Shown here in pieces: positions 1-64,000 of a stretch of 64,000 nt of DNA. A program made the translations under genes and the position numbers. The notes beneath the pieces were generated by a model. That model saw nothing but the letters and a program-made list of their open reading frames with translations. It was not told the origin of the DNA and searched no databases. Positions within the stretch are counted from its first letter, which is position 1. Each line of letters starts with the position of its first letter. This DNA is from Gammaproteobacteria bacterium (lineage in GTDB: Bacteria > Pseudomonadota > Gammaproteobacteria > Steroidobacterales > Steroidobacteraceae), in contig CANIOW010000001.1 of NCBI GenBank assembly GCA_947469285.1, forward strand, positions 1 through 64,000, written 5' to 3'.

Positions 1-148
1 AGACTGGCGGAAGCACTACAACGAGGTTCGACCACACTCGAGCCTTGGCAACAAAACTCCGCTGGAATTCAAACAGGAACTGGTTCAACAACGAAACCCA
101 TGAGCTATCTTCCAAACATCTGCTGGCCCTAAGAACCACAGCAGGTCA
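1..148 (+). mobile_element. Right end of an IS3-family insertion sequence
   Basis: Holds the last codons of an IS3-family transposase followed by about 45 bases ending in GCAGGTCA at 141-148. Read inward from the edge the terminus is TGACCTGCTGTGG, which resembles the TGACCTGC ends I recall for the IS407 group of IS3. The left part lies outside the window, so neither the partner inverted repeat nor a target duplication can be checked. The exact boundary at 148 is an inference from that terminal motif. Confidence 0.6.
2..103 (+). CDS. IS3-family transposase (OrfB), C-terminal fragment
   Basis: An open frame enters from the left edge and ends at TGA 101-103. It encodes DWRKHYNEVRPHSSLG followed by NKTPLEF. 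This is the conserved tail of the DDE integrase (rve) domain of IS3 OrfB, with the W..hYN..RPHSSLG..TP.EF pattern. Only 33 residues are visible, so the catalytic DDE residues and the OrfA/OrfB frameshift cannot be judged. Intact versus broken state is unknown because the gene is cut by the window edge. Confidence 0.85.
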   Translation, partial: DWRKHYNEVRPHSSLGNKTPLEFKQELVQQRNP

Positions 149-758
149 CTCCCAGCACCAAAATCAGATGTCTTAATCGATGCATGGAGGCCTTCACGGC
201 TGGTGCTGGCATGCGGCATAGAGCATATGCCGCCGCCGCATGCTAAATCCAAAATGCGCGGCCCGGCCAGCTCGTTAGCAGTTACGCGACCGAGATACGA
301 GGCGATCTGCACTTGGGCGGTTGAAGCGTTCGATCTCAGCTGCAATGGCAGACCTGCGTGGGCGGATTAAATGTGGCAGATCAGGCTGCATAGCTCGCTA
401 GGCCACCGGTACCTGAGGTAACGGTGGTGTGTTGGACGACAGTAAAGAAAATTAACGAGACTCAGATCGCCGCATAACAGGCATTAGGACTGAACCAGTT
501 AAAGCAGGCCGGACAGACTGAGTCCAGTGTTAATGGCTGATCAAACGGGATCGCCATTTAAGGTGGCCTTCGTGGAGTCGCGATTATTAAACGATCTGCG
601 GAACTTGTTTAACATAATCGTGCCAACAAAAATTACACACAGGGTGTTCCGATTTATAAGCTAGGCTTCGATCGATACGGGGGAGACTTGGTTTCTTCCG
701 CCTGACGAGTATTGACGGTTATGTTTTCATTAACTTTCCAATAGAGACTCTAAATCCC
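149..758. other. Gene-poor stretch after the IS end
   Basis: I see no convincing gene in these 610 bases. The longest frame (minus strand, 345-85) runs across the IS boundary and has no family features. One strong hairpin is visible at 403-427: CCACCG pairs with CGGTGG, with an inner TACC/GGTA stem. It has no T-tract on either side, so it is not a clear terminator. The last part (about 600-758) is AT-richer and contains TTGACG at 712-717, a possible -35 element for the gene at 759, with no good -10 partner. Nothing else stands out. Confidence 0.5.
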
Positions 759-1187
759 ATGCAAAAAATTAAAACAATCCTCGCCCTTAGCGCGATGTTG
801 GGTTCTGCTACTGCGTATGCCACTCAGTGCGACAACAATTCGGTGGAGGGTACCTACGCGGCCAAGACGAGCGGTTGGAGCGGCTCTGGTTCAGCCCGTG
901 CGCCTTTTACCGCGATTTCCTTGAGGAAGTTGGCAGGGGGTGTAGTGACGCCGCTCTATCAAATATTCGTACAAGATGGCGTTTCTACAACGCCTATTGC
1001 TGCTTATGGAAGTTATCAGGTGAGTTCCGTCGTAGGCGCGAAAGGTACATGCGTAGTGGTGTTTACTTTCAGCGGGGGTTACCAAAACACTGGTTTTACT
1101 AGCGATAACGGCAACCATATTTCCGTGATGGGCAATGGGGGAAACGGCATCACTTCATCTACCGAATACGTTCTCGTCTCTCACTAA
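759..1187 (+). CDS. Small secreted protein of unknown function
   Basis: A 142-residue protein with a clear Sec signal peptide: positive MQKIK, hydrophobic stretch, and a likely cleavage after ATAYA near residue 21. The mature part is rich in Gly, Ser, Thr and Val and predicted mostly beta. It has one early cysteine (about residue 24, in TQCDNNSVEGTY) and one late cysteine (in GTCVVVF), which could form one disulfide. The layout C..xxVxGTY ... GSYxV ... GTC resembles small exported beta-barrel-like proteins seen in many environmental bacteria, but I cannot name a family. The Shine-Dalgarno sequence is weak. It stands alone between an IS end and the convergent persulfide dioxygenase gene and may be accessory DNA. 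Confidence 0.6.
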   Translation: MQKIKTILALSAMLGSATAYATQCDNNSVEGTYAAKTSGWSGSGSARAPFTAISLRKLAGGVVTPLYQIFVQDGVSTTPIAAYGSYQVSSVVGAKGTCVVVFTFSGGYQNTGFTSDNGNHISVMGNGGNGITSSTEYVLVSH

Positions 1188-1347
1188 CGTCGAATAGCGG
1201 GTTAGCGATAGATCAGGGTGAGGGGGATTGAATATGAAATTTATCGGCACCTCATCCTGAGACGGACCGCTCTTGACGGGGCGCTAATTCCAGTGGGAAG
1301 GGTTCATTTAGTCGGGCTCCTGACGACAACTCGCGGCAGCCTAAAGA

Positions 1348-2421
1348 CTAATTCTCGCCCTCAACGTCCAAGCCTTCGGCTCGCCAACGCAGCATGCCAC
1401 CGGCAAGGTTCGCTACCCGGCCAATGCCGCTCTTCTGCAACACCAGGCTTGCCTGTGCGGACCGCGCGCCGGCCCGGCAGACGGTGACGACCGGCCGCAT
1501 GGAATCGAGCTCGGAGAGTCTTGCCTGCAGACTGGACAGCGGGATCAGTCGAGCGCCGGGAATGTGGCCGAGCGCGTCGTTGAACTCCGCCGGCTCGCGC
1601 ACATCAATGACTTGCACCATCGACAGTCGTTCCACTAGCGACAGTGGCTCGATGCCCCAGACGCCTCCAAAGCTATACCGCAGCGGTGCCCAGTCGGGGT
1701 CCGTCGGCGGCGTGTCGTCCCCTGTCGGGCGGCCACACTGGAGGTTGGCAGGTACCGCCACATCCAGCAGCTTCGGATGTGGGAGCCCGAGGTGGTTCAT
1801 GAAGCCAGCGAAATCCGCCTCGCTCGCGGTACCACCGAGGCGGGGGTTGAAACGCCGCTCTTCGCCGACGCTCGTGGCCGTGAGGCCACGGTAGTCGTGG
1901 CCTGGGTACAGTAAGCAGCCCTCTGGCAGCGAGAAGATTTGCTCGTAGACGGAGCGATACAGCGTTGTTGCGCTGCCTTGCTGAAAGTCGGTGCGACCAC
2001 AACCACGGATGAGCAGTGCATCGCCGGTAAATGCCGCGCTGTTGTCGTCGAGTACATACGTCAAGCAGCCGCTGGTGTGGCCTGGCGTTGCGCGCACCGT
2101 TAGATGGCGGGCACCGAACGCGATGCGGTCGCTATGCTTAAGCTGCCAGTCGGCGTTTGCGGCACCGGCTGCCGCGGCGATAGCAATTTTGCTGCCACAG
2201 CGCTGCTTCAGCAGCCATGCACCAGTCACGTGGTCGGCATGGGCATGGGTTTCCAGCGTGGCGAGCAGCGTGAGCCCCAGCTCCTGCAGCAGGGCGAAAT
2301 CGCGGCGTACGTGATCAAACACGGGATCGATGAGCACCGCTTCGCCGGCGATTGGGTCCGCCAGCAGGTAGGTGTACGTTGAAGAAACCGGGTCGAAGAG
2401 TTGTCGGAACAGAATGCTCAT
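1348..2421 (-). CDS. Persulfide dioxygenase-rhodanese fusion (ETHE1-like)
   Basis: 357 residues in two modules. Residues 1-235 are a metallo-beta-lactamase fold of the ETHE1/persulfide dioxygenase type: THAHADH with H59, H61, D63 and H64, then TPGHTSG (H115), FTGDALLIRGCGRTDF (D134) and YPGHDY (H175). H59, H115 and D134 match the iron ligands of ETHE1, and GRTDF is typical of that group rather than of glyoxalase II. Residues 265-357 are a rhodanese domain with active-site loop CRAGARS (C315). Such fusions oxidise glutathione persulfide to sulfite and move sulfane sulfur between carriers, in the cytoplasm. The gene sits downstream of the fusA-like gene but behind that gene's terminator, so it probably has its own promoter. 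It may feed sulfite or protect against sulfide; the cysJI genes are in the same window but 30 kb away. Confidence 0.88.
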   Translation of the reverse strand: MSILFRQLFDPVSSTYTYLLADPIAGEAVLIDPVFDHVRRDFALLQELGLTLLATLETHAHADHVTGAWLLKQRCGSKIAIAAAAGAANADWQLKHSDRIAFGARHLTVRATPGHTSGCLTYVLDDNSAAFTGDALLIRGCGRTDFQQGSATTLYRSVYEQIFSLPEGCLLYPGHDYRGLTATSVGEERRFNPRLGGTASEADFAGFMNHLGLPHPKLLDVAVPANLQCGRPTGDDTPPTDPDWAPLRYSFGGVWGIEPLSLVERLSMVQVIDVREPAEFNDALGHIPGARLIPLSSLQARLSELDSMRPVVTVCRAGARSAQASLVLQKSGIGRVANLAGGMLRWRAEGLDVEGEN

Positions 2422-2503
2422 AGACGAAACATAGCATCTGCACAGGACAGCAGGGGGTCATTTCAGTTGCGTCATCAGAACGGTGCTGCGTTTCCATATC
2501 AAC

Positions 2504-2535
2504 AAAAAACCCCGGCCTCCGCGAGGAGACCGGGG
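2504..2535 (-). terminator. Intrinsic terminator after the EF-G gene
   Basis: On the minus strand, 2535-2510 forms a GC-rich hairpin (CCCCGG..CTCC paired with GGAG..CCGGGG, tetraloop TCGC) followed by six T residues at 2509-2504. It lies 53 bases beyond the EF-G stop codon and separates that gene from the persulfide dioxygenase gene. Confidence 0.85.
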
Positions 2536-2587
2536 TGATGACACTGGCTGACACCTGAGGCTGGTAGGAGCCCCAGGCGCAGGGTGG

Positions 2588-4729
2588 TCAGGCCGCTGGC
2601 TTGGCTGCGGCGGCGATCACTTCGTCTGCCACGTTGCGCGGCACGGGGTCGTAGTGCGAGAACTCCATCGTGTACGAGGCGCGACCGCTGGTCATGCCGC
2701 GTAGGTGCCCGATGTAGCCGAACATCTCCGACAGTGGCACATTGGCCACCACCGCGATGTTCGTGCCGCGCTCCAGCTGGTCCTGAATGGCGCCGCGACG
2801 ACGGTTGATGTCGCCGATAACATCGCCCAGGTAGTCGCCCGGGGTGACGGTCTCTACTTTCATCACGGGCTCGAGCAGGATCGGGCCGGCCTTGCGCATG
2901 GCTTCGCGGAAGCAGGCCTTGGCGGCAATTTCGAAGGTCAGGGCGTTCGAGTCGACGTCGTGGTAGCTGCCGTCCACCAAGGTGGCCTTGAAGTCGACGG
3001 TAGGGTAGTGCGCGAGCACTCCGTCTTCCTTCTGCATCTTCAGGCCCTTTTCCACGGCCGGGACGTACTCTTTGGGTACCGAGCCGCCGACGGTCTTGTC
3101 GACGAACTCGAAGCCAGCGCTACGCTCGAGCGGTTCGAACTTGATCCACACTTCGGCGAACTGGCCGGAGCCGCCCGTCTGCTTCTTGTGAATGTACTGT
3201 TCCTGCACTGGCTTGGTGATGGTTTCACGGTAAGCCACCTGCGGCTCGCCCATGGTGCCTTCCACGCCAAATTCCGTACGCATACGGTCGAGGGTCACCT
3301 CGAGATGCAGTTCACCCATGCCGCGCAGCAGGGTCTGGCCGGTTTCGCGGTCGGTCTCCAGATGCAGCGAAGGGTCGGCGCGAACCATCTTGCCCAGGGC
3401 ATTGTTGAACTTTTCCTGCTCCGTCTTGAGCTTAGACTTCACCGACACGCTGATCACGGGCTCAGGGAAGCGCATGCGCTCCAGCACCACCGGATGGGCA
3501 GCGTCGCACAGGGTGTCACCGGTGTCGGTTTCAGCGAGCGAGACCAGCGCCACGATGTCGCCAGCGCGGGCTTCGTCGACGGGGTTGGCGTCCTTGGCAA
3601 ACATTTCAACCATGCGGCCGATTTTTTCGCGTTTGCCACGGGTGGAGTTCATGATCGACGCGCCCTTGGTGAGCACGCCAGAATAGACGCGGATAAAGGT
3701 CAGAGCGCCGTAGACGTCGTTGATAACCTTGAACGCCAACGCCGAGAACGGCTCTTCGTCGGAGCAGTTACGCTCGCCGATGGGGGTGCCGTCCGCATCC
3801 ACGGTCTTGATCGAGGACACGTCGGTGGGGGCTGGGAGGTAGTCGACGATGGCGTCGAGTACCTGCTGCACGCCCTTGTTCTTGTAGGAAGAGCCGCACA
3901 GCACCGGCGTGAACGCCGAGGTGAGTGTGCCCTTGCGCAGGCAGGCGCGCAGGATCTCAAGCGACGGCATGGCGCCGTCGAGATAAGCCTCCATCGCCGT
4001 GTCGTCCATCTCGAGGCAGGTATCCACCAGTTCCGTGCGGTACTGCTCGAGGTTGTCGAGAATCGCGCGGTCGCTCGGCACGGTGATGCCGAGTTTGTCG
4101 GCCATGCCGTCGGTGACATCAATCACCTGCCACTCGGCGTCCTTGTCGTCTGAATCCCACACCAGCGCCTTCATCTCGACCAGGTCGATCATGCCCTTGA
4201 AGTTGTCTTCAGAGCCGATTGGCAGCTGCACGGGGAGCGGGCGGGCGCCGAGCCGCTTCTTGATCATGTCCACGCAGCGCACAAAGTTCGCGCCGCTGCG
4301 GTCCATTTTGTTCACATAGCAGATGCGGGGCACGTCGTAGTTGTCGGCGAGGCGCCAGTTGGTTTCCGACTGCGGCTCCACACCAGCCACGCCGTCAAAC
4401 ACCACCACTGCACCGTCGAGAACGCGGAGCGAGCGGTTCACTTCAATAGTGAAGTCCACGTGGCCCGGGGTGTCGATGACATTGATCTTCTTCTTGCGCC
4501 AGAATGCGGAGACGGCAGCGGACTGGATAGTGATGCCGCGCTTTTGTTCCTGTTCCAAGTAGTCGGTGGTCGTCGACGTCTTCAGATCCTTGGTGTCATG
4601 GATGTCGATAATCGTGTGCTTGCGCCCCGTGTAATAAAGGATGCGCTCCGTGGTCGTCGTCTTGCCGGCGTCGACGTGGGCGATGATGCCGATATTGCGG
4701 ATATCGGCAAGGGGGGTGGTACGAGGCAT
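2588..4729 (-). CDS. fusA: Elongation factor G-type translocase, divergent paralogue
   Basis: A 713-residue translational GTPase. G1 is [16 protein letters not shown]3 [12 protein letters not shown] and G4 NKMD, followed by domains II-V of EF-G length. I start at ATG 4729 ([14 protein letters not shown]), which aligns with other EF-Gs; an upstream ATG at 4792 would add 21 residues of no family character. EF-G moves tRNAs and mRNA through the ribosome and splits it with RRF. Two things are odd. No rpsL, rpsG or tuf flanks it, unlike the main str-operon fusA. Switch I is longer and different ([22 protein letters not shown]) from the usual VHDGAATMDWMEQEQER. This suggests a second EF-G (fusA2/fusB type), though it could be the only copy. 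Confidence 0.85.
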
Positions 4730-4804
4730 GGCGTGGTTCCGTGAAAGGTGCGGTAAGCGATTACGGCGGTTGGAAACCATGTATTTTGACACGGGAATGA
4801 GTGC

Positions 4805-4824
4805 GTGACAAACTCCTTTGTCAC
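4805..4824. promoter_or_regulatory. Perfect 8-bp inverted repeat, operator-like
   Basis: GTGACAAA (4805-4812) and TTTGTCAC (4817-4824) are exact reverse complements separated by CTCC. The site lies in the 123-base divergent region between the EF-G gene (start 4729) and the MttB-family gene (start 4853), only 28 bases before the latter. There is no T-tract that would suggest a terminator. The symmetry suits a dimeric regulator; which one is unknown. Confidence 0.45.
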
Positions 4825-4852
4825 CCGGCCCCCATTCCGGTAGGCCAGCTGC

Positions 4853-6373
4853 ATGTCACGCCCTGAATCCAGAGCCCGTCGCCCCCGCCAGGCCCGCCCG
4901 GGCGGGCCGCTGGCGCCTGCCTATGTGACGCGGCGCATCCCGTATTACGCCCTGCTGGACGAAGAAGCCTTGGTGCGCATTGAAGGCCAGGCGTTCCGGC
5001 TGCTGGAGCAGGTTGGCATCGAGTTCCGCGACGACCCGGACGCTCTTCGCCGGTGGCGCGAGGCTGGCGCTGAGGTGGACGGTACGCGTGTGCGGGCGGC
5101 GCCGGAGCTGGTGCGCCTGCTATTGTCCACGGCTCCAGCCGAGTTCACGCAAGTAGCACGCAACCCGGCGCGTTCAGTCCGCATTGGGGGGCGACACCAG
5201 GTGTTTGCGCCGGTGTACGGCTCCCCCTTCGTTCGCGATCTGGAGGGGGGGCGGCGCTATGGAACTTTGGCCGATTTTCACCGCCTGGTGAAATTGACCC
5301 ACTCGCTCGAGCCACTGCACCACTCGGGTTTCGTCACTTGTGAGCCCTGCGACATTCCAGTGTCGAAGCGCCATCTCGACATGCTGCTGGCGCATATGAC
5401 GCTGACCGACAAGCCACACCTCGGCGCCATTACCGAAAAAAGCCGTGCCGAAGACAGCGTGGCCATGGCGCGGCTGTTGCACGGGGCCGAAGTGTTCGAT
5501 GCGAACTGCGTGATTATGGGGAATGTGAACACCAACTCGCCGTTGCTGGTGGATAAAGTGGTCACTGAAGCCGCAGCAGTGTATTGCGGTGCCGGACAAG
5601 GGCTGATAGCCGTGCCGTTTATTCTGTCCGGTGCCATGGGGCCGGTCACCACGGCGGCAGCCATTGCGCAGGCGTTGGCAGAGGCGATGATTGTCGGGGC
5701 ATTCACGCAATTGGTGCGTCCCGGTGCGCCGTTCATTCTGGGCAATTTTCTTTCGTCGATGAACCTACGTTCCGGAGCGCCTACCTTTGGGATGCCGGAA
5801 CCCCTCATGTCGAACCTCGCCATCGGCCAGTTGGCGCGGCGCCTAAATTTGCCGCTGCGTTGCGGCGGCGCGCTCACGTCTTCAAAGGTGGCGGACTTCC
5901 AAGCGGCTGCCGAAAGCGCAGACTCCATGTTGTCAACGATCCTCGGCGGGGCGAACTACGTGTTACATGCCGCCGGCTGGCTGGAGGGAGGCTTGGCTAC
6001 GGGCTATGAAAAATTAGTCTTGGATGCCGACCGGCTGGGGGCTTACGCCACGGTGTTGCGTGGGTTCGACACCAGCGACGAGCAGTTGGGCGTGGACGCC
6101 TATACGGATGTGGAGCCGGGTGGGCACTTTTTGGGCTCGGCGCATACGCTGAACCATTACTCGACGGCGTTCTATGAGGCCCAGTTATCAGACTCCAACA
6201 GTGTCGAACAGTGGGAAGAACAGGGCTCGAAAGAGGCTCCACGGCGCGCCTACGAGCGCTGGAACCAGCTGCTCGCGGACTATGAAACACCGGCCATCGA
6301 CCCCGCTCGACGGGAAGCGCTGGAAGACTTCGTGGCCCGTCGCAAAGCGGCGCTACCCGACGCTTGGTATTAG
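4853..6373 (+). CDS. MttB-family (trimethylamine methyltransferase-like) protein, non-pyrrolysine type
   Basis: 506 residues across the MttB TIM-barrel family (N-terminal [17 protein letters not shown], central [20 protein letters not shown]-terminal [13 protein letters not shown]). True MttB carries pyrrolysine at an in-frame amber codon. Here the frame is continuous with no internal TAG, so this is the non-Pyl branch, which includes glycine betaine methyltransferase MtgB. Members transfer a methyl group from a quaternary amine to a corrinoid protein. No corrinoid protein, activator (RamA) or methyltetrahydrofolate methyltransferase is visible nearby, so the substrate and methyl acceptor are unknown. 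The protein would be cytosolic. ATG 4853 is the first start and gives a basic Arg/Pro-rich leader (residues 1-20); a later start is possible. Confidence 0.82.
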
Positions 6374-6457
6374 AAGGACGGTGTGCTGCTGGAGCGTGAA
6401 GAGCTGACCTGCGGTTCGGGCCGGCGTACGCGCGGCTGAAAGGTTCGAAAGCGTACA

Positions 6458-6485
6458 GAGTGTAGGTGTCGCCCTCCCTACACTC
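6458..6485. promoter_or_regulatory. 9-bp inverted repeat upstream of the acyltransferase gene
   Basis: GAGTGTAGG (6458-6466) and CCTACACTC (6477-6485) are perfect reverse complements around a 10-base spacer. No T-tract follows on either strand. The repeat ends 50 bases before the GTG start at 6536, a good place for an operator or an activator site. It could also be a weak terminator for the MttB-family gene ending at 6373. Confidence 0.35.
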
Positions 6486-6535
6486 ATTCGCGAGCTGCGC
6501 TATTCGGTGCGGCCTGGCTTGAAAGGCATAACCCC

Positions 6536-7888
6536 GTGGTAGAAGCCAAGACGTCGTCGACCGTTCAAGAGGCGGTACAGATTCGTTGCTACGCTTCTCT
6601 TGAGGAAGTCTCCCCGCTCCGTGAAGCCTTGAACGCTATTAACCTCAGCTCGTCTCGTCCTGACCCATTTTCAACTCTCGAATTTTACCAGCACTACTTT
6701 CTCTATGATGAATATTATCCGGGGGGGCGCGGCTTTGAGCTTTGGTTCCTCGTGGCCTTCCGTGGCGCCAATCCAGTGGGCTATGTGGCGTTAAAGCGCC
6801 ACGCAGGTCGGTTTCTCGGGTTGCCGGCGTCGCGCGTCGGCTTTTTGGTGGTGCACGACACCGACCGGCCACATGTCGTGGCACGTGAAGCAGATCTACC
6901 GGACGTGGCCGCGGCTTGTCACCAGTGGTTGGCGGCGCAAGGGAATGCCTGGAGCTTGCTTGAGCTGCACCAGCAAGAGGAAGATTCGCCGCTCGCTACC
7001 TTGCCCGCTCCGCTAAACGACGGGCGTTATCGCCTAGCCGATTGGGATAGTCACGAAAATGCCACCATCCATCTTCGTTGGTCCGGCCTGAATGATTACT
7101 ACGCAGAAATGTCGGCCAATATGCGCAGCACACTGGCCCGGCAAAGTCGGCGTCTGGCGGAGCTTGGGACAGTGGAGGTTCTGAGTTCCGACGATCCAGC
7201 CAGTATCCCCGCTCTGTTTGAGTTGTATCGAGTAGTGGAGTCCAATAGTTGGAAGGCCGTCGTCGGCGCTGGGGTGAACCGAAACCTGTTACGCGAGACC
7301 TATATTCGAAAGTTGGTGATGGCGCCTGCGCCATTAACCACGACTATAAAAATACTGCTCCTAGATGGCGAGCCGATCTCCGGCATTATCACTGGCCGCT
7401 TCTTCGATAAATCTTATCTGCTACAGCTGGCTTACGATGAGCGGCTCGCGAAGGTCGGTCCCGGATCGCCAATGCTAGCGCTGTGCGTCGAAGAGTCCTT
7501 ACGGCGTGGCTGCAGCCAATTCAATCTGCTGAACGGATTTTCCGTCTACAAGTCCCGATGGTTAGCCGACGTCACCCAGACGCGGGTGCTGCAAATGTAC
7601 CGCAAGGGAGGCGTTCCCGATCTACGTCGGCGCATTGGCGATCTGCGTCGCAGATGGAGGAACCCTGTAGCGCCGAAAATCTCTGAGCGCGCCAACCCTT
7701 CGCGAATCGAAGCCCTCGAAACACTAAAGACCCCATCGCCCAACGAGAGCCTTCGCCGCCCACTGACCGCGATCGAAAAACACCCCATCGATGCGTGGAT
7801 CAAGGCCGCGGGTCTTGGCGAATTACAAAGAATCTCCAGCGCGGAGCTATTGGGGTCGATGCCCGGAAAACTATTCCGTCACAGCTGA
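6536..7888 (+). CDS. CelD/FemAB-like GNAT acetyltransferase of the EPS locus
   Basis: 450 residues starting at GTG 6536. The middle (about 170-370) carries the double-GNAT fold seen in CelD/BcsL and FemAB-like proteins of polysaccharide loci: NMRSTLARQSRRLAELG, then LLLDGEPISGIITGRF and GPGSPMLALCVEESLRRG, and NLLNGFSVYKSRWL near the end. The last 90 residues are polar and basic and do not match a domain I know. Proteins of this type are usually encoded with exopolysaccharide or cellulose genes and may acylate the polymer or a precursor. It runs convergent to the flippase gene (19-base gap) and separate from the minus-strand operon. A perfect inverted repeat lies 50 bases upstream. The substrate is unknown. 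Confidence 0.75.
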   Translation: MVEAKTSSTVQEAVQIRCYASLEEVSPLREALNAINLSSSRPDPFSTLEFYQHYFLYDEYYPGGRGFELWFLVAFRGANPVGYVALKRHAGRFLGLPASRVGFLVVHDTDRPHVVAREADLPDVAAACHQWLAAQGNAWSLLELHQQEEDSPLATLPAPLNDGRYRLADWDSHENATIHLRWSGLNDYYAEMSANMRSTLARQSRRLAELGTVEVLSSDDPASIPALFELYRVVESNSWKAVVGAGVNRNLLRETYIRKLVMAPAPLTTTIKILLLDGEPISGIITGRFFDKSYLLQLAYDERLAKVGPGSPMLALCVEESLRRGCSQFNLLNGFSVYKSRWLADVTQTRVLQMYRKGGVPDLRRRIGDLRRRWRNPVAPKISERANPSRIEALETLKTPSPNESLRRPLTAIEKHPIDAWIKAAGLGELQRISSAELLGSMPGKLFRHS

Positions 7889-7907
7889 CGGACGCGCCTT
7901 GATGGGT

Positions 7908-9209
7908 TCAGCCAGCGACAGGCGTCGTGAGAGGCAGAGATTTCGGTCCTCGCAGAGCTAGGATCACCAGCGCCGCAATCCCCAATCCATTCACCATCTC
8001 CCCCACAATAATACCCACCAGCGCACCTACCGTGCCCCAGTGGGCCATTCCAATCAGACAGCTGACCATGGCGACCGCGGCTGAGAACAATGTCAGCAGT
8101 GACATGGACTTAAAACGGCCGAGAGCGGTTAGCAGATAAGTGACCTGGTCGCGAATGGCCAAGGAAACATACAACACACTCCAGAGCGCTATCAGCAGGC
8201 CGCCCTGAGGAATCGCCCGCTTGAACAACAGGTGCAGCAGTGGTCCGCTGAACGACCAGGCCAGAACGCCGTAAGTCAGCGTAATGCTCCCCAGTGCCGC
8301 CGAGGCCAATAGTAATCGTTTAATAAGCCATTGCCGTCCGTGCTGTGACAACCACCCGGCTGCTGCGGGCGCAAGCAAAGCGCCGACACCCGTGGATAAT
8401 AAATTAAGAGGCATCAGTAGCAAGCGGGTTGCCGAAAGTGCCGCGACTGCAGCCAGGCCAAGTTGTGCGGCTACTAAATAAAGAAAGCCTTGACTGAAAA
8501 TCCAATAAACGGCGGCGCCGCCAGTGGACCAGGCGGTGAGTGGTAAAATATCCCTGAGCAGGCTAGACTTTTGTTGCGGCGAATGGTCAATCAAAAACGG
8601 CAAGCTCCTCCGTAGGCAACGATAGGTCACCCACGAGGCCAAGCTGAGCGATAACAAAACAAACGGGACTGGGCGTAAGGTTCTTGACGCTACCAATGCG
8701 CCGATCAAAAGCACTGCGACGTACAGCACGTCAGCACGCAATACCGCATGGGAATCGCGGAGAGCAAACATGGCTTGGCGTAAAAATTCTCTCCTTAACG
8801 ACAAGAAGGCGGCCAATAGCGTCGCGAAGGAAATGACTGCTGTAGTGTTATCTATCAACCGGAAGGCCTGTAACAAAAGCGTTACGACAGCCAAACTACT
8901 TCCAATCCGAATTAGCGCTCGCTTCTGTTCGTAAGCGAGTCCGGTGACCATCAGGCCTCGCTGATGCGCGTCTAAAGCAGGTACGCGCATTGATAGCGGT
9001 GGACCGAAAAATGAGGTTTGTAGAGAAACGGTTAGAAGCAGCGCATTCATTGCTAAAACATAATGAGCGTAGTCTCTAACCTCGGCAGTGCGAATAAGCA
9101 GTAAACCCACCATAAAATTTGCTGCGGAAAGTACTGCCTGGGCAAGAACCGCGCTACTGATCAGTTGTAAGAAATGGCTACCACTTACGGTGGCGATGGT
9201 TTTTTTCAT
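7908..9209 (-). CDS. Wzx-like polysaccharide flippase (MOP superfamily)
   Basis: 433 residues, almost entirely hydrophobic, with 12 or so predicted membrane helices, starting MKKTIATVSGSHFLQL. The topology and the motif region near FMVGLLLIRTAEVRDYAHYVLA match O-antigen/EPS flippases that move undecaprenyl-linked repeat units across the inner membrane. The start is ATG 9209, which overlaps the stop of the upstream glycosyltransferase as ATGA; a longer frame to 9236 adds nine residues only. It is the last gene of a seven-gene overlapping series and depends on the polymerase and chain-length genes upstream. Assignment is by topology and context; sequence identity among flippases is low. Confidence 0.75.
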   Translation of the reverse strand: MKKTIATVSGSHFLQLISSAVLAQAVLSAANFMVGLLLIRTAEVRDYAHYVLAMNALLLTVSLQTSFFGPPLSMRVPALDAHQRGLMVTGLAYEQKRALIRIGSSLAVVTLLLQAFRLIDNTTAVISFATLLAAFLSLRREFLRQAMFALRDSHAVLRADVLYVAVLLIGALVASRTLRPVPFVLLSLSLASWVTYRCLRRSLPFLIDHSPQQKSSLLRDILPLTAWSTGGAAVYWIFSQGFLYLVAAQLGLAAVAALSATRLLLMPLNLLSTGVGALLAPAAAGWLSQHGRQWLIKRLLLASAALGSITLTYGVLAWSFSGPLLHLLFKRAIPQGGLLIALWSVLYVSLAIRDQVTYLLTALGRFKSMSLLTLFSAAVAMVSCLIGMAHWGTVGALVGIIVGEMVNGLGIAALVILALRGPKSLPLTTPVAG

Positions 9210-10450
9210 GGCGGCACGCGTCGGGTGCGGACCCACTCGGCCGCGGAGTTAGGTTTCAGAGCTAGCTTAAGCTTCCACCAAATAAACCGCGGCGCGAGCA
9301 ATAAGTCTAGCAACCCCGTCCAGCCGGTTTCGCTCAAGCTCCATCCACGAAGTACGTGCATTAGCAATAAAAGCGACATGAAAACCGATAACGTCCCCAA
9401 AAAGAGAAAGTGCATGCCTTGCTCTGGCGCCATCGTGGCAACATAGCCAGTGAAAGCTAGAATAGATAACAGCGCGATCGCGATAAAGACTGCCGCTAAG
9501 GGAGGGACAAGTAAGTCTGCGGCTAGATCGAAGCGGATTTTGCGGGTTCCCCTAGGATTCCATGCCATCAGAGCGGGCAGAAATTCACGCAGTAAACGTT
9601 TGCGACCGCCTTCCCAGCGTTGCCGTTGGGAAATGGCTCCAGCGGCGTCGGTCACGAGACTGGCCAGCACCTCGGCTTCATCAGCGTAATGCACGCGATA
9701 ACCAGCGAGCCCTAGGCGGATCCCGTACTCAACATCCTCGGTTAGGCCATAGGCCGTGAACGGTACGGCGCGCTCGACCGCTGCAGAGACGCACCAGCCA
9801 TTTCCGCGAATGCCGCAAGAAACGCCAAGGCGCTCACGCGCTCGCGAGCGTACGCGATGAAACGCGGCGATGCCGATCGACAGTAGTCGAATACGACGTG
9901 ACTGGCACGGATCGAGTACGCCGTGATGCACCTGAACGGCAGCCGCGCCTTGTTGTAGTCGCGAAGCGAATGTCTGTAGTAATGAAGTTGAAACGCGGGA
10001 ATCCGCGTCTATGACCACCAGTGCGTCAGCCCAGCCGTCCGCCTGACAAACATCAAAGCCATAGCGCAATGCGTGGCCTTTTCCCCGCAAGAGAAGGTTG
10101 TTTCGCACCAGGACATACGCGCCTGCAGCAGCAGCGCGGTCCGCTGTATCGTCAGTGCAATTATCCGCCACGACTAGAATACGAAATTGGCTCGTAGGCC
10201 AATCTACTGCGCGTAAATTTTGAACCACAGATACTATGCCAAGCGATTCATTGTGCGCAGGAACGACAATGTCAAACTTAAGTGGTAGCTTCGGGCTGCT
10301 GTCGACAGCGGGAGCCCCGGTTTTTCCAGAGAGGGCTGTCAATATAGTTAAATAAAGCGTAGCGGCTAGAGTAGGAACTGCCAATACGATTATCGAGCCA
10401 TAGAGAATGACAACGATCGCAGAGTGAAACCACTGATGCGAGTCAGTCAT
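9206..10450 (-). CDS. Family 2 glycosyltransferase with QxxRW motif, membrane-bound
   Basis: 414 residues from ATG 10450, which overlaps the upstream stop as ATGA. One N-terminal helix (about 10-35) precedes a GT-A domain: VVPAHNES, VVADNCTDDT, VIDADS (the DxD), LTEDVEYG (acceptor base) and QRQRWEGGR, the QxxRW motif. Two or more helices follow (VPPLAAVFIAIALLS; FLFLGTLSVFMSLLLLMHVL). The D, DxD, ED, QxxRW set plus C-terminal helices is that of processive beta-glycosyltransferases such as cellulose and hyaluronan synthases, though some single-addition EPS enzymes also carry it. In a Wzx/Wzy locus it may add one sugar to the lipid-linked unit. The two beta-glucanases in the locus favour a beta-glucan-like linkage. 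Donor sugar unknown. Confidence 0.85.
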   Translation of the reverse strand: MTDSHQWFHSAIVVILYGSIIVLAVPTLAATLYLTILTALSGKTGAPAVDSSPKLPLKFDIVVPAHNESLGIVSVVQNLRAVDWPTSQFRILVVADNCTDDTADRAAAAGAYVLVRNNLLLRGKGHALRYGFDVCQADGWADALVVIDADSRVSTSLLQTFASRLQQGAAAVQVHHGVLDPCQSRRIRLLSIGIAAFHRVRSRARERLGVSCGIRGNGWCVSAAVERAVPFTAYGLTEDVEYGIRLGLAGYRVHYADEAEVLASLVTDAAGAISQRQRWEGGRKRLLREFLPALMAWNPRGTRKIRFDLAADLLVPPLAAVFIAIALLSILAFTGYVATMAPEQGMHFLFLGTLSVFMSLLLLMHVLRGWSLSETGWTGLLDLLLAPRFIWWKLKLALKPNSAAEWVRTRRVPP

Positions 10451-12510
10451 GACGACGTGCTCGCATATTCGCGATAATGCCACCCGGCTAGCACGGAAAG
10501 CTTTCCTGCATTGGCGGCCGCTTTCATTAACCAGCGCGCAGAACGGTGTCGGCCGAAGGGAGCGGTCACGACCGTCAGCGCTAAGGCCGCGATCATTTGC
10601 AGAAGTGCTCTTGCAAAAAATACCCATTTAACTAATAGCGGCAACGGTCCGTATCGTCCACGCAGCGTATGTGCTGCGAAGTCCTGTCCGCCACGTAACG
10701 ATCTCCGCAGCAGCCAGCCTAGCGACAAGCGCTTAGCTTCAACCGGCTCATGGATGACAGCTTCGTCGCACCACACAAGCTTCGCGCCTCCCAGTCGAAG
10801 GCGGTTGAGAAGATCGCCATCCTCGCCACCGGTTAAACCAAGATGGGGATCAAACACCTGGCGATGTCGACTTAAGCTGGCGCGGGACAGCAGCACATTG
10901 CCAAAACGTAGCCCGTTCGGAGGGATGACCTCGCCCGTCTTAATTCGCGCCCAGTCATAAAACTTTCCGCGACGAATCCATGTAGGAGCGTTCGGCGGTA
11001 TCCCCGGCAATACCGGGCCGAGCACCCCATCCGCACGGTACCGGTAGGCAGAAGCCACCAGACGTTGAATCCAGTCCGTTGGCGCGCGCTCGTCGTCGTC
11101 CACAAAGGCCAGCCAATCACCTGAGGCAAGCTCGACGCTACGGTTTCTGGTCGCGGAGATGTTTTTTTTTGGTTGTATTGCGTAGGTCATTTTAAACGGC
11201 GCGCCATTCGATCGGCAGGCTACAACGACGTCTCTAGCACTCCCGTGGCAATCGTTGTCGACGACGATCACTTCATACGGACAATGAATCTGCTGGGTTA
11301 AGTCATTCAGCAGCAAGCGAAGACGTTCAGGTCGTTGATAAGTCGCAATACAGACACTGATTTTGGCTGTCTCTATTTCTGCGTGGATAGATGGCTTACT
11401 TCCATCCGTGAAAGTTTCCATGTTATGTTCCTGCAGTAAATAATTATGTAGTCGACGTCGGACCTTGGCGAACGGCCGCTCCACCAAGTGATGCACCAGC
11501 ATTGAAAAAACTGCAGTGCCGACGACCACGGCCAACACACGAATGGTCCAATGAATGCTATTCCCATAGCGAACAATGGCGAAGTAAATAACATGGTGAC
11601 TAAGGTAGATAACGTAGGACAGCTGCCCGACATACTTAAGCGGCTCCCAATTAAGCCAGCTAAAGAGCTTTAAACTTGAATGTGTTACCGAAAGATAAAT
11701 GAGCGGCGCAATGGCAACAATTTGTAAACTGTAACGGAGCGTTAAACGAAATTGCTCGTTTCGATACAATAAAGAGGTCAAAATAAATAAGGCGCAGATA
11801 GCCACCACAGCGCAAATTTTTCGAATTCCGAGATTCGGTATTGGATCGAGCGTTGGGTGCCGAACCAGCGCCATTAAGCATCCCGCTAGAACGGCGTCTA
11901 CGCGGGTATCTGTTGCCATCTGTAAGTAGTGCTCGGAGGCGCCGCGCTGGTAAAGCCAGAACCGCCAGCCGAGGATTGCGGCACACAGCAACGCCAGCAA
12001 GTACGCGATCTTGATGGGCGTCCATCGGCGTTGCAATAGTATGAAAAGCGGCGGGAATGCCAAATAGAAGTGCTCTTCTATTGCCAGCGACCATAGCACT
12101 CCTAGGCCAGCCGGAACACCTGAGAAATTTCCAAATATTAATTGGTAGTTAGAAAAGTAGAGCAGCGCGGCTAAAAGTCCCCCTGGCGAATAAACGCCGT
12201 CGATGAGTCCGTATTGCGAAAGTCCGCCAGTGATAATAATGACCAGTAACAACGGGGGATAGAGTCTTAGGCAGCGACGCTGGTAGAAGTTACGAAGATT
12301 TAACTTACCGGATGTGTCTATTTCGCTTCGCATTAATGATGTAATCAGATATCCACTAATTACAAAGAATAACGTAACTCCAAAGCCGCCGGGGACCCAT
12401 GATTGGAAACCTGAATGCGCCAGCAATACTAATCCAATCGCGACAGCGCGTAGGCCATCTAGCGATGGCAATAGCTTCGCGGTTGTCGTGCTAGTTAGAG
12501 GCCGGTTCAT
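10447..12510 (-). CDS. Acyltransferase-3 / family 2 glycosyltransferase fusion
   Basis: 687 residues. Residues 1-355 are an integral-membrane acyltransferase 3 (OafA/YrhL type): LPSLDGLRAVAIGLVLLAH gives the R-x10-H motif (R21, H32), then FFVISGYLIT and LWSLAIEEHFYLAFP. Residues 383-690 are a cytosolic GT2 domain: ISVCIATYQRPERL, VIVVDND, FVDDDERAP (DDD at 471-473) and GGEDGDLLNRL. The first half likely acetylates or otherwise acylates sugars using a membrane-crossing acyl relay, the second adds a sugar. An internal ATG (residue 364, position 11421) has AGGA at 11432-11429, seven bases upstream, so the GT2 half may also be made alone. The gene overlaps both neighbours as ATGA. Confidence 0.88.
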   Translation of the reverse strand: MNRPLTSTTTAKLLPSLDGLRAVAIGLVLLAHSGFQSWVPGGFGVTLFFVISGYLITSLMRSEIDTSGKLNLRNFYQRRCLRLYPPLLLVIIITGGLSQYGLIDGVYSPGGLLAALLYFSNYQLIFGNFSGVPAGLGVLWSLAIEEHFYLAFPPLFILLQRRWTPIKIAYLLALLCAAILGWRFWLYQRGASEHYLQMATDTRVDAVLAGCLMALVRHPTLDPIPNLGIRKICAVVAICALFILTSLLYRNEQFRLTLRYSLQIVAIAPLIYLSVTHSSLKLFSWLNWEPLKYVGQLSYVIYLSHHVIYFAIVRYGNSIHWTIRVLAVVVGTAVFSMLVHHLVERPFAKVRRRLHNYLLQEHNMETFTDGSKPSIHAEIETAKISVCIATYQRPERLRLLLNDLTQQIHCPYEVIVVDNDCHGSARDVVVACRSNGAPFKMTYAIQPKKNISATRNRSVELASGDWLAFVDDDERAPTDWIQRLVASAYRYRADGVLGPVLPGIPPNAPTWIRRGKFYDWARIKTGEVIPPNGLRFGNVLLSRASLSRHRQVFDPHLGLTGGEDGDLLNRLRLGGAKLVWCDEAVIHEPVEAKRLSLGWLLRRSLRGGQDFAAHTLRGRYGPLPLLVKWVFFARALLQMIAALALTVVTAPFGRHRSARWLMKAAANAGKLSVLAGWHYREYASTSS
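11419..11432 (-). promoter_or_regulatory. Possible internal ribosome site for the GT2 half
   Basis: Inside the acyltransferase-GT2 gene, AGGA at 11432-11429 stands seven bases before an in-frame ATG (11421-11419, residue 364). That is exactly in the linker between the two domains. The spacing is as good as for real starts in this operon. It may be a relic of two once-separate genes or still used. Confidence 0.4.
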
Positions 12511-13862
12511 AAGTAAGCGTTCTCAAAACGCTCCTGCACTTCTGAGCGAGACAAGCTAATGCTGGACATGGTGACGACGACTAGAAAAACACTAGTGGAG
12601 TTAAACCAGTGGCTTTCTGAAAGATTGGTCACGCATTGTTCAAAGAATATCCCGAGATGGAGCATGCTTTGCGGCCACTGCCTGCGCGCTGAGCGCAGGC
12701 TCCTGAAGACGTGGCTAATGAGAAATGCAATTAGCACTAGCAATCCAACGCAGCCGAGATCATTCGTGATATCTAAGTAGCCGTTGTGAGCAGAGCCGGG
12801 ATAAAACGATCTCATTCTCGCGAGGAAAATTCCTGAGTCTGCATAGACGGAGGCTACTGGCCGCCAGTAGGCGCCATACCCTGTGCCGAGCAGTTCATGC
12901 TGCTGGATATGCTCGAGTACGATCGACCATATCTCCGTGCGGCCGGTGAGCGAGTTGTCTTTTCCAGTTAGAGCAGTCACTGGAGCTAGCAGGACGCTAA
13001 GGCCAGGAATAACGTTGATCACCGCCAGCGCCACGACCAACGTGGCGATGGTGATGCCTACGATTGCAACCGGCAGCCAGCGCTGTGTAGCGGGTTTTGC
13101 CCGGATGGTGAATAGAAAGAAAACCGACACCAAAATAGTGGCGACTAGGGCGGTGGAACTACGTGAAAGTAGGATACAAGTGACTGAAATCCCGACGCCC
13201 AGTCCAGCGTTTTTCCATCGGGTTTCACCCGAAAGCCATGCGTGCAGCCAAAACAAGGCACCCAAACATCCAAAAGCCCCGAATCCATTTTTGTGGCTGA
13301 ACAGGCCATGCCACGCCCCTAACAGCTCGGCGGACTGTTCCTGGTGGATCGCAAGGGTTGGCGACCAAAGGCCAAACACGAGAGATGTTACGAGTACGTA
13401 GGTAATAAGAGGACGTAACGCGTCCTGAAAACGACGGAGATGCCATTTGTATAAAGTAAACGCAAGGCATGCGCTAACAATAGCCGTCAAGCGAAATAGA
13501 CGGCGCAAGGATAAAGCCGGGTCGATGGACCATAAAACGCTTGCGCCGGCGAGAACAAGAAACCCAATGAGATATGGATTAAGGCAGCGGAGAACTTGCC
13601 ACGCTAACCGGCTGCGCCAGAGGATGGCAACGCCGCTAAACAAAAACAGGAACAACCATAGCAAGCGACTGATCGCGCTACCGGACTCCGGGGCATGGCT
13701 GTTAGCAAGACGATCATAGTCCAGTCCCTCTGGCAATATCATCAGTAGTGCGAGAAACCAGACAAGAGCGGTCAGTAGTTTTGCGTGACCCGCGTCCGGA
13801 ACCCACGCCGAGCTGCGCCGCAACATAAACTGGCTGTCGGTGACGACGTTCATGGAGGTCAT
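12507..13862 (-). CDS. O-antigen ligase/polymerase (Wzy/ExoQ-like)
   Basis: 451 residues with about 11 predicted helices and a periplasmic loop before the C-terminal helices, the layout of the Wzy_C/O-antigen ligase superfamily. The segment LLGAWHGLFSHKNGFGAF closely matches the conserved GxxxHKNxxG region of ExoQ-type polymerases. It would join undecaprenyl-linked repeat units into a chain at the periplasmic face of the inner membrane. The start ATG 13862 overlaps the TAA of the upstream gene (TAATG), and the stop overlaps the next start (ATGA). A second ATG four codons in (13853) is an alternative. It could be a ligase rather than a polymerase; the operon with Wzx and Wzz favours a polymerase. 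Confidence 0.82.
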   Translation of the reverse strand: MTSMNVVTDSQFMLRRSSAWVPDAGHAKLLTALVWFLALLMILPEGLDYDRLANSHAPESGSAISRLLWLFLFLFSGVAILWRSRLAWQVLRCLNPYLIGFLVLAGASVLWSIDPALSLRRLFRLTAIVSACLAFTLYKWHLRRFQDALRPLITYVLVTSLVFGLWSPTLAIHQEQSAELLGAWHGLFSHKNGFGAFGCLGALFWLHAWLSGETRWKNAGLGVGISVTCILLSRSSTALVATILVSVFFLFTIRAKPATQRWLPVAIVGITIATLVVALAVINVIPGLSVLLAPVTALTGKDNSLTGRTEIWSIVLEHIQQHELLGTGYGAYWRPVASVYADSGIFLARMRSFYPGSAHNGYLDITNDLGCVGLLVLIAFLISHVFRSLRSARRQWPQSMLHLGIFFEQCVTNLSESHWFNSTSVFLVVVTMSSISLSRSEVQERFENAYL

Positions 13863-14548
13863 TAGAAATAGTTGACCACTGCGCCCATGACTCTGCAGCG
13901 CGTCGCGGCCAGCCGGCGTAGCAGTCCCCGTAAGTCCGTAAACCGCGTATGACCCCCGCGGGTAACCACGAGGGCCCGACCCGCGGCATCTGATATTGCG
14001 ACAGCGTCGGACCAGCGAGAGACCGCCGGGGTGTCAATGAGTACAAATTGATAGCTTTCCCGCCAACGCTCTATTTGACGCAACAACGTGTAGCTCGATA
14101 GAAGCTCCAGAGCGTGGGTGGGGGTATCTCCAGCCGTGATAACTTCTAATGTTGGGAAATGCTGTAGTTGATGCAGCACAGGTTCATGGCCGTCTTCCAG
14201 TAGCTGTTTTAGCCCTGGGCCGTCATGGGTGCCAAACAGCTGGTGTTGTGTCGGGTTGCGCATATCTGCATCCACCAACAACGTACGTGCACCAGTTTGT
14301 GCGAAGCCGATAGCCAATTCGGCGGCGACGTTCGACCGTCCTTCCTGCGGCTTCGCACTAACAATGGAAATGACCTCAGCACGATCGTGGGACTCGCGAC
14401 GTAACATCAGTTCTGTGCGTAGACGACGAATTTCCTCGCATCGATCGGAGCGTGGGTCGTTTGCCATGGCGATGCTAATGTCTGGCGTACCAAATGATAT
14501 AGACTTGGTCAACGACCCATTCGGTGTATACACACGCGCGACTTTCAC
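13862..14548 (-). CDS. EPS-locus BY-kinase-like P-loop protein with altered Walker A
   Basis: 228 residues starting at GTG 14548 (TAGTG overlap with epsF). It has the CpsD/EpsG/Wzc cytoplasmic fold: Walker A region SAKPQEGRSNVAAELA, Walker A-prime LLVDADMRNPTQHQLF and Walker B FVLIDTPAV. Walker A has Arg where most kinases have Lys (GEGKS becomes QEGRS); an Arg is also found in some EpsG proteins of methylotrophs as far as I recall. No tyrosine-rich tail is present (ends VMGAVVNYF). It likely pairs with the chain-length protein encoded just upstream to control polymer length at the inner membrane. ATP binding and autophosphorylation may be weak or lost. Confidence 0.82.
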   Translation of the reverse strand: MKVARVYTPNGSLTKSISFGTPDISIAMANDPRSDRCEEIRRLRTELMLRRESHDRAEVISIVSAKPQEGRSNVAAELAIGFAQTGARTLLVDADMRNPTQHQLFGTHDGPGLKQLLEDGHEPVLHQLQHFPTLEVITAGDTPTHALELLSSYTLLRQIERWRESYQFVLIDTPAVSRWSDAVAISDAAGRALVVTRGGHTRFTDLRGLLRRLAATRCRVMGAVVNYF

Positions 14549-15978
14549 TATCGTGCCCGGCTCGAAAATAGTTCTGCGAGTACCGGTATTCCGTGGTCGG
14601 ACTCTAAATCGTGGCGAGATCTTACGCGGCGATTTAATAGTTCGTACGCAAGTGGAAGCACGATGCTAAAACCGAGCGACAAGACCATGCCGATTGCAAG
14701 CCCGCGGAGCAGGCGCGGGCTCGTCGCCTCTGCGGGTGGGGTGGCAGGACTAACAACGCTTAAATTGTTGGTGTTACCGGTGCTTGCAAACACCATGGCG
14801 TCATAACCCTCCAGAGATTTTTTATAAACCGTCTGCGCGGAATCCAGTGCCAGTTGTAATTTTGCTGCTTCATCGCGATAGGCGCCTTGGCGAATCAGTC
14901 TGGACCTTTCAAAGGCAACCTCTTCACGTAGACTTTGTTCCACTTGCTCAGAGCTTCGCAGAGACATCGCCGCATCATTGGTGGAGTTTTTCATAGCGGC
15001 AGCCAGTTGTGCCTGAATGATTTCACGTTCTTGCATCACCTTTAGGATCAATGGGTGTTTTGGCGTGAATTCGTTGTTTAGTTGTGCGAGCTTTGCGTCT
15101 TGATTGTCAAGTTGTGCGACCAAGTCCCGAATTTGTGCCGATCCTGTTGCCGCGCCTGCTGGTGAGAGAGCGTTTGCTATGCGCGCCTGCGACTCGCGTC
15201 TGGCCGCTTGAGCATTGGCTAAGTTATTTTGTGCCGCCATCAGTGGCCCAAGATCCGCGTTTCCGGCAAGGCTGACCAGTGAGGTTCTGCTGTTGAAAGT
15301 GGTCAGCTGTTCTTGCGCGTCGTCCATTTTACTTTTCAGCTGACTGAGCTCAGCGTTGTATCGGGCCTGTCTTTCGGCTGGGACGGCGGACATTCGAGCG
15401 TTTTGCTGCGCGCGGTAAACCGCTACTACGGCGTTCGCGACCCTTGCGGCCAGGTGCGCACTACGGGCGGTAAAACCAACATAGATCAGCTGGCTGCCAC
15501 CGCTTCCCTGCCATACCGAAAGGTTTCGAGACAACGCTGCTGCCACCCAGTCATCCACGTTTCCCGCGGTTGGCTTGTACCCACGTCGGTAGTTAGGGTC
15601 CGTCGCTAGGCCAAGATCCTGGACGACTTGCACGAGGACCTCTCGTGTTTGCAGTAGAGCTTGCTGCGTAGCGATATAACTTCCTATTTGCGCCATTGGT
15701 AGATTTTCACCATTTTGCGGGTCACTGATCTCGTAGTTGACGGACAATACAGCGGTTGCGAGATACGTTCGCGGCCATAAAGTGAGAGTGACGACGGTAG
15801 CTGCGAGGCCACAGAAGAGCAGTAGCAACACCACGGCTAAGCGTGCGCGCAGCATGGCGATTATTTGCGCTGGCGCAATGGTTGCGGCGGCAAACTCTAC
15901 CGGTAGAAATGAAGGTGCTACTGGCAAGGGCGTTGGTCTGCCGACTACGGGGAAGTCGCTCACGGTTACATCCCTCAC
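14548..15978 (-). CDS. Chain-length determinant protein (Wzz/GumC/EpsF-like)
   Basis: 476 residues starting at GTG 15978. A helix at about 44-68 and another near 425-445 (GLAIGMVLSLGFSIVLPLAY) flank a large periplasmic region. The first periplasmic part is a Wzz fold (TYLATAVLSVNYEISDPQNG). The middle (about 200-390) is coiled coil with the conserved NNEFTPKHPLILKVMQER segment of GumC/EpsF proteins. Proteins of this class set polymer length and link polymerase to exporter. The kinase is a separate gene immediately downstream, overlapping by TAGTG, as in EpsF/EpsG systems. The GTG start overlaps the stop of the small upstream gene as GTGA. No Wza-type outer-membrane exporter is seen in the window. 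Confidence 0.88.
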   Translation of the reverse strand: MRDVTVSDFPVVGRPTPLPVAPSFLPVEFAAATIAPAQIIAMLRARLAVVLLLLFCGLAATVVTLTLWPRTYLATAVLSVNYEISDPQNGENLPMAQIGSYIATQQALLQTREVLVQVVQDLGLATDPNYRRGYKPTAGNVDDWVAAALSRNLSVWQGSGGSQLIYVGFTARSAHLAARVANAVVAVYRAQQNARMSAVPAERQARYNAELSQLKSKMDDAQEQLTTFNSRTSLVSLAGNADLGPLMAAQNNLANAQAARRESQARIANALSPAGAATGSAQIRDLVAQLDNQDAKLAQLNNEFTPKHPLILKVMQEREIIQAQLAAAMKNSTNDAAMSLRSSEQVEQSLREEVAFERSRLIRQGAYRDEAAKLQLALDSAQTVYKKSLEGYDAMVFASTGNTNNLSVVSPATPPAEATSPRLLRGLAIGMVLSLGFSIVLPLAYELLNRRVRSRHDLESDHGIPVLAELFSSRAR

Positions 15979-16181
15979 GTGTTGACTACGCGTTCCAGCA
16001 CTATCGCTGATATGACGGGTGTAGTTGTAATGGCTGCGGCGAACGCTATCTGTCCGGCAGCGAACATTCGGGCGGAGGGGGAGTGTCGTTGAGTCGCGAC
16101 GGTTTGCGCGGTGATATCCACAAAATTCGGTTCAAAGCGCCTTTGAGGCTCGGCGAGTGTTGGACCGGGCCGGTGGGTCAT
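15975..16181 (-). CDS. Small protein coupled to the chain-length gene
   Basis: 68 residues from ATG 16181, preceded by AGGAG about ten bases upstream. The N-terminal half is polar; the C-terminal half (ARMFAAGQIAFAAAITTTPVISAIVLERV) could be one membrane helix. I recognise no family. Support for it being real: its TGA overlaps the GTG of the chain-length gene (GTGA), the same coupling used by every later gene of this operon. It could act as a leader for translational coupling or as a small membrane partner. It starts only 39 bases from the divergent GH5 gene, so at least one of the two promoters must lie inside the opposite gene. Confidence 0.55.
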   Translation of the reverse strand: MTHRPGPTLAEPQRRFEPNFVDITAQTVATQRHSPSARMFAAGQIAFAAAITTTPVISAIVLERVVNT

Positions 16182-16220
16182 GGTGGAGTCGCTCCTACTC
16201 GTTTAACTAGGAGCTAGCAC

Positions 16221-18038
16221 ATGAATAGGATCCAGAGGTTGAAGTGGTGGGTTGTATTGCTCGGGGCGGCGGCTCTACTGACCGGTTTTTCCCGATGGAC
16301 TCTTGCGGCTGGTTACTTCACGCAGGCCGGGCGCCTATATGATGGTTACGGTCAGGAGATTCAGCTACGCGGCATTAGTCACTACGGTTTTAACTCGGGC
16401 ATTTTGCAGCCGCAGTACTTATGGACGATGGGCTGGAAAGAGCAGATTGCGCAGATGAAGTCTTTGGGGTTTAACGCGATTCGGGTCCCCTTTGTGCCGG
16501 ACACGCTCCATGTAAGTACTCCGGTTAATGTGTTGAGTTACGTAGAGCCGGCGAAGAATGCGGATTTGATCGGTAAGACGCCGTTGGAGGTGTTAGATCT
16601 GTGGATGGCGGAGGCAGACCGACAAGGCTTGTACTTGCTGCTAGATTTCCACAGCGTATCGCGCCAACGACAATATCCAACATGGTTTGTCAGTCGTCCT
16701 GCGGACTATGGGTTGGTTTGGAACAATGCTCCTTACACTGTTGAGCAATGGCATCAGGACTTGGTGTTTGTGGCTAAGCGATATGCGCGCTTATCGCATT
16801 TCATGGGTGTCGACCTGTACAACGAGCCCAATGGAGTGGTCCGTTGGAGTACGGGGGACCGCCAGATGACGGATGCCGCGAATTACTGGAAGCCTGCAGC
16901 TGAGGGTGCCGCGGCGGCTGTGCTCGCGGCAAACCCCAATTTGCTGATTTTCGTGCAGGGCATCAACGGCAATTGGGATGGACGGGAAGTGTCCAACATG
17001 CCGATGAACTGGGGCGAAGATTTTCAGCCCCAAGCGTACCAACCCTTGAATATCCCACTCTCAAAGCTGGTGTTGTCACCGCATACTTATGGCCCAGACG
17101 TGTGGGTGAAATCCTCCTTTGCAGCAGGGAATTTCCCGAATAATCTCGCCGCGCACTGGGAGCAGCTGTTTGGGCAGTTCGCTTCTATCCATCCGGTAGT
17201 CATTGGAGAATGGGGCGGAAAATATGGCACGGGGACTGGTGGACTGCAGGACAAAGTGTGGCAGGAAGCCTTAGTGGATTACATGATTCGTAAAGGCATG
17301 CGTAGTTCTTTCTACTGGTGCTATACCCCAAACAGCGGGGACACCGGCGGTATCCTGGATGACAGCTTGGCAGTCCGGCAAGACAAGCTGTCGCTGTTAC
17401 GCCGCTTATGGGGCTCTGCGCAGCCAATACCGCCGCCGGTGGGTCCGGTCACGGGTGGCGTGGTTCCACCAGGCGTGCCGGTGCCCGGTGGTGCGCCGCA
17501 GCCTTCGGTGCTGGTTTTTGCGCCGACCGCGGGACTGCCCGGGTCTTTAGTGACGCTGGTCGGTCGTGGGTTAACCGGCCTGAATCGTGTGACCTTAGGG
17601 GCTGGAAATATTGATCAATTCAAAGTGATAAGTGATACGCGCCTGCAGTTCACCGTTCCTGCCAATGCGAGTACCGGCTACATTAGTCTGTTCAATGCCG
17701 CGCGGTCGGTTACCTCCAGCACGGTTTTTACGGTGAAGCCGGTGGTGGGAGCGCCGATTGGGGTCCCCGCTACTGTTGGGTATGTGCAGCCCGTTATTGC
17801 GCGGTTCTTTCCCGCCTCAGGGCCTGTCGGTACGTCGGTAACGGTCACTGGAAAAGGGTTTACGGGCATTACACATGCGTGGGTGGGGTCCGCCCATCAC
17901 GCCATCGTCCGGGTTATTAGCGACACCCAGCTGCTGGTCGTTATACCCGCAGGCGCTACCAGCGGGGCCATTGGGATTTTTAATCCTTCTAGAGTGGCGT
18001 TCTCCGCTACGGCGTTCCGTTTGGCACCACCGCCTTAA
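16221..18038 (+). CDS. Secreted GH5 beta-glucanase with two IPT/TIG domains
   Basis: 605 residues with a signal peptide (helix about 9-30, cleavage near LAA). Residues 31-400 are a GH5 (cellulase) barrel: RGISHYG, FNAIRVPF, DLYNEPNG (acid/base E202), LSPHTYGPD and VIGEWGG (nucleophile E330). A Pro/Gly-rich linker (about 403-427) leads to two IPT/TIG immunoglobulin-like repeats (about 430-508 and 523-602). It would cut internal beta-1,4-glucan or a related EPS backbone in the periplasm or outside. AGGAG stands seven bases before ATG 16221. It lies divergent to the EPS operon and upstream of a GH8 gene, so it may trim or release the locus polymer. IPT domains on a GH5 of this kind are uncommon in my knowledge. 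Confidence 0.88.
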   Translation: MNRIQRLKWWVVLLGAAALLTGFSRWTLAAGYFTQAGRLYDGYGQEIQLRGISHYGFNSGILQPQYLWTMGWKEQIAQMKSLGFNAIRVPFVPDTLHVSTPVNVLSYVEPAKNADLIGKTPLEVLDLWMAEADRQGLYLLLDFHSVSRQRQYPTWFVSRPADYGLVWNNAPYTVEQWHQDLVFVAKRYARLSHFMGVDLYNEPNGVVRWSTGDRQMTDAANYWKPAAEGAAAAVLAANPNLLIFVQGINGNWDGREVSNMPMNWGEDFQPQAYQPLNIPLSKLVLSPHTYGPDVWVKSSFAAGNFPNNLAAHWEQLFGQFASIHPVVIGEWGGKYGTGTGGLQDKVWQEALVDYMIRKGMRSSFYWCYTPNSGDTGGILDDSLAVRQDKLSLLRRLWGSAQPIPPPVGPVTGGVVPPGVPVPGGAPQPSVLVFAPTAGLPGSLVTLVGRGLTGLNRVTLGAGNIDQFKVISDTRLQFTVPANASTGYISLFNAARSVTSSTVFTVKPVVGAPIGVPATVGYVQPVIARFFPASGPVGTSVTVTGKGFTGITHAWVGSAHHAIVRVISDTQLLVVIPAGATSGAIGIFNPSRVAFSATAFRLAPPP

Positions 18039-18047
18039 GCCAACAAC

Positions 18048-18067
18048 CGGGGTAATCCCCGCGCTTT
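18048..18067 (+). terminator. Weak hairpin between the GH5 and GH8 genes
   Basis: CGGGG (18048-18052) and CCCCG (18057-18061) pair around TAAT, followed by CGCTTTT. The stem is short and the T-tract only four bases, so it may only partly stop transcription between the two glucanase genes. Confidence 0.35.
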
Positions 18068-18138
18068 TGGCCCTTAAATCCGCCGCGGCGTGCGCTAAGC
18101 GACAGACTAGACCCGTGGGGAGTGCGGAGTATTCGGTC

Positions 18139-19269
18139 ATGAAACGAGCGTTACTTCGAACTCTTCCACTGGTCCTTTTGGCTGTCTGTAGCGCCTGCAG
18201 TACGAGAGATGAAGCTACTGCGCCCGCGTGGCCTGCTTGGACGCTGTTTACTGAACAGTTCGTCGAGCCTAACGGTAGGGTGGTAGATGTCACCTTCGAG
18301 CATAAGACCACCTCTGAGGGACAGTCTTATGCGCTTTTCTTTGCTTTGGTCGCCAATGACCCGGCGTTGTTCGAACGGGTACTACACTGGACGTCTCGGT
18401 CCTTGGCCAGCGGACGCCTTGGGCGTGAGCTCCCCGCATGGCACTGGGGGAAACGCTCGAATGGGACCTGGGGGGTCAAGGACCGGAACTCCGCGAGTGA
18501 TGCTGATTTGTGGCTGGCCTACACGCTGTTAGAGGCAGGGCGGCTGTGGCAGCAGCCGCGATATACCCGCGTCGGCTACGAGCTGCTTGATCAAATCAGT
18601 CACCGCGAGGTGGTAGAAGTGGGGTCAAGACAGTATCTGCTGCCTGGTCCATCTGGTTTTCAGTTGGATGAAGGCCGGTATCGCGTTAATCCCAGCTACT
18701 ACCCTGGTTTCCTGTTCACCTATTTAAAAAATGCCCAGCCAACGGGTCCGTGGAAGGCGTTGTGGGCTACTTACTCAGCAATGACGTCGCGTATTTTTAA
18801 AGCAGGCGTCGCCCCAGATCTCGTCGTGGTAGATTCGCTAGGCGAGGTATGGGATGACACTGAGAGGCCACCGCGCGGTAGCTATGATGCCATTCGCGTC
18901 TACTTGTGGGCGGGAATGTCAGGCGCGACGGGAGATGATGCCCTGCGTCTCTTGCAGCCCTACGCGAGAATGCTGCGGAGTTTAGGAGTGCCACCAGAGC
19001 AGGTAGATCCAGTCTCCGGGGCTGCGCTCCGCGTTGATTACTCTCCCTCCGGTTTTTCGGCTGCGGTACTGCCATTTCTACATTCCTTAGGTGACCAGGC
19101 GGAATTGCAGCAACAGCAACGGCGTGTAGACGATGCGCTGGCCAAAGCGCTTAGCACAGGACGTAGTAATTACTACGACCAAGCTCTAATCTTGTTTGGT
19201 GAAGGCTGGGTAACACACCGGTTTCACTTTGACGCGGCTGGTCGACTACATCCAGCATGGGCCCCATGA
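18139..19269 (+). CDS. GH8 endoglucanase, BcsZ-like
   Basis: 376 residues from ATG 18139; a longer frame back to 17875 overlaps the GH5 gene and is rejected because ATG 18139 gives an export signal (RALLRTLPLVLLAVCSAC). Cysteines 17 and 20 might act as a lipidation site, but neither has an ideal lipobox. GH8 marks: TSEGQSYALFFALVANDP (acid E60) and NSASDADLWLAYTLLEAG (Asp121/123, base region), plus YYPGFLF and GSYDAIRVYLWAGM. BcsZ/CMCax enzymes trim glucan during cellulose export in the periplasm. No bcsA, bcsB or bcsC is in the window, so here it probably serves the EPS locus. GGAG lies about ten bases before the ATG. Confidence 0.88.
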   Translation: MKRALLRTLPLVLLAVCSACSTRDEATAPAWPAWTLFTEQFVEPNGRVVDVTFEHKTTSEGQSYALFFALVANDPALFERVLHWTSRSLASGRLGRELPAWHWGKRSNGTWGVKDRNSASDADLWLAYTLLEAGRLWQQPRYTRVGYELLDQISHREVVEVGSRQYLLPGPSGFQLDEGRYRVNPSYYPGFLFTYLKNAQPTGPWKALWATYSAMTSRIFKAGVAPDLVVVDSLGEVWDDTERPPRGSYDAIRVYLWAGMSGATGDDALRLLQPYARMLRSLGVPPEQVDPVSGAALRVDYSPSGFSAAVLPFLHSLGDQAELQQQQRRVDDALAKALSTGRSNYYDQALILFGEGWVTHRFHFDAAGRLHPAWAP

Positions 19270-19309
19270 TCCACTCCTAGCCACGCAGAAGGTTCGTGTC
19301 CGAGCTGAA

Positions 19310-20722
19310 TCAAGGCTTTACCACTAACGGATGGCGTCTGAGAGCACTGAAAACTCGTGGGCCGCGTACGAGGTAACGGTTAGCGAGCCTCTTGGGGTTC
19401 CGGCATAGACGGTAGGCCCACTCGGCTCCTATTCTTTGCATCCAAAGTGGGGCGCGGGCTTCTGTTTTCGTTATGAAATTAATAGAAGCGCCGATGCATA
19501 GTGCGAGCCCCTGAGATTTTCCGCGCTCTTTGAGTTTCGCCGCCACTATTTCTTGTTGCGGCGCGCCGACTGCCAATAAGCAAAACCGAAACGGGCTGTA
19601 AGTTTCAATGAACTCAAGACATTCCTCTAGAGCCGCCATGTCCCGAATGAACCCCATAGGGGGAATGTGTTGGCGCACATCCCGAAGCCCATACCTGCCG
19701 CGAAGATAGGTCGCTTGGTCGGTGGTTCCGCCAATCAGGACAATGCGATCCTCAGAGCGGATAACTTCTGAAAAAAGCTGCGCGGTTAAATCACTTCCCG
19801 GACAAACGCGCAGAAGGCTGGATCCAACTAAGCGTTGCCATAACGCAATAAACCGACTGTCGAGCAATACATAGTCAGCGGCAGCATAAATTTTTCGATA
19901 CGAGGGATCTTCAGCAAAGCGCACCAAATGATCGGCATTTGGCGTGACTACGTAGCCGAAGCGTTCCTGCCCAAATTTTTTGGCTATGGGGGTAAACCCG
20001 TCTAAATCTAAATTATCGACGGATATTGGCTCAATATCATCGTCCATCGGCAGTAATGCAATCGGCGCGGACAGTGACTTAAGCCGCTCTAGCCAGGCCT
20101 CTTCGCCGTCTATCTCCTGGGCTGGACGCGCAACGAAGATCCAATCCAGATGATTCTTTTTTCCAAATTGGATCACCTCATCGATGGCGTCTGGCGCAAA
20201 TAAGTTGAGGACTCGGATGGTTACGGGCTCAAGGTCTCGAAGCCTCTGCATTAGGCGTTTAGTGTCATGCGGTGCGCCGATAATAATCGCTCGGTCAGTC
20301 AGATGGCCGCGACGTTCACAAAGCTGTACCAGCGAGACCAGTAGTAGGCGCAGTATCAGTCCGCTACAAAATCCACTGAGTAGCCAGAACACCACGGACA
20401 GGACCGGAAAGCCCACTGCGTTCGCGGTTAGGGGCCCAAGTGCGAGTACTAAAACCGCCAAAACGACAAAACGGGCGATGTGACTGACAACGATGGCTCT
20501 TAGCGCGGCCAAGTGCAGCCACTGCCCTAGACGTTGTTCTCGAACAAGGACTAGAAAAATAACGGTAACTAATAGGGCAGTGCGCATCTCTGGTAACAAC
20601 AACAGGTTTGGCGTAGGGGCCAGTGCCAGCAGCACCAGTACGCCTATGTCTATTATCGCCATGATATTCGGTGCTACCTCTAGTAGCGTCGGGCAATAGT
20701 GATGCGCGAGTTTAGTAGGCAT
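19310..20722 (-). CDS. Fusion: membrane module of a priming transferase plus WecG/TagA glycosyltransferase
   Basis: 470 residues. Residues 1-135 hold four predicted helices and about 140-235 a Rossmann-like domain (RAIIIGAPHDTKRLMQRL, then HLDWIFVARP). Together they match the N-terminal part of WcaJ/GumD-type undecaprenyl-phosphate sugar transferases. Residues 250-455 are a WecG/TagA/CpsF (GT26) domain: VTPNADHLVRFAEDPSYR, ADYVLLDSRF, VGAPQQEIVA and RIGAEWAYRL. GT26 enzymes add the second sugar (for example GlcA or ManNAc) onto the lipid-linked primer. The gene overlaps by 11 bases the upstream gene encoding the catalytic sugar-phosphate transferase, which lacks this membrane module. The two products may form a complex that primes and extends the repeat unit. 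Confidence 0.85.
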   Translation of the reverse strand: MPTKLAHHYCPTLLEVAPNIMAIIDIGVLVLLALAPTPNLLLLPEMRTALLVTVIFLVLVREQRLGQWLHLAALRAIVVSHIARFVVLAVLVLALGPLTANAVGFPVLSVVFWLLSGFCSGLILRLLLVSLVQLCERRGHLTDRAIIIGAPHDTKRLMQRLRDLEPVTIRVLNLFAPDAIDEVIQFGKKNHLDWIFVARPAQEIDGEEAWLERLKSLSAPIALLPMDDDIEPISVDNLDLDGFTPIAKKFGQERFGYVVTPNADHLVRFAEDPSYRKIYAAADYVLLDSRFIALWQRLVGSSLLRVCPGSDLTAQLFSEVIRSEDRIVLIGGTTDQATYLRGRYGLRDVRQHIPPMGFIRDMAALEECLEFIETYSPFRFCLLAVGAPQQEIVAAKLKERGKSQGLALCIGASINFITKTEARAPLWMQRIGAEWAYRLCRNPKRLANRYLVRGPRVFSALRRHPLVVKP

Positions 20723-21476
20723 TGGTGGCTCGCATCACTTCTCTGGTGGTCATGAAAAGTATTTTGATATCTAGCCAAAGCGTCCAATGCTCTATGTAGT
20801 GCAAGTCTAGTTCGACGCGTTGTAATAGCTGTGCGACGGTGTCCGTTGCGCCGCGGGCCCCATTGACCTGGGACCATCCGGTCATCCCAGGTTTTACACG
20901 ATGTCGCTGTGGATAGCGGCTGGTGATCTGCTGGCCTAGAAGATTTTCGGTACGCATGTCGACGGCATGCGGCCTCGGCCCGACGAGCGACATTTCTCCT
21001 CGCAGAACGTTGAAGAGCTGCGGCAGCTCATCGATGCTGGAGGTACGAAGAAACCTTCCTAAACGCGTTACACGGCGATCAAAACGCGCAGTCTGTTGTA
21101 GATCTAACTGAGGCATGGAGGCCTCCCAGTACATCGTGCGGAATTTCCAGATCAGGAACTCACGGTTATCAAGCCCATGACGTCGCTGTTTAAATAAGAC
21201 CGGCCCTGGTGAGTCGAGTTTGATGGCCACGGCGACCAGTAGTAACAAAGGCGCAAGCAGTAAAGTGATGAGCACTGCGAGTAGCTGGTCTTCCAGATTT
21301 TTCACGACGGATCCCCAATGTTTGATGGGGCGATCCGCAAGAATCCTCATCGGCGTCGGGTTCCTGCGAGCACGCCGCGGCGACGCACGGCGCAAGTGAT
21401 CGCTGCGGCCGGGCAGCATGGCGGGTGTTTCATCGGTCCGAGTGTTCTTGGGCCGGGCGGGCAGATGGGCGTTCAT
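20712..21476 (-). CDS. Undecaprenyl-phosphate sugar-1-phosphate transferase, catalytic domain only
   Basis: 254 residues of the bacterial sugar transferase family (WcaJ/GumD C-terminal type). One re-entrant or membrane helix ([24 protein letters not shown]) is followed by [44 protein letters not shown] and [12 protein letters not shown]. The end ([19 protein letters not shown]) is that of the glucose/hexose-1-phosphate branch. It starts EPS synthesis by loading a sugar-phosphate on undecaprenyl phosphate at the inner membrane. The usual four-helix and Rossmann N-terminal part is missing and is found in the next gene. The start is uncertain: ATG 21476, or ATG 21350 (residue 43), which has AGGA about 11 bases upstream. 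Confidence 0.9.
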
Positions 21477-21601
21477 GGGATAGAGGGTCGATGGCGCGTT
21501 GATGGCTGGTCTGTCTCCGCGCGTACTAAGTACGTTTACGAACAGAGCTTGAGGCGTCTGCTCAGCAGACTTTGATCGTTGCTATTTGCCAAGGAACGTT
21601 T

Positions 21602-22894
21602 ATGGATTCCTCTGAACTAAGCGATCGACCGTCCGTGCCGCGTATTCTGGTGTTCGCTACGCTGCGCTGGCAGCTGGCTGCCCGGATGGCTATCGCCTTC
21701 TCTGAGGGCGGTTGTCACGTAGACGTGTTATGTCCCCGCGGTAACCCCGCACGGCTCGTTTCTTGTGTGCGCCAGCTACTGTCTTGTTCGTTACTGGTAC
21801 CGGTGCGGTCTGCTCGTCGGGCTATTGCCGCGTGCAGCCCAGATTTGGTGGTGCCGGTGGATGACGGTGCTGCACTGGTGCTGCAGCGTCTGTATCGGTG
21901 GTCGCTAGCCAGTGGAACGTCTCAGGACACGCTGCGAGTACTGTTGGAACGCTCGCTTGGCAGCCCGGAGGCCTGTTTACTCGCCGGATTGCGCGGGCAG
22001 TTTATGGAGCTGGCCAGTCGTCTTGGTGTGCGCGTTCCACCCTCAGCTATCGTTTCTTCAGTGGCCGGCCTTCGGGATTGGATTGCTCTGCACGGCTTAC
22101 CGGTAGTTCTTAAATCGGATTTCAGCTACGGCGGTAAGGGGGTTTCTATTGCGCATACGTCAGCGGAAGCGGAGGGCGCGCTGTTGCGCATGATGCAGCG
22201 GCCCCGTTTATGGTCAGCAATATTCCGCTCGGCCGTTGACCGAGATATTAACCAGTTGCTCGCATGGGTACGCCCTGCGCCTTCGTCCCTGCTCGTCCAG
22301 CGGTGCATCGTCGGACGCCCCGCGAACCGCGCGGTGGCCTGTTGGAATGGCGAGGTGCTCGCTGGCATTAGCGTGGAGGCGTTGCGGACACAGCACGCAA
22401 CGGGGCCATCAACGGTGGTGTGTAAAGTCAATAGCGCGGAAATGGAAACGGCGACCCGCCGTATTGTTCAGGAGCTGAACATATCGGGGTTGGTGGGCGT
22501 GGATTTTATGGTTGAGGGTCGCACCGGTGCTGCGTTTGTGATTGAAATGAACCCGCGTGCGACGCCTGCTTGCCATCTGCCTCGGGCGTTAGGGGTTGAT
22601 CTTCCGGCGAGCTTGACGGCGCGTCTGCTTGGGCGGGGCTTGCCATTACGTCGTAACGGGCTTGTACCCGGGGTGGTGACGTTATTTCCTGGGGAATGGC
22701 GCGCTAATGCGGCGAGCCCTTATTTGCACAGCGGGTGTCATGACGTGCCGTGGGAATATCCGGCACTCGTTCTGGACGGGCTGGAGCCGGCGTGGGAGGA
22801 GCGGGGTTGGCTTGCGCGTGCATTGGCCGCCTGGCGTGGCGGCGCTATTGAAGCCGAACGTGCTTCGCTGCGTGCACCGCATGAATTGTTCTAA
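21602..22894 (+). CDS. ATP-grasp ligase of unknown substrate
   Basis: 430 residues from ATG 21602, with AAGGAA (21591-21596) five bases upstream; a TTG at 21572 is rejected. A pre-ATP-grasp domain (PRILVFATLRWQLAARMAIAF ... DLVVPVDDG) is followed by an ATP-grasp core: LPVVLKSDFSYGGKGV, SLLVQRCIVGRPANRAVA, GLVGVDFMVE and FVIEMNPRATP (metal-binding E and N). Such enzymes join a carboxylate to an amine or similar nucleophile through an acyl phosphate. It lies between the priming transferase (divergent, 125-base gap) and a Crp/Fnr regulator. It may add an amino-acid-like decoration to the EPS or make a precursor, but this is inference from position only. Confidence 0.8.
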   Translation: MDSSELSDRPSVPRILVFATLRWQLAARMAIAFSEGGCHVDVLCPRGNPARLVSCVRQLLSCSLLVPVRSARRAIAACSPDLVVPVDDGAALVLQRLYRWSLASGTSQDTLRVLLERSLGSPEACLLAGLRGQFMELASRLGVRVPPSAIVSSVAGLRDWIALHGLPVVLKSDFSYGGKGVSIAHTSAEAEGALLRMMQRPRLWSAIFRSAVDRDINQLLAWVRPAPSSLLVQRCIVGRPANRAVACWNGEVLAGISVEALRTQHATGPSTVVCKVNSAEMETATRRIVQELNISGLVGVDFMVEGRTGAAFVIEMNPRATPACHLPRALGVDLPASLTARLLGRGLPLRRNGLVPGVVTLFPGEWRANAASPYLHSGCHDVPWEYPALVLDGLEPAWEERGWLARALAAWRGGAIEAERASLRAPHELF

Positions 22895-22972
22895 GGTTCG
22901 ATGCTCGGGCCAGCGCTTGCCCATGGAGCGGGTGGGCGCTGCGGCTCGGCTTAGCTCCTGCCGGTCGGGTTA

Positions 22973-23692
22973 ATGTCTCGCGGTCGTCCTGGTTTTTTGT
23001 TGGCACAAGAGCAGAACGCCTTGCTGGCTCGCATTCCGGCTTATGATCGCGCCGGTTTTATTCGGCGTTGTGATGTGGTTGAGCTGCGTGCTGGCCAGTC
23101 GATTGTGGTGGCTTCGAAGCGCACTCGGTACGTCTATTTTCCGCTACAAGCCTACGTTTCATTGATGGGCGCTACGGCCGAGGGCGCTGCGCTGGAAGTG
23201 GCGCTGGTAGGCAATGAGGGGATGGTGGGTGCTACGTCCATCCTTGGCGTGGAGTCTTCTCCATTTCTCGGCGCGGTGGTTGGTGGTGGTCGAGCGCTGC
23301 GCATGAGCGCCGTGCGGTTCCGTCGGGAGGTAGCTGCCTTGGCTACAGTCAGGGAGGTGGTTCTCCGTTACTTGTATTTTTTAGGCCTGCAGGCAGGCAT
23401 CAGCGCTGGTTGTGCGCACTTCCATCCGGTGCAGCGACGGTTGGCTCGCTGGCTGCTTTCAGCTAACGATCGTTCTGCTGACTCGTCTTTGCTGCTGACG
23501 CAGGCGATTCTCGGTCGGCTGCTCGGCGTGCGGCGCGTCGGAATAACACTCGCGGCCCAAACGTTGCAGGGGCAGCGGCTTATCCGTTGCCGGCGGGGCG
23601 CGTTTGAAATTCTCGACCGGGTTGGGCTTGAGCGTGTGGCTTGCTCTTGTTACGCCTTGGGTGAGCGCCAGTATTTGGACCTTTTCGGTTAA
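22973..23692 (+). CDS. Crp/Fnr-family transcriptional regulator
   Basis: 239 residues. Residues 20-150 form a cNMP-binding-like beta barrel (VVELRAGQSIVVASKRTRYVYFPLQAYVSL, EVALVGNEGMVGATSILG). The C-terminal winged helix has LTQAILGRLLGVRRVGITLAAQTLQ and ends RRGAFEILDRVGLERVACSCY. This subfamily (with the GNEGM motif and CxCY end) is common beside polysaccharide and stress genes. It lacks the RxS cAMP-contact motif and the N-terminal cysteines of Fnr, so a ligand is not evident. It is 78 bases downstream of the ATP-grasp gene on the same strand and is a good candidate regulator of the EPS locus. Confidence 0.85.
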   Translation: MSRGRPGFLLAQEQNALLARIPAYDRAGFIRRCDVVELRAGQSIVVASKRTRYVYFPLQAYVSLMGATAEGAALEVALVGNEGMVGATSILGVESSPFLGAVVGGGRALRMSAVRFRREVAALATVREVVLRYLYFLGLQAGISAGCAHFHPVQRRLARWLLSANDRSADSSLLLTQAILGRLLGVRRVGITLAAQTLQGQRLIRCRRGAFEILDRVGLERVACSCYALGERQYLDLFG

Positions 23693-23970
23693 TGGGGATG
23701 GAGGGTGGCATTGTTTTCGCGGACGCCGCGCCTTCAGGTGAAGTTTCTCTCGTGGATGGACCATGGGTTTGGTGACTTTATTTTACATAATATTGTTATT
23801 TTCAGGCGTTAAGTTAAATCATAATAATCTCTTATTTTTGCTAGGTACCTTGGCTCTCAGGCCAGCGATTCACGCAGTACGGACAAAGTTTCCGCAGCGG
23901 AACGGACTGACCGATAAGGGCTCTGCCGCAAGGTGGAGAAATGACTGAAGACTAGCCGAGGGACTATGTC

Positions 23971-25416
23971 ATGAACGCCAACCACGCCATGCGTATGTTG
24001 ATCGCGGGAGCTGCCTTGTTGGGCAGTGTCCAAACAACGAGTGCCGCGAACACCATTAACGTCGAATGGAACAACACCCTGCTCAACGCCATCCGCGTGA
24101 CCAAACCGGGTCCGCCGATGACCGCCCGCGCCATTTCGATCGTCCATACCTGTGTCTATGATGCCTGGGCCGCCTACGATGGCCGTGCAAATGGCACGCA
24201 GCTGGGTGGTGCTTTACGCCAGCCGTCCGGCGCTCGCACTGACGCGAACAAGCGCAAGGCGATTAGCTACGCCGCCTACAAGGCGCTGGTGGATCTGTAC
24301 CCGACGCGCAAGGCAGATTTTGATGCCAAGCTCGTTGCGCTGGGCTACACCCCGAGCGACTCGACTAACACCAGTACTCCAGAAGGCGTGGCCAACACCG
24401 CTTGCGGTGCCGTGCTGACGTTCCGTCATGCCGACGGCTCCAACCAGTTGGGTAATGCGCCCAATGGTACCGCTGGTAAAGCTTATTCGGACTACACCGG
24501 CTACCAGCCAGTGAATACGCCTTCTACCGTCAATGACGTCAACCGTTGGCAGCCGTTGCTGGTCGGGGGAGTCACTCAGAAGTTCATCACCCCGCATTGG
24601 AGGAACGTGGCGCCCTTCGCGCTGACTTCAGCTTCCCAGTTCCTGCCGCCGCCCCCCGTGGCCTACGGTTCGTCTAAGTTTCTCGCCCAGTCACGCGACA
24701 TTCTTAACATCAGTGCTCATCTGACCGACCGTCAGAAGATGATGGCCGAGTACTGGGCCGACGGTCCGGCATCAGAATTGCCGCCGGGCCACTGGACGCT
24801 ATTCGCAACCTTTGTTTCCGAGCGTGATAAGCACACCGTGGACCAGGATACGAAGATGTTCTTTGCGCTGGGCAATGCACTGCTCGACGCCAGCATCGTG
24901 TGCTGGGATGCCAAAGTGATCTACGATGCCTCCCGTCCGGTGACCACCATCCGCTATCTGTTCGCGGGGCAGCCAGTGCGTGCCTGGGACGGCGCGGGCC
25001 GCGACAACACGCTGATCGACGGTGCGAACTGGAAACCGTATCAGCCGGCGAATTTCCCGACACCGCCGTTTGCCGAGTACGCCTCGGGTCACAGCACCTT
25101 CAGCAGTGCCGCTGCGGTGGTACTGCGTAACTTCACCGGTAGCGACCAGTTTGGTGTGTCTGTGACCCTCAAGCAGGGCAGTTCGATTATTGAGCCCGGC
25201 GTGGTGCCTGCGCAGGATCTGACCCTTTACTGGAAGACTTTCCGTGATGCTGCCGATGATGCGGGCATTTCGCGCCGCTACGGCGGTATCCATTTCAAAG
25301 ACGGCGACCTGGTAGCGCGCACGATGGGCGCCAAGGTTGGCGAGCAAGTCTGGCGCAAGGCGCAGCAGCTCTTCGGCGAACAGTCTGATGACCGGGAGGC
25401 CGGCACGGACCATTGA
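23971..25416 (+). CDS. Secreted vanadium haloperoxidase-like (PAP2-fold) protein
   Basis: 481 residues with a signal peptide (cleavage near TTSAA, residue 26). The N-terminal WNNTLLNAIR ... MTARAISIVHTCVYDAWAAYDG and the C-terminal FAEYASGHSTFSSAAA and RRYGGIHFKDGD match bacterial proteins of the vanadium-dependent haloperoxidase/acid phosphatase superfamily. The SGHS and R..GIHF motifs give the phosphate- or vanadate-binding serine, histidine and arginine. Whether it oxidises halides or acts as a phosphatase cannot be told. The 278 bases upstream hold an AT-rich run (about 23770-23850) and only a doubtful 61-residue frame, so the gene likely has its own promoter there. A second ATG six codons in (23989) is an alternative start. 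Confidence 0.85.
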   Translation: MNANHAMRMLIAGAALLGSVQTTSAANTINVEWNNTLLNAIRVTKPGPPMTARAISIVHTCVYDAWAAYDGRANGTQLGGALRQPSGARTDANKRKAISYAAYKALVDLYPTRKADFDAKLVALGYTPSDSTNTSTPEGVANTACGAVLTFRHADGSNQLGNAPNGTAGKAYSDYTGYQPVNTPSTVNDVNRWQPLLVGGVTQKFITPHWRNVAPFALTSASQFLPPPPVAYGSSKFLAQSRDILNISAHLTDRQKMMAEYWADGPASELPPGHWTLFATFVSERDKHTVDQDTKMFFALGNALLDASIVCWDAKVIYDASRPVTTIRYLFAGQPVRAWDGAGRDNTLIDGANWKPYQPANFPTPPFAEYASGHSTFSSAAAVVLRNFTGSDQFGVSVTLKQGSSIIEPGVVPAQDLTLYWKTFRDAADDAGISRRYGGIHFKDGDLVARTMGAKVGEQVWRKAQQLFGEQSDDREAGTDH

Positions 25417-25489
25417 ATGGGGGTTCCCTTGACCCCGATACTGCGGTAGAATTTTGGGCTCAGTGATCGTAAGCACTGTTCCCAGCCGC

Positions 25490-25566
25490 GCGCCCGTAGC
25501 TCAGTTGGATAGAGTACCTGGCTACGAACCAGGGGGTCGGAGGTTCGAATCCTTCCGGGCGCGCCA
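25490..25566 (+). tRNA. tRNA-Arg (anticodon ACG)
   Basis: 77-base cloverleaf: acceptor GCGCCCG/CGGGCGC, D-arm GCTC/GAGT, anticodon stem CCTGG/CCAGG with loop CTACGAA, T-arm GGAGG-TTCGAAT-CCTTC, discriminator G and an encoded CCA. The anticodon ACG (read as inosine) decodes CGU, CGC and CGA. It is a lone tRNA gene with a terminator right after it. No integrase or attachment duplicate is visible nearby. Confidence 0.97.
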
Positions 25567-25577
25567 TTTCATACTGC

Positions 25578-25617
25578 ACCCCCGTTTCCGCTTGTCGGTC
25601 TCGGGGGTTCCTTTTTT
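25578..25617 (+). terminator. Intrinsic terminator after tRNA-Arg
   Basis: ACCCCCG (25578-25584) pairs with CGGGGGT (25602-25608) across a 17-base loop, followed by TCC and six T residues (25612-25617). It starts 12 bases after the CCA end. Confidence 0.8.
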
Positions 25618-25664
25618 GGTATATCCGTCGGGCATTCACCGCAGACAGGGCGTGAGTGGCGTCG

Positions 25665-26348
25665 TCACGCAGGCGGTAAACGGGCCTCCAATTCCGCTAC
25701 GCGGCACTCAAGCGCTTCGAGTCGGGCCAACAAGGCGGCTGGCCCTGAGACATTGACGTTCGCAGAGCTGCCGAGGGCCACGGCACCGGCGTAAGCGGAG
25801 GCCTCGCCTGCCGCCGCCGCCACGGCGACTTGTTCCGCGTCATCACCTAGCAGGTGCGCCCAGCGCGCTTCGCGGGCGCCGGGTGCGCGGGGCAAGCGAA
25901 CCACCAGAGGGCGGTCCTCACGTGCCGCCAGGTTGTCCAGCGCCGTCTGAACTTCGTCGAGGCTGCTGAACGGGTGCATGCGGTGGCCGTGCTGACGCAA
26001 TTCGCCAGGTGTTTGCGGGCCGCGGAGCAGCAGTTCGCAGACGATGGCGCGCTCGGTGCTGCTGAATTGGAGCGAGCCGAATTCTGTGTTGCAAAAGAGT
26101 TGTTTGTATTTCGGTACGCGGCTGCCAAAGCCGCTGCGTTCTAGCACTAAACGTTGCCGGACGAGCCGGTCAACGATCGCCTGAACCTCAGCTTCCGGGA
26201 GACTTAGGACGGGCTCGCGGTTGGTTTTCTGGTTGACGCCCGCGCTCAGGGCGTTCACGGACAGCGGGTATTGGTCCGGGGTCGTCGTTTCCTTCTCCAG
26301 CAGGACGCCGATCACTCGCGCTTCGCCTGCGTCTAATGCAACTTTCAT
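25665..26348 (-). CDS. YceH family (DUF480) protein
   Basis: 227 residues. The N-terminal half is two winged-helix-like units typical of Yce[40 protein letters not shown] and [15 protein letters not shown], with [15 protein letters not shown]. This is the full family core; the last 60 residues are Ala-rich and end in a short coiled coil ([19 protein letters not shown]). YceH is a conserved cytoplasmic protein of proteobacteria with no settled function. It is divergent from uup with a 93-base gap and convergent toward the tRNA gene. Confidence 0.92.
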
Positions 26349-26441
26349 CGTTTCGGCACCTCAAAGCTTGCGGTGGGCCCGCACACTCCGTAGCTTACCG
26401 CCCCGCGGTGCGCTCCCTGCACGTGTTTTCTCGGACGAATA

Positions 26442-28286
26442 ATGACTCTGTTGCGACTTCAAGACGCCACCCTCGCCTTTGGCCTGCGGCCTCTGCTGGA
26501 CCACTCCATGCTAGAGGTGGCAGCGGGTGAGCGAGTCTGTTTGCTGGGCCGTAATGGCGAGGGCAAAAGCTCGTTGCTGCGGGTGTTTGCCGGTGAGCAA
26601 CCTTTGGACAGTGGGCTGGCTTGGCGTGCGCCTGGAATCCGGGTGGCTTTACTGCAGCAAGATGCCCTGACGGAGGACACTCGAACCGTCGCTGAGGTGG
26701 TTCGTGATGGGCTGGACGCCCATGATCCTGGCGCTGCTGAAGAGTGGCAGATCGAGCGTCGCGTCGGCGAGGTGCTTGAGCGCCTAGGACTGGACGGTGA
26801 GGCGCGCTTGACCGACCTGTCTGGCGGCTGGCGGCGGCGTGCTTTGCTGGCGCGTGCGTTGGCGGCGGACCCTCAGGTCTTGTTGCTGGATGAGCCAACC
26901 AACCATCTCGATGTGGATGCCATCCTGTGGCTTGAAAAGTTCCTAGAAGGGTTCCGTGGAGCCGTGCTGTTTGTCAGCCATGACCGCGCGTTCATCCGGC
27001 GGGTTGCCACCAGAATTGTTGAGCTGGATCGAGGACGTCTGACGGGTTGGCCTGGCACCTACGATGCGTACCTGGTGCGTAAGGCAGAGGCCCTGCGAGT
27101 TGAGGCGGACCAATCGGCGCTGTTCGATAAACGGCTGGCGCAGGAAGAGGTATGGATCCGTAAAGGCGTTGAGGCGCGCCGGACGCGTAACGAAGGCCGC
27201 GTACGCGCTTTGTATGCCTTGCGCGAAGAGCACCGCCAGCGACGCGACCGCGGTGCAACTGCACGCCTGCAAGTGCAACAGGCGGAGGCGTCTGGCAAGC
27301 TGGTGTTTGAAGTGGAAAACCTCACTCACGGCTTTGCCGGTGAGCCGCTAATTCGTGATTTGTCCTTGCGTGTGATGCGTGGCGACCGTCTCGCGTTGCT
27401 TGGGCCGAATGGCGTTGGTAAGACCACGTTTCTGCGCTTGTTGCTTGGGCAGATGGAGCCGAATGCAGGCACGGTCCGACAGGGCACCAAGCTGGAAGTG
27501 GCCTACTTCGATCAGCAACGCGCGCAGCTTGATCCAAATGCCACGGTGATGGAAAACGTTACCGGCGGTGGTGAGACGGTGATTATTGGGGGTCAGCGGC
27601 GCCATGTTTCTGGTTGGCTGCAGGACTTTCTGTTTCCGCCAGAGCGACTGAATTCACCCGTGTCCATGCTGTCAGGAGGTGAGCGCAACCGCCTGCTGCT
27701 GGCACGGTTATTCGCTCAGCCAGCCAACCTGCTGGTGATGGACGAGCCGACCAACGATCTGGATGTGGAAACACTCGAGTTGCTCGAAGAACGCATCGCA
27801 GATTTTTCCGGCACTTTGCTGCTGGTGAGCCATGATCGAGAATTTGTCGATCGGGTGGCGACCAGCGTGCTGGCTTTTGAAGGTGCTGGCAGCGCTCGCG
27901 AATACGTGGGAGGCTTTTCGGACTGGCTACGGCAGCGGCCCGTTTCGGGTGCGCGCACCAGTGTTGCCGGCATCGCCGGTCAGATGGTGGAGGGCGGTGC
28001 TGCGGCTCTAACGTCAGCCAGCCCCGCGTCAGCGCCGCCGCTGCTGCGCAAGCGCAAACTGTCTTATAAAGATCAGCGCGACTTGGAGCTGTTGCCGACG
28101 CGTATTGCCAGCTTGGAAGAGGAACAGACGCAACTGCAGGCACAGATGCAGACGCCGGCCTTTTACGCCGCGCCCCGTGAGGAAACCGCCGTGGTATTGG
28201 CGCGGGCGCAGGCGCTCGCCGCAGAGTTGTTCAAAGCCTACGAACGCTGGGAAGCCCTGGAGGCGCTGGCGGCGGGGCCGGCCTGA
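26442..28286 (+). CDS. uup: ABC-F ATPase Uup
   Basis: 614 residues with two ABC domains and no membrane segments. Domain 1: Walker A LLGRNGEGKSSLL, signature LSGGWRRR, Walker B LLLDEPTNHLD. Domain 2: LLGPNGVGKTTFL, LSGGERNR, LVMDEPTNDLD. The C-terminus is a charged coiled coil (KLSYKDQRDLELLPTRIASLEEEQ), which marks Uup among ABC-F proteins and binds DNA in E. coli. Uup is linked to ribosome function and to limiting precise excision of transposons. It stands alone on the plus strand; its last 49 bases overlap the end of a convergent small membrane-protein gene. Confidence 0.93.
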   Translation: MTLLRLQDATLAFGLRPLLDHSMLEVAAGERVCLLGRNGEGKSSLLRVFAGEQPLDSGLAWRAPGIRVALLQQDALTEDTRTVAEVVRDGLDAHDPGAAEEWQIERRVGEVLERLGLDGEARLTDLSGGWRRRALLARALAADPQVLLLDEPTNHLDVDAILWLEKFLEGFRGAVLFVSHDRAFIRRVATRIVELDRGRLTGWPGTYDAYLVRKAEALRVEADQSALFDKRLAQEEVWIRKGVEARRTRNEGRVRALYALREEHRQRRDRGATARLQVQQAEASGKLVFEVENLTHGFAGEPLIRDLSLRVMRGDRLALLGPNGVGKTTFLRLLLGQMEPNAGTVRQGTKLEVAYFDQQRAQLDPNATVMENVTGGGETVIIGGQRRHVSGWLQDFLFPPERLNSPVSMLSGGERNRLLLARLFAQPANLLVMDEPTNDLDVETLELLEERIADFSGTLLLVSHDREFVDRVATSVLAFEGAGSAREYVGGFSDWLRQRPVSGARTSVAGIAGQMVEGGAAALTSASPASAPPLLRKRKLSYKDQRDLELLPTRIASLEEEQTQLQAQMQTPAFYAAPREETAVVLARAQALAAELFKAYERWEALEALAAGPA

Positions 28287-28450
28287 TCACGGCGGACATA
28301 ACGCACTGTCAGCCAGATAAACAGGCTGATGACCGTGATGAGGCTGGTCAGTAAGACGGCCAGCCACCAGTGGAAACGCCACGCCTCAACGATGGCCCAA
28401 AGCACGCCCACGGGCGTGGTGATCAGTAGCATGGGGCGGGCGATTTTCAT
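28238..28450 (-). CDS. Small two-helix membrane protein coupled to a histidine kinase gene
   Basis: 70 residues with two predicted helices (about 4-20 and 27-50: LLITTPVGVLWAIVEAW, LAVLLTSLITVISLFIWLTV) and a basic tail RYVRRDQ. No family is recognised. Its ATG (28450) overlaps the TGA of the upstream histidine kinase as ATGA, so the two are translationally coupled. Its 3' end overlaps uup on the other strand by 49 bases. It could modulate the kinase at the membrane, as the kinase itself has no membrane helix; that is inference. Confidence 0.65.
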   Translation of the reverse strand: MKIARPMLLITTPVGVLWAIVEAWRFHWWLAVLLTSLITVISLFIWLTVRYVRRDQAGPAASASRASQRS

Positions 28451-29907
28451 CCGTGACGCTGCTCGTGAAGGCGGGTGGCTGCATATTGGCGCAGATTGAG
28501 CGACAAGAGTACACGTGTTCCCCGGCGCTCGCTCAGCGGTTGTATCGCGAGAAACTCCAGTTCTGCGCCGATTATTTGTGCGCGGTAACGCATGAGGTGT
28601 AGTCCAAGGCTGGTGGTGCCTGTGGCTGGTGATTCTGTGGCCGCCAGCCCTCGTCCGTCATCAACAACTTCAATCTGCAGTGTGTCTGCGTTGCCCCGTA
28701 GTCGTACTAGTACCTGAGTGGCATCGGCATGTTTGACGGCATTGCTCAGCGCTTCTTGTGTGATGCGAAATAGATGCACAGCCGTTTCTTCGTCAATATT
28801 GATCGGAAATTCGCCTTCGACTTCTAGCCGGCTGAGCGGTTGTGGCAGCGAACGAAACTGCCGAACCAGCGCTTCGAGGGCCAAGGGGAGTCCACCTTGG
28901 GCCAGCTCTACCGGGCACAGGCCGCGCGCCAGTGTACGTACGTTATCTAGTGCTGAACGTTGCAGTTGGTGCAGTTGCTCAATGCGCTCGACCAGTTCTG
29001 GGGCAGCATTGGCGATGTCCCGTTTTAGCGCCGCCATCATCATCAGAATGCCGCTCAGTTGCTGCCCGATATCATCGTGTAGGTCGCTACCGATACGCTG
29101 TTGTTCGCGGCTGCTAATGTCTAGCAATTCACGTTCCAGTTGTTTCTGTCGAGTGACATCACGGCTGATCGAGACCAGGCCTGTGACATGGTCACTATAG
29201 GGCTCGCGGAGCAAGGCTTTGGTGGTCACTCGCCATTGCAGGCTACCGTCCCGTTGTCGGTCAGCGCGTTCGCGAAAAACCTGTGTGACATCGCCCAGCT
29301 GCAAGGCGGCATCGGCCGCGGCTTCCTCCATCAGCGCCGGTGGTAAAGACAACTCAGTCAAGGTCCTGCCGATGGCCTCCGTGAGTGTGAAATGTGCCTG
29401 CCGTAATAAAGCTGGGTTTGCCATGGTAAGTCGTCCGCGTTCATCCACAGCGTAGATGGCGTCGGGAATGGAGTTCAGTAGAGTGCGTAGCAGTCTTTGT
29501 TGCCCCTCGATGGTGCGTTCGGCGAGCTCCTGTTCTTGCCGTGCCCATGTTTCTGCAAGCGCGCGGCGCACGGCTGGGCCGAGACGCTGCAGGTGATTTT
29601 TCAGCACGTAGTCAGTGGCGCCGCTCATGAGGGCGTTGATGGTTTGTGCTTCACCCGGAGAGCTGGAGACGAAAATGAACGGTACGTGGAGCGAACGTAG
29701 CCGCAGTAAGTCGAGGGCGTCTAGGCCGGCGAGATGGGTGATGGCGCTATCAGAGAGCACCAGCGCCGGTAGTTCGCTATCAAGTGCGGCCATGAAGGCG
29801 GCGCGATCCTGAAGTACCACCCATTCAAGGTCCGGCTGCGTGTGCAGCAATTCGCGGCGGATACGCTCTGCGTCCGCAAGGTTCGTCTCCAGGTGGAAAA
29901 CGCGCAT
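28447..29907 (-). CDS. Hybrid histidine kinase: receiver-like, PAS, HisKA_3, HATPase
   Basis: 486 residues from ATG 29907; the frame extends far upstream to 30369 but that part is antisense to the XdhC-family gene and has no domain. Residues 1-118 are receiver-like (candidate phospho-Asp D53 in LVLSDSA, Lys103 in GATDYVLKN), but the usual N-terminal acidic pair is absent (MRVFHLETN). A PAS domain (about 135-255) ends with LVSISRDVTRQK. HisKA_3 holds QQRIGSDLHDDIGQQLSGI (H277), followed by FRITQEALSNAVKHA and VVDDGRGL of the ATPase. This is the NarX/UhpB/DegS-type class that phosphorylates NarL-type regulators. No response regulator lies next to it. No membrane helix, so a cytosolic or partner-held sensor. 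Confidence 0.88.
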   Translation of the reverse strand: MRVFHLETNLADAERIRRELLHTQPDLEWVVLQDRAAFMAALDSELPALVLSDSAITHLAGLDALDLLRLRSLHVPFIFVSSSPGEAQTINALMSGATDYVLKNHLQRLGPAVRRALAETWARQEQELAERTIEGQQRLLRTLLNSIPDAIYAVDERGRLTMANPALLRQAHFTLTEAIGRTLTELSLPPALMEEAAADAALQLGDVTQVFRERADRQRDGSLQWRVTTKALLREPYSDHVTGLVSISRDVTRQKQLERELLDISSREQQRIGSDLHDDIGQQLSGILMMMAALKRDIANAAPELVERIEQLHQLQRSALDNVRTLARGLCPVELAQGGLPLALEALVRQFRSLPQPLSRLEVEGEFPINIDEETAVHLFRITQEALSNAVKHADATQVLVRLRGNADTLQIEVVDDGRGLAATESPATGTTSLGLHLMRYRAQIIGAELEFLAIQPLSERRGTRVLLSLNLRQYAATRLHEQRHG

Positions 29908-30006
29908 TTTGGGGCTCCGTCCGCTGGGAAGGTAGTCGCCGCAGTCTAAGGTAATTTTCGGTGGGCTACGTCTATACTGAGTGTCTGAAACGTGGGGTTC
30001 TTGTTC

Positions 30007-31059
30007 ATGAGTACGGCTATAGCGATGGCGTTTGGCGCCGGCGCAGCGCGCCGGCCGCCGTTCCTGCGTCGCGATGTGGCAGCCCTTTCTACCAGCCTGC
30101 AGGCAGCTGGCGACGTCGGTTGTCTTGCGGTGGTTACTGGCGCCGAGGGATCGACCTATTCCAAGCCCGGTGGGCTGATGCTGTTTGCGGTGGATGGCAG
30201 GCAAGCGGGTCTGTTGAGTGGCGGTTGTCTGGAGACTGATCTGGCCGAGCGAGCAGCGCGTGTGATGCGCACCGGCGTGGCCGAGGTGGTGCATTACGAC
30301 GCCCGTGATGTTGAACAGGATGTGCTTTTCGGTTTGGCGTTGGGCTGTGAGGGTGTGTTGCGTATCCACCTGTTGCCGGTGGGGTTGGCACAGGGTTTCG
30401 AGCCACTGTGCAGCTTGCAGCGCGCCGCCAGTCGCGGCGAGAGCTGCCGGTGGGGGCTGGTCACCCGCGGCCAGCGGAGCGGTACGGTGCTGCTGGCACC
30501 GGCCCCTGGTCTGGCGGCAGCGGGCTGGTCATTGCCCGGCGGCCATGCGGCGCTGGTGGCAGACCCATTAGCAGATGAGGAGCAGTTGTGGCTGCGGATG
30601 GCCCCGCCACCGCATTTACTCTTGTGTGGCGCCGGCGCAGAAGCGCCGGCTTTGGCCACGGGTGCACTGGCCCTTGGCTGGGAGGTGACAGTTCTGGATC
30701 ATCGCTCGGCCTGGGCGGACCCGGCCCGTTTTCCGGCCGGCGTGGCGGTGCGCTGCCACGATCCGCGGGGAGTGAGCAGCTCCGTGCTGGTCGCGGAAGT
30801 GGCCGTGGTCATGGCGCATCATCTTGAAGTGGATGCGGCTTGGCTGGCGGCTTTGGCTGCAACGGGCACGCCTTGGATCGGTTTATTGGGTCCGCCCGCC
30901 CGTCGGGCGCGGTTATTGGATCGTCTCGGCCGGCAAGCGTCCACACTGGCCGGCCGCTTGCAGGGTCCGGTGGGCTTGCCGATTGGTGCGCGCACGCCGG
31001 AGGAAATTGCCTTGTCCATTTTGGCGGCCGCACAACAGGCGGTGGCGGCACTAGCGTGA
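30007..31059 (+). CDS. XdhC/CoxI-family protein
   Basis: 350 residues from ATG 30007 (a GTG at 29992 adds five residues). The N-terminal XdhC_CoxI domain shows LAVVTGAEGSTYSKPGGLMLF, LLSGGCLETDLAERA and ALGCEGVLRIHL. The C-terminal Rossmann domain has PHLLLCGAGAEAPALATGAL, WEVTVLDHR and TPWIGLLGPPARRARLLDRL. XdhC proteins bind and sulfurate molybdenum cofactor before insertion into xanthine dehydrogenase-type enzymes. No molybdenum hydroxylase or moa/mob gene is seen here. It is followed by a 2OG oxygenase gene and the cys genes on the same strand. Its partner enzyme must be elsewhere, or its role differs. Confidence 0.88.
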   Translation: MSTAIAMAFGAGAARRPPFLRRDVAALSTSLQAAGDVGCLAVVTGAEGSTYSKPGGLMLFAVDGRQAGLLSGGCLETDLAERAARVMRTGVAEVVHYDARDVEQDVLFGLALGCEGVLRIHLLPVGLAQGFEPLCSLQRAASRGESCRWGLVTRGQRSGTVLLAPAPGLAAAGWSLPGGHAALVADPLADEEQLWLRMAPPPHLLLCGAGAEAPALATGALALGWEVTVLDHRSAWADPARFPAGVAVRCHDPRGVSSSVLVAEVAVVMAHHLEVDAAWLAALAATGTPWIGLLGPPARRARLLDRLGRQASTLAGRLQGPVGLPIGARTPEEIALSILAAAQQAVAALA

Positions 31060-31103
31060 ATGCGGCTTTGAAAATCAGCGCGCCTGACCTTGGAGATAAC
31101 TAA

Positions 31104-31721
31104 ATGTCCGTGCAGACCTTGTTTCCGACGCTGATTTGGCATGCGCCATTGATGCGCTCGCGCGGTGAGCCGCTACGGCAGCGGTTATTACACGAATGTT
31201 TGCACCTGCCCGGAGATGACCTGGCCGGCCAGCGCTGGTCGGCCAAGAACTACCCGGGGGGGTATACCTCGTATGGGTCTGTCTGCCGCCTGCAAACGGT
31301 GTCGCCAACCTTCGCGGAACTGGAGCGGCGTCTGCGCCGCCATGTGGATGCCTATGCCGTGGCCCTGCAGTGGGCCTTGGGCGACCGCGCGCTGGTACTG
31401 ACCGATTGTTGGGTGAATATCATGCCGCCGGGGGTGGTGCACAGCTTGCACCTGCACCCACAGTCCGTCATTAGCGGCACGTATTACGTGCGCACACCAC
31501 CGCGGGCATCGGCATTGAAGCTCGAGGACCCGCGTCTGGATCGGTTCATGGCCGCGCCGCCGCGTCGGGCGGATGCGGATCGTGAACATCGTTCCTGGGT
31601 CGCCCTGCCAGCCCGTGCCGGCGAGGTGGTGTTATTCGAGAGCTGGTTGCGCCATGAGGTGCCGCCCAATTCGGCAGCCAGCGAGCGTATTAGCATCAGT
31701 TTTAACTACGCTTGGACCTGA
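31104..31721 (+). CDS. Putative 2OG-Fe(II) oxygenase (TIGR02466-like)
   Basis: 205 residues. The pattern FPTLIWHAPL at the start, WVNIMPPGVVHSLHLHPQSVISGTYYV in the middle and GEVVLFESWLRHEVPPN ... RISISFNYAW at the end fits the family of putative 2-oxoglutarate/iron oxygenases known as TIGR02466. The likely iron ligands are in HSLHLHP and in the late LRH segment. Members are of unknown substrate. It lies 44 bases after the XdhC-family gene and 98 bases before cysJ; the palindrome in that gap suggests that cysJ has its own promoter. Confidence 0.8.
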   Translation: MSVQTLFPTLIWHAPLMRSRGEPLRQRLLHECLHLPGDDLAGQRWSAKNYPGGYTSYGSVCRLQTVSPTFAELERRLRRHVDAYAVALQWALGDRALVLTDCWVNIMPPGVVHSLHLHPQSVISGTYYVRTPPRASALKLEDPRLDRFMAAPPRRADADREHRSWVALPARAGEVVLFESWLRHEVPPNSAASERISISFNYAWT

Positions 31722-31732
31722 CTTCGGAGCCG

Positions 31733-31779
31733 GTTTTGTCCTAGACGGACGCCTCGTTATGGATCCATAACGACAAAAC
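31733..31779. promoter_or_regulatory. Nested palindromes upstream of cysJ
   Basis: A perfect 18-base palindrome, CGTTATGGATCCATAACG (31755-31772), lies 47 bases before the cysJ start. It is enclosed by an outer inverted repeat, GTTTTGTC (31733-31740) and GACAAAAC (31772-31779). With no loop in the inner palindrome and no T-tract, a protein-binding site is more likely than a terminator. A LysR-type sulfur regulator such as CysB is a reasonable candidate by context. Confidence 0.5.
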
Positions 31780-31819
31780 GCTTTCACCCGCCCCAGTCGG
31801 GCTCTAGCATGCCCAGCTT

Positions 31820-33634
31820 ATGTCTGAGAATCCTGCCCCGGCGGCGACGCCGTTAGACCCCGAATCCCGCCAATTGCTTGAGCAGTTGGCGGCCCGCCTG
31901 CCACCGTCCGCACTGTGGTGGGCTTCTGGCTATCTGGCCGCCCGGGCCCAAGGAGTCCAAGGGGCGGCTCAGGGAGGGGCCGGCAGCGGCGTGGTAGCAG
32001 CGCTCGCGGGTAATACAGTGCTGGTCCTCACCGCCTCGCAGACGGGCAATGCCCGCCGCTTGGGCGAACGGCTGCGCGAACGACTCGCTACGGCCGGTCA
32101 TGCTGTGCGTCTGGTCTCGGCCGCCGATGTCACCGGCAAACAGCTCGCGGCAGCGACCACGCTGTTGGCCGTAGCGAGCACACAGGGCGAAGGGGATCCA
32201 CCCGACGAGGCCCGTGGTTTGTGGGAGTTGTTGAGCGGCCGCAAGGCGCCTAAATTCCAACAGACCCCCTTTGCTATCTTTGGATTGGGTGATTCGAGCT
32301 ATCCCAAGTTTTGCGAGGCCGGGCATTTCCTCGACGAACGGTTCGCCGCTTTGGGTGGCACGCGCCTGCTGGCGCGGGTGGATGCCGATGTGGAATATGC
32401 CGATGAGGCCGAAGCTTGGCTGGACGCGGTACTCGCGGCGGTGCCGGCACCGGTGGCAGCGATGGCGCCAGTGGCGAGCGAGCCGTGGCCGTCGGCCGCT
32501 GGCGGTTTTGCACCCGTCACCGTGCGTCAGGCAGAACGGGATACGCCGCGTGAAGTGCCGGTGCTCACGGCGCAGCCGATTGTCGCAAAAGCAGCGGGTC
32601 GCGCGGTACTGCACTACGAGCTCGAAGGCGGCCCTGACTTCGCCTATGAGCCTGGCGATTCGCTAGGGATTTGGCCACTCAACCCGCCGGTGGTGGTGGC
32701 GCGGGTTAAGGCGCAGCTGGCCGATGCGCCGTCGCTGGTGACCCGCGGGAAACTCGAACGACCGCTCGAAGAGTGGCTGACCGAACACCTGGAGATTACG
32801 CGGGTGGCGCGTCCGTTTCTCGAGGCGCAGGCCGCCCGTTCTGGTGCGGCGGAGCTGCAGGCGCTGCTCGCCAAGACTCCGGAAGCGGCAGTGCGTTTGC
32901 AGTCCTTCATGGCCGGCGTGAACGTGGCAGCGGTGCTCGAGCAGTTTCCGGTGGCGGCGGGGCAGGCATGGCGTGCAGCGGAGCTGTTCGCCGTGTTGCG
33001 CCCGTTAGCGCCGCGACTGTATTCCATTGCCTCCAGCCGCAAGGCGGTGGGTGATGAAGTGCATCTGACGGTGGCTGAGGTCGAGGCTGGCGCAGCCTCA
33101 ACACATCTATGGCGTCGGGGAACTGACGGCGGTGTGGTGCGTGCTTACATTGAGCGGAACGAGCATTTCCGTCTGCCTGCCGATACCTCCCGCGATGTGA
33201 TCATGATTGGGCCGGGGACTGGCGTGGCGCCGTTCCGTGCCTTTGTGCAAGACCGTGCCGAAACTGGCGCGAATGGCCGCCATTGGCTGTTTTTCGGCGC
33301 GCGCCATTTTGATAGCGAGTTTCTGTATCAGCTGGAATGGCAGCAGGCACTGAAGGACGGTCGCTTGAACCGTTTGGATCTGGCGTTCTCACGGGACCAG
33401 CCCACGAAGATTTATGTGCAGCAGCGGCTGCGCGAACGCGCGGCTGACCTATGGCAGTGGCTGGAAGGCGGCGCCAGTGTTTATGTGTGTGGCGACGCCA
33501 CGCATATGGCGCCCGATGTGCATGCTGCCTTGCTTGAGGTCGCACAGTCCGCCGGCGGGCTGGATGCCGCGGCCGCAGAAATCTGGCTGTCGGGTTTGGC
33601 GACGAGTAAGCGCTATCTGCGCGATGTTTACTGA
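31820..33634 (+). CDS. cysJ: Sulfite reductase (NADPH) flavoprotein alpha subunit
   Basis: 604 residues, the usual CysJ length. An N-terminal flavodoxin domain (about 70-210) binds FMN: VLTASQTGNARRLGE, ASTQGEGDPPDEARG and FGLGDSSYPKFCEAG. Then come a FAD/NADPH reductase core: LEGGPDFAYEPGDSLGIWPLN, PRLYSIASS (FAD), MIGPGTGVAPFRAF (NADPH), VYVCGDATHMAPDV and the C-terminal KRYLRDVY. It passes electrons from NADPH to the siroheme subunit CysI for reduction of sulfite to sulfide. The next gene starts 11 bases later, with cysJ's stop overlapping the cysI ribosome site. The complex is cytosolic. Confidence 0.96.
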   Translation: MSENPAPAATPLDPESRQLLEQLAARLPPSALWWASGYLAARAQGVQGAAQGGAGSGVVAALAGNTVLVLTASQTGNARRLGERLRERLATAGHAVRLVSAADVTGKQLAAATTLLAVASTQGEGDPPDEARGLWELLSGRKAPKFQQTPFAIFGLGDSSYPKFCEAGHFLDERFAALGGTRLLARVDADVEYADEAEAWLDAVLAAVPAPVAAMAPVASEPWPSAAGGFAPVTVRQAERDTPREVPVLTAQPIVAKAAGRAVLHYELEGGPDFAYEPGDSLGIWPLNPPVVVARVKAQLADAPSLVTRGKLERPLEEWLTEHLEITRVARPFLEAQAARSGAAELQALLAKTPEAAVRLQSFMAGVNVAAVLEQFPVAAGQAWRAAELFAVLRPLAPRLYSIASSRKAVGDEVHLTVAEVEAGAASTHLWRRGTDGGVVRAYIERNEHFRLPADTSRDVIMIGPGTGVAPFRAFVQDRAETGANGRHWLFFGARHFDSEFLYQLEWQQALKDGRLNRLDLAFSRDQPTKIYVQQRLRERAADLWQWLEGGASVYVCGDATHMAPDVHAALLEVAQSAGGLDAAAAEIWLSGLATSKRYLRDVY

Positions 33635-33645
33635 AGGAATATACC

Positions 33646-35319
33646 GTGGCTGAACTCTCTCCGGTCGAAGGCATCAAAACCCGTAGCCGCGGTTTGCGTG
33701 GAACGCTGGTGGAGAGCTTGGCGGACCCCGTCACCGGCGCGATTGCCGATGACGACACGCAACTCATTAAGTTCCATGGCAGCTACCAGCAGGACGATCG
33801 GGACCTGCGCGAGGAACGCCGGCAGCAAAAACTGGAGCCGGCCTACAGTTTTATGATCCGTACCCGTTTGCCTGGAGGCGTGGCGACGCCCGCACAGTGG
33901 CTGGCGCTAGATGCGCTGACCCGTGAATTCGGCAATGGCACGTTGAAACTCACCACACGGCAGGCCTTCCAAGTGCACGGGGTGGTCAAGCGCCATCTCA
34001 AAGACGCCTTCCAGGCGCTGAATCAGGTGGCCATCGACTGCATTGCTGCTTGTGGTGACGTTAATCGTAATGTCATGGCGGGTATGAACCCCGCCGAGAG
34101 CGCTTTGCACGCTGAAGTCCACGCCTATGCGCGTGGCTTGTCGGAACATCTATTGCCCCGCACACACGCTTACCATGAGGTGTGGCTCGACGGTGAGAAG
34201 CTGACTGGCGAGATGGAGCCAGAGCCACTCTACGGTCCCACCTATCTGCCGCGAAAATTCAAAGCAGCGGTGGTGTTGCCGCCGCACAATGATGTCGATA
34301 TCTACACGCAGGACCTGGGTTTTATCGCGATCGTAGAAGGCGGAAACCTCATTGGTTTTAACCTCACGGCAGGTGGTGGCCTGGGTGCCACGCACGGTGA
34401 AGCTGCGACCTTTCCACGCTTGGCGGATTTAATCGGCTTCTTGCCTAAGGAGCGATTGAATGAGGTAGCAGCAGCGGTCATGACGACCCAGCGCGACTTC
34501 GGTGACCGCACTAATCGCAAGCACGCCCGCTTGAAATACACTATCCATGAACTGGGTTTACCGTGGTTCAAGGAAGAACTGGCGCGTCGCCTCGGCGGGC
34601 CGCTGGCCGCGCCAAAGCCCTTCACCTTCACGACCCGCGGCGATCGTTTTGGTTGGGTGGAAGGCATCGATGGACGCTGGCACCTCACTTTACGTGTGCC
34701 TGGAGGCCGGGTCATTGATGGTCCGGAGCAACGCTGGTGCGCTGGCCTTCGGGCTTATGCTGAGCGGAATTTGGGTGAGTTGCGGCTGACGCCGAACCAA
34801 AATATCGTGCTCGCAGACATTCCAGCGAGTGAGAAGGCCGCGGTGAACGCACTCGTGGCGGATTTTGGTCTCGGTATCCACGAGACAGTGACGCGAGTGG
34901 CGCGCGATGCCTTGGCTTGCGTATCGCTACCGACCTGTCCGCTGGCCATGGCAGAGGCCGAACGCTATGTAGTGGCCTTCAGCGCCCGTGTCGATGAATT
35001 GCTGGTACGACACGGCTTGGCGGGCGAGGCTGTGAGTGTGCGTATTACCGGTTGTCCTAATGGCTGCGCGCGGCCCTATGTAGCGGAGATCGGGCTGATC
35101 GGTAAAGCCCCTGGACGCTACAATCTGATGCTTGGTAGCGACGCCTTGGGGGCGCGCTTGAATGTGCTGTATCGCGAGAACATCGACGAGAGCACGATTC
35201 TGGCGGCGCTGGACCCGCTATTCGCAGGCTGGGCCGCCGGACGGCAGGTTGCGGAGAGCTTCGGCGACTGGTGTGTACGCAGCGGTGCAGTGGGTACATC
35301 TTCAGCGGCCAATTCATGA
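33646..35319 (+). CDS. cysI: Sulfite reductase hemoprotein beta subunit
   Basis: 557 residues starting at GTG 33646, with AAGGA eight bases upstream. It shows the two ferredoxin-like/siroheme half-repeats: [46 protein letters not shown] and, at the end, [18 protein letters not shown] plus [19 protein letters not shown]. The cysteines of CVSLPTC and CPNGC hold the 4Fe-4S cluster coupled to siroheme. It performs the six-electron reduction of sulfite. The stop TGA overlaps the cysH ATG (ATGA). Confidence 0.96.
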
Positions 35320-36056
35320 GCACCGCGATGCCGGAGAGTCACACTGTCTGGCTGACTGACGCGGCGGCGCGTGCGGCAGCCTCTGCTAGACTCGAGTCGC
35401 TGGGCGCTGAAGAAAGAGTCGCCTGGGCACTCGAGCATTTGCCGCAGCCACAAGTTTTATCCTCCAGTTTCGGCGCGCAAGCAGCGGTAATGCTGCATTT
35501 ACTGGTCAGTCAGGCGCCGGAGACGCCGGTGGTGGTGGTGGATACAGGCTACTTGTTTCCGGAGACCTACCAGTTCATCGACCAGCTGCAGCAGCGTTTG
35601 CAGTTGCGTTTGCACGTCGCGCGCGCAGAGCATAGCGCCGCGTGGCAGGAAGCGCGCTTTGGTCGTCTGTGGGAGCAGGGAGTGGCGGGCATCGACACCT
35701 ATAACCGCATGAATAAAGTGGAACCGATGCGTCGTCTGTTTGACAGTCTGGGCGCCCGCACCTGGTTTACCGGACTGCGCCGTGATCAGTCGGAGAGCCG
35801 TTCTGGCGTGCCGGTGCTTGGCGTGCAGGAGGGGCGTTTTAAAGTGGCGCCCATCGCTGACTGGACCGATCGCGAAGTTGGTCGCTACCTCAAGCAGCAC
35901 GGTCTGCCCTACCATCCTCTCTGGGATCAGGGCTATGTGTCCATTGGTGACTGGCATACCACCCGTCCGCTGTCAGAGGCGGGGTCCGCAGATGCCACGA
36001 GATTCTTTGGTCTGAAGCGCGAGTGCGGCTTGCACGAGCCCGACTACGCGATCTAG
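35316..36056 (+). CDS. cysH: Phosphoadenylylsulfate (PAPS) reductase
   Basis: 246 residues from ATG 35316, which overlaps the cysI stop. PAPS reductase marks: [16 protein letters not shown] (P-loop-like), [29 protein letters not shown] and the C-terminal [11 protein letters not shown] holding the single catalytic cysteine. The two extra cysteine pairs of APS reductases (CC and CxxC, iron-sulfur) are absent, so PAPS rather than APS is the substrate. It uses thioredoxin to make sulfite for CysJI. The kinase and sulfurylase genes (cysDNC) are not in the window. Confidence 0.96.
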
Positions 36057-36077
36057 TCCCCGCAGCGGAGAGTCTTG

Positions 36078-37616
36078 ATGCGCTATTTCCCGCTGTTTCT
36101 AGACCTGCACGGACGCCATGTGGCCGTGGTAGGTGGCGGTGAAGTGGCGCTGCGTAAAGTGCGTGCCCTGCTGGAAGCGGGAGCGAGCGTGACGGTGGTT
36201 GCGCCGGAACTGCACCCTGCATTGGCGGAGTTGGTCGGCACAAGCCCTGCTGGTAACGCCGCTGCTTCTGCGGTTGGCTCCCTCCATCACGTGTCAGCCA
36301 GTTTGCCAGCTAGCGTAGAGTCGCTGGCGGTAGCGGCATGGTTTCAGTCCGCCTGGTTTGTCGTTGCGGCGACTGACGATGCGGCGGTGAATTGCGCGGT
36401 GGCCGCCGCTGGTGAAAGTGCCCGCAAGTTCGTCAATGTGGTGGATGACGCTGCGCACTGCAGCGCCATTGTGCCGGCGATTATCGATCGCTCGCCGTTG
36501 CTGGTGGCCGTATCCACCGGCGGTACCGCGCCGATGTTGGCAAGACGGGTTCGCCGCGACGTGGAGCTGCTACTGGATGCAGGGCTGGGTCGTCTGGCGC
36601 AGTTCTTTGCGCGCTGGCGCTCCCGAGTCACAGCCATGGTGCCGGCGCCGGCTATGCGCCGCGTACTTTATGATCGCTGGATGGATGGCGAGGTGGCGCG
36701 GCTGGTGCGCGCTGGTCGTGAAGATGCGGCGGATGCAGCGCTAGCGGCCTCGCTGGTGCCTGCGCCAATTCACACGGCGGTATCGGCCACTGCTACCGCC
36801 ACCGCTACCGTCACGGCCACGGCGCCGGTGTGTGGCCATGTGACGCTCGTGGGCGCCGGGCCCGGGGGGGCCGGGCTGCTCACGCTGGCCGGTTTGCAGG
36901 CCTTGCAAAGTGCCGATGTGATCCTCGTCGACCGCTTGGTCAGCGCTGAGGTGCGTGCTCTGGCAAGACGCGATGCGCTGCAGATCGAAGTCGGTAAAGA
37001 GGGCGGTGGACATTCGGTGACGCAGGATGAAATCCACCGGTTGCTGGTTCACCACGCGGCGCAGGGCTTGCACGTGGTGCGGCTCAAGGGAGGCGATCCG
37101 TTTATTTTCGGTCGCGGTGGCGAAGAGTTGCTGTGTTTGCGCGCCGCGGGTATTGCTTACTCAGTGGTGCCCGGGGTGACCGCAGCGCTGGCTTGCGCTG
37201 CGCAGGCTGGCTTGCCACTGACGCACCGTGAGGTCGCGCGCAGCGTCCGTTTTGCTACAGCGCATTGCCGCGGTTCCGCCGACGACACCGACTGGGAGTC
37301 GCTGGCGGCAGAAACCGGTACGTTGGTGCTGTACATGGCTGTGGCGCAATGCGCACGCGTGCAGCGTGAATTGCTGGTGCGCGGGCGTGCGGGGACTACT
37401 CCAGTCGCTATCATCGAAAACGGCGGTCGGCTCGAGCAGCGCGTGGTGCTCACGGTGCTCAGCCAGTTGACGGAAGCGGTGCGGGAGCAGGCCGTGTGCG
37501 CGCCCGCGTTGCTGGTGATTGGCGAAGTGGCCGCCATGGCCGGTGAACTGCATTGGTTTGGCGCCTTGCCGGTCGTCCACCGACCAGCAAGGCACGGCTA
37601 CAGCGCTTTGGCTTAA
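36078..37616 (+). CDS. cysG: Siroheme synthase (CysG), fused
   Basis: 512 residues from ATG 36078 (GGAG eight bases upstream), longer than E. coli CysG (457). N-terminal precorrin-2 dehydrogenase/ferrochelatase: FLDLHGRHVAVVGGGEVALRK, VVAATDDAAVN and VDDAAHCSAIVPAI, STGGTAPMLARRVR. C-terminal uroporphyrinogen III methyltransferase: VTLVGAGPGGAGLLTLAG, VRLKGGDPFIFGRGGEE, VVPGVTAALACAAQAGLPLTHR. The extra length comes from an insertion at about 55-80 and an Ala/Thr-repeat linker at about 237-250 (ATATATATVTATAPV) between the halves. It makes siroheme for CysI, the last gene of the cys cluster. Confidence 0.95.
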   Translation: MRYFPLFLDLHGRHVAVVGGGEVALRKVRALLEAGASVTVVAPELHPALAELVGTSPAGNAAASAVGSLHHVSASLPASVESLAVAAWFQSAWFVVAATDDAAVNCAVAAAGESARKFVNVVDDAAHCSAIVPAIIDRSPLLVAVSTGGTAPMLARRVRRDVELLLDAGLGRLAQFFARWRSRVTAMVPAPAMRRVLYDRWMDGEVARLVRAGREDAADAALAASLVPAPIHTAVSATATATATVTATAPVCGHVTLVGAGPGGAGLLTLAGLQALQSADVILVDRLVSAEVRALARRDALQIEVGKEGGGHSVTQDEIHRLLVHHAAQGLHVVRLKGGDPFIFGRGGEELLCLRAAGIAYSVVPGVTAALACAAQAGLPLTHREVARSVRFATAHCRGSADDTDWESLAAETGTLVLYMAVAQCARVQRELLVRGRAGTTPVAIIENGGRLEQRVVLTVLSQLTEAVREQAVCAPALLVIGEVAAMAGELHWFGALPVVHRPARHGYSALA

Positions 37617-37626
37617 GCGCTAGGGG

Positions 37627-38055
37627 TCAGCGCAGGCGGCTACCACCGCCGAAGCCGCCGCCTCCGAAACTATCCCCGAGGCCGCCTCCCATGCCGCCTC
37701 CCATGCCGCCACCGGCACCTGGGATCACGAGCCCGGAGGCGGATTCGCGCCGCAATTGTTGCAACTCCTGCATGGTGCGCTCGATCGCAGCCTGAGCCTC
37801 GACGGTGAACGCTGCAGCGGCTTCGGCCAACGTCGGCCCGGGCAGCTCAAAAGCTACCGGGAGCGTTCCCATGGGAGTGATGACACTGATCTGGCCACTG
37901 TATTCCACGGCGCGCTCAAGGTCAGTGACGCCAGTCGGCAGCACCGGCGTGAGGACGCGAATAGTGCCGATACGCCGGTCTGTGTAATTGTCTTCCCGGT
38001 ACAGCGCGTTGGCATCGAAGCGGGGGTCTTCGGCGGGTTCGTTCAGGTCTGGCAT
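37627..38055 (-). CDS. Conserved hypothetical protein with Gly/Met-rich tail
   Basis: 142 residues, no signal peptide. Residues 25-115 look folded (DRRIGTIRVLTPVLPTG, YSGQISVITPMGTLPVAFELPG, then a helix TLAEAAAAFTVEAQAAIERTMQEL). The tail from about 118 is GAGGGMGGGMGGGLGDSFGGGGFGGGSRLR, a flexible glycine region like some RNA- or membrane-associated tails. I believe similar proteins occur in Xanthomonas-like bacteria but cannot name a family. GAGG lies six bases before the ATG. It is 27 bases downstream of the thiamine operon's last gene on the same strand, so it may be co-transcribed, and converges on cysG with a 10-base gap. Confidence 0.7.
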   Translation of the reverse strand: MPDLNEPAEDPRFDANALYREDNYTDRRIGTIRVLTPVLPTGVTDLERAVEYSGQISVITPMGTLPVAFELPGPTLAEAAAAFTVEAQAAIERTMQELQQLRRESASGLVIPGAGGGMGGGMGGGLGDSFGGGGFGGGSRLR

Positions 38056-38082
38056 GGCAAGCCTCGTGGCGGGAGAGGGTTC

Positions 38083-38973
38083 TTAGGATAACGCAGCTAG
38101 ACGGGTCCAGACACGCCTAGCCCGCGGCATCTGTTCCAGCGCCGCGCCGCCCTGGACCTGCAGGGTCCAGGCTAACCACAGTGTGTCTGCCAGCTGGCAG
38201 GCGGTCTGCAAGTGCAACAAGGTGGGCGCCGGTCGGTGAGTGTTGTAGGCCTCCAGCAGCGCCAGACATTGGTCACGGTTGAGGTCGTGGCTGGTGACAA
38301 ACATCGCCAGGTCATGCACCGGGTTGCCACGACCGGCATATTCAAAATCCACGAAGCGCAGTGCCCCGCTGGTGCTGCACAGCACGTTGCCACCGTGGGG
38401 GTCCGAATGCACGATCGAGGAAACATCCGCTGCAGCCTCCCCCAGCCGATGCTCTGCGTCGTCCACCAAGCGGTGGAGTCGGTCGGCGGTGTGGGCCGTG
38501 GTGGGTTGCTGAAGATCTGCTAGCAGGTGACGGGTGGCCTGAACAAGATCCACGATGGCCAGCTCGATGGGCACCGGCAGTGCGTGTAGCCCTGCGGCTA
38601 GTGCGGCGTAGGCGGGCAGCCCATGGCGCGCCTGGCGCCAGGTCCACGGACGCCCAGGCCACCATCGCGTGACCAGCAGGCCGCGTACGGTGTCGGTGTA
38701 GACCAGTTCAGGGGCCAACCCAGCGCTGGCGGCAGCGGCATGGGCCAGTGCCTCACTGCTGGCATTGGCGCCCAGTGCAGCACTGTCCGCACCGGCGAGG
38801 CGCATGAACCAGGCTTGCGGGCCATGCGTGGTGCGGGCCTGAACGCGCAGCCGCAAGTTCACGGCGCCACCGCTGATAATGCGCCAACGCACCTCGTGTG
38901 CGCCGCGAAACGGGGGCAGGGCCTCTGGCCCAAGGAGCAGGGGCAACACTTCGCCGAGGCGTGGGTGATTCAT
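38083..38973 (-). CDS. Small-molecule kinase of the thiamine operon (ThiK/choline-kinase-like)
   Basis: 296 residues from ATG 38973, which overlaps the transporter stop as ATGA; the longer frame to 39174 is antisense-like and rejected. It is an aminoglycoside/choline-type phosphotransferase: SSIVHSDPHGGNVL (catalytic HxD..N loop) and LRFVDFEYAGRGNPVHDLAMF (metal-binding DFE). In a TPP-riboswitch operon with a PnuC-type transporter, thiamine is the most likely substrate, giving thiamine monophosphate and trapping the vitamin in the cell, as ThiK does. The sequence alone does not prove the substrate. Confidence 0.8.
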   Translation of the reverse strand: MNHPRLGEVLPLLLGPEALPPFRGAHEVRWRIISGGAVNLRLRVQARTTHGPQAWFMRLAGADSAALGANASSEALAHAAAASAGLAPELVYTDTVRGLLVTRWWPGRPWTWRQARHGLPAYAALAAGLHALPVPIELAIVDLVQATRHLLADLQQPTTAHTADRLHRLVDDAEHRLGEAAADVSSIVHSDPHGGNVLCSTSGALRFVDFEYAGRGNPVHDLAMFVTSHDLNRDQCLALLEAYNTHRPAPTLLHLQTACQLADTLWLAWTLQVQGGAALEQMPRARRVWTRLAALS

Positions 38974-39575
38974 ATGCTCGTTGCCGTTGCCGTTTTCGTT
39001 GCTGCAGCCATGGCGGTGTGCCACTGCCGCCAGCCCACGATCGCGAGGGCGGCATAGGCCACATACAGCCAGGTCGTCCAGGGCATTTCTGCACGCCAGT
39101 ACAGCACTGCGGTGGCAGTATCGATGACCACCCACCAAGGCCAGTTTTCGAGCACCTTGCGTGCCGTCATCCACGTAGCCATGAGGCCGCCGGCGGTGGT
39201 CGCTGCCTCGAGCAGCGGCTGTTCAGACCCGACGTGAGTCAGCGCGAAATAACCGGCAAGCGTGAACAGAGCCGTCCCCGCCAGTGCCAGCAGTTGGGCG
39301 CGTAGGCTCCAGTGACTAATATTCAGTTCAGGCTTGCTCGGTGAGGAGATCTCGGGTGCTTGGGGTGTTCCACGCCAGGCACGCCAACCAGCCACGCACA
39401 GCAGTACATAAAAACATTGCAAGCCCATTTGCAGCCATAAGCCAGCGGCTCCGCAGACGACCACATAGCACAAGGTCGAGAGGAACCCGGCCACCCAGCA
39501 CCAGCGGTTCTCGCGGATGGCGAGAATCACGTAAATGAAGCCGGTGGCAACGGCCAGTCCCTCCAGCCAGTTCAT
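38970..39575 (-). CDS. PnuC-type transporter, probably thiamine (PnuT)
   Basis: 201 residues with seven predicted helices, the normal size of PnuC transporters. Typical segments: NWLEGLAVATGFIYVILAIRENRWCW at the start and ENWPWWVVIDTATAVLYW with the WxxW motif. PnuC proteins allow facilitated diffusion of vitamins (nicotinamide riboside, riboflavin or thiamine) driven by trapping phosphorylation. TPP-riboswitch control and the downstream kinase point to thiamine, matching the PnuT group predicted by earlier comparative genomics. It lies four bases after the TonB receptor gene. Confidence 0.88.
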   Translation of the reverse strand: MNWLEGLAVATGFIYVILAIRENRWCWVAGFLSTLCYVVVCGAAGLWLQMGLQCFYVLLCVAGWRAWRGTPQAPEISSPSKPELNISHWSLRAQLLALAGTALFTLAGYFALTHVGSEQPLLEAATTAGGLMATWMTARKVLENWPWWVVIDTATAVLYWRAEMPWTTWLYVAYAALAIVGWRQWHTAMAAATKTATATSI

Positions 39576-39579
39576 GAGT

Positions 39580-41709
39580 CTAAAACCGCCATTGCAGATT
39601 CAAGCCGCCTTCGCGCGGGTCACCAACCTGCACATAGGATTTCTCAGGAAAATCAGGGGGTTCATTGCCGAAAGCGAAGCCGCGGGTGGTGTAACGGCGA
39701 TTCAAGGCATTGCGCACATAGAGATCGACGCTCAGATGCTGCCCTTCCCAGCCAGCGCGTAGGTGTGTGAGTGCATACGCTTGGGAGCGGTAGGGCTCTG
39801 GCAGGTTGCCGAAATAGAAAGCATCCATGCCGGTGAGATCCAGCCGCGCAAACCAGCCTTGGACGCCATGCCAGGCTACATGGGTGGCGAACTGCCAGTG
39901 CGGAGCGTGCGGAGCGTCGCGCGCTGGCAAGGTCACACCGTCGCGCACGATGCCATTCAAGGTGGCCCGCAACCAGCCGACGGACACACCGGTGTCGAGG
40001 GTGGCTGACGGGCGCCAGCGCAGGCTGGCTTCTGCGCCGCGATGACGGCCGCGGGCGGCATTGTCAGTGTAGAACACGAAGGTATTCGGATCCCCGATGA
40101 CGAGTTGTTCGCTGGTCCGCACTTGCAGGTGCTGGCGGTGCAGGTCGAACAGTACCAGTTCCGCTTGCCAACGGCCCTCGGACCAGTTTTGCCGTGCGCC
40201 GAGTTCAAGACCACTGACGGTCTCCTCGCCAAACTCGCGCAGGCGGGTGGGCAACTGCGGCGAGGGGTTGATGCCCCCCGCCTTGAAGCCGCGCGTGGCG
40301 CTGAGCCAGGTCAGGCCGTGCTTGGCTAAGGTGTGTGACAGCGTGAAGTGCCCGCCAACCTGTGAATCGCGTGGTGCCAGGTCCGTCTGTGCGGTGCTAA
40401 ATCGCGTGTCACGATGTTCGTAACGCAGGCCCAAACTGGCCTGCCAGGTAGGAGCCAGCTGCAGCTCGGTCTCGCCGAAGAACGCCGTGGTAGCTGCGTG
40501 ATACCGGCTGGCACCAGCGCTGTCACTGGTGAATACTTCCGGGTAGGCTGGGTCCGCGTAAGTGCCACGGCTGCTCTCGGTGATCTGCTCGCGCAGCTGC
40601 TGATGCCACACGCCCACCAGCCAGCTCAGCCGGCCACTGCTGGCAGACTCAAGCCGCGCCTCAGCGGTGGCCGTCTGACGGCCACGGTCAGCATGGTAGA
40701 GGTAGTCGTAGGTATAAGGCGCCCAGCTGGCGGCATTGCCCCAGTCCCCGTCATAGGCGTGCACGCTGGCAGAGTCCACATAAGCGCCCGTCAGTGACCA
40801 GCGGGTGGTGCCCGGGCCCGGGGCTTGCCAGGTGGCCGCCAGTCCAGTGGCGTGCTGCGCATCTTGGCCTGGGTGGTCGGAGAGCGTGGTGCGCGTGTTG
40901 TCGATAGCAAAAGCATCGTAGCGGTTGTCGAGTTCGACGTGCAGCAGCGTCAGGTCAAACGTGGCATCTGCGGCCGGCTGCCAGCGCCAGCGTGCGCGGG
41001 TGGTCAGTTCATCGCGGCCATTGGTGTCACTGCGCCCGAGAAAGGCGTTGTGGCGAAAGCCATCGCTGCGTTGGCGTTGCACGCCCAAACGGAAGGTGGA
41101 GTCCGCTGCGGGCCAGGCCAGGTTCACTACACCGCCGGCGCCTTGAGTGTGGTCACTGCCAAGGGTTGCTGAAACACTGGCTTGGGACGTTGCGGCAGGG
41201 GCAGTGCTGGTGATATTGATGAGCCCGCCGAGGGCATTGGCACCATAACGCGCGCCTTGGGGGCCACGCAGCACTTCCACCTGGTGCACGTCAAATAGCG
41301 TGGCGGCCATGCCAATCCCACTGAAATCCATGCCATCGATCAGAAAACCCACGGAAGGGTTGGGTGCGCCCTCGTATTGCTCCAGTTCGCCAATCCCGCG
41401 TACCTGAAAGTAGCGGGGGCGGGAACTGCCGCCGGCAAAATTGAGGTTGGGAATGAGCCCAAGCACATCGGCTAAATGCTGTTGTCCCGCGTCGCGTAGT
41501 GTTGCCGCGTCTAAGACCACGGCGCTGGCGGTTAAATCCGTGGCAGGACGCGCGCGTAGCGTGGCGGTGACGATGATTTCTTCAAGCGACTCCGGCGCCC
41601 CGGTGGTCGCGGCTACAGCGCTGGTGGCTGCAAGTGCGCTGAGTACGCCACTCGCGCAGAAGATCACCAGACAACCTGCGCGCGGCAGGTAACGGTCAGA
41701 TTGGAACAA
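39580..41709 (-). CDS. TonB-dependent outer-membrane receptor, probably for thiamine
   Basis: About 709 residues with a signal peptide (GCLVIFCASGVLSALAATSAVA), a TonB box (LEEIIVTATL), a plug domain (QVRGIGELEQYEGAPNPSVGF, VEVLRGPQGARYGANALGG) and a 22-strand barrel ending in a C-terminal aromatic (NLQWRF). I place the start at TTG 41709: GGAGAG (41720-41715) stands five bases upstream. A GTG at 41715 overlaps that site and is less likely. A TPP riboswitch precedes it, and PnuC-type transporter and kinase genes follow, so it likely imports thiamine or its phosphates across the outer membrane. Confidence 0.9.
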   Translation of the reverse strand: MFQSDRYLPRAGCLVIFCASGVLSALAATSAVAATTGAPESLEEIIVTATLRARPATDLTASAVVLDAATLRDAGQQHLADVLGLIPNLNFAGGSSRPRYFQVRGIGELEQYEGAPNPSVGFLIDGMDFSGIGMAATLFDVHQVEVLRGPQGARYGANALGGLINITSTAPAATSQASVSATLGSDHTQGAGGVVNLAWPAADSTFRLGVQRQRSDGFRHNAFLGRSDTNGRDELTTRARWRWQPAADATFDLTLLHVELDNRYDAFAIDNTRTTLSDHPGQDAQHATGLAATWQAPGPGTTRWSLTGAYVDSASVHAYDGDWGNAASWAPYTYDYLYHADRGRQTATAEARLESASSGRLSWLVGVWHQQLREQITESSRGTYADPAYPEVFTSDSAGASRYHAATTAFFGETELQLAPTWQASLGLRYEHRDTRFSTAQTDLAPRDSQVGGHFTLSHTLAKHGLTWLSATRGFKAGGINPSPQLPTRLREFGEETVSGLELGARQNWSEGRWQAELVLFDLHRQHLQVRTSEQLVIGDPNTFVFYTDNAARGRHRGAEASLRWRPSATLDTGVSVGWLRATLNGIVRDGVTLPARDAPHAPHWQFATHVAWHGVQGWFARLDLTGMDAFYFGNLPEPYRSQAYALTHLRAGWEGQHLSVDLYVRNALNRRYTTRGFAFGNEPPDFPEKSYVQVGDPREGGLNLQWRF

Positions 41710-41714
41710 GGACA

Positions 41715-41784
41715 CTCTCCACCACAGACGACCACGCCGGCACAGGCCGGCGTGGAGGGAGAGCGCGCGAAAGAGAACCCTCCC
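41715..41784 (-). promoter_or_regulatory. Expression platform of the TPP riboswitch
   Basis: Read on the minus strand: GGGAGGG (41784-41778) follows the aptamer, then CTCTCCCTCC (41763-41754), a perfect 9-bp hairpin CCACGCCGG/CCGGCGTGG (41755-41747 with 41740-41732) and finally the ribosome site GGAGAG (41720-41715). CTCTCC can pair with GGAGAG and hide the ribosome site; GGAGGG could instead pair with CCCTCC and free it. No T-tract follows the hairpin. This suggests control of translation rather than termination. Pairings were found by eye. Confidence 0.6.
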
Positions 41785-41787
41785 GCG

Positions 41788-41912
41788 GCACCTGCTTCCC
41801 TACGCCGGTGCTAACCGGATCAGGTTCAACGGGTTTGCCGGGGTGGGCTGGGCCATGGGCGGCAGCACTATCCGGCATCTCGGGCCTTTACCAGGCCACC
41901 CCGAGGTACGGA
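41788..41912 (-). ncRNA. TPP riboswitch (THI element)
   Basis: On the minus strand the conserved core is plain: CTCGGGGTGG and CCGAGATGCC on the 5' side, then ACCCGTTGAACCTGATC, GCACCGG and GCGTAGGGAAGC on the 3' side. The P3 arm is extended. P1 can form between GTACCT and AGGTGC. It lies in the leader of the TonB receptor-transporter-kinase operon and ends near the slyD stop codon (41931) on its 5' side. TPP binding should lower expression of the operon. Confidence 0.94.
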
Positions 41913-41930
41913 GAAAGTGTAACGCAGGAT

Positions 41931-42416
41931 TCAGTCGTGGTGGTGTCCGCCTGGGCCATGGACATGGCCGTGCTCCAATTCCTCGGTGGAAGGCTCGCGG
42001 ACGTCGGCGATTTCCACTTCGAAATCGAGGGATTGTCCTGCCAGTGGGTGGTTGCCGTCGACGGTCACCATGTCCCCAGCGATGCGGACGACCGTGACCT
42101 GGCGCGGCCCGTGTTCAGTTTGTGCGTAAAAGCGCATACCGGTTTCGACCTTGCCGATGCCCTGAAAGGAACGGCGTGGGACTTGCTGTACGAGGCTGGC
42201 ATCTGGCAGGCCGTACCCTTCCTCCGGTGACACGGTGATCCGGAAGGTGTCGCCTACCCGCTTACCTTCGAGCTCGCGCTCAAGGCCAGGAATGAGGTTG
42301 CCTTGGCCGTGCAGATAGGCGAGCGGTTCGGCGGCGGACGATTGGTCCAGTACCGTTCCGCTGGCATCGCGCAGCGTATAAATGAGGGAAACAACAGCGT
42401 TCTGTGCAATCTGCAT
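41931..42416 (-). CDS. slyD: FKBP-type peptidyl-prolyl isomerase, SlyD-like
   Basis: 161 residues from ATG 42416 (GGTGAG four bases upstream); a longer frame to 42461 is not needed. FKBP/IF domains: VVSLIYTLRDASGTVLDQSS, LAYLHGQGNLIPGLERELEGK, VSPEEGYGLPD, then the insert-in-flap region and NHPLAGQSLDFEVEIADVREP. The C-terminus is histidine-rich (HGHVHGPGGHHHD), able to bind nickel or zinc as in SlyD. It folds proline-limited proteins and may hand metal to hydrogenase or other enzymes. A structured element with a T8 tract lies about 80 bases upstream on the same strand. Confidence 0.92.
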   Translation of the reverse strand: MQIAQNAVVSLIYTLRDASGTVLDQSSAAEPLAYLHGQGNLIPGLERELEGKRVGDTFRITVSPEEGYGLPDASLVQQVPRRSFQGIGKVETGMRFYAQTEHGPRQVTVVRIAGDMVTVDGNHPLAGQSLDFEVEIADVREPSTEELEHGHVHGPGGHHHD

Positions 42417-42494
42417 GGAGCTCACCGGGGTTGGGGGCCAACCGGACAGTGGCTGGCACAAGCGCCCAGTTTAAACGTGCGTCGACGCAGAGGG

Positions 42495-42576
42495 AAAAAA
42501 AATACGCGACGGCGCCGCTGGCCGGGGAGGGGGGTAGCGGCTGCCCGAAGGCAGGGTCAGCCGGTCACCGTCGCGT
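42495..42576 (-). terminator. Branched hairpin followed by T8 on the minus strand
   Basis: On the minus strand ACGCGACGG (42576-42568) pairs with CCGTCGCGT (42512-42504), followed by A and eight T residues (42502-42495). Inside, CTGCC-TTCG-GGCAG and a second stem (GCCGCT/AGCGGC) can form, giving a branched structure. It could be a terminator for a minus-strand transcript, the 3' end of a small RNA or an attenuator in the slyD leader. The stem and T-tract are seen directly; the role is inferred. Confidence 0.6.
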
Positions 42577-42698
42577 CCTGAACAGTCCCGGTTCCGTCGG
42601 TTCTGTCCACACGCCTATTAGAGGCGGCCCAGCGGACGTTGTCTCTAGTGGATTGCCGTCGGGGCGTCACGCTTTAGGGCGAGAGGGCCGGGCGTCGG

Positions 42699-42710
42699 GT
42701 TTCGCGAAAC
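42699..42710. promoter_or_regulatory. Perfect 12-base palindrome
   Basis: GTTTCGCGAAAC is its own reverse complement. It sits 121 bases before the TonB receptor start and 283 bases before slyD, in a region without genes. It is suitable for a dimeric regulator; none is known here. Confidence 0.35.
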
Positions 42711-42830
42711 TTACTGCGGCGCGTCATGAACCTTTAACGCTGCCATCATTGAACCTTCATTCGTGGTGGCGAAAGTACCTCGCCGGTTGCGTTATCACTT
42801 CGCAACTTCATACGTTTCCAAAGGACCCAC

Positions 42831-45125
42831 ATGAACGAACTTGTTTTCCGCAGCGCCCATCTCGCTGCTGCCGTCGCTGCCTTGCTGGCTGGTGCTGTGT
42901 TAGCCCCCGCCGCTCATGCAGTTGTTACCCCGTCTGCCGCAGCCATTGGTGAGATTGATGAAGTGGTCGTGTTCGGCCGCGGCCAGACGCGCCAGGTGAC
43001 GCAATTGACCGCTGCCGATCTGGCGCAGGTGGCGCCGGGCACCAGCCCCATTAAAACCATCGAAAAGCTCCCCGGGGTGAACTTTCAGTCGGCAGACCCC
43101 TTTGGTGCTTACGAGTGGTCCACGCGTATCACCATCCGTGGTTTCAATCAGACGCAGCTCGGCTATACGCTCGATGGTCTGCCCCTCGGTGATATGAGCT
43201 ACAGCAACCACAATGGGCTGCATATCAGCCGTGCGCTCTCCGCCGAAAACATTGCGAATGTCACGTTGTCGCAGGGAACTGGCGCGCTGGGCACGGCTTC
43301 TACGAATAATCTCGGTGGCACGCTGCAGTTCCGCTCGCTCGACCCGTCGCTGGACAGTGGTGCCAAGCTGGCCATCACCGGCGGTTCGGCGCATACCCGC
43401 CGTGTGTTCGCGCGCCTTGAAACGGGCGATCTGGGGGATGGTCTGCGGGGCTATCTGTCTTACACCCACCAGCAGGCGGATAAGTGGAAAGGGGTGGGTG
43501 AACAGGCGCAGCAGCAAATTAACCTGAAGACGTTGATTCCCGTGGGAACGGATGGCCAACTGACACTGCTGCTGTCGTCCAGCGATCGCGCTGAGCAGGA
43601 CTATCAGGACCTGTCGCTGGAGATGATCTCGCGCCTCGGCTACCACTGGGACAATATTTCCAGTGACTGGAACCTGGCCCAACAACTGGCCACGGCCTAC
43701 CAGACGGGCGGTGCTTTTCCTGCGCCCTTCAATTCCGTGGACGATGCCTATTACGACGCTTCAGGTCTGCGCAAGGACCGCTTGGGCGCGCTGTCGCTGA
43801 TGCTACCGGTGAATGACAGCCTGAGCCTGAATGCCGCGCTCTACCGACACAAGAACGAGGGCCAAGGGACTTGGTTCACCCCGTATGTGCCAACGCCGCT
43901 GGAGGCGGGTGGAGCGCCCATTTCTGTGCGCACCACTGAATACGGGATTGACCGCCACGGCATCACTGGCAGCGTGAACTTGACCGCCGGGCGACATGAG
44001 TTGACCGCAGGCGCCTGGTTCGAAAAGAATGACTTCCATCAGGCGCGTCGCTTTTATGGACTGAGCGCCGGCGTAACCCCGGGCCGCAGTGCCCAGCATT
44101 TCCAGACGGGGCCGTTTTTCACGCAGTGGGAGTACCAGTTCAAGACCACAACGGCGCATCTTTATGTGCAAGACGCCTGGAGCATAACGGACTCGCTGAA
44201 GGCGACGCTGGGCTTTAAGAACGTCCAGGTGAAAAACCGTGCTGTGCCGGTGACGGCTTCGGGCGGCGCCGTAGATGTCACGAGTACCATCGAGGCGCAG
44301 AAGTCGTTCCTACCGCAGGCTGGTCTGAACTGGACGGTGTCCGACACGCAGGAAGTGTTCTTCTCGGTGGCGCAGAACATGCGTGCCTTTGTAGCAGCTG
44401 CGACGGGAGCTGCGCCATTCGCGGCGACACAGGCAGGCTTCGATGCCATTCGCGACTCACTACAACCGGAAACTTCTACCACCAGCGAAATAGGCTGGAG
44501 ATTCCGTAGTGAAGGCTATGAGGGCGTGGTGTCCGCCTATCATGTGAAGTTCCAAGATCGTTTGCTGGCGGTGAGCACGGGCCCGGGCATTATCGGCGCG
44601 CCGGTGGCGTTGCAGAACGTGGGCGGTGTGACCACCAACGGTCTTGAGGCCGGGATGGCCTGGAAGCCGCTGCAACATTTCAGCGTGTATGGCAGCGTGT
44701 CTTTTAACCGCTCGGAGTATGCGAATGACGTGGTCGACGGCGATGGCGTGCGGACCGCGTTGAAGGGCAAGCAGGTGGTGGACGCGCCGGAATTTCTGGC
44801 CAAACTGGAAGCCAGCTATGACACCGGGACGTTCTTTGTTCGCGGTAATGTGAACCACACGGGTAAACGTTACTACAGCCACTTGAACGACGCCTCGGTG
44901 CCCGCGACCACGCTGGTGGATGCCGCCATTGGCTACCGCTTAGGTGGCTTTGGCGTGGCCAAGGAAATGACGCTGCAGTTGAATGCCACGAACCTGCTCG
45001 ACGAGCAGTACGTGTCAACTATCGGCTCCAACGGCTTTCCGAACTCGGATACCGCGGGCAGCAACCAGACCTTGCTGGCGGCTGCGCCGCGGCAGGTGTT
45101 CATGACGCTAGAGGCGCGTTTCTAA
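42831..45125 (+). CDS. TonB-dependent outer-membrane receptor, substrate unknown
   Basis: 764 residues with a signal peptide (AAAVAALLAGAVLAPAAHA), TonB box-like IDEVVVFGRG, plug (SPIKTIEKLPGVNFQSADPFGAYEWSTRITIRGF, LSQGTGALGTASTNNLGG) and a long barrel with DEQYVST and a C-terminal phenylalanine (MTLEARF). AAGGA lies six bases before the ATG. The plug with KTIEKLPGVNFQSAD is of the type found in many sugar, peptide or siderophore receptors, so the substrate is open. No riboswitch or Fur box was recognised upstream, but a 12-base palindrome is present. It ends at a strong hairpin shared with acs. Confidence 0.9.
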   Translation: MNELVFRSAHLAAAVAALLAGAVLAPAAHAVVTPSAAAIGEIDEVVVFGRGQTRQVTQLTAADLAQVAPGTSPIKTIEKLPGVNFQSADPFGAYEWSTRITIRGFNQTQLGYTLDGLPLGDMSYSNHNGLHISRALSAENIANVTLSQGTGALGTASTNNLGGTLQFRSLDPSLDSGAKLAITGGSAHTRRVFARLETGDLGDGLRGYLSYTHQQADKWKGVGEQAQQQINLKTLIPVGTDGQLTLLLSSSDRAEQDYQDLSLEMISRLGYHWDNISSDWNLAQQLATAYQTGGAFPAPFNSVDDAYYDASGLRKDRLGALSLMLPVNDSLSLNAALYRHKNEGQGTWFTPYVPTPLEAGGAPISVRTTEYGIDRHGITGSVNLTAGRHELTAGAWFEKNDFHQARRFYGLSAGVTPGRSAQHFQTGPFFTQWEYQFKTTTAHLYVQDAWSITDSLKATLGFKNVQVKNRAVPVTASGGAVDVTSTIEAQKSFLPQAGLNWTVSDTQEVFFSVAQNMRAFVAAATGAAPFAATQAGFDAIRDSLQPETSTTSEIGWRFRSEGYEGVVSAYHVKFQDRLLAVSTGPGIIGAPVALQNVGGVTTNGLEAGMAWKPLQHFSVYGSVSFNRSEYANDVVDGDGVRTALKGKQVVDAPEFLAKLEASYDTGTFFVRGNVNHTGKRYYSHLNDASVPATTLVDAAIGYRLGGFGVAKEMTLQLNATNLLDEQYVSTIGSNGFPNSDTAGSNQTLLAAAPRQVFMTLEARF

Positions 45126-45134
45126 GGCCGCACA

Positions 45135-45160
45135 CTCCGGGGGCGCAGTAGCCCCCGGAG
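45135..45160. terminator. Bidirectional hairpin between the receptor and acs genes
   Basis: CTCCGGGGGC (45135-45144) and GCCCCCGGAG (45151-45160) form a perfect 10-bp stem with loop GCAGTA between two convergent genes. T-tracts are weak on both sides, but position and stability fit a shared terminator. Confidence 0.7.
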
Positions 45161-45161
45161 A

Positions 45162-47096
45162 TTACTGGCGATGTTCCAGCAGTTGCTGCACGACGGACGG
45201 ATCGGCGAGCGTGGAGATATCGCCGAGGTGCTCCACGTCATTGGCAGCTATTTTACGCAAGATGCGCCGCATGATCTTGCCAGAGCGGGTCTTCGGCAGG
45301 CCGGGGGCCCACTGGATAACATCGGGCGTGGCGATGGGGCCGATGCTATGGCGAACCAGCGCGCGCAATTCCTTGCGCAACTCTTCGCTCGGAATAATGT
45401 CGGCTTTCAGGGTGACATAGGCATAAATGCCTTGCCCCTTGATGGCGTGTGGGAAGCCGACCACGGCCACTTCCGCCACCGCCGCGTGGTTATCGAGCGC
45501 ACTTTCTACCTCGGCGGTCCCCATGCGATGTCCAGAGACGTTGATGACATCGTCTACCCTGCCGGTGATCCACCAGTCACCCTCCGCATCGCGGCGTGCG
45601 CCATCACCGGTGACATAAGTGCCCGGGAAGGCCGTGAAATAGGTGCTGAGAAACCGCGCATGGTCCCCGTACATGGAGCGCATTTGTCCAGGCCAACTGT
45701 CGAGGATGACCAGATTACCCTCGGCGACACCTTCAAGTACGGTACCGTCATTGCTTAAGAGCGCGGGAAGAATGCCAGGCAGGGGCTTGGAGACCGAGCC
45801 TGGCTTGAGCGTCGAGGCACCGGGTAGCGCGGAGATGAGGATGCCGCCGGTCTCGGTCTGCCACCAAGTGTCGACGATCGGGCAGCGGTGGTCGCCCACC
45901 ACCCGGTGGTACCACTCCCAGGCCTCGGCATTGAGCGGTTCGCCGACGCTGCCCAGCAGTCGCAGACTCTGGCGGTGATGCCGTGTGACCCAGGTGTCGC
46001 CTTCGCGCATCAAGGAACGCAGCGCGGTGGGCGCGGTGTAAAACACCGTTACCTGATGCTTGTCGCAGACTTCCCAAAAACGCCCGAAATCTGGATAGGT
46101 GGGGATGCCCTCGAACATGAGCGTGGTCGCTCCGTTGGATAACGGACCGTACACCACGTAGCTGTGGCCGGTGACCCAACCAACGTCGGCGGTACACCAA
46201 AAGACATCGCTGTCGCGATGATCGAACACGGTGGCAAAGGTGTAGTCGGCATACACCAAATAGCCGCCCGTGGTGTGCAAGACGCCTTTCGGCTTGCCAG
46301 TGCTGCCGGAGGTGTAGAGGATAAACAGCGGGTCTTCCGCATCCATGACCTCGGGTTCGCACCAGAGGGGGGCGGAAGCCAGCGCCTCCTCATAGTGCAC
46401 GTCACGCCGGGAGTCCCAGTGCACATGCCCACCCGTGTGGCGTACCACCAGCACTTTTTCCACGCAGGCCGTGGCCGGGTCGTGAAGGGCTACATCCACA
46501 TTGGCCTTGAGCGGGATCTTGCGGCCGCCGCGCAGGCCTTCGTCGGCGGTAATGATGAGCTTGGAGCCGCAATCCGCGACGCGGCTGGCGAGCGCTTCCG
46601 GTGAGAAGCCGCCGAACACCACGCTATGCACGGCGCCGATGCGGGCACAGGCGAGCATGGCAACGGCCGCTTCAGGGATCATGGGCAGATAAATGGTGAC
46701 GCGGTCGCCTTTACCCACACCGAGCTGTCGCAGCGCCGCGGCACAGTGGTTGACCAGGCCATAAAGCTCGCCGTAGGTGATGACACGGCTGTGGCTAGGG
46801 TCGTCGCCCTCCCAGATGATGGCAGCCGTGTTGCGGTGCCGCGCCAGATGCCGGTCGATGCAGTTGACCGACACATTCAGCTGGCCATCCGCGTACCAAC
46901 GCAGGCGAAAGTCGTCCAGCTGAAAGGACGTGTCCTTCACTTGGGTGTAGGGGCGCATCCATTGGACGCGACGCCCGACTTCGCCCCAAAACGCCGCGGG
47001 GTCTTCTAGACTACGCGTATGCGCGGCGGCATCCGCTGCGCTGTCCACGGTGGTGGGCTCGGCGAATCCTGCAGGAACGGTATACGACGTGGGCAT
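45162..47096 (-). CDS. acs: Acetyl-CoA synthetase
   Basis: 644 residues, the standard Acs length. Adenylate-forming motifs: [21 protein letters not shown] (P-loop), [18 protein letters not shown] and the C-terminal [15 protein letters not shown], whose lysine before IMRR is the acetylation switch in Salmonella. It makes acetyl-CoA from acetate, ATP and CoA in the cytosol, letting the cell grow on or recycle acetate. It is divergent from an MHS-type transporter gene, with a 126-base gap holding a 9-base direct repeat 21 bases apart. Confidence 0.96.
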
Positions 47097-47158
47097 TGCT
47101 CGCCTTTATAGTACTAAACTACCCGATTGATTCTAGGGTATATCCGCCGCAAAGGCTT

Positions 47159-47188
47159 GCGTATTTCGGGCAGAGACTGGCGTATTTC
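47159..47188. promoter_or_regulatory. Direct repeat in the acs/transporter divergent region
   Basis: GCGTATTTC occurs at 47159-47167 and again at 47180-47188, 21 bases apart, that is two helical turns. It could hold two regulator molecules on one face of the DNA and serve acs, the transporter gene, or both. The regulator is unknown. Confidence 0.4.
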
Positions 47189-47222
47189 AGTCTAACTAAA
47201 GCACAACAATAAGGCAGATCCC

Positions 47223-48902
47223 ATGCAGCATGCCCCCGATGTCATTGATGGTCGTCCGGCGCCAGGAGGTATGGACCGTGCGCACCGGCGCGTTATTTTC
47301 GCGTCCAGTCTCGGTACCGTGTTCGAATGGTACGACTTTTATCTCTATGGTTCGCTCGCCGCGGTTATTTCTAAGCAGTTTTTCTCGGGTGTTAACGAGT
47401 CAACAGGCTTTATCTTCGCGCTGCTGGCGTTTGCTGCCGGGTTCTTCGTGCGCCCATTTGGCGCGCTGCTGTTCGGCCGCCTCGGCGATCTGGTCGGCCG
47501 CAAACACACCTTCTTGATCACCATCATCATCATGGGCCTGTCGACTTTTTTGGTAGGTTGCTTGCCCAGCTATGCGGCAGTTGGTGTGGCGGCACCTGTG
47601 GCGTTGGTCATCTTGCGCTTGTTGCAAGGGCTGGCGATTGGTGGTGAATATGGCGGTGCTGCAACCTATGTGGCAGAGCATGCCCCGACAGGAAAACGCG
47701 GCCTGTATACCAGCTGGATTCAGACGACGGCAACGCTCGGGCTGTTGCTGTCGCTGTTGGTCATTCTGGCCTGCCGGGTGTTGCTCGGCGACACCTTCGA
47801 TACCTGGGGTTGGCGCATTCCGTTCTTGTTGTCGGCAGTGCTGCTGGCGATATCGGTGTATATCCGCCTGCAGTTGCGTGAATCGCCAGTGTTCCAACAG
47901 ATGAAGGAAACAGGAACGCTGTCCAAGGCGCCCCTCACGGAAGCCTTCACCGAAAGTGGTAATCGCAAGTTAGTGATTCTTGCACTGTTCGGCGCCACCG
48001 CTGGACAGGCGGTGGTGTGGTACGGCGGTCAGTTTTATGCGCTGTTCTTCATGGAAAAAATCTTGCAGGTGGCTGCGCAGGAGGCGAACCTGCTGATGGC
48101 CGCGGCGCTGCTGCTCGGCGCGCCTTTTTTTGTAGTGTTCGGAGCACTCTCGGATCGCATCGGCCGCAAGCGTATCGTGCTGGCTGGGTGCCTGTTGGCG
48201 GCGTGCACTTATTTTCCCGTGTTCAAAGCCCTGACGCATTACGCCAACCCAGCGTTGGAACGCGCGGTGGCGTCGTATCCGGTCACGGTACTGGCGGACC
48301 CCGCAGACTGCAGCTTCCAGTTTGACCCCGTGGGCAAGCAGGCGTTTCGCAGTAGCTGCGATGTCGCCAAGACGGCGCTCGCTAAAGCCGGTGTTCCCTA
48401 CCGGAATGTTCCGGCGGTGGCTGGTGCCGTGGCCCAAGTGCGCATCGGCGAGGGCAGTACGGCACTGGTGGTCGATGCATTTCGTGGCGCCACTTTGCCA
48501 ACGCCAGTGTTTAAGCTGGCCACCGAGCCATTTGTGGCCAATTTGAAACAGGCTTTGCACACGGCGGGCTATCCACCAAAAGCGGACCTGACAGCGATCA
48601 ATACGCCGATGGTGATTGCACTGTGTACCTACCTGGTGATCTTGGTCACCATGGTCTATGGTCCAGTGGCGGCCTGGCTGGTGGAGTTGTTCCCTGCACG
48701 CATTCGCTATACCTCCATGTCTTTGCCATACCATCTGGGCAATGGCTGGTTTGGTGGCTTTTTGCCGACGATCTCGTTCGCACTCGTGGTGGCGTCGGGA
48801 AATATCTACGCGGGACTGTGGTACCCGGTGGGCGTGGCCTTGATGACCGTGGTGATCGGCGGGCTGTTCTTGCGGGAAACGTATCGGACACCGCTGCATT
48901 GA
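47223..48902 (+). CDS. MHS-family MFS transporter with a large loop insertion
   Basis: 559 residues, about 100 more than usual for the metabolite:H+ symporter (MHS) family. Motifs: SSLGTVFEWYDFYLYGSLA at the start, FGRLGDLVGRKHTFL (motif A), IGGEYGGAATYVAEHAP and LSDRIGRKRIVLAG (motif A of the second half). About 115 residues (roughly 340-458) are inserted before the later helices (PMVIALCTYLVILVTMVYGPVAAWL) and contain two cysteines. MHS proteins take up organic acids, betaine or proline with protons. Divergence from acs suggests acetate, propionate or another short organic acid; this is inference. Confidence 0.85.
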   Translation: MQHAPDVIDGRPAPGGMDRAHRRVIFASSLGTVFEWYDFYLYGSLAAVISKQFFSGVNESTGFIFALLAFAAGFFVRPFGALLFGRLGDLVGRKHTFLITIIIMGLSTFLVGCLPSYAAVGVAAPVALVILRLLQGLAIGGEYGGAATYVAEHAPTGKRGLYTSWIQTTATLGLLLSLLVILACRVLLGDTFDTWGWRIPFLLSAVLLAISVYIRLQLRESPVFQQMKETGTLSKAPLTEAFTESGNRKLVILALFGATAGQAVVWYGGQFYALFFMEKILQVAAQEANLLMAAALLLGAPFFVVFGALSDRIGRKRIVLAGCLLAACTYFPVFKALTHYANPALERAVASYPVTVLADPADCSFQFDPVGKQAFRSSCDVAKTALAKAGVPYRNVPAVAGAVAQVRIGEGSTALVVDAFRGATLPTPVFKLATEPFVANLKQALHTAGYPPKADLTAINTPMVIALCTYLVILVTMVYGPVAAWLVELFPARIRYTSMSLPYHLGNGWFGGFLPTISFALVVASGNIYAGLWYPVGVALMTVVIGGLFLRETYRTPLH

Positions 48903-48904
48903 GC

Positions 48905-49501
48905 ATGGCGCCTTCACGCAGTGGCCGGTTATTGGCCGCGAGCTGGCTGGCCTTTACAGCGCTGACGGCTGCTGCAGCGCTGACGGCTGCTGCAGCGCCG
49001 GTTCCTACCTGGCGCGACGTGGCGCCGCTGTTCCAACACCGCTGCGTGCGCTGTCATCGCCAGGGGGGCGAGATGGGGGATGCGCCAGAAGGCTTCGTGC
49101 TGCGCAGTTATGCCGAGGCCACCGCTGTCGTCAAGCGTGCGCGATTGGTTCCTGGTCAGCCCGAGGCGAGTGAGTTGCTACGGCGGGTGCGCGGAAGATC
49201 GTGGATTCGGATGCCACTGGATGGCCCACCGTGGCTTTCCGAGAGTGAGGAGCAATTACTGACGGACTGGATTGCCGGCGGGGCTCGCGATGCGCGCGGC
49301 AAACCCATGCCGATGCCCGTCGGTGCGCGGCTGCAGCTAGGAGGAACTTTGACGGCACGGTGGGCGATCGATGATTTGCCGCTGGTGGTGTCGTCACAAA
49401 CCGTGATCGAGACCGATCCGAAGGTTGGTGACCTTGTGGATGTGCGCGGCACGCTGGGGGCGGCAGGCGAGGTGTTGGTGGAAGCGTTGCGGCGGCCTTA
49501 A
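48905..49501 (+). CDS. Exported c-type cytochrome-like protein
   Basis: 198 residues from ATG 48905, two bases after the transporter stop; a longer frame is antisense to nothing but overlaps the transporter and is rejected. Signal peptide (LLAASWLAFTALTAAAALTAAAAP), then DVAPLFQHRCVRCHRQGGEMGD with a CxxCH heme site (C-V-R-C-H) as in planctomycete-type cytochromes. The middle has LVPGQPEASELLRRVRG and RMPLDGPPWLSESEEQLLTDWIAGGA, typical of that class. The last 40 residues (VGDLVDVRGTLGAAGEVLVEAL) look like a small beta domain. One 18-base tandem duplication lies in the signal peptide. Probably periplasmic electron transfer. Confidence 0.8.
   Translation: MAPSRSGRLLAASWLAFTALTAAAALTAAAAPVPTWRDVAPLFQHRCVRCHRQGGEMGDAPEGFVLRSYAEATAVVKRARLVPGQPEASELLRRVRGRSWIRMPLDGPPWLSESEEQLLTDWIAGGARDARGKPMPMPVGARLQLGGTLTARWAIDDLPLVVSSQTVIETDPKVGDLVDVRGTLGAAGEVLVEALRRP
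48959..48994 (+). repeat. Tandem 18-base duplication in a signal peptide
   Basis: GCGCTGACGGCTGCTGCA is repeated exactly at 48959-48976 and 48977-48994. In frame it duplicates ALTAAA within the hydrophobic core of the cytochrome's signal peptide, lengthening it by six residues. Confidence 0.85.
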
Positions 49502-49539
49502 TCGCGCCGCGAACCCATTGGCCTAGCGAACCCTCTGGC

Positions 49540-51045
49540 CTAGGGCTGCTGCAGCGCCCAGCGCACCACCGAATCGTTAATCAGCACGCCGGGCCCGCTT
49601 TGGGCGCCTGGGTAATTGACGATAGAGACCACCACCAAGGTACGCCCTGAGGGTGTCCGTACGAAGCCTGCCAGTGCCGAGACACCGTTCAACGTGCCGG
49701 TCTTCATGCGTACGCGGCCACCGTCGGTCTCGCGAAACCGATTGCGTAAGGTGCCGTCCATGCCACCTAGCGGCAAGCCAGACTGGAACTCCGCGGCGAA
49801 CGGACTGCGCCATGCATCCTGTAGCAGCTGCGCCATGCTGTCAGCGGAAATGCGGGTAATGCGTGACAGGCCTGAACCGTTGTCGATGACCAGTTCTGGA
49901 AAGATGAGTCCCCGGTCAACCAGCCAGTCGTGCACCACCTGCTCACCATTCTGCACGGTGGCAGGGGTGCCGTAGCGCTCGGCACCCAAGGTCAGAATGA
50001 GCGTGCGCGTCATCGGGTTGCTGCTGTGTTTCAGCAGCGCATAAATGGCCTCGGCCAGCGGCGGTGAATCGAACTCCAGTAACAGCTGGGAGCCTGGTGG
50101 CTTGGAGGCTATGCGCAGCTGCCCGTCGAAGGTGCCGCCAGACTGCCGCCATAGCGTGACAAAGGTGCCATAGGCGAATTCCGCAGGCCGCATGATGACC
50201 CGCTGGAAACGGGCCAGTCCGCAGCGTCGTGACAGCGCGCCGCTGACGGTCAGCTGAGTGGCGCCATCCCCTGGTCCGCCAAACCGCACCAGGCTGGCGC
50301 CGCTGCGGCAACGGCTGTTGGTCAGGCGAACGCGATTGATGAGCTTGAGGTTGTCGGGGCTTGGGTCCACGGTAATGCGTGCGCCCTCCGTGCCGGGCGC
50401 AACCAGAATGTCGGCGGCATGCTGGTTGACTAACAGTGCGTCGGGAATGACGTTGTAGGTTTTAAAGCCCCGACCGTCGAAATCGTCAGGCTCGGTATCA
50501 GCAGGTGCAAAGTAAGTGCCATCGATGAGGATATCGCCGTCCAGATGCTGGATGCCACGCGAGCGCAGTTCCTGCACGAAGTGCCACCAGCGCTCGCTGG
50601 AGAGCATGGGGTCGCCCCCGCCTTGCAGGACCAAATTGCCGCGCAGATGTCCGCCGCCAACGGCCCCTGTTGCCCACGCGCGCGTGACCCAGGTGTAATT
50701 CGGGCCCAGCAAATCTAGCGCGGCATAGGCGGACATCACCTTCATAGTGCTGGCTGGACTGCGCGGTGTGCTCGGGTTGTGCTCCAGCAAAGCTTCGCCG
50801 GTGGCCGCGTCGCGGACCACAATGCTGAAGCCACTTTTTGGCACCCGATAGTTGCGGGCCGCCGCAAAAACCCGCGGTGGCAGGCCGCCCATCCAGGGGG
50901 TGGCGTCGGTATTGGTGGGGGCGGCGGTTTGTGGCAGTGCCGGGGCGGCCGCCAGCAGGCCCAGCGCGAACAGCAGCGGCGGCAACCACCGGCGCAGCAT
51001 GGGGTGGCAGTGGGCGCGACGCAGGGCGAGGGAGGGTACAATCAT
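49540..51045 (-). CDS. dacB: D-alanyl-D-alanine carboxypeptidase/endopeptidase (PBP4)
   Basis: 501 residues with an N-terminal export signal (LPPLLFALGLLAAAPALPQ). Penicillin-binding motifs: STMK (S99-K102), HSSN (SxN) and MKTGTLNGVSALAGF (KTG). The order and spacing, with a large insert between the first and second motif, fit the S13 family (PBP4), which cleaves cross-links and the terminal D-Ala in periplasmic peptidoglycan. ATG 51045 or ATG 51000 could be the start; neither has a strong ribosome site. It is divergent from the Deg protease gene with an 87-base gap. Confidence 0.92.
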   Translation of the reverse strand: MIVPSLALRRAHCHPMLRRWLPPLLFALGLLAAAPALPQTAAPTNTDATPWMGGLPPRVFAAARNYRVPKSGFSIVVRDAATGEALLEHNPSTPRSPASTMKVMSAYAALDLLGPNYTWVTRAWATGAVGGGHLRGNLVLQGGGDPMLSSERWWHFVQELRSRGIQHLDGDILIDGTYFAPADTEPDDFDGRGFKTYNVIPDALLVNQHAADILVAPGTEGARITVDPSPDNLKLINRVRLTNSRCRSGASLVRFGGPGDGATQLTVSGALSRRCGLARFQRVIMRPAEFAYGTFVTLWRQSGGTFDGQLRIASKPPGSQLLLEFDSPPLAEAIYALLKHSSNPMTRTLILTLGAERYGTPATVQNGEQVVHDWLVDRGLIFPELVIDNGSGLSRITRISADSMAQLLQDAWRSPFAAEFQSGLPLGGMDGTLRNRFRETDGGRVRMKTGTLNGVSALAGFVRTPSGRTLVVVSIVNYPGAQSGPGVLINDSVVRWALQQP

Positions 51046-51132
51046 TGCCAGCAGTTTAACGATCTGTGGCGCAACTTTCTGTCATGTTCAGCAGTCGAAT
51101 GGGTCAGCGTCGTTTATTGAGAGGGTTAGAGC

Positions 51133-52575
51133 ATGCGTCGTTTTTTTGCGCTGGCGGTGTCGGTGGCCCTGCTGGCGGGGTGCGGTTCGCACCGCGGCAG
51201 TGCCCCGCTGGCCAGCAGCACGACGAGCGCTCCGCTGGCTCCGGCTGCTGTGGCCCCCATGGCGACCGTCGTGCCTTCCGTGGGGTTGCCGGACTTCGCC
51301 GGTCTCGTGGCTCAGGTAGGACCGGCAGTGGTGAATATCACCAGCATCAGTCATGCGCCGACGCCCGTGGTGGCCGGTGGCGATGACGACCCTTTCGATG
51401 AGTTCCTGCGCCGCTTCGGCATGCCCCATCCGCGGGCCAATGCGCCGCCGGAGCGGGGCGAAGGGTCGGGGTTCATTATCGACTCCAACGGGATCATCCT
51501 GACCAATGCCCATGTGGTGGGCACCGGGGACGAATTGACGGTACGGCTGACGGACCGGCGTGAGTTCACCGCGAAAGTGGTGGGTGTCGATAAACGCACC
51601 GATGTGGCGGTGCTGCGCATCGCCGCCAAGGGCCTGCCGGCGGTGCGCATCGGCAATCCCGACCTGCTCCAGCCCGGGCAATGGGTGCTTGCCATCGGTT
51701 CACCATTCGGGTTCGACAACAGCGTCACTGCGGGGATTGTTAGCGCCAAGGCGCGTGCGCTGCCCGACGAAAACTTCACGCCGTTCATCCAGACCGACGT
51801 GGCGGTGAACCCGGGTAATTCCGGCGGGCCGCTGTTTAATCTGGCGGGCGAGGTGGTGGGGATCAACTCGCAGATCTACAGCCGCACGGGTGGCTACATG
51901 GGCTTGTCGTTCGCCATTCCTATCGATCTGGTCGTGTACGTTAAAGACCAGCTGGTGGCCAATGGCAAGGTACGGCGTGGCCGCCTCGGGGTCACCATCC
52001 AGGATGTAAATCAGTCCTTGGCCGACAGCTTTGGTCTGGATCGTCCACGGGGCGCTTTGGTGAGCGGGGTTGAGCCGGGCGCGCCAGCAGACCGTGCTGG
52101 ACTGGAGCCGGGGGACGTCATTTTGGCGCTGGACAACCACCTGATTGATCGCTCTAGTGAATTGCCGGCGCGGGTGGCACGGCTGGCACCTGGGACCGTT
52201 GCGGTGCTGCGGGTCTGGCGCGGCCGTGCCGAGCGCCGCTTGTCGGTCAAGATCGGTGAACTGGCCGAGCTGGCCACGCCGGTGGTGGGAGCGGTCAAGC
52301 CTGCGGCCGGTGGGCGTTTGGGTTTGGCGGTGCGCCCCTTGTCCTTGGCAGAACAACGCCCCCGTGGCCTGAAGGGTGGCGTGATTATCGAGGAAGTGAC
52401 CGGCCCTGCCGCCGAGGCCGGCCTGCAGCCCGGCGACATTATCCTTGGCGTGAATGGCCGTCGCGTGAATACGGTAGAACAGTTGCGCGAGGCCGCAGGC
52501 GGTGCCCAGAGTGTGGCGCTGCTAGTGCAGCGTGGCGAGGTGCAGTTGTTCGTGCCGTTGCGGCCGGTTCGGTAG
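51133..52575 (+). CDS. Deg/HtrA serine protease, lipoprotein form
   Basis: 480 residues. The signal peptide ends in LLAGC (lipobox, C17), so the protein is probably membrane-anchored, unlike soluble DegP. The trypsin-like domain has H127 (LTNAHVV), D157 (KRTDVAVLRI) and S230 (NPGNSGGPLFN). Two PDZ domains follow (about 280-365 and 390-475; VEPGAPADRAGLEPGDVILAL and EVTGPAAEAGLQPGDIILGVNG). It degrades or refolds damaged envelope proteins. Close to DacB and two FGE-fold proteins, it may be part of an envelope module; GAGG near 51121 may be its ribosome site. Confidence 0.93.
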   Translation: MRRFFALAVSVALLAGCGSHRGSAPLASSTTSAPLAPAAVAPMATVVPSVGLPDFAGLVAQVGPAVVNITSISHAPTPVVAGGDDDPFDEFLRRFGMPHPRANAPPERGEGSGFIIDSNGIILTNAHVVGTGDELTVRLTDRREFTAKVVGVDKRTDVAVLRIAAKGLPAVRIGNPDLLQPGQWVLAIGSPFGFDNSVTAGIVSAKARALPDENFTPFIQTDVAVNPGNSGGPLFNLAGEVVGINSQIYSRTGGYMGLSFAIPIDLVVYVKDQLVANGKVRRGRLGVTIQDVNQSLADSFGLDRPRGALVSGVEPGAPADRAGLEPGDVILALDNHLIDRSSELPARVARLAPGTVAVLRVWRGRAERRLSVKIGELAELATPVVGAVKPAAGGRLGLAVRPLSLAEQRPRGLKGGVIIEEVTGPAAEAGLQPGDIILGVNGRRVNTVEQLREAAGGAQSVALLVQRGEVQLFVPLRPVR

Positions 52576-52584
52576 ACTCCCGGT

Positions 52585-53598
52585 ATGCGTTTGCTGTGCC
52601 TATTGTCTCGCTGCTGTCCGCCTCTGGGGAACTCCCGGGTGGTCGCTGGCATGCTGTTGGTGGCTATGGGGTGCTTTGCAGCACCCGTAGCGGCCGAGGT
52701 GCACGCGCCGGGGGTCGCTTATCGCGACTGTGCGGACTGCCCCGACATGGTGGTGGTGCCGGCCGGCGTGTTCGTCATGGGCACCCCCAGTGCCGCAGCG
52801 AACGTCGGCCTGCCAGAGACGCCGGCCAGTGAACGGGCGTCGTGGCTGGCAGAGACGACCGCGACCGTGGTGCACCTGCCCCATGCGTTCGCGATGGGGC
52901 GGCGGGAAATCACGCGGGGTGAGTTCGCGCGCTTCATCACCGACAGCGGTTACGAGCCCAAGGCCGGATGCCGGACCCTCGATGCCACCTCCGGACGCTA
53001 TCGGCCAGACCGCACCCGCACCTGGCTTAACCCAGCACGTCCCGCCATTCCGGAAGAAGCGCATCCCGTCAGTTGTGTGTCGCATGCCGACGCGCAGGCG
53101 TACGCCCAATGGCTGGCACGCAAAACCGGCAAAGCTTATCGACTGCCGAGCGAGGCCGAATGGGAGTACGCCGCGCGTGCTGGCAGTCCTACGGTCTTCC
53201 CTTGGGGCGATGACCCTGCCGCTGGCTGCCGCGACGCAAACGCTTACGATCTGGGTGCGGCCGACACGCTGAAGTTGAATGTGTCGGCGCTGGCTTGTCG
53301 TGACGGCTTTGCGGACGTGGCGCCGGTAGGGCGTTTCCACGCCAATGCCTATGGTCTGCAGGACATGCTGGGGAATGTAGCGGAGTGGACGCTCGACTGT
53401 ATGACGGACAGCTACGTGGGTCGTCCTGCAGATGCGCGCCCCTGGATCTGGGTGGGTGGTTGCGCGGAACATGTGGTGCGTGGGGGTGGCTGGAACTCAC
53501 CGTCCGGTCAGCTGCGTAGTGCCGCCCGCAGCGCTGCGCTTGCCGACGAGCGCAACGACGCACTGGGGTTTCGTGTGGCCGTAGAGTTGGATAAGTGA
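52585..53598 (+). CDS. Exported FGE-sulfatase-fold protein 1, FGE cysteines absent
   Basis: 337 residues with an export signal (VVAGMLLVAMGCFAAPVAA). The rest is one SUMF1/FGE-sulfatase fold: CPDMVVVPAGVFVMG, GRREITRGEFARFI, YRLPSEAEWEYAARAG, MLGNVAEWTLDC, VVRGGGWNSPSGQLRSAAR and GFRVAV. In real formylglycine-generating enzymes the segment after RGGS/GGGW carries two cysteines that bind copper; here this part (WNSPSGQLRSAAR) has none. It is therefore unlikely to modify sulfatases. Related folds serve in PvdO-type oxidases, EgtB and structural roles. It is ten bases after the protease gene and overlaps the second paralogue (GTGA). Confidence 0.85.
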   Translation: MRLLCLLSRCCPPLGNSRVVAGMLLVAMGCFAAPVAAEVHAPGVAYRDCADCPDMVVVPAGVFVMGTPSAAANVGLPETPASERASWLAETTATVVHLPHAFAMGRREITRGEFARFITDSGYEPKAGCRTLDATSGRYRPDRTRTWLNPARPAIPEEAHPVSCVSHADAQAYAQWLARKTGKAYRLPSEAEWEYAARAGSPTVFPWGDDPAAGCRDANAYDLGAADTLKLNVSALACRDGFADVAPVGRFHANAYGLQDMLGNVAEWTLDCMTDSYVGRPADARPWIWVGGCAEHVVRGGGWNSPSGQLRSAARSAALADERNDALGFRVAVELDK

Positions 53599-54710
53599 AG
53601 CGCCAAGCCCGCCATCGCAGGATCGCCAATGTCGCGCTAGCGCTGGGCATGCTGTTGACGCTGAACGCCGCCGCGCAAGGCGTCCAGGGCGCTATCCAAC
53701 GTCCGGTGGAGCAGTTGCTGCCCGTCGTCACGGCGCCACCCGCAGCCCCTGCGGTACCGGTTGGGGCGCCAGCAATGCCCAATGCCGAAGCACTGCCCTT
53801 GCCATTGCCCGAAGTGTTACCCCCCGGGCAGTGGCGCGACTGCCCGGACTGTCCGCTGTTGGTCACTTTGCCGGCCGGTGAATTTCGCTATGGCACCCCT
53901 GCTGAGGCCAGCGAAGTGGATCTGGACACTGGCGAAACGCCTGCGCACATAGTGCGCTTAGCAAAGTCTTTCGCTATGTCCCGCGGCGAAATTACCGTGG
54001 CGCAGTTTGCGGCATTTGCTGCGGCGGTGGGCCAAGTGGCGGAGGGGCGTTGCCAGGCCTTTGCGGGTAGCTGGGTGACCGAAGACAATATGGACTGGCA
54101 ATCGGCTGCCGCGGCAACGCTGGCGTCTGGAGCGCCGGCGAACCTGCCCGTGACCTGCGTGAGTTGGGACGAGGCGCGGACCTATGTCGAATGGCTCAGT
54201 ACCACCACCGGCCATAAGTACCGTCTGCCCAGCGAAGTCGAGTGGGAATATGCGGCTCGTGCCGGTACTTCTGCCGCACGCAGCTTCAGTTCACCGGACC
54301 CCCTGACTGAGCTGTGGCTGGCAGAGGTGTGTGACCACGCCAACGTCTATGACATTGATGCGCTGGAAAGCTACGCCCCCTCGCTGCTGAATCGCCGCCA
54401 TGCCACCTGTCACGATGGCGCTGTGGGCTTGATGGCTTCAGGTCACTACGCGCCTAACGCATTTGCCTTGGTCGATTTGATCGGTAATGCGCGTGAGTGG
54501 GTACAGGATTGCCAGACCACCAGTCGTCGCGGAGCGCCCTTCGATGGGCGTGCCTGGGAATGGTCTGGGTGTGGGTTACGGGGCATTCGCGGTGGGTCGT
54601 TTCTGTCCGCTCCGAGCGTTGCGCGCAGTGCTGCACGTGAGCGTGCGCCAGCGGGGATGCGCGCCTTTGATCTGGGCTTTCGAGTCGTGCGCGACGTCGA
54701 GGTGCGCTGA
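53595..54710 (+). CDS. Exported FGE-sulfatase-fold protein 2, FGE cysteines absent
   Basis: 371 residues starting at GTG 53595, overlapping the first paralogue's TGA. Signal peptide (VALALGMLLTLNAAAQG), then a Pro/Ala-rich linker (about 45-78) and the same fold: CPLLVTLPAGEFRYG, SRGEITVAQFAAF, YRLPSEVEWEYAARAG, LIGNAREWVQDC, IRGGSFLSAPSVARSAARERA and GFRVVRDV. The copper-binding cysteines of FGE are again missing after RGGS. Similarity of motif order shows a duplication of the neighbour, though identity by eye is moderate. Probably periplasmic; the role is unknown. The last gene of a protease-FGE-FGE set, 21 bases before the convergent MATE gene. Confidence 0.83.
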   Translation: MKRQARHRRIANVALALGMLLTLNAAAQGVQGAIQRPVEQLLPVVTAPPAAPAVPVGAPAMPNAEALPLPLPEVLPPGQWRDCPDCPLLVTLPAGEFRYGTPAEASEVDLDTGETPAHIVRLAKSFAMSRGEITVAQFAAFAAAVGQVAEGRCQAFAGSWVTEDNMDWQSAAAATLASGAPANLPVTCVSWDEARTYVEWLSTTTGHKYRLPSEVEWEYAARAGTSAARSFSSPDPLTELWLAEVCDHANVYDIDALESYAPSLLNRRHATCHDGAVGLMASGHYAPNAFALVDLIGNAREWVQDCQTTSRRGAPFDGRAWEWSGCGLRGIRGGSFLSAPSVARSAARERAPAGMRAFDLGFRVVRDVEVR

Positions 54711-54731
54711 CGGGTCAGCGGGGTGGCGAGC

Positions 54732-56171
54732 CTACAAGCGAATTTTCCGCCATGCGCCCGAGTGCCAGCGCGCATACATCATGAGCCCCAGCACCACGAT
54801 GTAGCCGACAAAGCTCATCCATGCGCCATAAGTGCCAAGGCCGAGCGCTGGCAGGAAGTTCACCATTCCCTCGCCAGGGGCGAAGGTGAGGATATGCGTG
54901 GCCGGCACCCACACGAACCAGCACAGACCGGCGACGAGCAGTGCGGGCACCCGCGCATCGCCGGCGCCGCGCAGGCAGAAACTGCTGCCGAAATTCAGGC
55001 CATCGAAAGTTTGGTAAATGGCGGCCAGCCACAGTAACCGCACGCCCATGTCGATGACGGCGGGACCTGCGGCGGCCGTGGGATCGACGAAGGTCGGTAT
55101 AAGCCAGGGGCCGAACAGCGCGAGCAGCACGCCGACAGCGCCCATATAGCCGGCGGTGATGCCAATGGTCAGATTGCCCAGTCGTGCCGCCCAGTCCTTG
55201 TGGCCGGCGCCGATGGCTTGCCCGACCAAGGTGGTGCCGGCGGAAGCCAGTCCGAGTCCCGGCATGTAGGCTACCGAGGTGAGCATGAATACCACTTGGG
55301 TAGCGGCCCCGCCGGCGGTGCTGGTGCGGGTGATGAACAACTGAAACAGGGCTACGCCAATGAGATCGGCACCGGCCACGAAGCCCATCGGCAACCCCAG
55401 CGTGAAGTTCTTCTTCAGCGCTCGCCACTGTGGTCGCCAGTGCAAGTGGGTGGCGTACCGGCGACGGTAGGCGGGCCCTAGCAGCACGACAATGGCCAGC
55501 AGCACACCGAGCCCCTGCGCGATATTGGTGGCCCAAGCAGAGCCCGCCACGCCAAGTCCCCAGGTGAACATGAGCAGTGGGTTAAGCGCCGCGTTAGCCA
55601 CCAGCACGAGGCTGGTAATGCCGAGCGTGGTGCGTGAACGGCCAATGCCGTTGTAGAAGCCGAGCACGGCCCACAGCGCCAGGCCGAGTGGTTGCCCCAG
55701 CATGCGCGGAAACCAGTAGGCCTCAGCCGTGGCGACCACTCCCTCCTCCAGTCCGAAGGGGGCGAGGAACCAGCGGGCCGTCAACGCCAGTACCAAAAAC
55801 AAGGGGAGGGTAGCCGCCGAAGCCCACAGGCCCGTCCAGGCGCTGCGCCCGGCGGCAGTATGGTCTCTGGCACCTTCTTCCTGCGCCACGAAGGTCTGTA
55901 CGCACATGGCCACGCCACCGACCACCAACGTCACCGCGAGCAGCAGCCAGTAGATGGCGCCGACCCCCGCGGTGGCGGTGGGCGAAATCTGTGAGACGAA
56001 CCAGGTGTCGGTGAGGGCGAGGGCCGCTTGCAGCGTGTTGTTCAAGATGAGTGGCCAGGCCAGCACGGCGAAGGCCTGCAGGTCGACTTGCCGCCGACCG
56101 GCCCAGTCGACGCGGGCCGCGGGTAGGGCACTGGGCAGGCTGGAGGGGTCTGGGGTGGGCTCGGCGGGCAT
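54732..56171 (-). CDS. MATE-family efflux transporter
   Basis: 479 residues with 12 predicted helices. MATE marks: VLAWPLILNNTLQAALALTDTWFVSQ at the start, GVGAIYWLLLAVTLVVGGVAMCVQTFVAQEEGA, then LGLPMGFVAGADLIGVALFQLF at the second-half start and PGLGLASAGTTLVGQAIGAG. Such proteins expel cationic drugs or metabolites with Na+ or H+. The first 25 residues are a polar Pro-rich leader. It is divergent from the reductase gene (72-base gap). Confidence 0.9.
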   Translation of the reverse strand: MPAEPTPDPSSLPSALPAARVDWAGRRQVDLQAFAVLAWPLILNNTLQAALALTDTWFVSQISPTATAGVGAIYWLLLAVTLVVGGVAMCVQTFVAQEEGARDHTAAGRSAWTGLWASAATLPLFLVLALTARWFLAPFGLEEGVVATAEAYWFPRMLGQPLGLALWAVLGFYNGIGRSRTTLGITSLVLVANAALNPLLMFTWGLGVAGSAWATNIAQGLGVLLAIVVLLGPAYRRRYATHLHWRPQWRALKKNFTLGLPMGFVAGADLIGVALFQLFITRTSTAGGAATQVVFMLTSVAYMPGLGLASAGTTLVGQAIGAGHKDWAARLGNLTIGITAGYMGAVGVLLALFGPWLIPTFVDPTAAAGPAVIDMGVRLLWLAAIYQTFDGLNFGSSFCLRGAGDARVPALLVAGLCWFVWVPATHILTFAPGEGMVNFLPALGLGTYGAWMSFVGYIVVLGLMMYARWHSGAWRKIRL

Positions 56172-56243
56172 CGGTAAAGCCTAACAGTCTCGCGGGCGCA
56201 GCTCAGTTAAAATACCCCATCTAACGCCGCACCGGACGCCCGC

Positions 56244-57278
56244 ATGAGTACTGTTATTACCACCGAAGCCCTCATCATCGGCGCGGGCCCCTGCGGCTTG
56301 TTTCAGGTGTTTGAGCTGGGTTTGCTGGGCATCAAAGCGCACGTGGTGGACTCGCTCAAGACGGTTGGTGGCCAGTGCACCGAGCTCTATCCGGACAAAC
56401 CCATCTACGACATTCCGGCGCTGCCGGTTTGTGGCGCCCAGGAGCTGGTGGACCGCCTGCTGCTGCAGGGGAAACCATTCGACCCGCAGTTCCATCTGGG
56501 CGAGGAAGTGGCTGCACTGAGTCGCCGCGAGGGTGGTCGGCGCTTCAAGGTGGTGAGCAGTGCCGGTACCGAATTCGATGCCGGTGCGGTCATCATCGCG
56601 GGCGGAGTGGGCTCGTTCCAGCCACGCCGGTTGATGGTGGAGGGCGTTGAGGCCTTTGAGGGGACGCAGGTGCACTACCGGGTGCGCAACGCGTCCCAGT
56701 ACCATGGCCAGCACCTTGTGATCTGCGGCGGTGGGGATTCGGCGCTCGATTGGGCGCTGGATTTTGCCGGGAAGGCTGCCAGCGTCACGCTCATCCATCG
56801 TCGTGCAGAGTTCCGCGCGGCTCCCGCCTCGGTGGCGCGAATGCGCGAACTGGAAGCCGCCGGCCAATTGCAGTTCCTGGAGGGGACCGTGCAAGCGCTA
56901 GAGGTCGATGGTGGTCGTTTGACGGGCCTGAGCGTGAAGGCGAAAGCCGGGACCATGGCCGCGGTGCGCGCTGACCAAGTGTTGGCCTTTTTTGGCTTAC
57001 ACCCGAAGCTCGGGCCGATCGCTGAATGGGGCCTGGCGCTGGAGAAAAAGGCGTTGCAGGTCGACACCGAAAAATTTCAGACCAGCGAGCCGGGGATCTT
57101 TGCCGTGGGCGATATCAATACTTATCCGGGGAAAAAGAAGCTCATTTTGTCCGGTTTCCACGAGGCGGCGTTGGCGGCATTTGCCACGCAGTTGTGGCTG
57201 TACCCGGAGAAAAAGCAGTTTCTGCAGTACACCACCACCAGCCCGATCATGCAAAAGCGGCTCGGCGTCACGGAGTAA
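56244..57278 (+). CDS. Ferredoxin/flavodoxin-NADP+ reductase, thioredoxin-reductase-like
   Basis: 344 residues. FAD site [16 protein letters not shown], then [25 protein letters not shown] site [14 protein letters not shown] with HRR, and C-terminal [28 protein letters not shown]. Unlike thioredoxin reductase it has no CxxC redox pair, which is typical for type 2 ferredoxin-NADP reductases (YumC-like). The conserved C-terminal [14 protein letters not shown] matches proteobacterial members. It exchanges electrons between NADPH and ferredoxin or flavodoxin. Its stop lies one base from the stop of the convergent glutathione peroxidase gene. Confidence 0.92.
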
Positions 57279-57279
57279 T

Positions 57280-57777
57280 TCAGGGCGCCGGTTCAGCCAG
57301 AAGTTTCTCGATGTCTGCGCGCAGCACGGCGGGTTGGGTGGTGGGCGCATAGCGGGCCACCACGCGTCCGTCGCGCCCTACCAGGAATTTGGTGAAGTTC
57401 CATTTCACCGCCTCGGTCCCCAGCAGTCCGGGGGCCGCCTGCTTTAAAAACCGATATACCGGATGCGCGTCGGTTCCGTTGACCTCCACTTTGGCGAACA
57501 TCGGGAAGCTGACCGGGTAGTCGAGGCTGCAGAAGTGGCGGATCTGGGCGGCATCGCCCGGTTCCTGAGCGCCGAACTGGTTGCAGGGAAAGCCGAGGAC
57601 ACTAAACCCTTGTGGCGCTAATGACTGGTACAGCGCTTCCAGGTCGGTGTATTGCGGCGTTAGGCCGCAGCGACTGGCGACATTCACCACCAGCACCACT
57701 TGCCCCCTGAAAATCGCCAGTGGTTGCGGCGCCCCTTCAAGCGTAGTGGCATCCAGATCGAACAAAGAGGCAGTCAT
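57280..57777 (-). CDS. Glutathione peroxidase family protein
   Basis: 165 residues from ATG 57777; a longer frame to 58167 is antisense to tesB and rejected. Motifs: VVNVASRCGLTPQYTDLE (peroxidatic C37, not selenocysteine), GFPCNQFGAQEPG and VKWNFTKFLVGRDG. Q, W and N of the catalytic set are in these segments. It reduces peroxides with glutathione or thioredoxin, probably the latter in bacteria. It is divergent from tesB, whose start is only 39 bases away. Confidence 0.93.
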   Translation of the reverse strand: MTASLFDLDATTLEGAPQPLAIFRGQVVLVVNVASRCGLTPQYTDLEALYQSLAPQGFSVLGFPCNQFGAQEPGDAAQIRHFCSLDYPVSFPMFAKVEVNGTDAHPVYRFLKQAAPGLLGTEAVKWNFTKFLVGRDGRVVARYAPTTQPAVLRADIEKLLAEPAP

Positions 57778-57816
57778 GGGCGGCTCCGTAGGGCGGGTGT
57801 GGCGTATCATGCCGGC

Positions 57817-58704
57817 ATGGACCAGCGACTGCACGACCTCATCCAACTGCTCGATCTCGAACGCCTTGAAGTGGACCTGTTTCGCGGTGAAAGTCGCGAT
57901 ATCGGCAGTCCGCAGGTGTTCGGTGGGCAAGTGCTGGGTCAGGCGCTGGTCGCGGCGACGCGTACGGTAGACCCGGAACGTGAAGTGCATTCGTTGCATG
58001 CCTACTTTCTGCGCCGGGGGGATTTTACCGCGCCTATCGTCTACCAGGTAGACCGCAGCCATGACGGCGGCAGTTTCTCCAACCGTCGGGTGGTGGCCAT
58101 TCAGCACGGCAAGCAAATCTTCCACCTGTCCTCGTCGTTTCAAGTGCCCGAGCCGGGGGATGAGCATGGCATGACGATGCCAAAAGTGGCGCCGCCGGAG
58201 GGTCTTAAGGATCTCGAGGAACTCTACGCGCCGTTGTTCGACCAGTTATCGCCGCGCTTGCGGGCTTTCTTCGAACACCGCCGCCCGTTTGAGTTCCGTC
58301 CCGTGGAAGCGCCGAATTACCTGGAGCCCAGCGTCAGCGAACCGCGCCGTCATGTGTGGATTCGCGCCGTCACCCGGCCGCCGCTCGATAAAGCCTTGCA
58401 ACGCGCGCTGCTGGCTTATGTCTCGGACTATCACTTGCTGGAGACGGCGCTGCTGCCGCATGGCGGGACCTTCTTTGGCCATCAGATGGCCAGCATTGAC
58501 CACGCGCTGTGGTTCCATGGGCACTTTGATGTGGGCGATTGGTTTCTCTACGCGTTCAATAGCCCCAATGCGTCAGGGGCGCGTGGGCTGGCCAGTGGTG
58601 CGGTGTTTACCGCAGACGGCCGCCACGTGGCGAGCGTGGCGCAGGAGGGGCTGATGCGACCGAATAAAGTTCACAGTCCCACCAGCGCCCCCGGATCCGC
58701 GTGA
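57817..58704 (+). CDS. tesB: Acyl-CoA thioesterase II
   Basis: 295 residues from ATG 57817 (MDQRLHDLIQLLDLE). Double hot-dog fold with TesB marks: GGQVLGQALVAA, HSLHAYFLRRGD, YLSDYHL-like YVSDYHLLETAL, SIDHALWFH and LLYA-like WFLYAFNSP. It hydrolyses medium- and long-chain acyl-CoAs in the cytosol. The last 98 bases overlap, tail to tail, the end of the convergent GNAT gene. Confidence 0.93.
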   Translation: MDQRLHDLIQLLDLERLEVDLFRGESRDIGSPQVFGGQVLGQALVAATRTVDPEREVHSLHAYFLRRGDFTAPIVYQVDRSHDGGSFSNRRVVAIQHGKQIFHLSSSFQVPEPGDEHGMTMPKVAPPEGLKDLEELYAPLFDQLSPRLRAFFEHRRPFEFRPVEAPNYLEPSVSEPRRHVWIRAVTRPPLDKALQRALLAYVSDYHLLETALLPHGGTFFGHQMASIDHALWFHGHFDVGDWFLYAFNSPNASGARGLASGAVFTADGRHVASVAQEGLMRPNKVHSPTSAPGSA

Positions 58705-59230
58705 AGCGGGGTAGCCCCGCCTCCCAGACAAATCCCGCCGATTGGAGCACCGCTACCGAAGCGGGGTGGTCCTGCGCCACCATGGCCTGAACGCTGTGTA
58801 GGCCCAGGGGTGCCCAGGCGGCATTCAGCAGGTGCTGCACCAGTTCTTGGGCATAGCCGTATCCCCAATGGCGGCGGGCCAGAACATAACCGAGCTCTGC
58901 CGTACGCGCATGGCCACGCTTCACGGCAGCCTCAGGCGTGGTGAGGACCAGTCCGCAGACGCCAGCGAAGGCGCCGGTGCGCCGTACTTCCACCACGAGC
59001 TCATACACCCGACGGGAGCGTGCTTGCTGCGCGGCCACGACGCGGCGCACGTGGTTCACCGTCGCCGTGTGACCGCGTGGCCAAAACGGCAGCCGCGCGG
59101 TGACTCTGGGGTCTGCATACAGCGCTTCGAGTGCGGCGATATCGGCGGCGAATAAGCGGGGGTGACTGGCCGCGGCAAACTCGCGTACGCGCAGGCGCGG
59201 CGTCAGGAGCGGGAAAGTAAGGGCGGACAC
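58607..59230 (-). CDS. RimJ/RimL-type GNAT acetyltransferase
   Basis: 207 residues. GNAT core: LLTPRLRVREFAAAS at the start, FAGVCGLVL, ELGYVLARRHWGYGYAQELVQHLLNAAW (acetyl-CoA loop) and HPASVAVLQSAGFVWEAGLPRF. This is the branch that acetylates protein N-termini or small molecules such as spermidine or antibiotics; the target is unknown. The C-terminal 30 residues, rich in Pro and Arg, lie over tesB on the other strand and may be an extension. Confidence 0.87.
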   Translation of the reverse strand: MSALTFPLLTPRLRVREFAAASHPRLFAADIAALEALYADPRVTARLPFWPRGHTATVNHVRRVVAAQQARSRRVYELVVEVRRTGAFAGVCGLVLTTPEAAVKRGHARTAELGYVLARRHWGYGYAQELVQHLLNAAWAPLGLHSVQAMVAQDHPASVAVLQSAGFVWEAGLPRFTRIRGRWWDCELYSVASAPPAPRSPRGGRLR

Positions 59231-59248
59231 GACTGGTTTCGCTGCGCG

Positions 59249-59590
59249 CTAAGCCCTGGAGGTGGGATCGCGGTGCAGTGCTTCGCGCGCCTCGCGGGCG
59301 TGGCGTGTACGGCGCAAAGCAGCATCCACCCGCAGTTTGGTCACCAGAATGGTCGACGACAAGACCAGCGTGATCGAATTGGCGATGATGAGTGGCCAAG
59401 CTTGCAGGGTTAGCCCATAGGCCAACCATAGCGCCACGCCGGCGGTAAACGCCCAATACATGCTCGCTGAAATACCCGCCACGTTACGGGTGCGCAGGAT
59501 CATCACGGCCTGCGGCACAAACGCGCTGGTGGTCAGTGTGGCAGCAACAAAGCCGACCCAAGCCTGAAAGTGGAGATCGTGTAGTGTCAT
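59249..59590 (-). CDS. SemiSWEET-type PQ-loop transporter
   Basis: 113 residues with three predicted helices: WVGFVAATLTTSAFVPQAVMIL (PQ motif), SASMYWAFTAGVALWLAYGL and PLIIANSITLVLSSTILV. This is the half-transporter that dimerises to pass sugars. The tail is basic (LRRTRHAREAREALHR). The start is uncertain: ATG 59590, or GTG 59620 with AGGG a few bases upstream, adding ten residues. It follows, on the same strand, the FAD-linked dehydrogenase gene with a 41-base gap. Confidence 0.85.
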   Translation of the reverse strand: MTLHDLHFQAWVGFVAATLTTSAFVPQAVMILRTRNVAGISASMYWAFTAGVALWLAYGLTLQAWPLIIANSITLVLSSTILVTKLRVDAALRRTRHAREAREALHRDPTSRA

Positions 59591-59631
59591 GGCGTCGCTA
59601 CAGTCCGTGGTGGTGGTCACTGTACCCTGTT

Positions 59632-61044
59632 TTATCGCAAAACCTTCCCGGGATTCATCAGCCCTTGGGGGTCCAGCATGGTTTTGAGTTGCCGCATCAG
59701 GCCAAGCGCCACCGGATCTGCATAACGCTCCAATTCGCCTACCTTGGCTTGGCCAATGCCATGTTCAGCGCTGAAGCTGCCGCCGTACTGCGCCACCACA
59801 TCGTGTACGTAGCGACGGATGGGGTCTTTCACCGCTTGCAGGCGCGTGGCACCGTCGCGGTCATCCGCTGCGGGTGAGAGATTGAAGTGTAGGTTGCCGT
59901 CGCCGACATGGCCGTAGGCCACTAGCCGCAGGTCGGGGTAGTGCTGGTTGAGGTAGGCGGCCGTCTCGCTGTGAAACTGCGCCAGTGATGCGATGGGCAG
60001 TGACACATCGTGTTTGAGGGAAGCACCTTCCAGGCGCTGGCCAGCAGGCACATTTTCACGCAGAAACCACAGGGCGGCGCGTTGTGTGTCGTTTTGCGCC
60101 AGTGTCGCTTCGCGTACCAGTGGCTGGGCCAGCAGCCAGTGGGCCAGACGGGCTTCCAGTGCGCCTTCTGCCCCCGGCGCGTCCAGTTCGAGCAGCACCT
60201 GCCCGGGATGCATGGCTTCCAGTGGCGTGCGTGCCGCGGGGAGATGCTTGAGCAGCAGCTGTAACGCCATGTCCGGTAGGTATTCGAACGCGGTCACTGC
60301 ATCGCCAAACGCGCTGCGTACTTCGCCGAGCAACTGCACCGCTGCAGCCAGCCCGTCGACGCCTACCAGCGCGGTCACCTGCGTTGGTGGCTGCGGGAAC
60401 AGCTTCAGACAGGCACCGGTGATGATCCCGAGCGTGCCTTCGGCGCCGAGAAACCATTGTTTGACGTCGTAGCCGGTATTGTTCTTGCGCAGGCCACTGA
60501 GCTGGTGCAGCAGGCGGCCGTCGGGCAGTACGACTTCTAAACCCAATACCAATTCGCGCATCATGCCGTAGCGCAGCACGGCGGTTCCGCCCGCATTGGT
60601 GGAAAGATTGCCACCAATCTGGCAGGTGCCTTCACTGCCCAGCGATAAGGGCAATAGTCGCTGCACGGCGTGCGCTGCGGCGCGTGCTCGCGCGAGCGTG
60701 ACCCCCGCGTCCAGCGTGAGCGTGTAGCCGCTCGGGTCAACGGCACGGATCTGGTTCAGCCGCGCCAGCGACAGCACCAGGGCGGGGCGGTCGGTGGGCG
60801 GGGTGGCACCGCCGCAATAGCTGGTGTTGCCGCCTTGCGGGATGATGGCCACGGCATGCGCTGCACAGGCGCGTACGGTGGCTTGCACCTCGGCGACGCT
60901 GGCAGGCCGCGCCAACGCCACGGCGGCACCGGTGTAAGCCTGTAGCTGGTCGGTGAGGGCGGGCGCCAAATCGGCAGCCGCGGTCAGCAGACCGGTCGGC
61001 CCCAGCGTCGTGCGCAGTTCAGCAAGGAAGCGACTGGTGTCCAT
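59632..61044 (-). CDS. FAD-linked D-2-hydroxyacid dehydrogenase (GlcD/D2HGDH-like)
   Basis: 470 residues from ATG 61044; the frame runs on to 61284 but that part is antisense to the oxygenase gene. An N-terminal PCMH FAD domain (VAIIPQGGNTSYCGGATPP, GTCQIGGNLSTNAGGTAVLRYGMM) is followed by a FAD-oxidase C domain (NTGYDVKQWFLGAEGTLGIITG, YGHVGDGNLHFN, SAEHGIGQAKVGEL). H-x-x-D-G-N-L-H and EHGIG are conserved metal and substrate sites. Candidates for the substrate are D-2-hydroxyglutarate, D-lactate or glycolate. Electrons go to a quinone or flavoprotein. Divergent from the oxygenase gene by 66 bases. Confidence 0.9.
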   Translation of the reverse strand: MDTSRFLAELRTTLGPTGLLTAAADLAPALTDQLQAYTGAAVALARPASVAEVQATVRACAAHAVAIIPQGGNTSYCGGATPPTDRPALVLSLARLNQIRAVDPSGYTLTLDAGVTLARARAAAHAVQRLLPLSLGSEGTCQIGGNLSTNAGGTAVLRYGMMRELVLGLEVVLPDGRLLHQLSGLRKNNTGYDVKQWFLGAEGTLGIITGACLKLFPQPPTQVTALVGVDGLAAAVQLLGEVRSAFGDAVTAFEYLPDMALQLLLKHLPAARTPLEAMHPGQVLLELDAPGAEGALEARLAHWLLAQPLVREATLAQNDTQRAALWFLRENVPAGQRLEGASLKHDVSLPIASLAQFHSETAAYLNQHYPDLRLVAYGHVGDGNLHFNLSPAADDRDGATRLQAVKDPIRRYVHDVVAQYGGSFSAEHGIGQAKVGELERYADPVALGLMRQLKTMLDPQGLMNPGKVLR

Positions 61045-61110
61045 GTGCTGATTGTCCCACAAGCCTTGCCATCGCTGCTGTGTTGCCGCCGGTGCGGTAC
61101 TCTTGCCTGT

Positions 61111-61809
61111 ATGAATTCCCTGCGCGATAGCGTGTTGGTGGTGCCTGGCGCCATCTGCCCCGAAGACCTGGACTACCTGGACGCGCACATCGCCCGGGCG
61201 CCCATGAACGAGTCGTTGGTATCGAACTTTGGTGCAGACGGTGAGGGTGAGTTGGCGTGGGTGGTGGACCACGCCGTGCGTCACACGCAGGAAGTGGCGC
61301 TACCGCCGCCGGTGCGTGCGCGCATCGCGCAGTTGCACGAGGCCTGCGTGGTGGCGCACATCAACCCGTTTTACGAATGGCCAGTGCGGGATGCCGAGCC
61401 GTTTCAGCTACTACACTACGGGACGCAAGGCCACTACGCACCGCATGTGGATGCCGAAACGCCGCTGCGCGATGCGGACGACCGCGAGTTCTGGGAAAAG
61501 TCGCTGGACCGTGATTTGTCCGTGGTGTATTTCCTGAGCGACGATTTCGCCGGCGGCGAGCTGGTGTTTCCAACGCTGGAACTCGTCCTGAAGCCAGCCC
61601 GCGGTACGCTGGTGTGTTTTCCGTCGGACCACCACTTTTTACATGGTGTGCAGCCGGTGACGCAGGGACACCGCTATACCCTCGTGAGCTGGTTACGCGT
61701 GCAGGGCATGCCCACGCCCGATGATCTCAATGCGTCAGCCATCGAAGCGTTTAGTCTGGCTTGGCCTGGCCCCTATAGCCCGTTGCCCCGCATCCTGAAA
61801 GCTGGGTGA
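61111..61809 (+). CDS. Prolyl-4-hydroxylase-like 2OG-Fe(II) oxygenase
   Basis: 232 residues from ATG 61111. Jelly-roll oxygenase with HYAPHVDAE (H112, D114), FLSDDFAGGELVFP and HFLHGVQPVTQGHRYTLVSWLR (H178 as third iron ligand, R188 binding 2-oxoglutarate). The spacing fits the P4H alpha family (SM00702-like). Bacterial members hydroxylate protein prolines, for example in EF-Tu, or free amino acids; the target is unknown. It stands alone and converges on the photolyase gene. Confidence 0.87.
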   Translation: MNSLRDSVLVVPGAICPEDLDYLDAHIARAPMNESLVSNFGADGEGELAWVVDHAVRHTQEVALPPPVRARIAQLHEACVVAHINPFYEWPVRDAEPFQLLHYGTQGHYAPHVDAETPLRDADDREFWEKSLDRDLSVVYFLSDDFAGGELVFPTLELVLKPARGTLVCFPSDHHFLHGVQPVTQGHRYTLVSWLRVQGMPTPDDLNASAIEAFSLAWPGPYSPLPRILKAG

Positions 61810-61824
61810 TGCTCCAGGTGTGCT

Positions 61825-63276
61825 TTAGCGTGCGGCGGCCTTGACGCTGTCGTACGCCCGCAGTGCCAGATCACGACTGCCCTTGAGGTCCACGATGGGC
61901 TCTGGATAATCGACGCCCGGCGTCAAGCCAGCCGCGCGCCACACGGCGGCTGGTGCTTCCCAAGGCCGGTGGAGGTAGGCATCTGGTAGCGCGGCAATTT
62001 CCGGGAGCCAGCGACGCAGATAACGGCGGTGCGGGTCGAAACGCTCGCTTTGCAGTACCGGGTTGAAGATGCGGTAGTACGGCGCGGCGTCGGCCCCGCA
62101 GCCGGCGGTCCACTGCCACCCAGCGGTGTTGTTGGGCAGGTCGGCATCTACCAGGGTGTCCCAGAACCAGCGCGCGCCTTCCAGCCATGACTGGCCCAGG
62201 TTTTTCACCAACAGCGAGGCGGTGATCATGCGTACCCGGTTGTGCATCCAGCCGGTATGCCACAGCTCGCGCATGCCGGCATCGACGATGGGGAAACCGG
62301 TGCGGCCACGTTGCCACGCGCTGAGCAGCTTGGCGTCAGTACGCCAGACCAGTTCGGCGAAGCGACGGTCGAGCGGCGCATCGGTGGTGTGCGGGAAGTG
62401 ATACAAGAGATGGTGGTTGAATTCACGCCAGCCCAGTTCGCGGATGAAAGGCTCTGCACCACCACTTACGCCCACGCGTCCGCCGCGCAATACAGCCGCC
62501 CGTGTCGCAGCGAGTGCCTGCCGTGGCGACAGTTCACCAAAGTGTAGATGCGGCGATAATTTGGAGGTGCCCTCAAGATCCGGACGGTTTCGGTCGTCTT
62601 GGTAGTTGGGGATGGGACCGTCAAGAAACGCCTCAAGTTGTGCCTGTGCGCCTGCCTCACCCGGGCTCCACGAGTTCGCCAATCCCGCCGCCCAGTCGCG
62701 CTGCGGCAGGAGTTCGAGGGCATCGATGCTCACGCCTACAGGCACGGTGGTGGGTGATAGCAGTTGATGTGGAATGGGCAAGGGTGCAGGCAACAGGTCC
62801 AGCCGTGCATGGCAGTTCTTCCAAAAGGGGGTGAACACCCGGTACGGATCGCCACTGCCGCTTTGCGTCTGCCACGGTTCAAAGAGCAGGGCGGCGTTGC
62901 TGCTCTCTGCCTGAATGCCGTCTGCGCGCAAGACACTCTTGATGTGCGCGTCGCGCGCGATCACCGCCGGTTCATACAGGCGGCTCCAGTAGACGGCGCT
63001 AGCGCGCGTTTCTTTGATCAGCGCGCGCAAGGTCGCCAAGCTATCGCCGCGGCGGATCACTAACGGCAGGCCACGCTCAGCCAGCGTAGCTTGCAAGGCG
63101 CTCAGCGCATGGTGTAACCACCAGCGAGTGGCAGCCCCGGGCTGCCATGGGGCTTCTTCGGCCGCGGCGTCGATGTAAACCGGCACCACGTGGTCGTGTG
63201 CCGCGGCCGCGGCAGTGAGCGCAGGATGGTCGGCCAGACGCAGGTCGCGCCGGAACCAGACGAGGGCAGTGGTCAT
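61825..63276 (-). CDS. phrB: Deoxyribodipyrimidine photolyase
   Basis: 483 residues. N-terminal antenna domain (ALVWFRRDLRLADHPAL) and C-terminal FAD domain: GTSKLSPHLHFGELSPRQ, WREFNHHLLYHFP, TGFPIVDAGMRELWHTGWMHNRVRM, WFWDTLVDADLPNNTAGWQW and ADAAPYYRIFNPVLQSERFD. These are hallmarks of class I CPD photolyases, which repair UV pyrimidine dimers with blue light. It is 17 bases downstream of htpX on the same strand, so probably co-transcribed. Confidence 0.95.
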   Translation of the reverse strand: MTTALVWFRRDLRLADHPALTAAAAAHDHVVPVYIDAAAEEAPWQPGAATRWWLHHALSALQATLAERGLPLVIRRGDSLATLRALIKETRASAVYWSRLYEPAVIARDAHIKSVLRADGIQAESSNAALLFEPWQTQSGSGDPYRVFTPFWKNCHARLDLLPAPLPIPHQLLSPTTVPVGVSIDALELLPQRDWAAGLANSWSPGEAGAQAQLEAFLDGPIPNYQDDRNRPDLEGTSKLSPHLHFGELSPRQALAATRAAVLRGGRVGVSGGAEPFIRELGWREFNHHLLYHFPHTTDAPLDRRFAELVWRTDAKLLSAWQRGRTGFPIVDAGMRELWHTGWMHNRVRMITASLLVKNLGQSWLEGARWFWDTLVDADLPNNTAGWQWTAGCGADAAPYYRIFNPVLQSERFDPHRRYLRRWLPEIAALPDAYLHRPWEAPAAVWRAAGLTPGVDYPEPIVDLKGSRDLALRAYDSVKAAAR

Positions 63277-63293
63277 GGGGTGACTCGCGACGC

Positions 63294-64000
63294 TTAGGAG
63301 GTGGCGCGCAGGGCAGCGATGCGCGCCTCAAGCGGTGGGTGCGTCATGAACAGCGCCTTGAAGCCGGAGGTCTGGCTGGCAGAGATACCGAAAGCGGCCA
63401 GCTGCTCGGGCATATGGGGTGCGCTGGAGCGCTGCAATGCTTCGAGTGCACCGATCATAGCGGGGCGCGTGGCCAGAGCCGCGCCGCCGCTATCGGCACG
63501 AAATTCACGGCGACGCGAGAACCACATCACGATCATGCTGGCGAGTAGCCCAAGGACGATCTGCGCCACGAAGCTGCCGATATAAAAACCGATGCCGGGG
63601 CCGCTGCTGCGGCTGCGGTTGCCACGCAGCAAGTTGTCGATCAGGGTGCCGATGACCCGCGAGAACACAAATACAAAGGTGTTGAGCACGCCCATCAGCA
63701 GCGTCTGGGTGACCATGTCGCCATTGGCCACGTGGCTCACTTCATGACCGAGTACCGCTGCCACTTCCGCTCGCTGCAGACGGCGCAGCAGACCGGTGCT
63801 AACCGCCACCAATGCGGCATCGCGCCGCGCACCGGTAGCGAAGGCGTTGGGTTCGGGTGCGTCGAAAATGCCCACCTCAGGCATGCCGATGCCGGCGTTT
63901 TGCGCCTGCCGCTGTACGGTGGCGACCAGCCAGGCCTCCTCTTCGGTACGTGCCTGCACGATCACCTTAACGCCCATGAACTTTTTGGCTTGCCACTTGG
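63294..64000 (-). CDS. htpX: Membrane protease HtpX, N-terminus outside the window
   Basis: The frame runs to the window edge: KWQAKKF precedes MGVKVIVQART, which is internal in HtpX. About 235 residues are visible of about 290. M48 metallopeptidase marks: APEPNAFATGARRDAALVAVSTGLL, LGHEVSHVANGDMVTQTLLMG (HExxH zinc site) and RRREFRADSGGAAL (third ligand Glu). Helices near 95-115 and 150-170 anchor it. It removes damaged membrane proteins under envelope stress. The first helices (residues about 1-55) are missing only because of the window. Confidence 0.93.
   Translation of the reverse strand, partial: KWQAKKFMGVKVIVQARTEEEAWLVATVQRQAQNAGIGMPEVGIFDAPEPNAFATGARRDAALVAVSTGLLRRLQRAEVAAVLGHEVSHVANGDMVTQTLLMGVLNTFVFVFSRVIGTLIDNLLRGNRSRSSGPGIGFYIGSFVAQIVLGLLASMIVMWFSRRREFRADSGGAALATRPAMIGALEALQRSSAPHMPEQLAAFGISASQTSGFKALFMTHPPLEARIAALRATS

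Follow-up and report, generated by a model that had tools for sequence, protein, structure and literature searches.

The window, i.e., the whole stretch of 64,000 nucleotides analyzed here, carries on its minus strand two overlapping genes for a phosphoglycosyl transferase (PGT) and a GT26 enzyme, which lie within a Wzx/Wzy-type exopolysaccharide cluster (Table 1). As judged from profile searches, this cluster also contains Wzy, an EpsF/EpsG-like chain-length protein and kinase, GT2 enzymes, and GH5/GH8 glucanases, and the order of ATP-grasp protein, PGT, GT26 fusion protein, and GH8 enzyme recurs in G001, a congener of the window's genome, and in G505. GumD and GumM assemble the first two sugars of a repeat unit on the lipid carrier, and by analogy the pair described here would do the same. 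The ATP-grasp protein (21572-22894) is encoded divergently from the PGT, its open reading frame beginning 96 bp upstream of it, and is also found beside the PGT in G001, G003, and G505. A GH5 enzyme with TIG domains and a GH8 glucanase (16221-19269) adjoin the pair on the other side; GH8 adjoins the fusion gene in G001, G003, L175, and L176 as well, and its recurrence there is a hint of a cellulose-like backbone. The same cluster encodes an acyltransferase-3 domain and a GT2 glycosyltransferase in a single chain (10447-12510) and is adjoined by a gene for a vanadium-haloperoxidase-like protein (23971-25416), in the corresponding place of which G001 has an open reading frame at L054:18465-19955. 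The frame at 9206-10627 overlaps its upstream neighbor by 181 bp, and its real start probably lies about 76 codons downstream, because the family matches begin near residue 79.

Table 1. Features of the PGT/GT26 gene pair, in window coordinates.
Feature	Position	Strand	Basis or remarks
Fusion gene, large-PGT-type N-module plus GT26 (WecG/TagA/CpsF)	19310..20722	-	470 aa
GT26 catalytic part and C-terminal appendage, residues 236-470	19313..20017	-	Profile, alignment, Foldseek
Rossmann-like DUF, PF13727-type, residues 143-225	20048..20296	-	AlphaFold2; without GxGxxA motif
Predicted four-helix membrane bundle, residues 11-137	20312..20692	-	AlphaFold2 helices 11-34, 44-59, 74-99, 107-137; hydropathy
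Overlap of 11 bp, PGT stop/fusion-gene start, ATGCCTACTAA	20712..20722 (read 20722-20712)	-	
Core-only WcaJ/GumD-type phosphoglycosyl transferase, 254 aa	20712..21476	-	PF02397; Asp149-Glu150 dyad present
Remnant of large-PGT interdomain linker, end point of lost N-module	21288..21362	-	tblastn with large-PGT N-modules and linkers; alignment

The product of the PGT gene possesses what defines a monotopic PGT, namely a PF02397 core (residues 59-248, E=1.5e-64, 217.3 bits), a reentrant helix, and an Asp-Glu dyad, which is invariant in the PGT alignments; hydropathy indicates a hydrophobic segment at residues 60-96. Its match to TIGR03023 (WcaJ) is limited to profile positions 245-453 of 453, and the N-terminal TMH bundle and DUF that belong to a large monotopic PGT are absent from this protein, which thus has the core-only architecture of the small PGTs. 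Met43 (nt 21350) is probably the actual start, giving a protein of 212 aa, because the homology with full-length PGTs starts at the interdomain linker. An N-module hidden 5' of the PGT in another frame was considered and rejected, the sole N-module of the window being the one on the GT26 gene. A sequencing error or pseudogene was likewise rejected, because the arrangement is kept in two congeners, with purifying selection.

The second gene encodes a GT26 enzyme, as its product matches PF03808 at residues 282-450 (E=4.9e-33; 114.7 bits versus a gathering cut-off of 27.4) and its GT26 part adopts the TagA fold in Foldseek comparisons (TMt up to 0.82). Residues T260, N262, D288, Q389-Q390-E391, R438, and R445 are invariant in an alignment of seven sequences; the GT-E/TagA fold, the active-site Thr, Asn, Asp, and Gln-Glu, and the appendage Arg are all present, with the roles of the active-site residues taken over from TagA (PMC6493773) and the residue correspondence assigned by spacing. 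About 235 residues precede this complete domain, and they comprise the N-terminal four-TMH bundle and Rossmann-like DUF otherwise defining a large monotopic PGT. Profile searches detected no PF02397 catalytic core in the same chain, so the product is not a PGT itself, nor is it a Bi-PGT, which would combine such a core with a second enzyme.

Residues 46-229 of the fusion protein match the N-terminal parts of TIGR03025 and TIGR03023 (8.8e-10 and 4.4e-9, respectively). PF13727 remains below threshold in the window's copy (E=0.041) and is well over the cut-off in most of the fused homologues tested. AlphaFold2 predicts, with a mean pLDDT of 90.6, four long helices followed by a Rossmann-like domain and the GT26 part. 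Foldseek matched WbaP with the whole protein and returned WbaP (8T53; E 3.8e-4, prob 1.00) as the sole significant PDB match of the N-module alone, and a profile built from N-modules recovers WbaP at the sequence level too. The earlier note had described the PGT gene as the catalytic C-terminal part of a WcaJ/GumD-type transferase only, the front of the GT26 protein as four helices and a Rossmann-like domain, and the two genes as overlapping by 11 bases, and all of this is borne out; its proviso that residues 1-235 might prove unlike the WcaJ N-terminal fold did not materialize, as the structure matches WbaP. The GxG motif is gone in the window and both congeners, which have GAP or GPP in place of GAG, and is kept in the eight fused copies outside the genus. 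Relative to other fused copies, the window's DUF also misses a post-strand hairpin segment, which is the one aligned to the dimerization hairpin of WbaP (position inferred from the numbering in PMC10942596) and is likely to correspond to that hairpin. With the GxG motif and the hairpin-aligned segment both gone, a WbaP-like dimer or nucleotide sensing appears disfavored in the window's copy.

A comparison with the closest known systems shows that the gene pair shares features with several of them. Large monotopic PGTs such as WbaP, WcaJ, and GumD consist of four TMH, a PF13727 DUF, and a PF02397 core; the N-module of the fusion protein resembles theirs in fold order and sequence kinship, and the window's PGT core is of the WcaJ type, but the two halves reside on two proteins, the N-terminal one on a GT26 enzyme. 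The GT26 part agrees with GumM and TagA in its complete domain, TagA fold, active-site residues, and C-terminal appendage, whereas these enzymes have a short or absent N-terminus instead of a polytopic module of 235 residues. Like the small PGTs of the PglC type, the window's PGT is a catalytic core alone, although its kin are WcaJ-type large PGTs and it has become small through N-module loss. Finally, Bi-PGTs also join a PGT part to another pathway enzyme, but with the catalytic core fused (PMC10942596), while only the non-catalytic half is fused in the window. A large-PGT N-module on a GT26 enzyme falls outside every family definition tested, and a PF13727/WcaJ-GT26 fusion was not found described in the non-subscription literature searched.

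The distribution of this domain pairing was assessed in a scan of 84,980 genomes, with the analysis directed at the 80 closest loci, and in three samples of whole genomes (n = 396, 369, and 398). The N-module is borne on GT26 in 10 of the 80 loci (L066-L069, L073-L077, L085) and encoded as a separate gene in two more (L087, L089); the remaining loci show no N-module, and most of their GT26 proteins are standalone. In the whole-genome samples, the fusion occurs in three of the four genomes of the window's genus, in G505 and G1016, and in G294, where it lies on the contig of L074. Within the genus, G001 and G003 contain the same gene pair with a 19-bp gap in place of the overlap, and nothing matching the fusion protein was found in G002; elsewhere in the family, the nearest GT26 proteins are standalone. 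Carriers among the relatives include Solimonas, Hydrocarboniphaga, Leptothrix, and several MAGs. The N-module on GT26 is thus rare yet recurrent: the pairing which the earlier note had proposed to look for in other genomes does exist there, and its concern that GT26 proteins might commonly carry the module is dispelled by these low counts. Note that L066 and L067, congeners of the window's genome by genome search and carrying the same locus, come from MAG records titled Candidatus Planktophila lacus and Janthinobacterium lividum, which are probably mislabelled. Several candidates were discounted, namely core-only PGTs in the family genomes G004, G198, G217, and G189 (open frames reaching contig ends), in G153 (frame interrupted and one base unknown), and in G181 (a different small PGT), as well as a long GT26 extension in L078 and L101 that is not N-module-like. 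The very long GT26 frames of L069, L073, and L077 simply start upstream of the real genes.

The same-locus PGT keeps its own N-module in L069, L073, L074, L076, L077, and the closed genomes G505 and G1016. Because this applies to most fusion-bearing relatives, the GT26-borne N-module is a duplicate. A tree of 66 N-modules (11 GT26-borne, 2 free, 12 from PGTs of the same-locus type, and 41 from other PGTs) unites the GT26-borne, free, and same-locus modules in one clade with 99/99 support, from which the 41 modules of other PGTs are excluded. In G505, the PGT-borne and GT26-borne modules (L176:8401-9882 and 10161-12134) show 95.8% identity along 896 bp, in contrast to the flanks and downstream parts of the two copies, which differ; this likely reflects recent gene conversion or re-duplication. 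The extent of the duplicate can be read from L076, in which the fusion protein covers positions 3-292 of the 453 in TIGR03023, indicating that a PGT cut short just past the reentrant helix was subsequently joined to GT26. In L087 (3594-4580) and L089 (5788-6768), a free N-module gene is flanked by genes for a full-length PGT and a standalone GT26 enzyme; it spans the linker and the reentrant-helix segment, stops there without a catalytic domain, and overlaps the GT26 start codon with its 3' end. This free-standing form may have preceded the fused one or may have arisen from it by fission. The helix remnant is gone in L068, L069, L073, L077, and the window's genus, and degenerate in L085. A single origin of the fused GT26 proteins was not rejected (p-AU 0.389).

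The order of events follows from the catalytic-core tree, in which the window's genus is sister to L074/L175 (support 97/92 and 96/85). The PGTs of L074/L175 are full length, and in L074 the PGT precedes the fusion gene with an 11-bp overlap as in the window; because the sister PGT is intact, an N-module was already on GT26 when the window's PGT lost its own. A separate clade formed by L068 and L085 has the PGT's DUF deleted (L068) or without a PF13727 match (L085), which is, as judged from these sequences, an independent case of the module of the PGT itself having partly decayed. The sequence comparisons therefore show a partial duplication of the PGT's front half and its fusion to GT26, followed in the window's genus by loss of the PGT's own copy. 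An ancestral WcaJ/GumD-type large PGT beside a GT26 gene underwent partial duplication, and the duplicate, ending just past the reentrant membrane helix, became joined to GT26. Later, the PGT of the window's genus lost its entire N-terminal half, and the GT26-borne copy its helix remnant and likely dimerization segment too. The earlier proposal of a split priming transferase with its module fused to GT26 thus stands insofar as a large-PGT module is present on GT26 and the PGT is without one, while the implied simple move of the module off the PGT is contradicted by the relatives whose PGTs keep theirs. A direct transfer of this PGT's N-module to GT26 within the window's lineage would fit the genus taken alone, where the part missing from one gene is precisely the one present on the other; with many fused lineages retaining the PGT module, including the sister L074 with an overlap of the same length, it is highly improbable.

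Our main reading of the module's function, to which we assign a probability of about 0.5, is that the borrowed half tethers or docks the enzymes of steps 1 and 2. It would anchor GT26 in the membrane and serve as a docking platform holding it next to the PGT, which would bring the Und-PP-sugar from step 1 directly to the step-2 enzyme, and it is plausible that the first two steps have been rewired into one putative complex. Large-PGT N-modules are known to homodimerize, chiefly via the DUF hairpin (PMC10942596), and a partner protein activates a myxobacterial large PGT, proposedly by promoting dimerization (PMC12802240). In relatives with the module on both enzymes, docking may hence take the form of a pairing between the two modules, comparable to the WbaP homodimer; for the window's genus, one would have to assume a contact in trans of the module on GT26 with the bare PGT core. 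A stronger version, in which the GT26-borne N-module reconstitutes the PGT core in trans and an obligate hetero-complex hands the Und-PP-sugar made by the first enzyme to the second, seems rather doubtful to us. In the literature searched, no such shared-subunit arrangement was found for the first two enzymes of a repeat-unit pathway.

Against the tethering reading, neither enzyme obviously needs the module, because small core-only PGTs work alone as functional monomers (PMC10942596) and GT26 enzymes bind to and are activated at the membrane via their own C-terminal appendage (PMC6493773). The module might instead be a plain membrane anchor, which fixes GT26 without specific contact to a PGT core acting as a small-type PGT. 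This is a possible explanation, although we tend not to adopt it: the window's copy has indeed kept the four-helix bundle while the nucleotide motif and hairpin of the DUF were lost, but the DUF is constrained like the enzymes in the congeners, with dN/dS values between G001 and G003 of 0.05 for the DUF, 0.16 for the helices, and 0.06 for the GT26 part and PGT core (one pair, dS near 1), a constraint not needed by a pure anchor. Moreover, the module stems specifically from the neighboring PGT, to the point of near-identity in G505. These ratios show purifying selection on the module carried by GT26, and both enzymes keep their catalytic residues in the alignments.

The same selection makes a neutral by-product, i.e., a chance fusion with a functionless N-module, very unlikely, and the open frame and the fold are moreover maintained in many species; the free decay of helix remnant and linker in several lineages and the strong divergence of the window's copy (27% highest identity) would agree with it. 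Only slightly less unlikely is a regulatory sensor, in which the DUF would bind uridine nucleotides and throttle GT26 instead of, or besides, the PGT. The DUF of large PGTs may indeed sense uridine nucleotides, as UMP and UDP stabilize that of WbaP and UMP inhibits the full-length enzyme (PMC10942596), and the intact GxG motifs outside the window's genus are in line with such a role, but the loss of this motif in the window and both congeners speaks against it.

Among the monotopic PGTs, the large ones are the most abundant, and their non-catalytic half is poorly understood (PMC10942596). The loci described here provide natural variants in which this half has been separated from its enzyme, made into a free gene, or fused to the next enzyme of the pathway, and in which the original has decayed twice. 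Such variants permit direct tests of whether this half dimerizes, senses nucleotides, or organizes successive enzymes.
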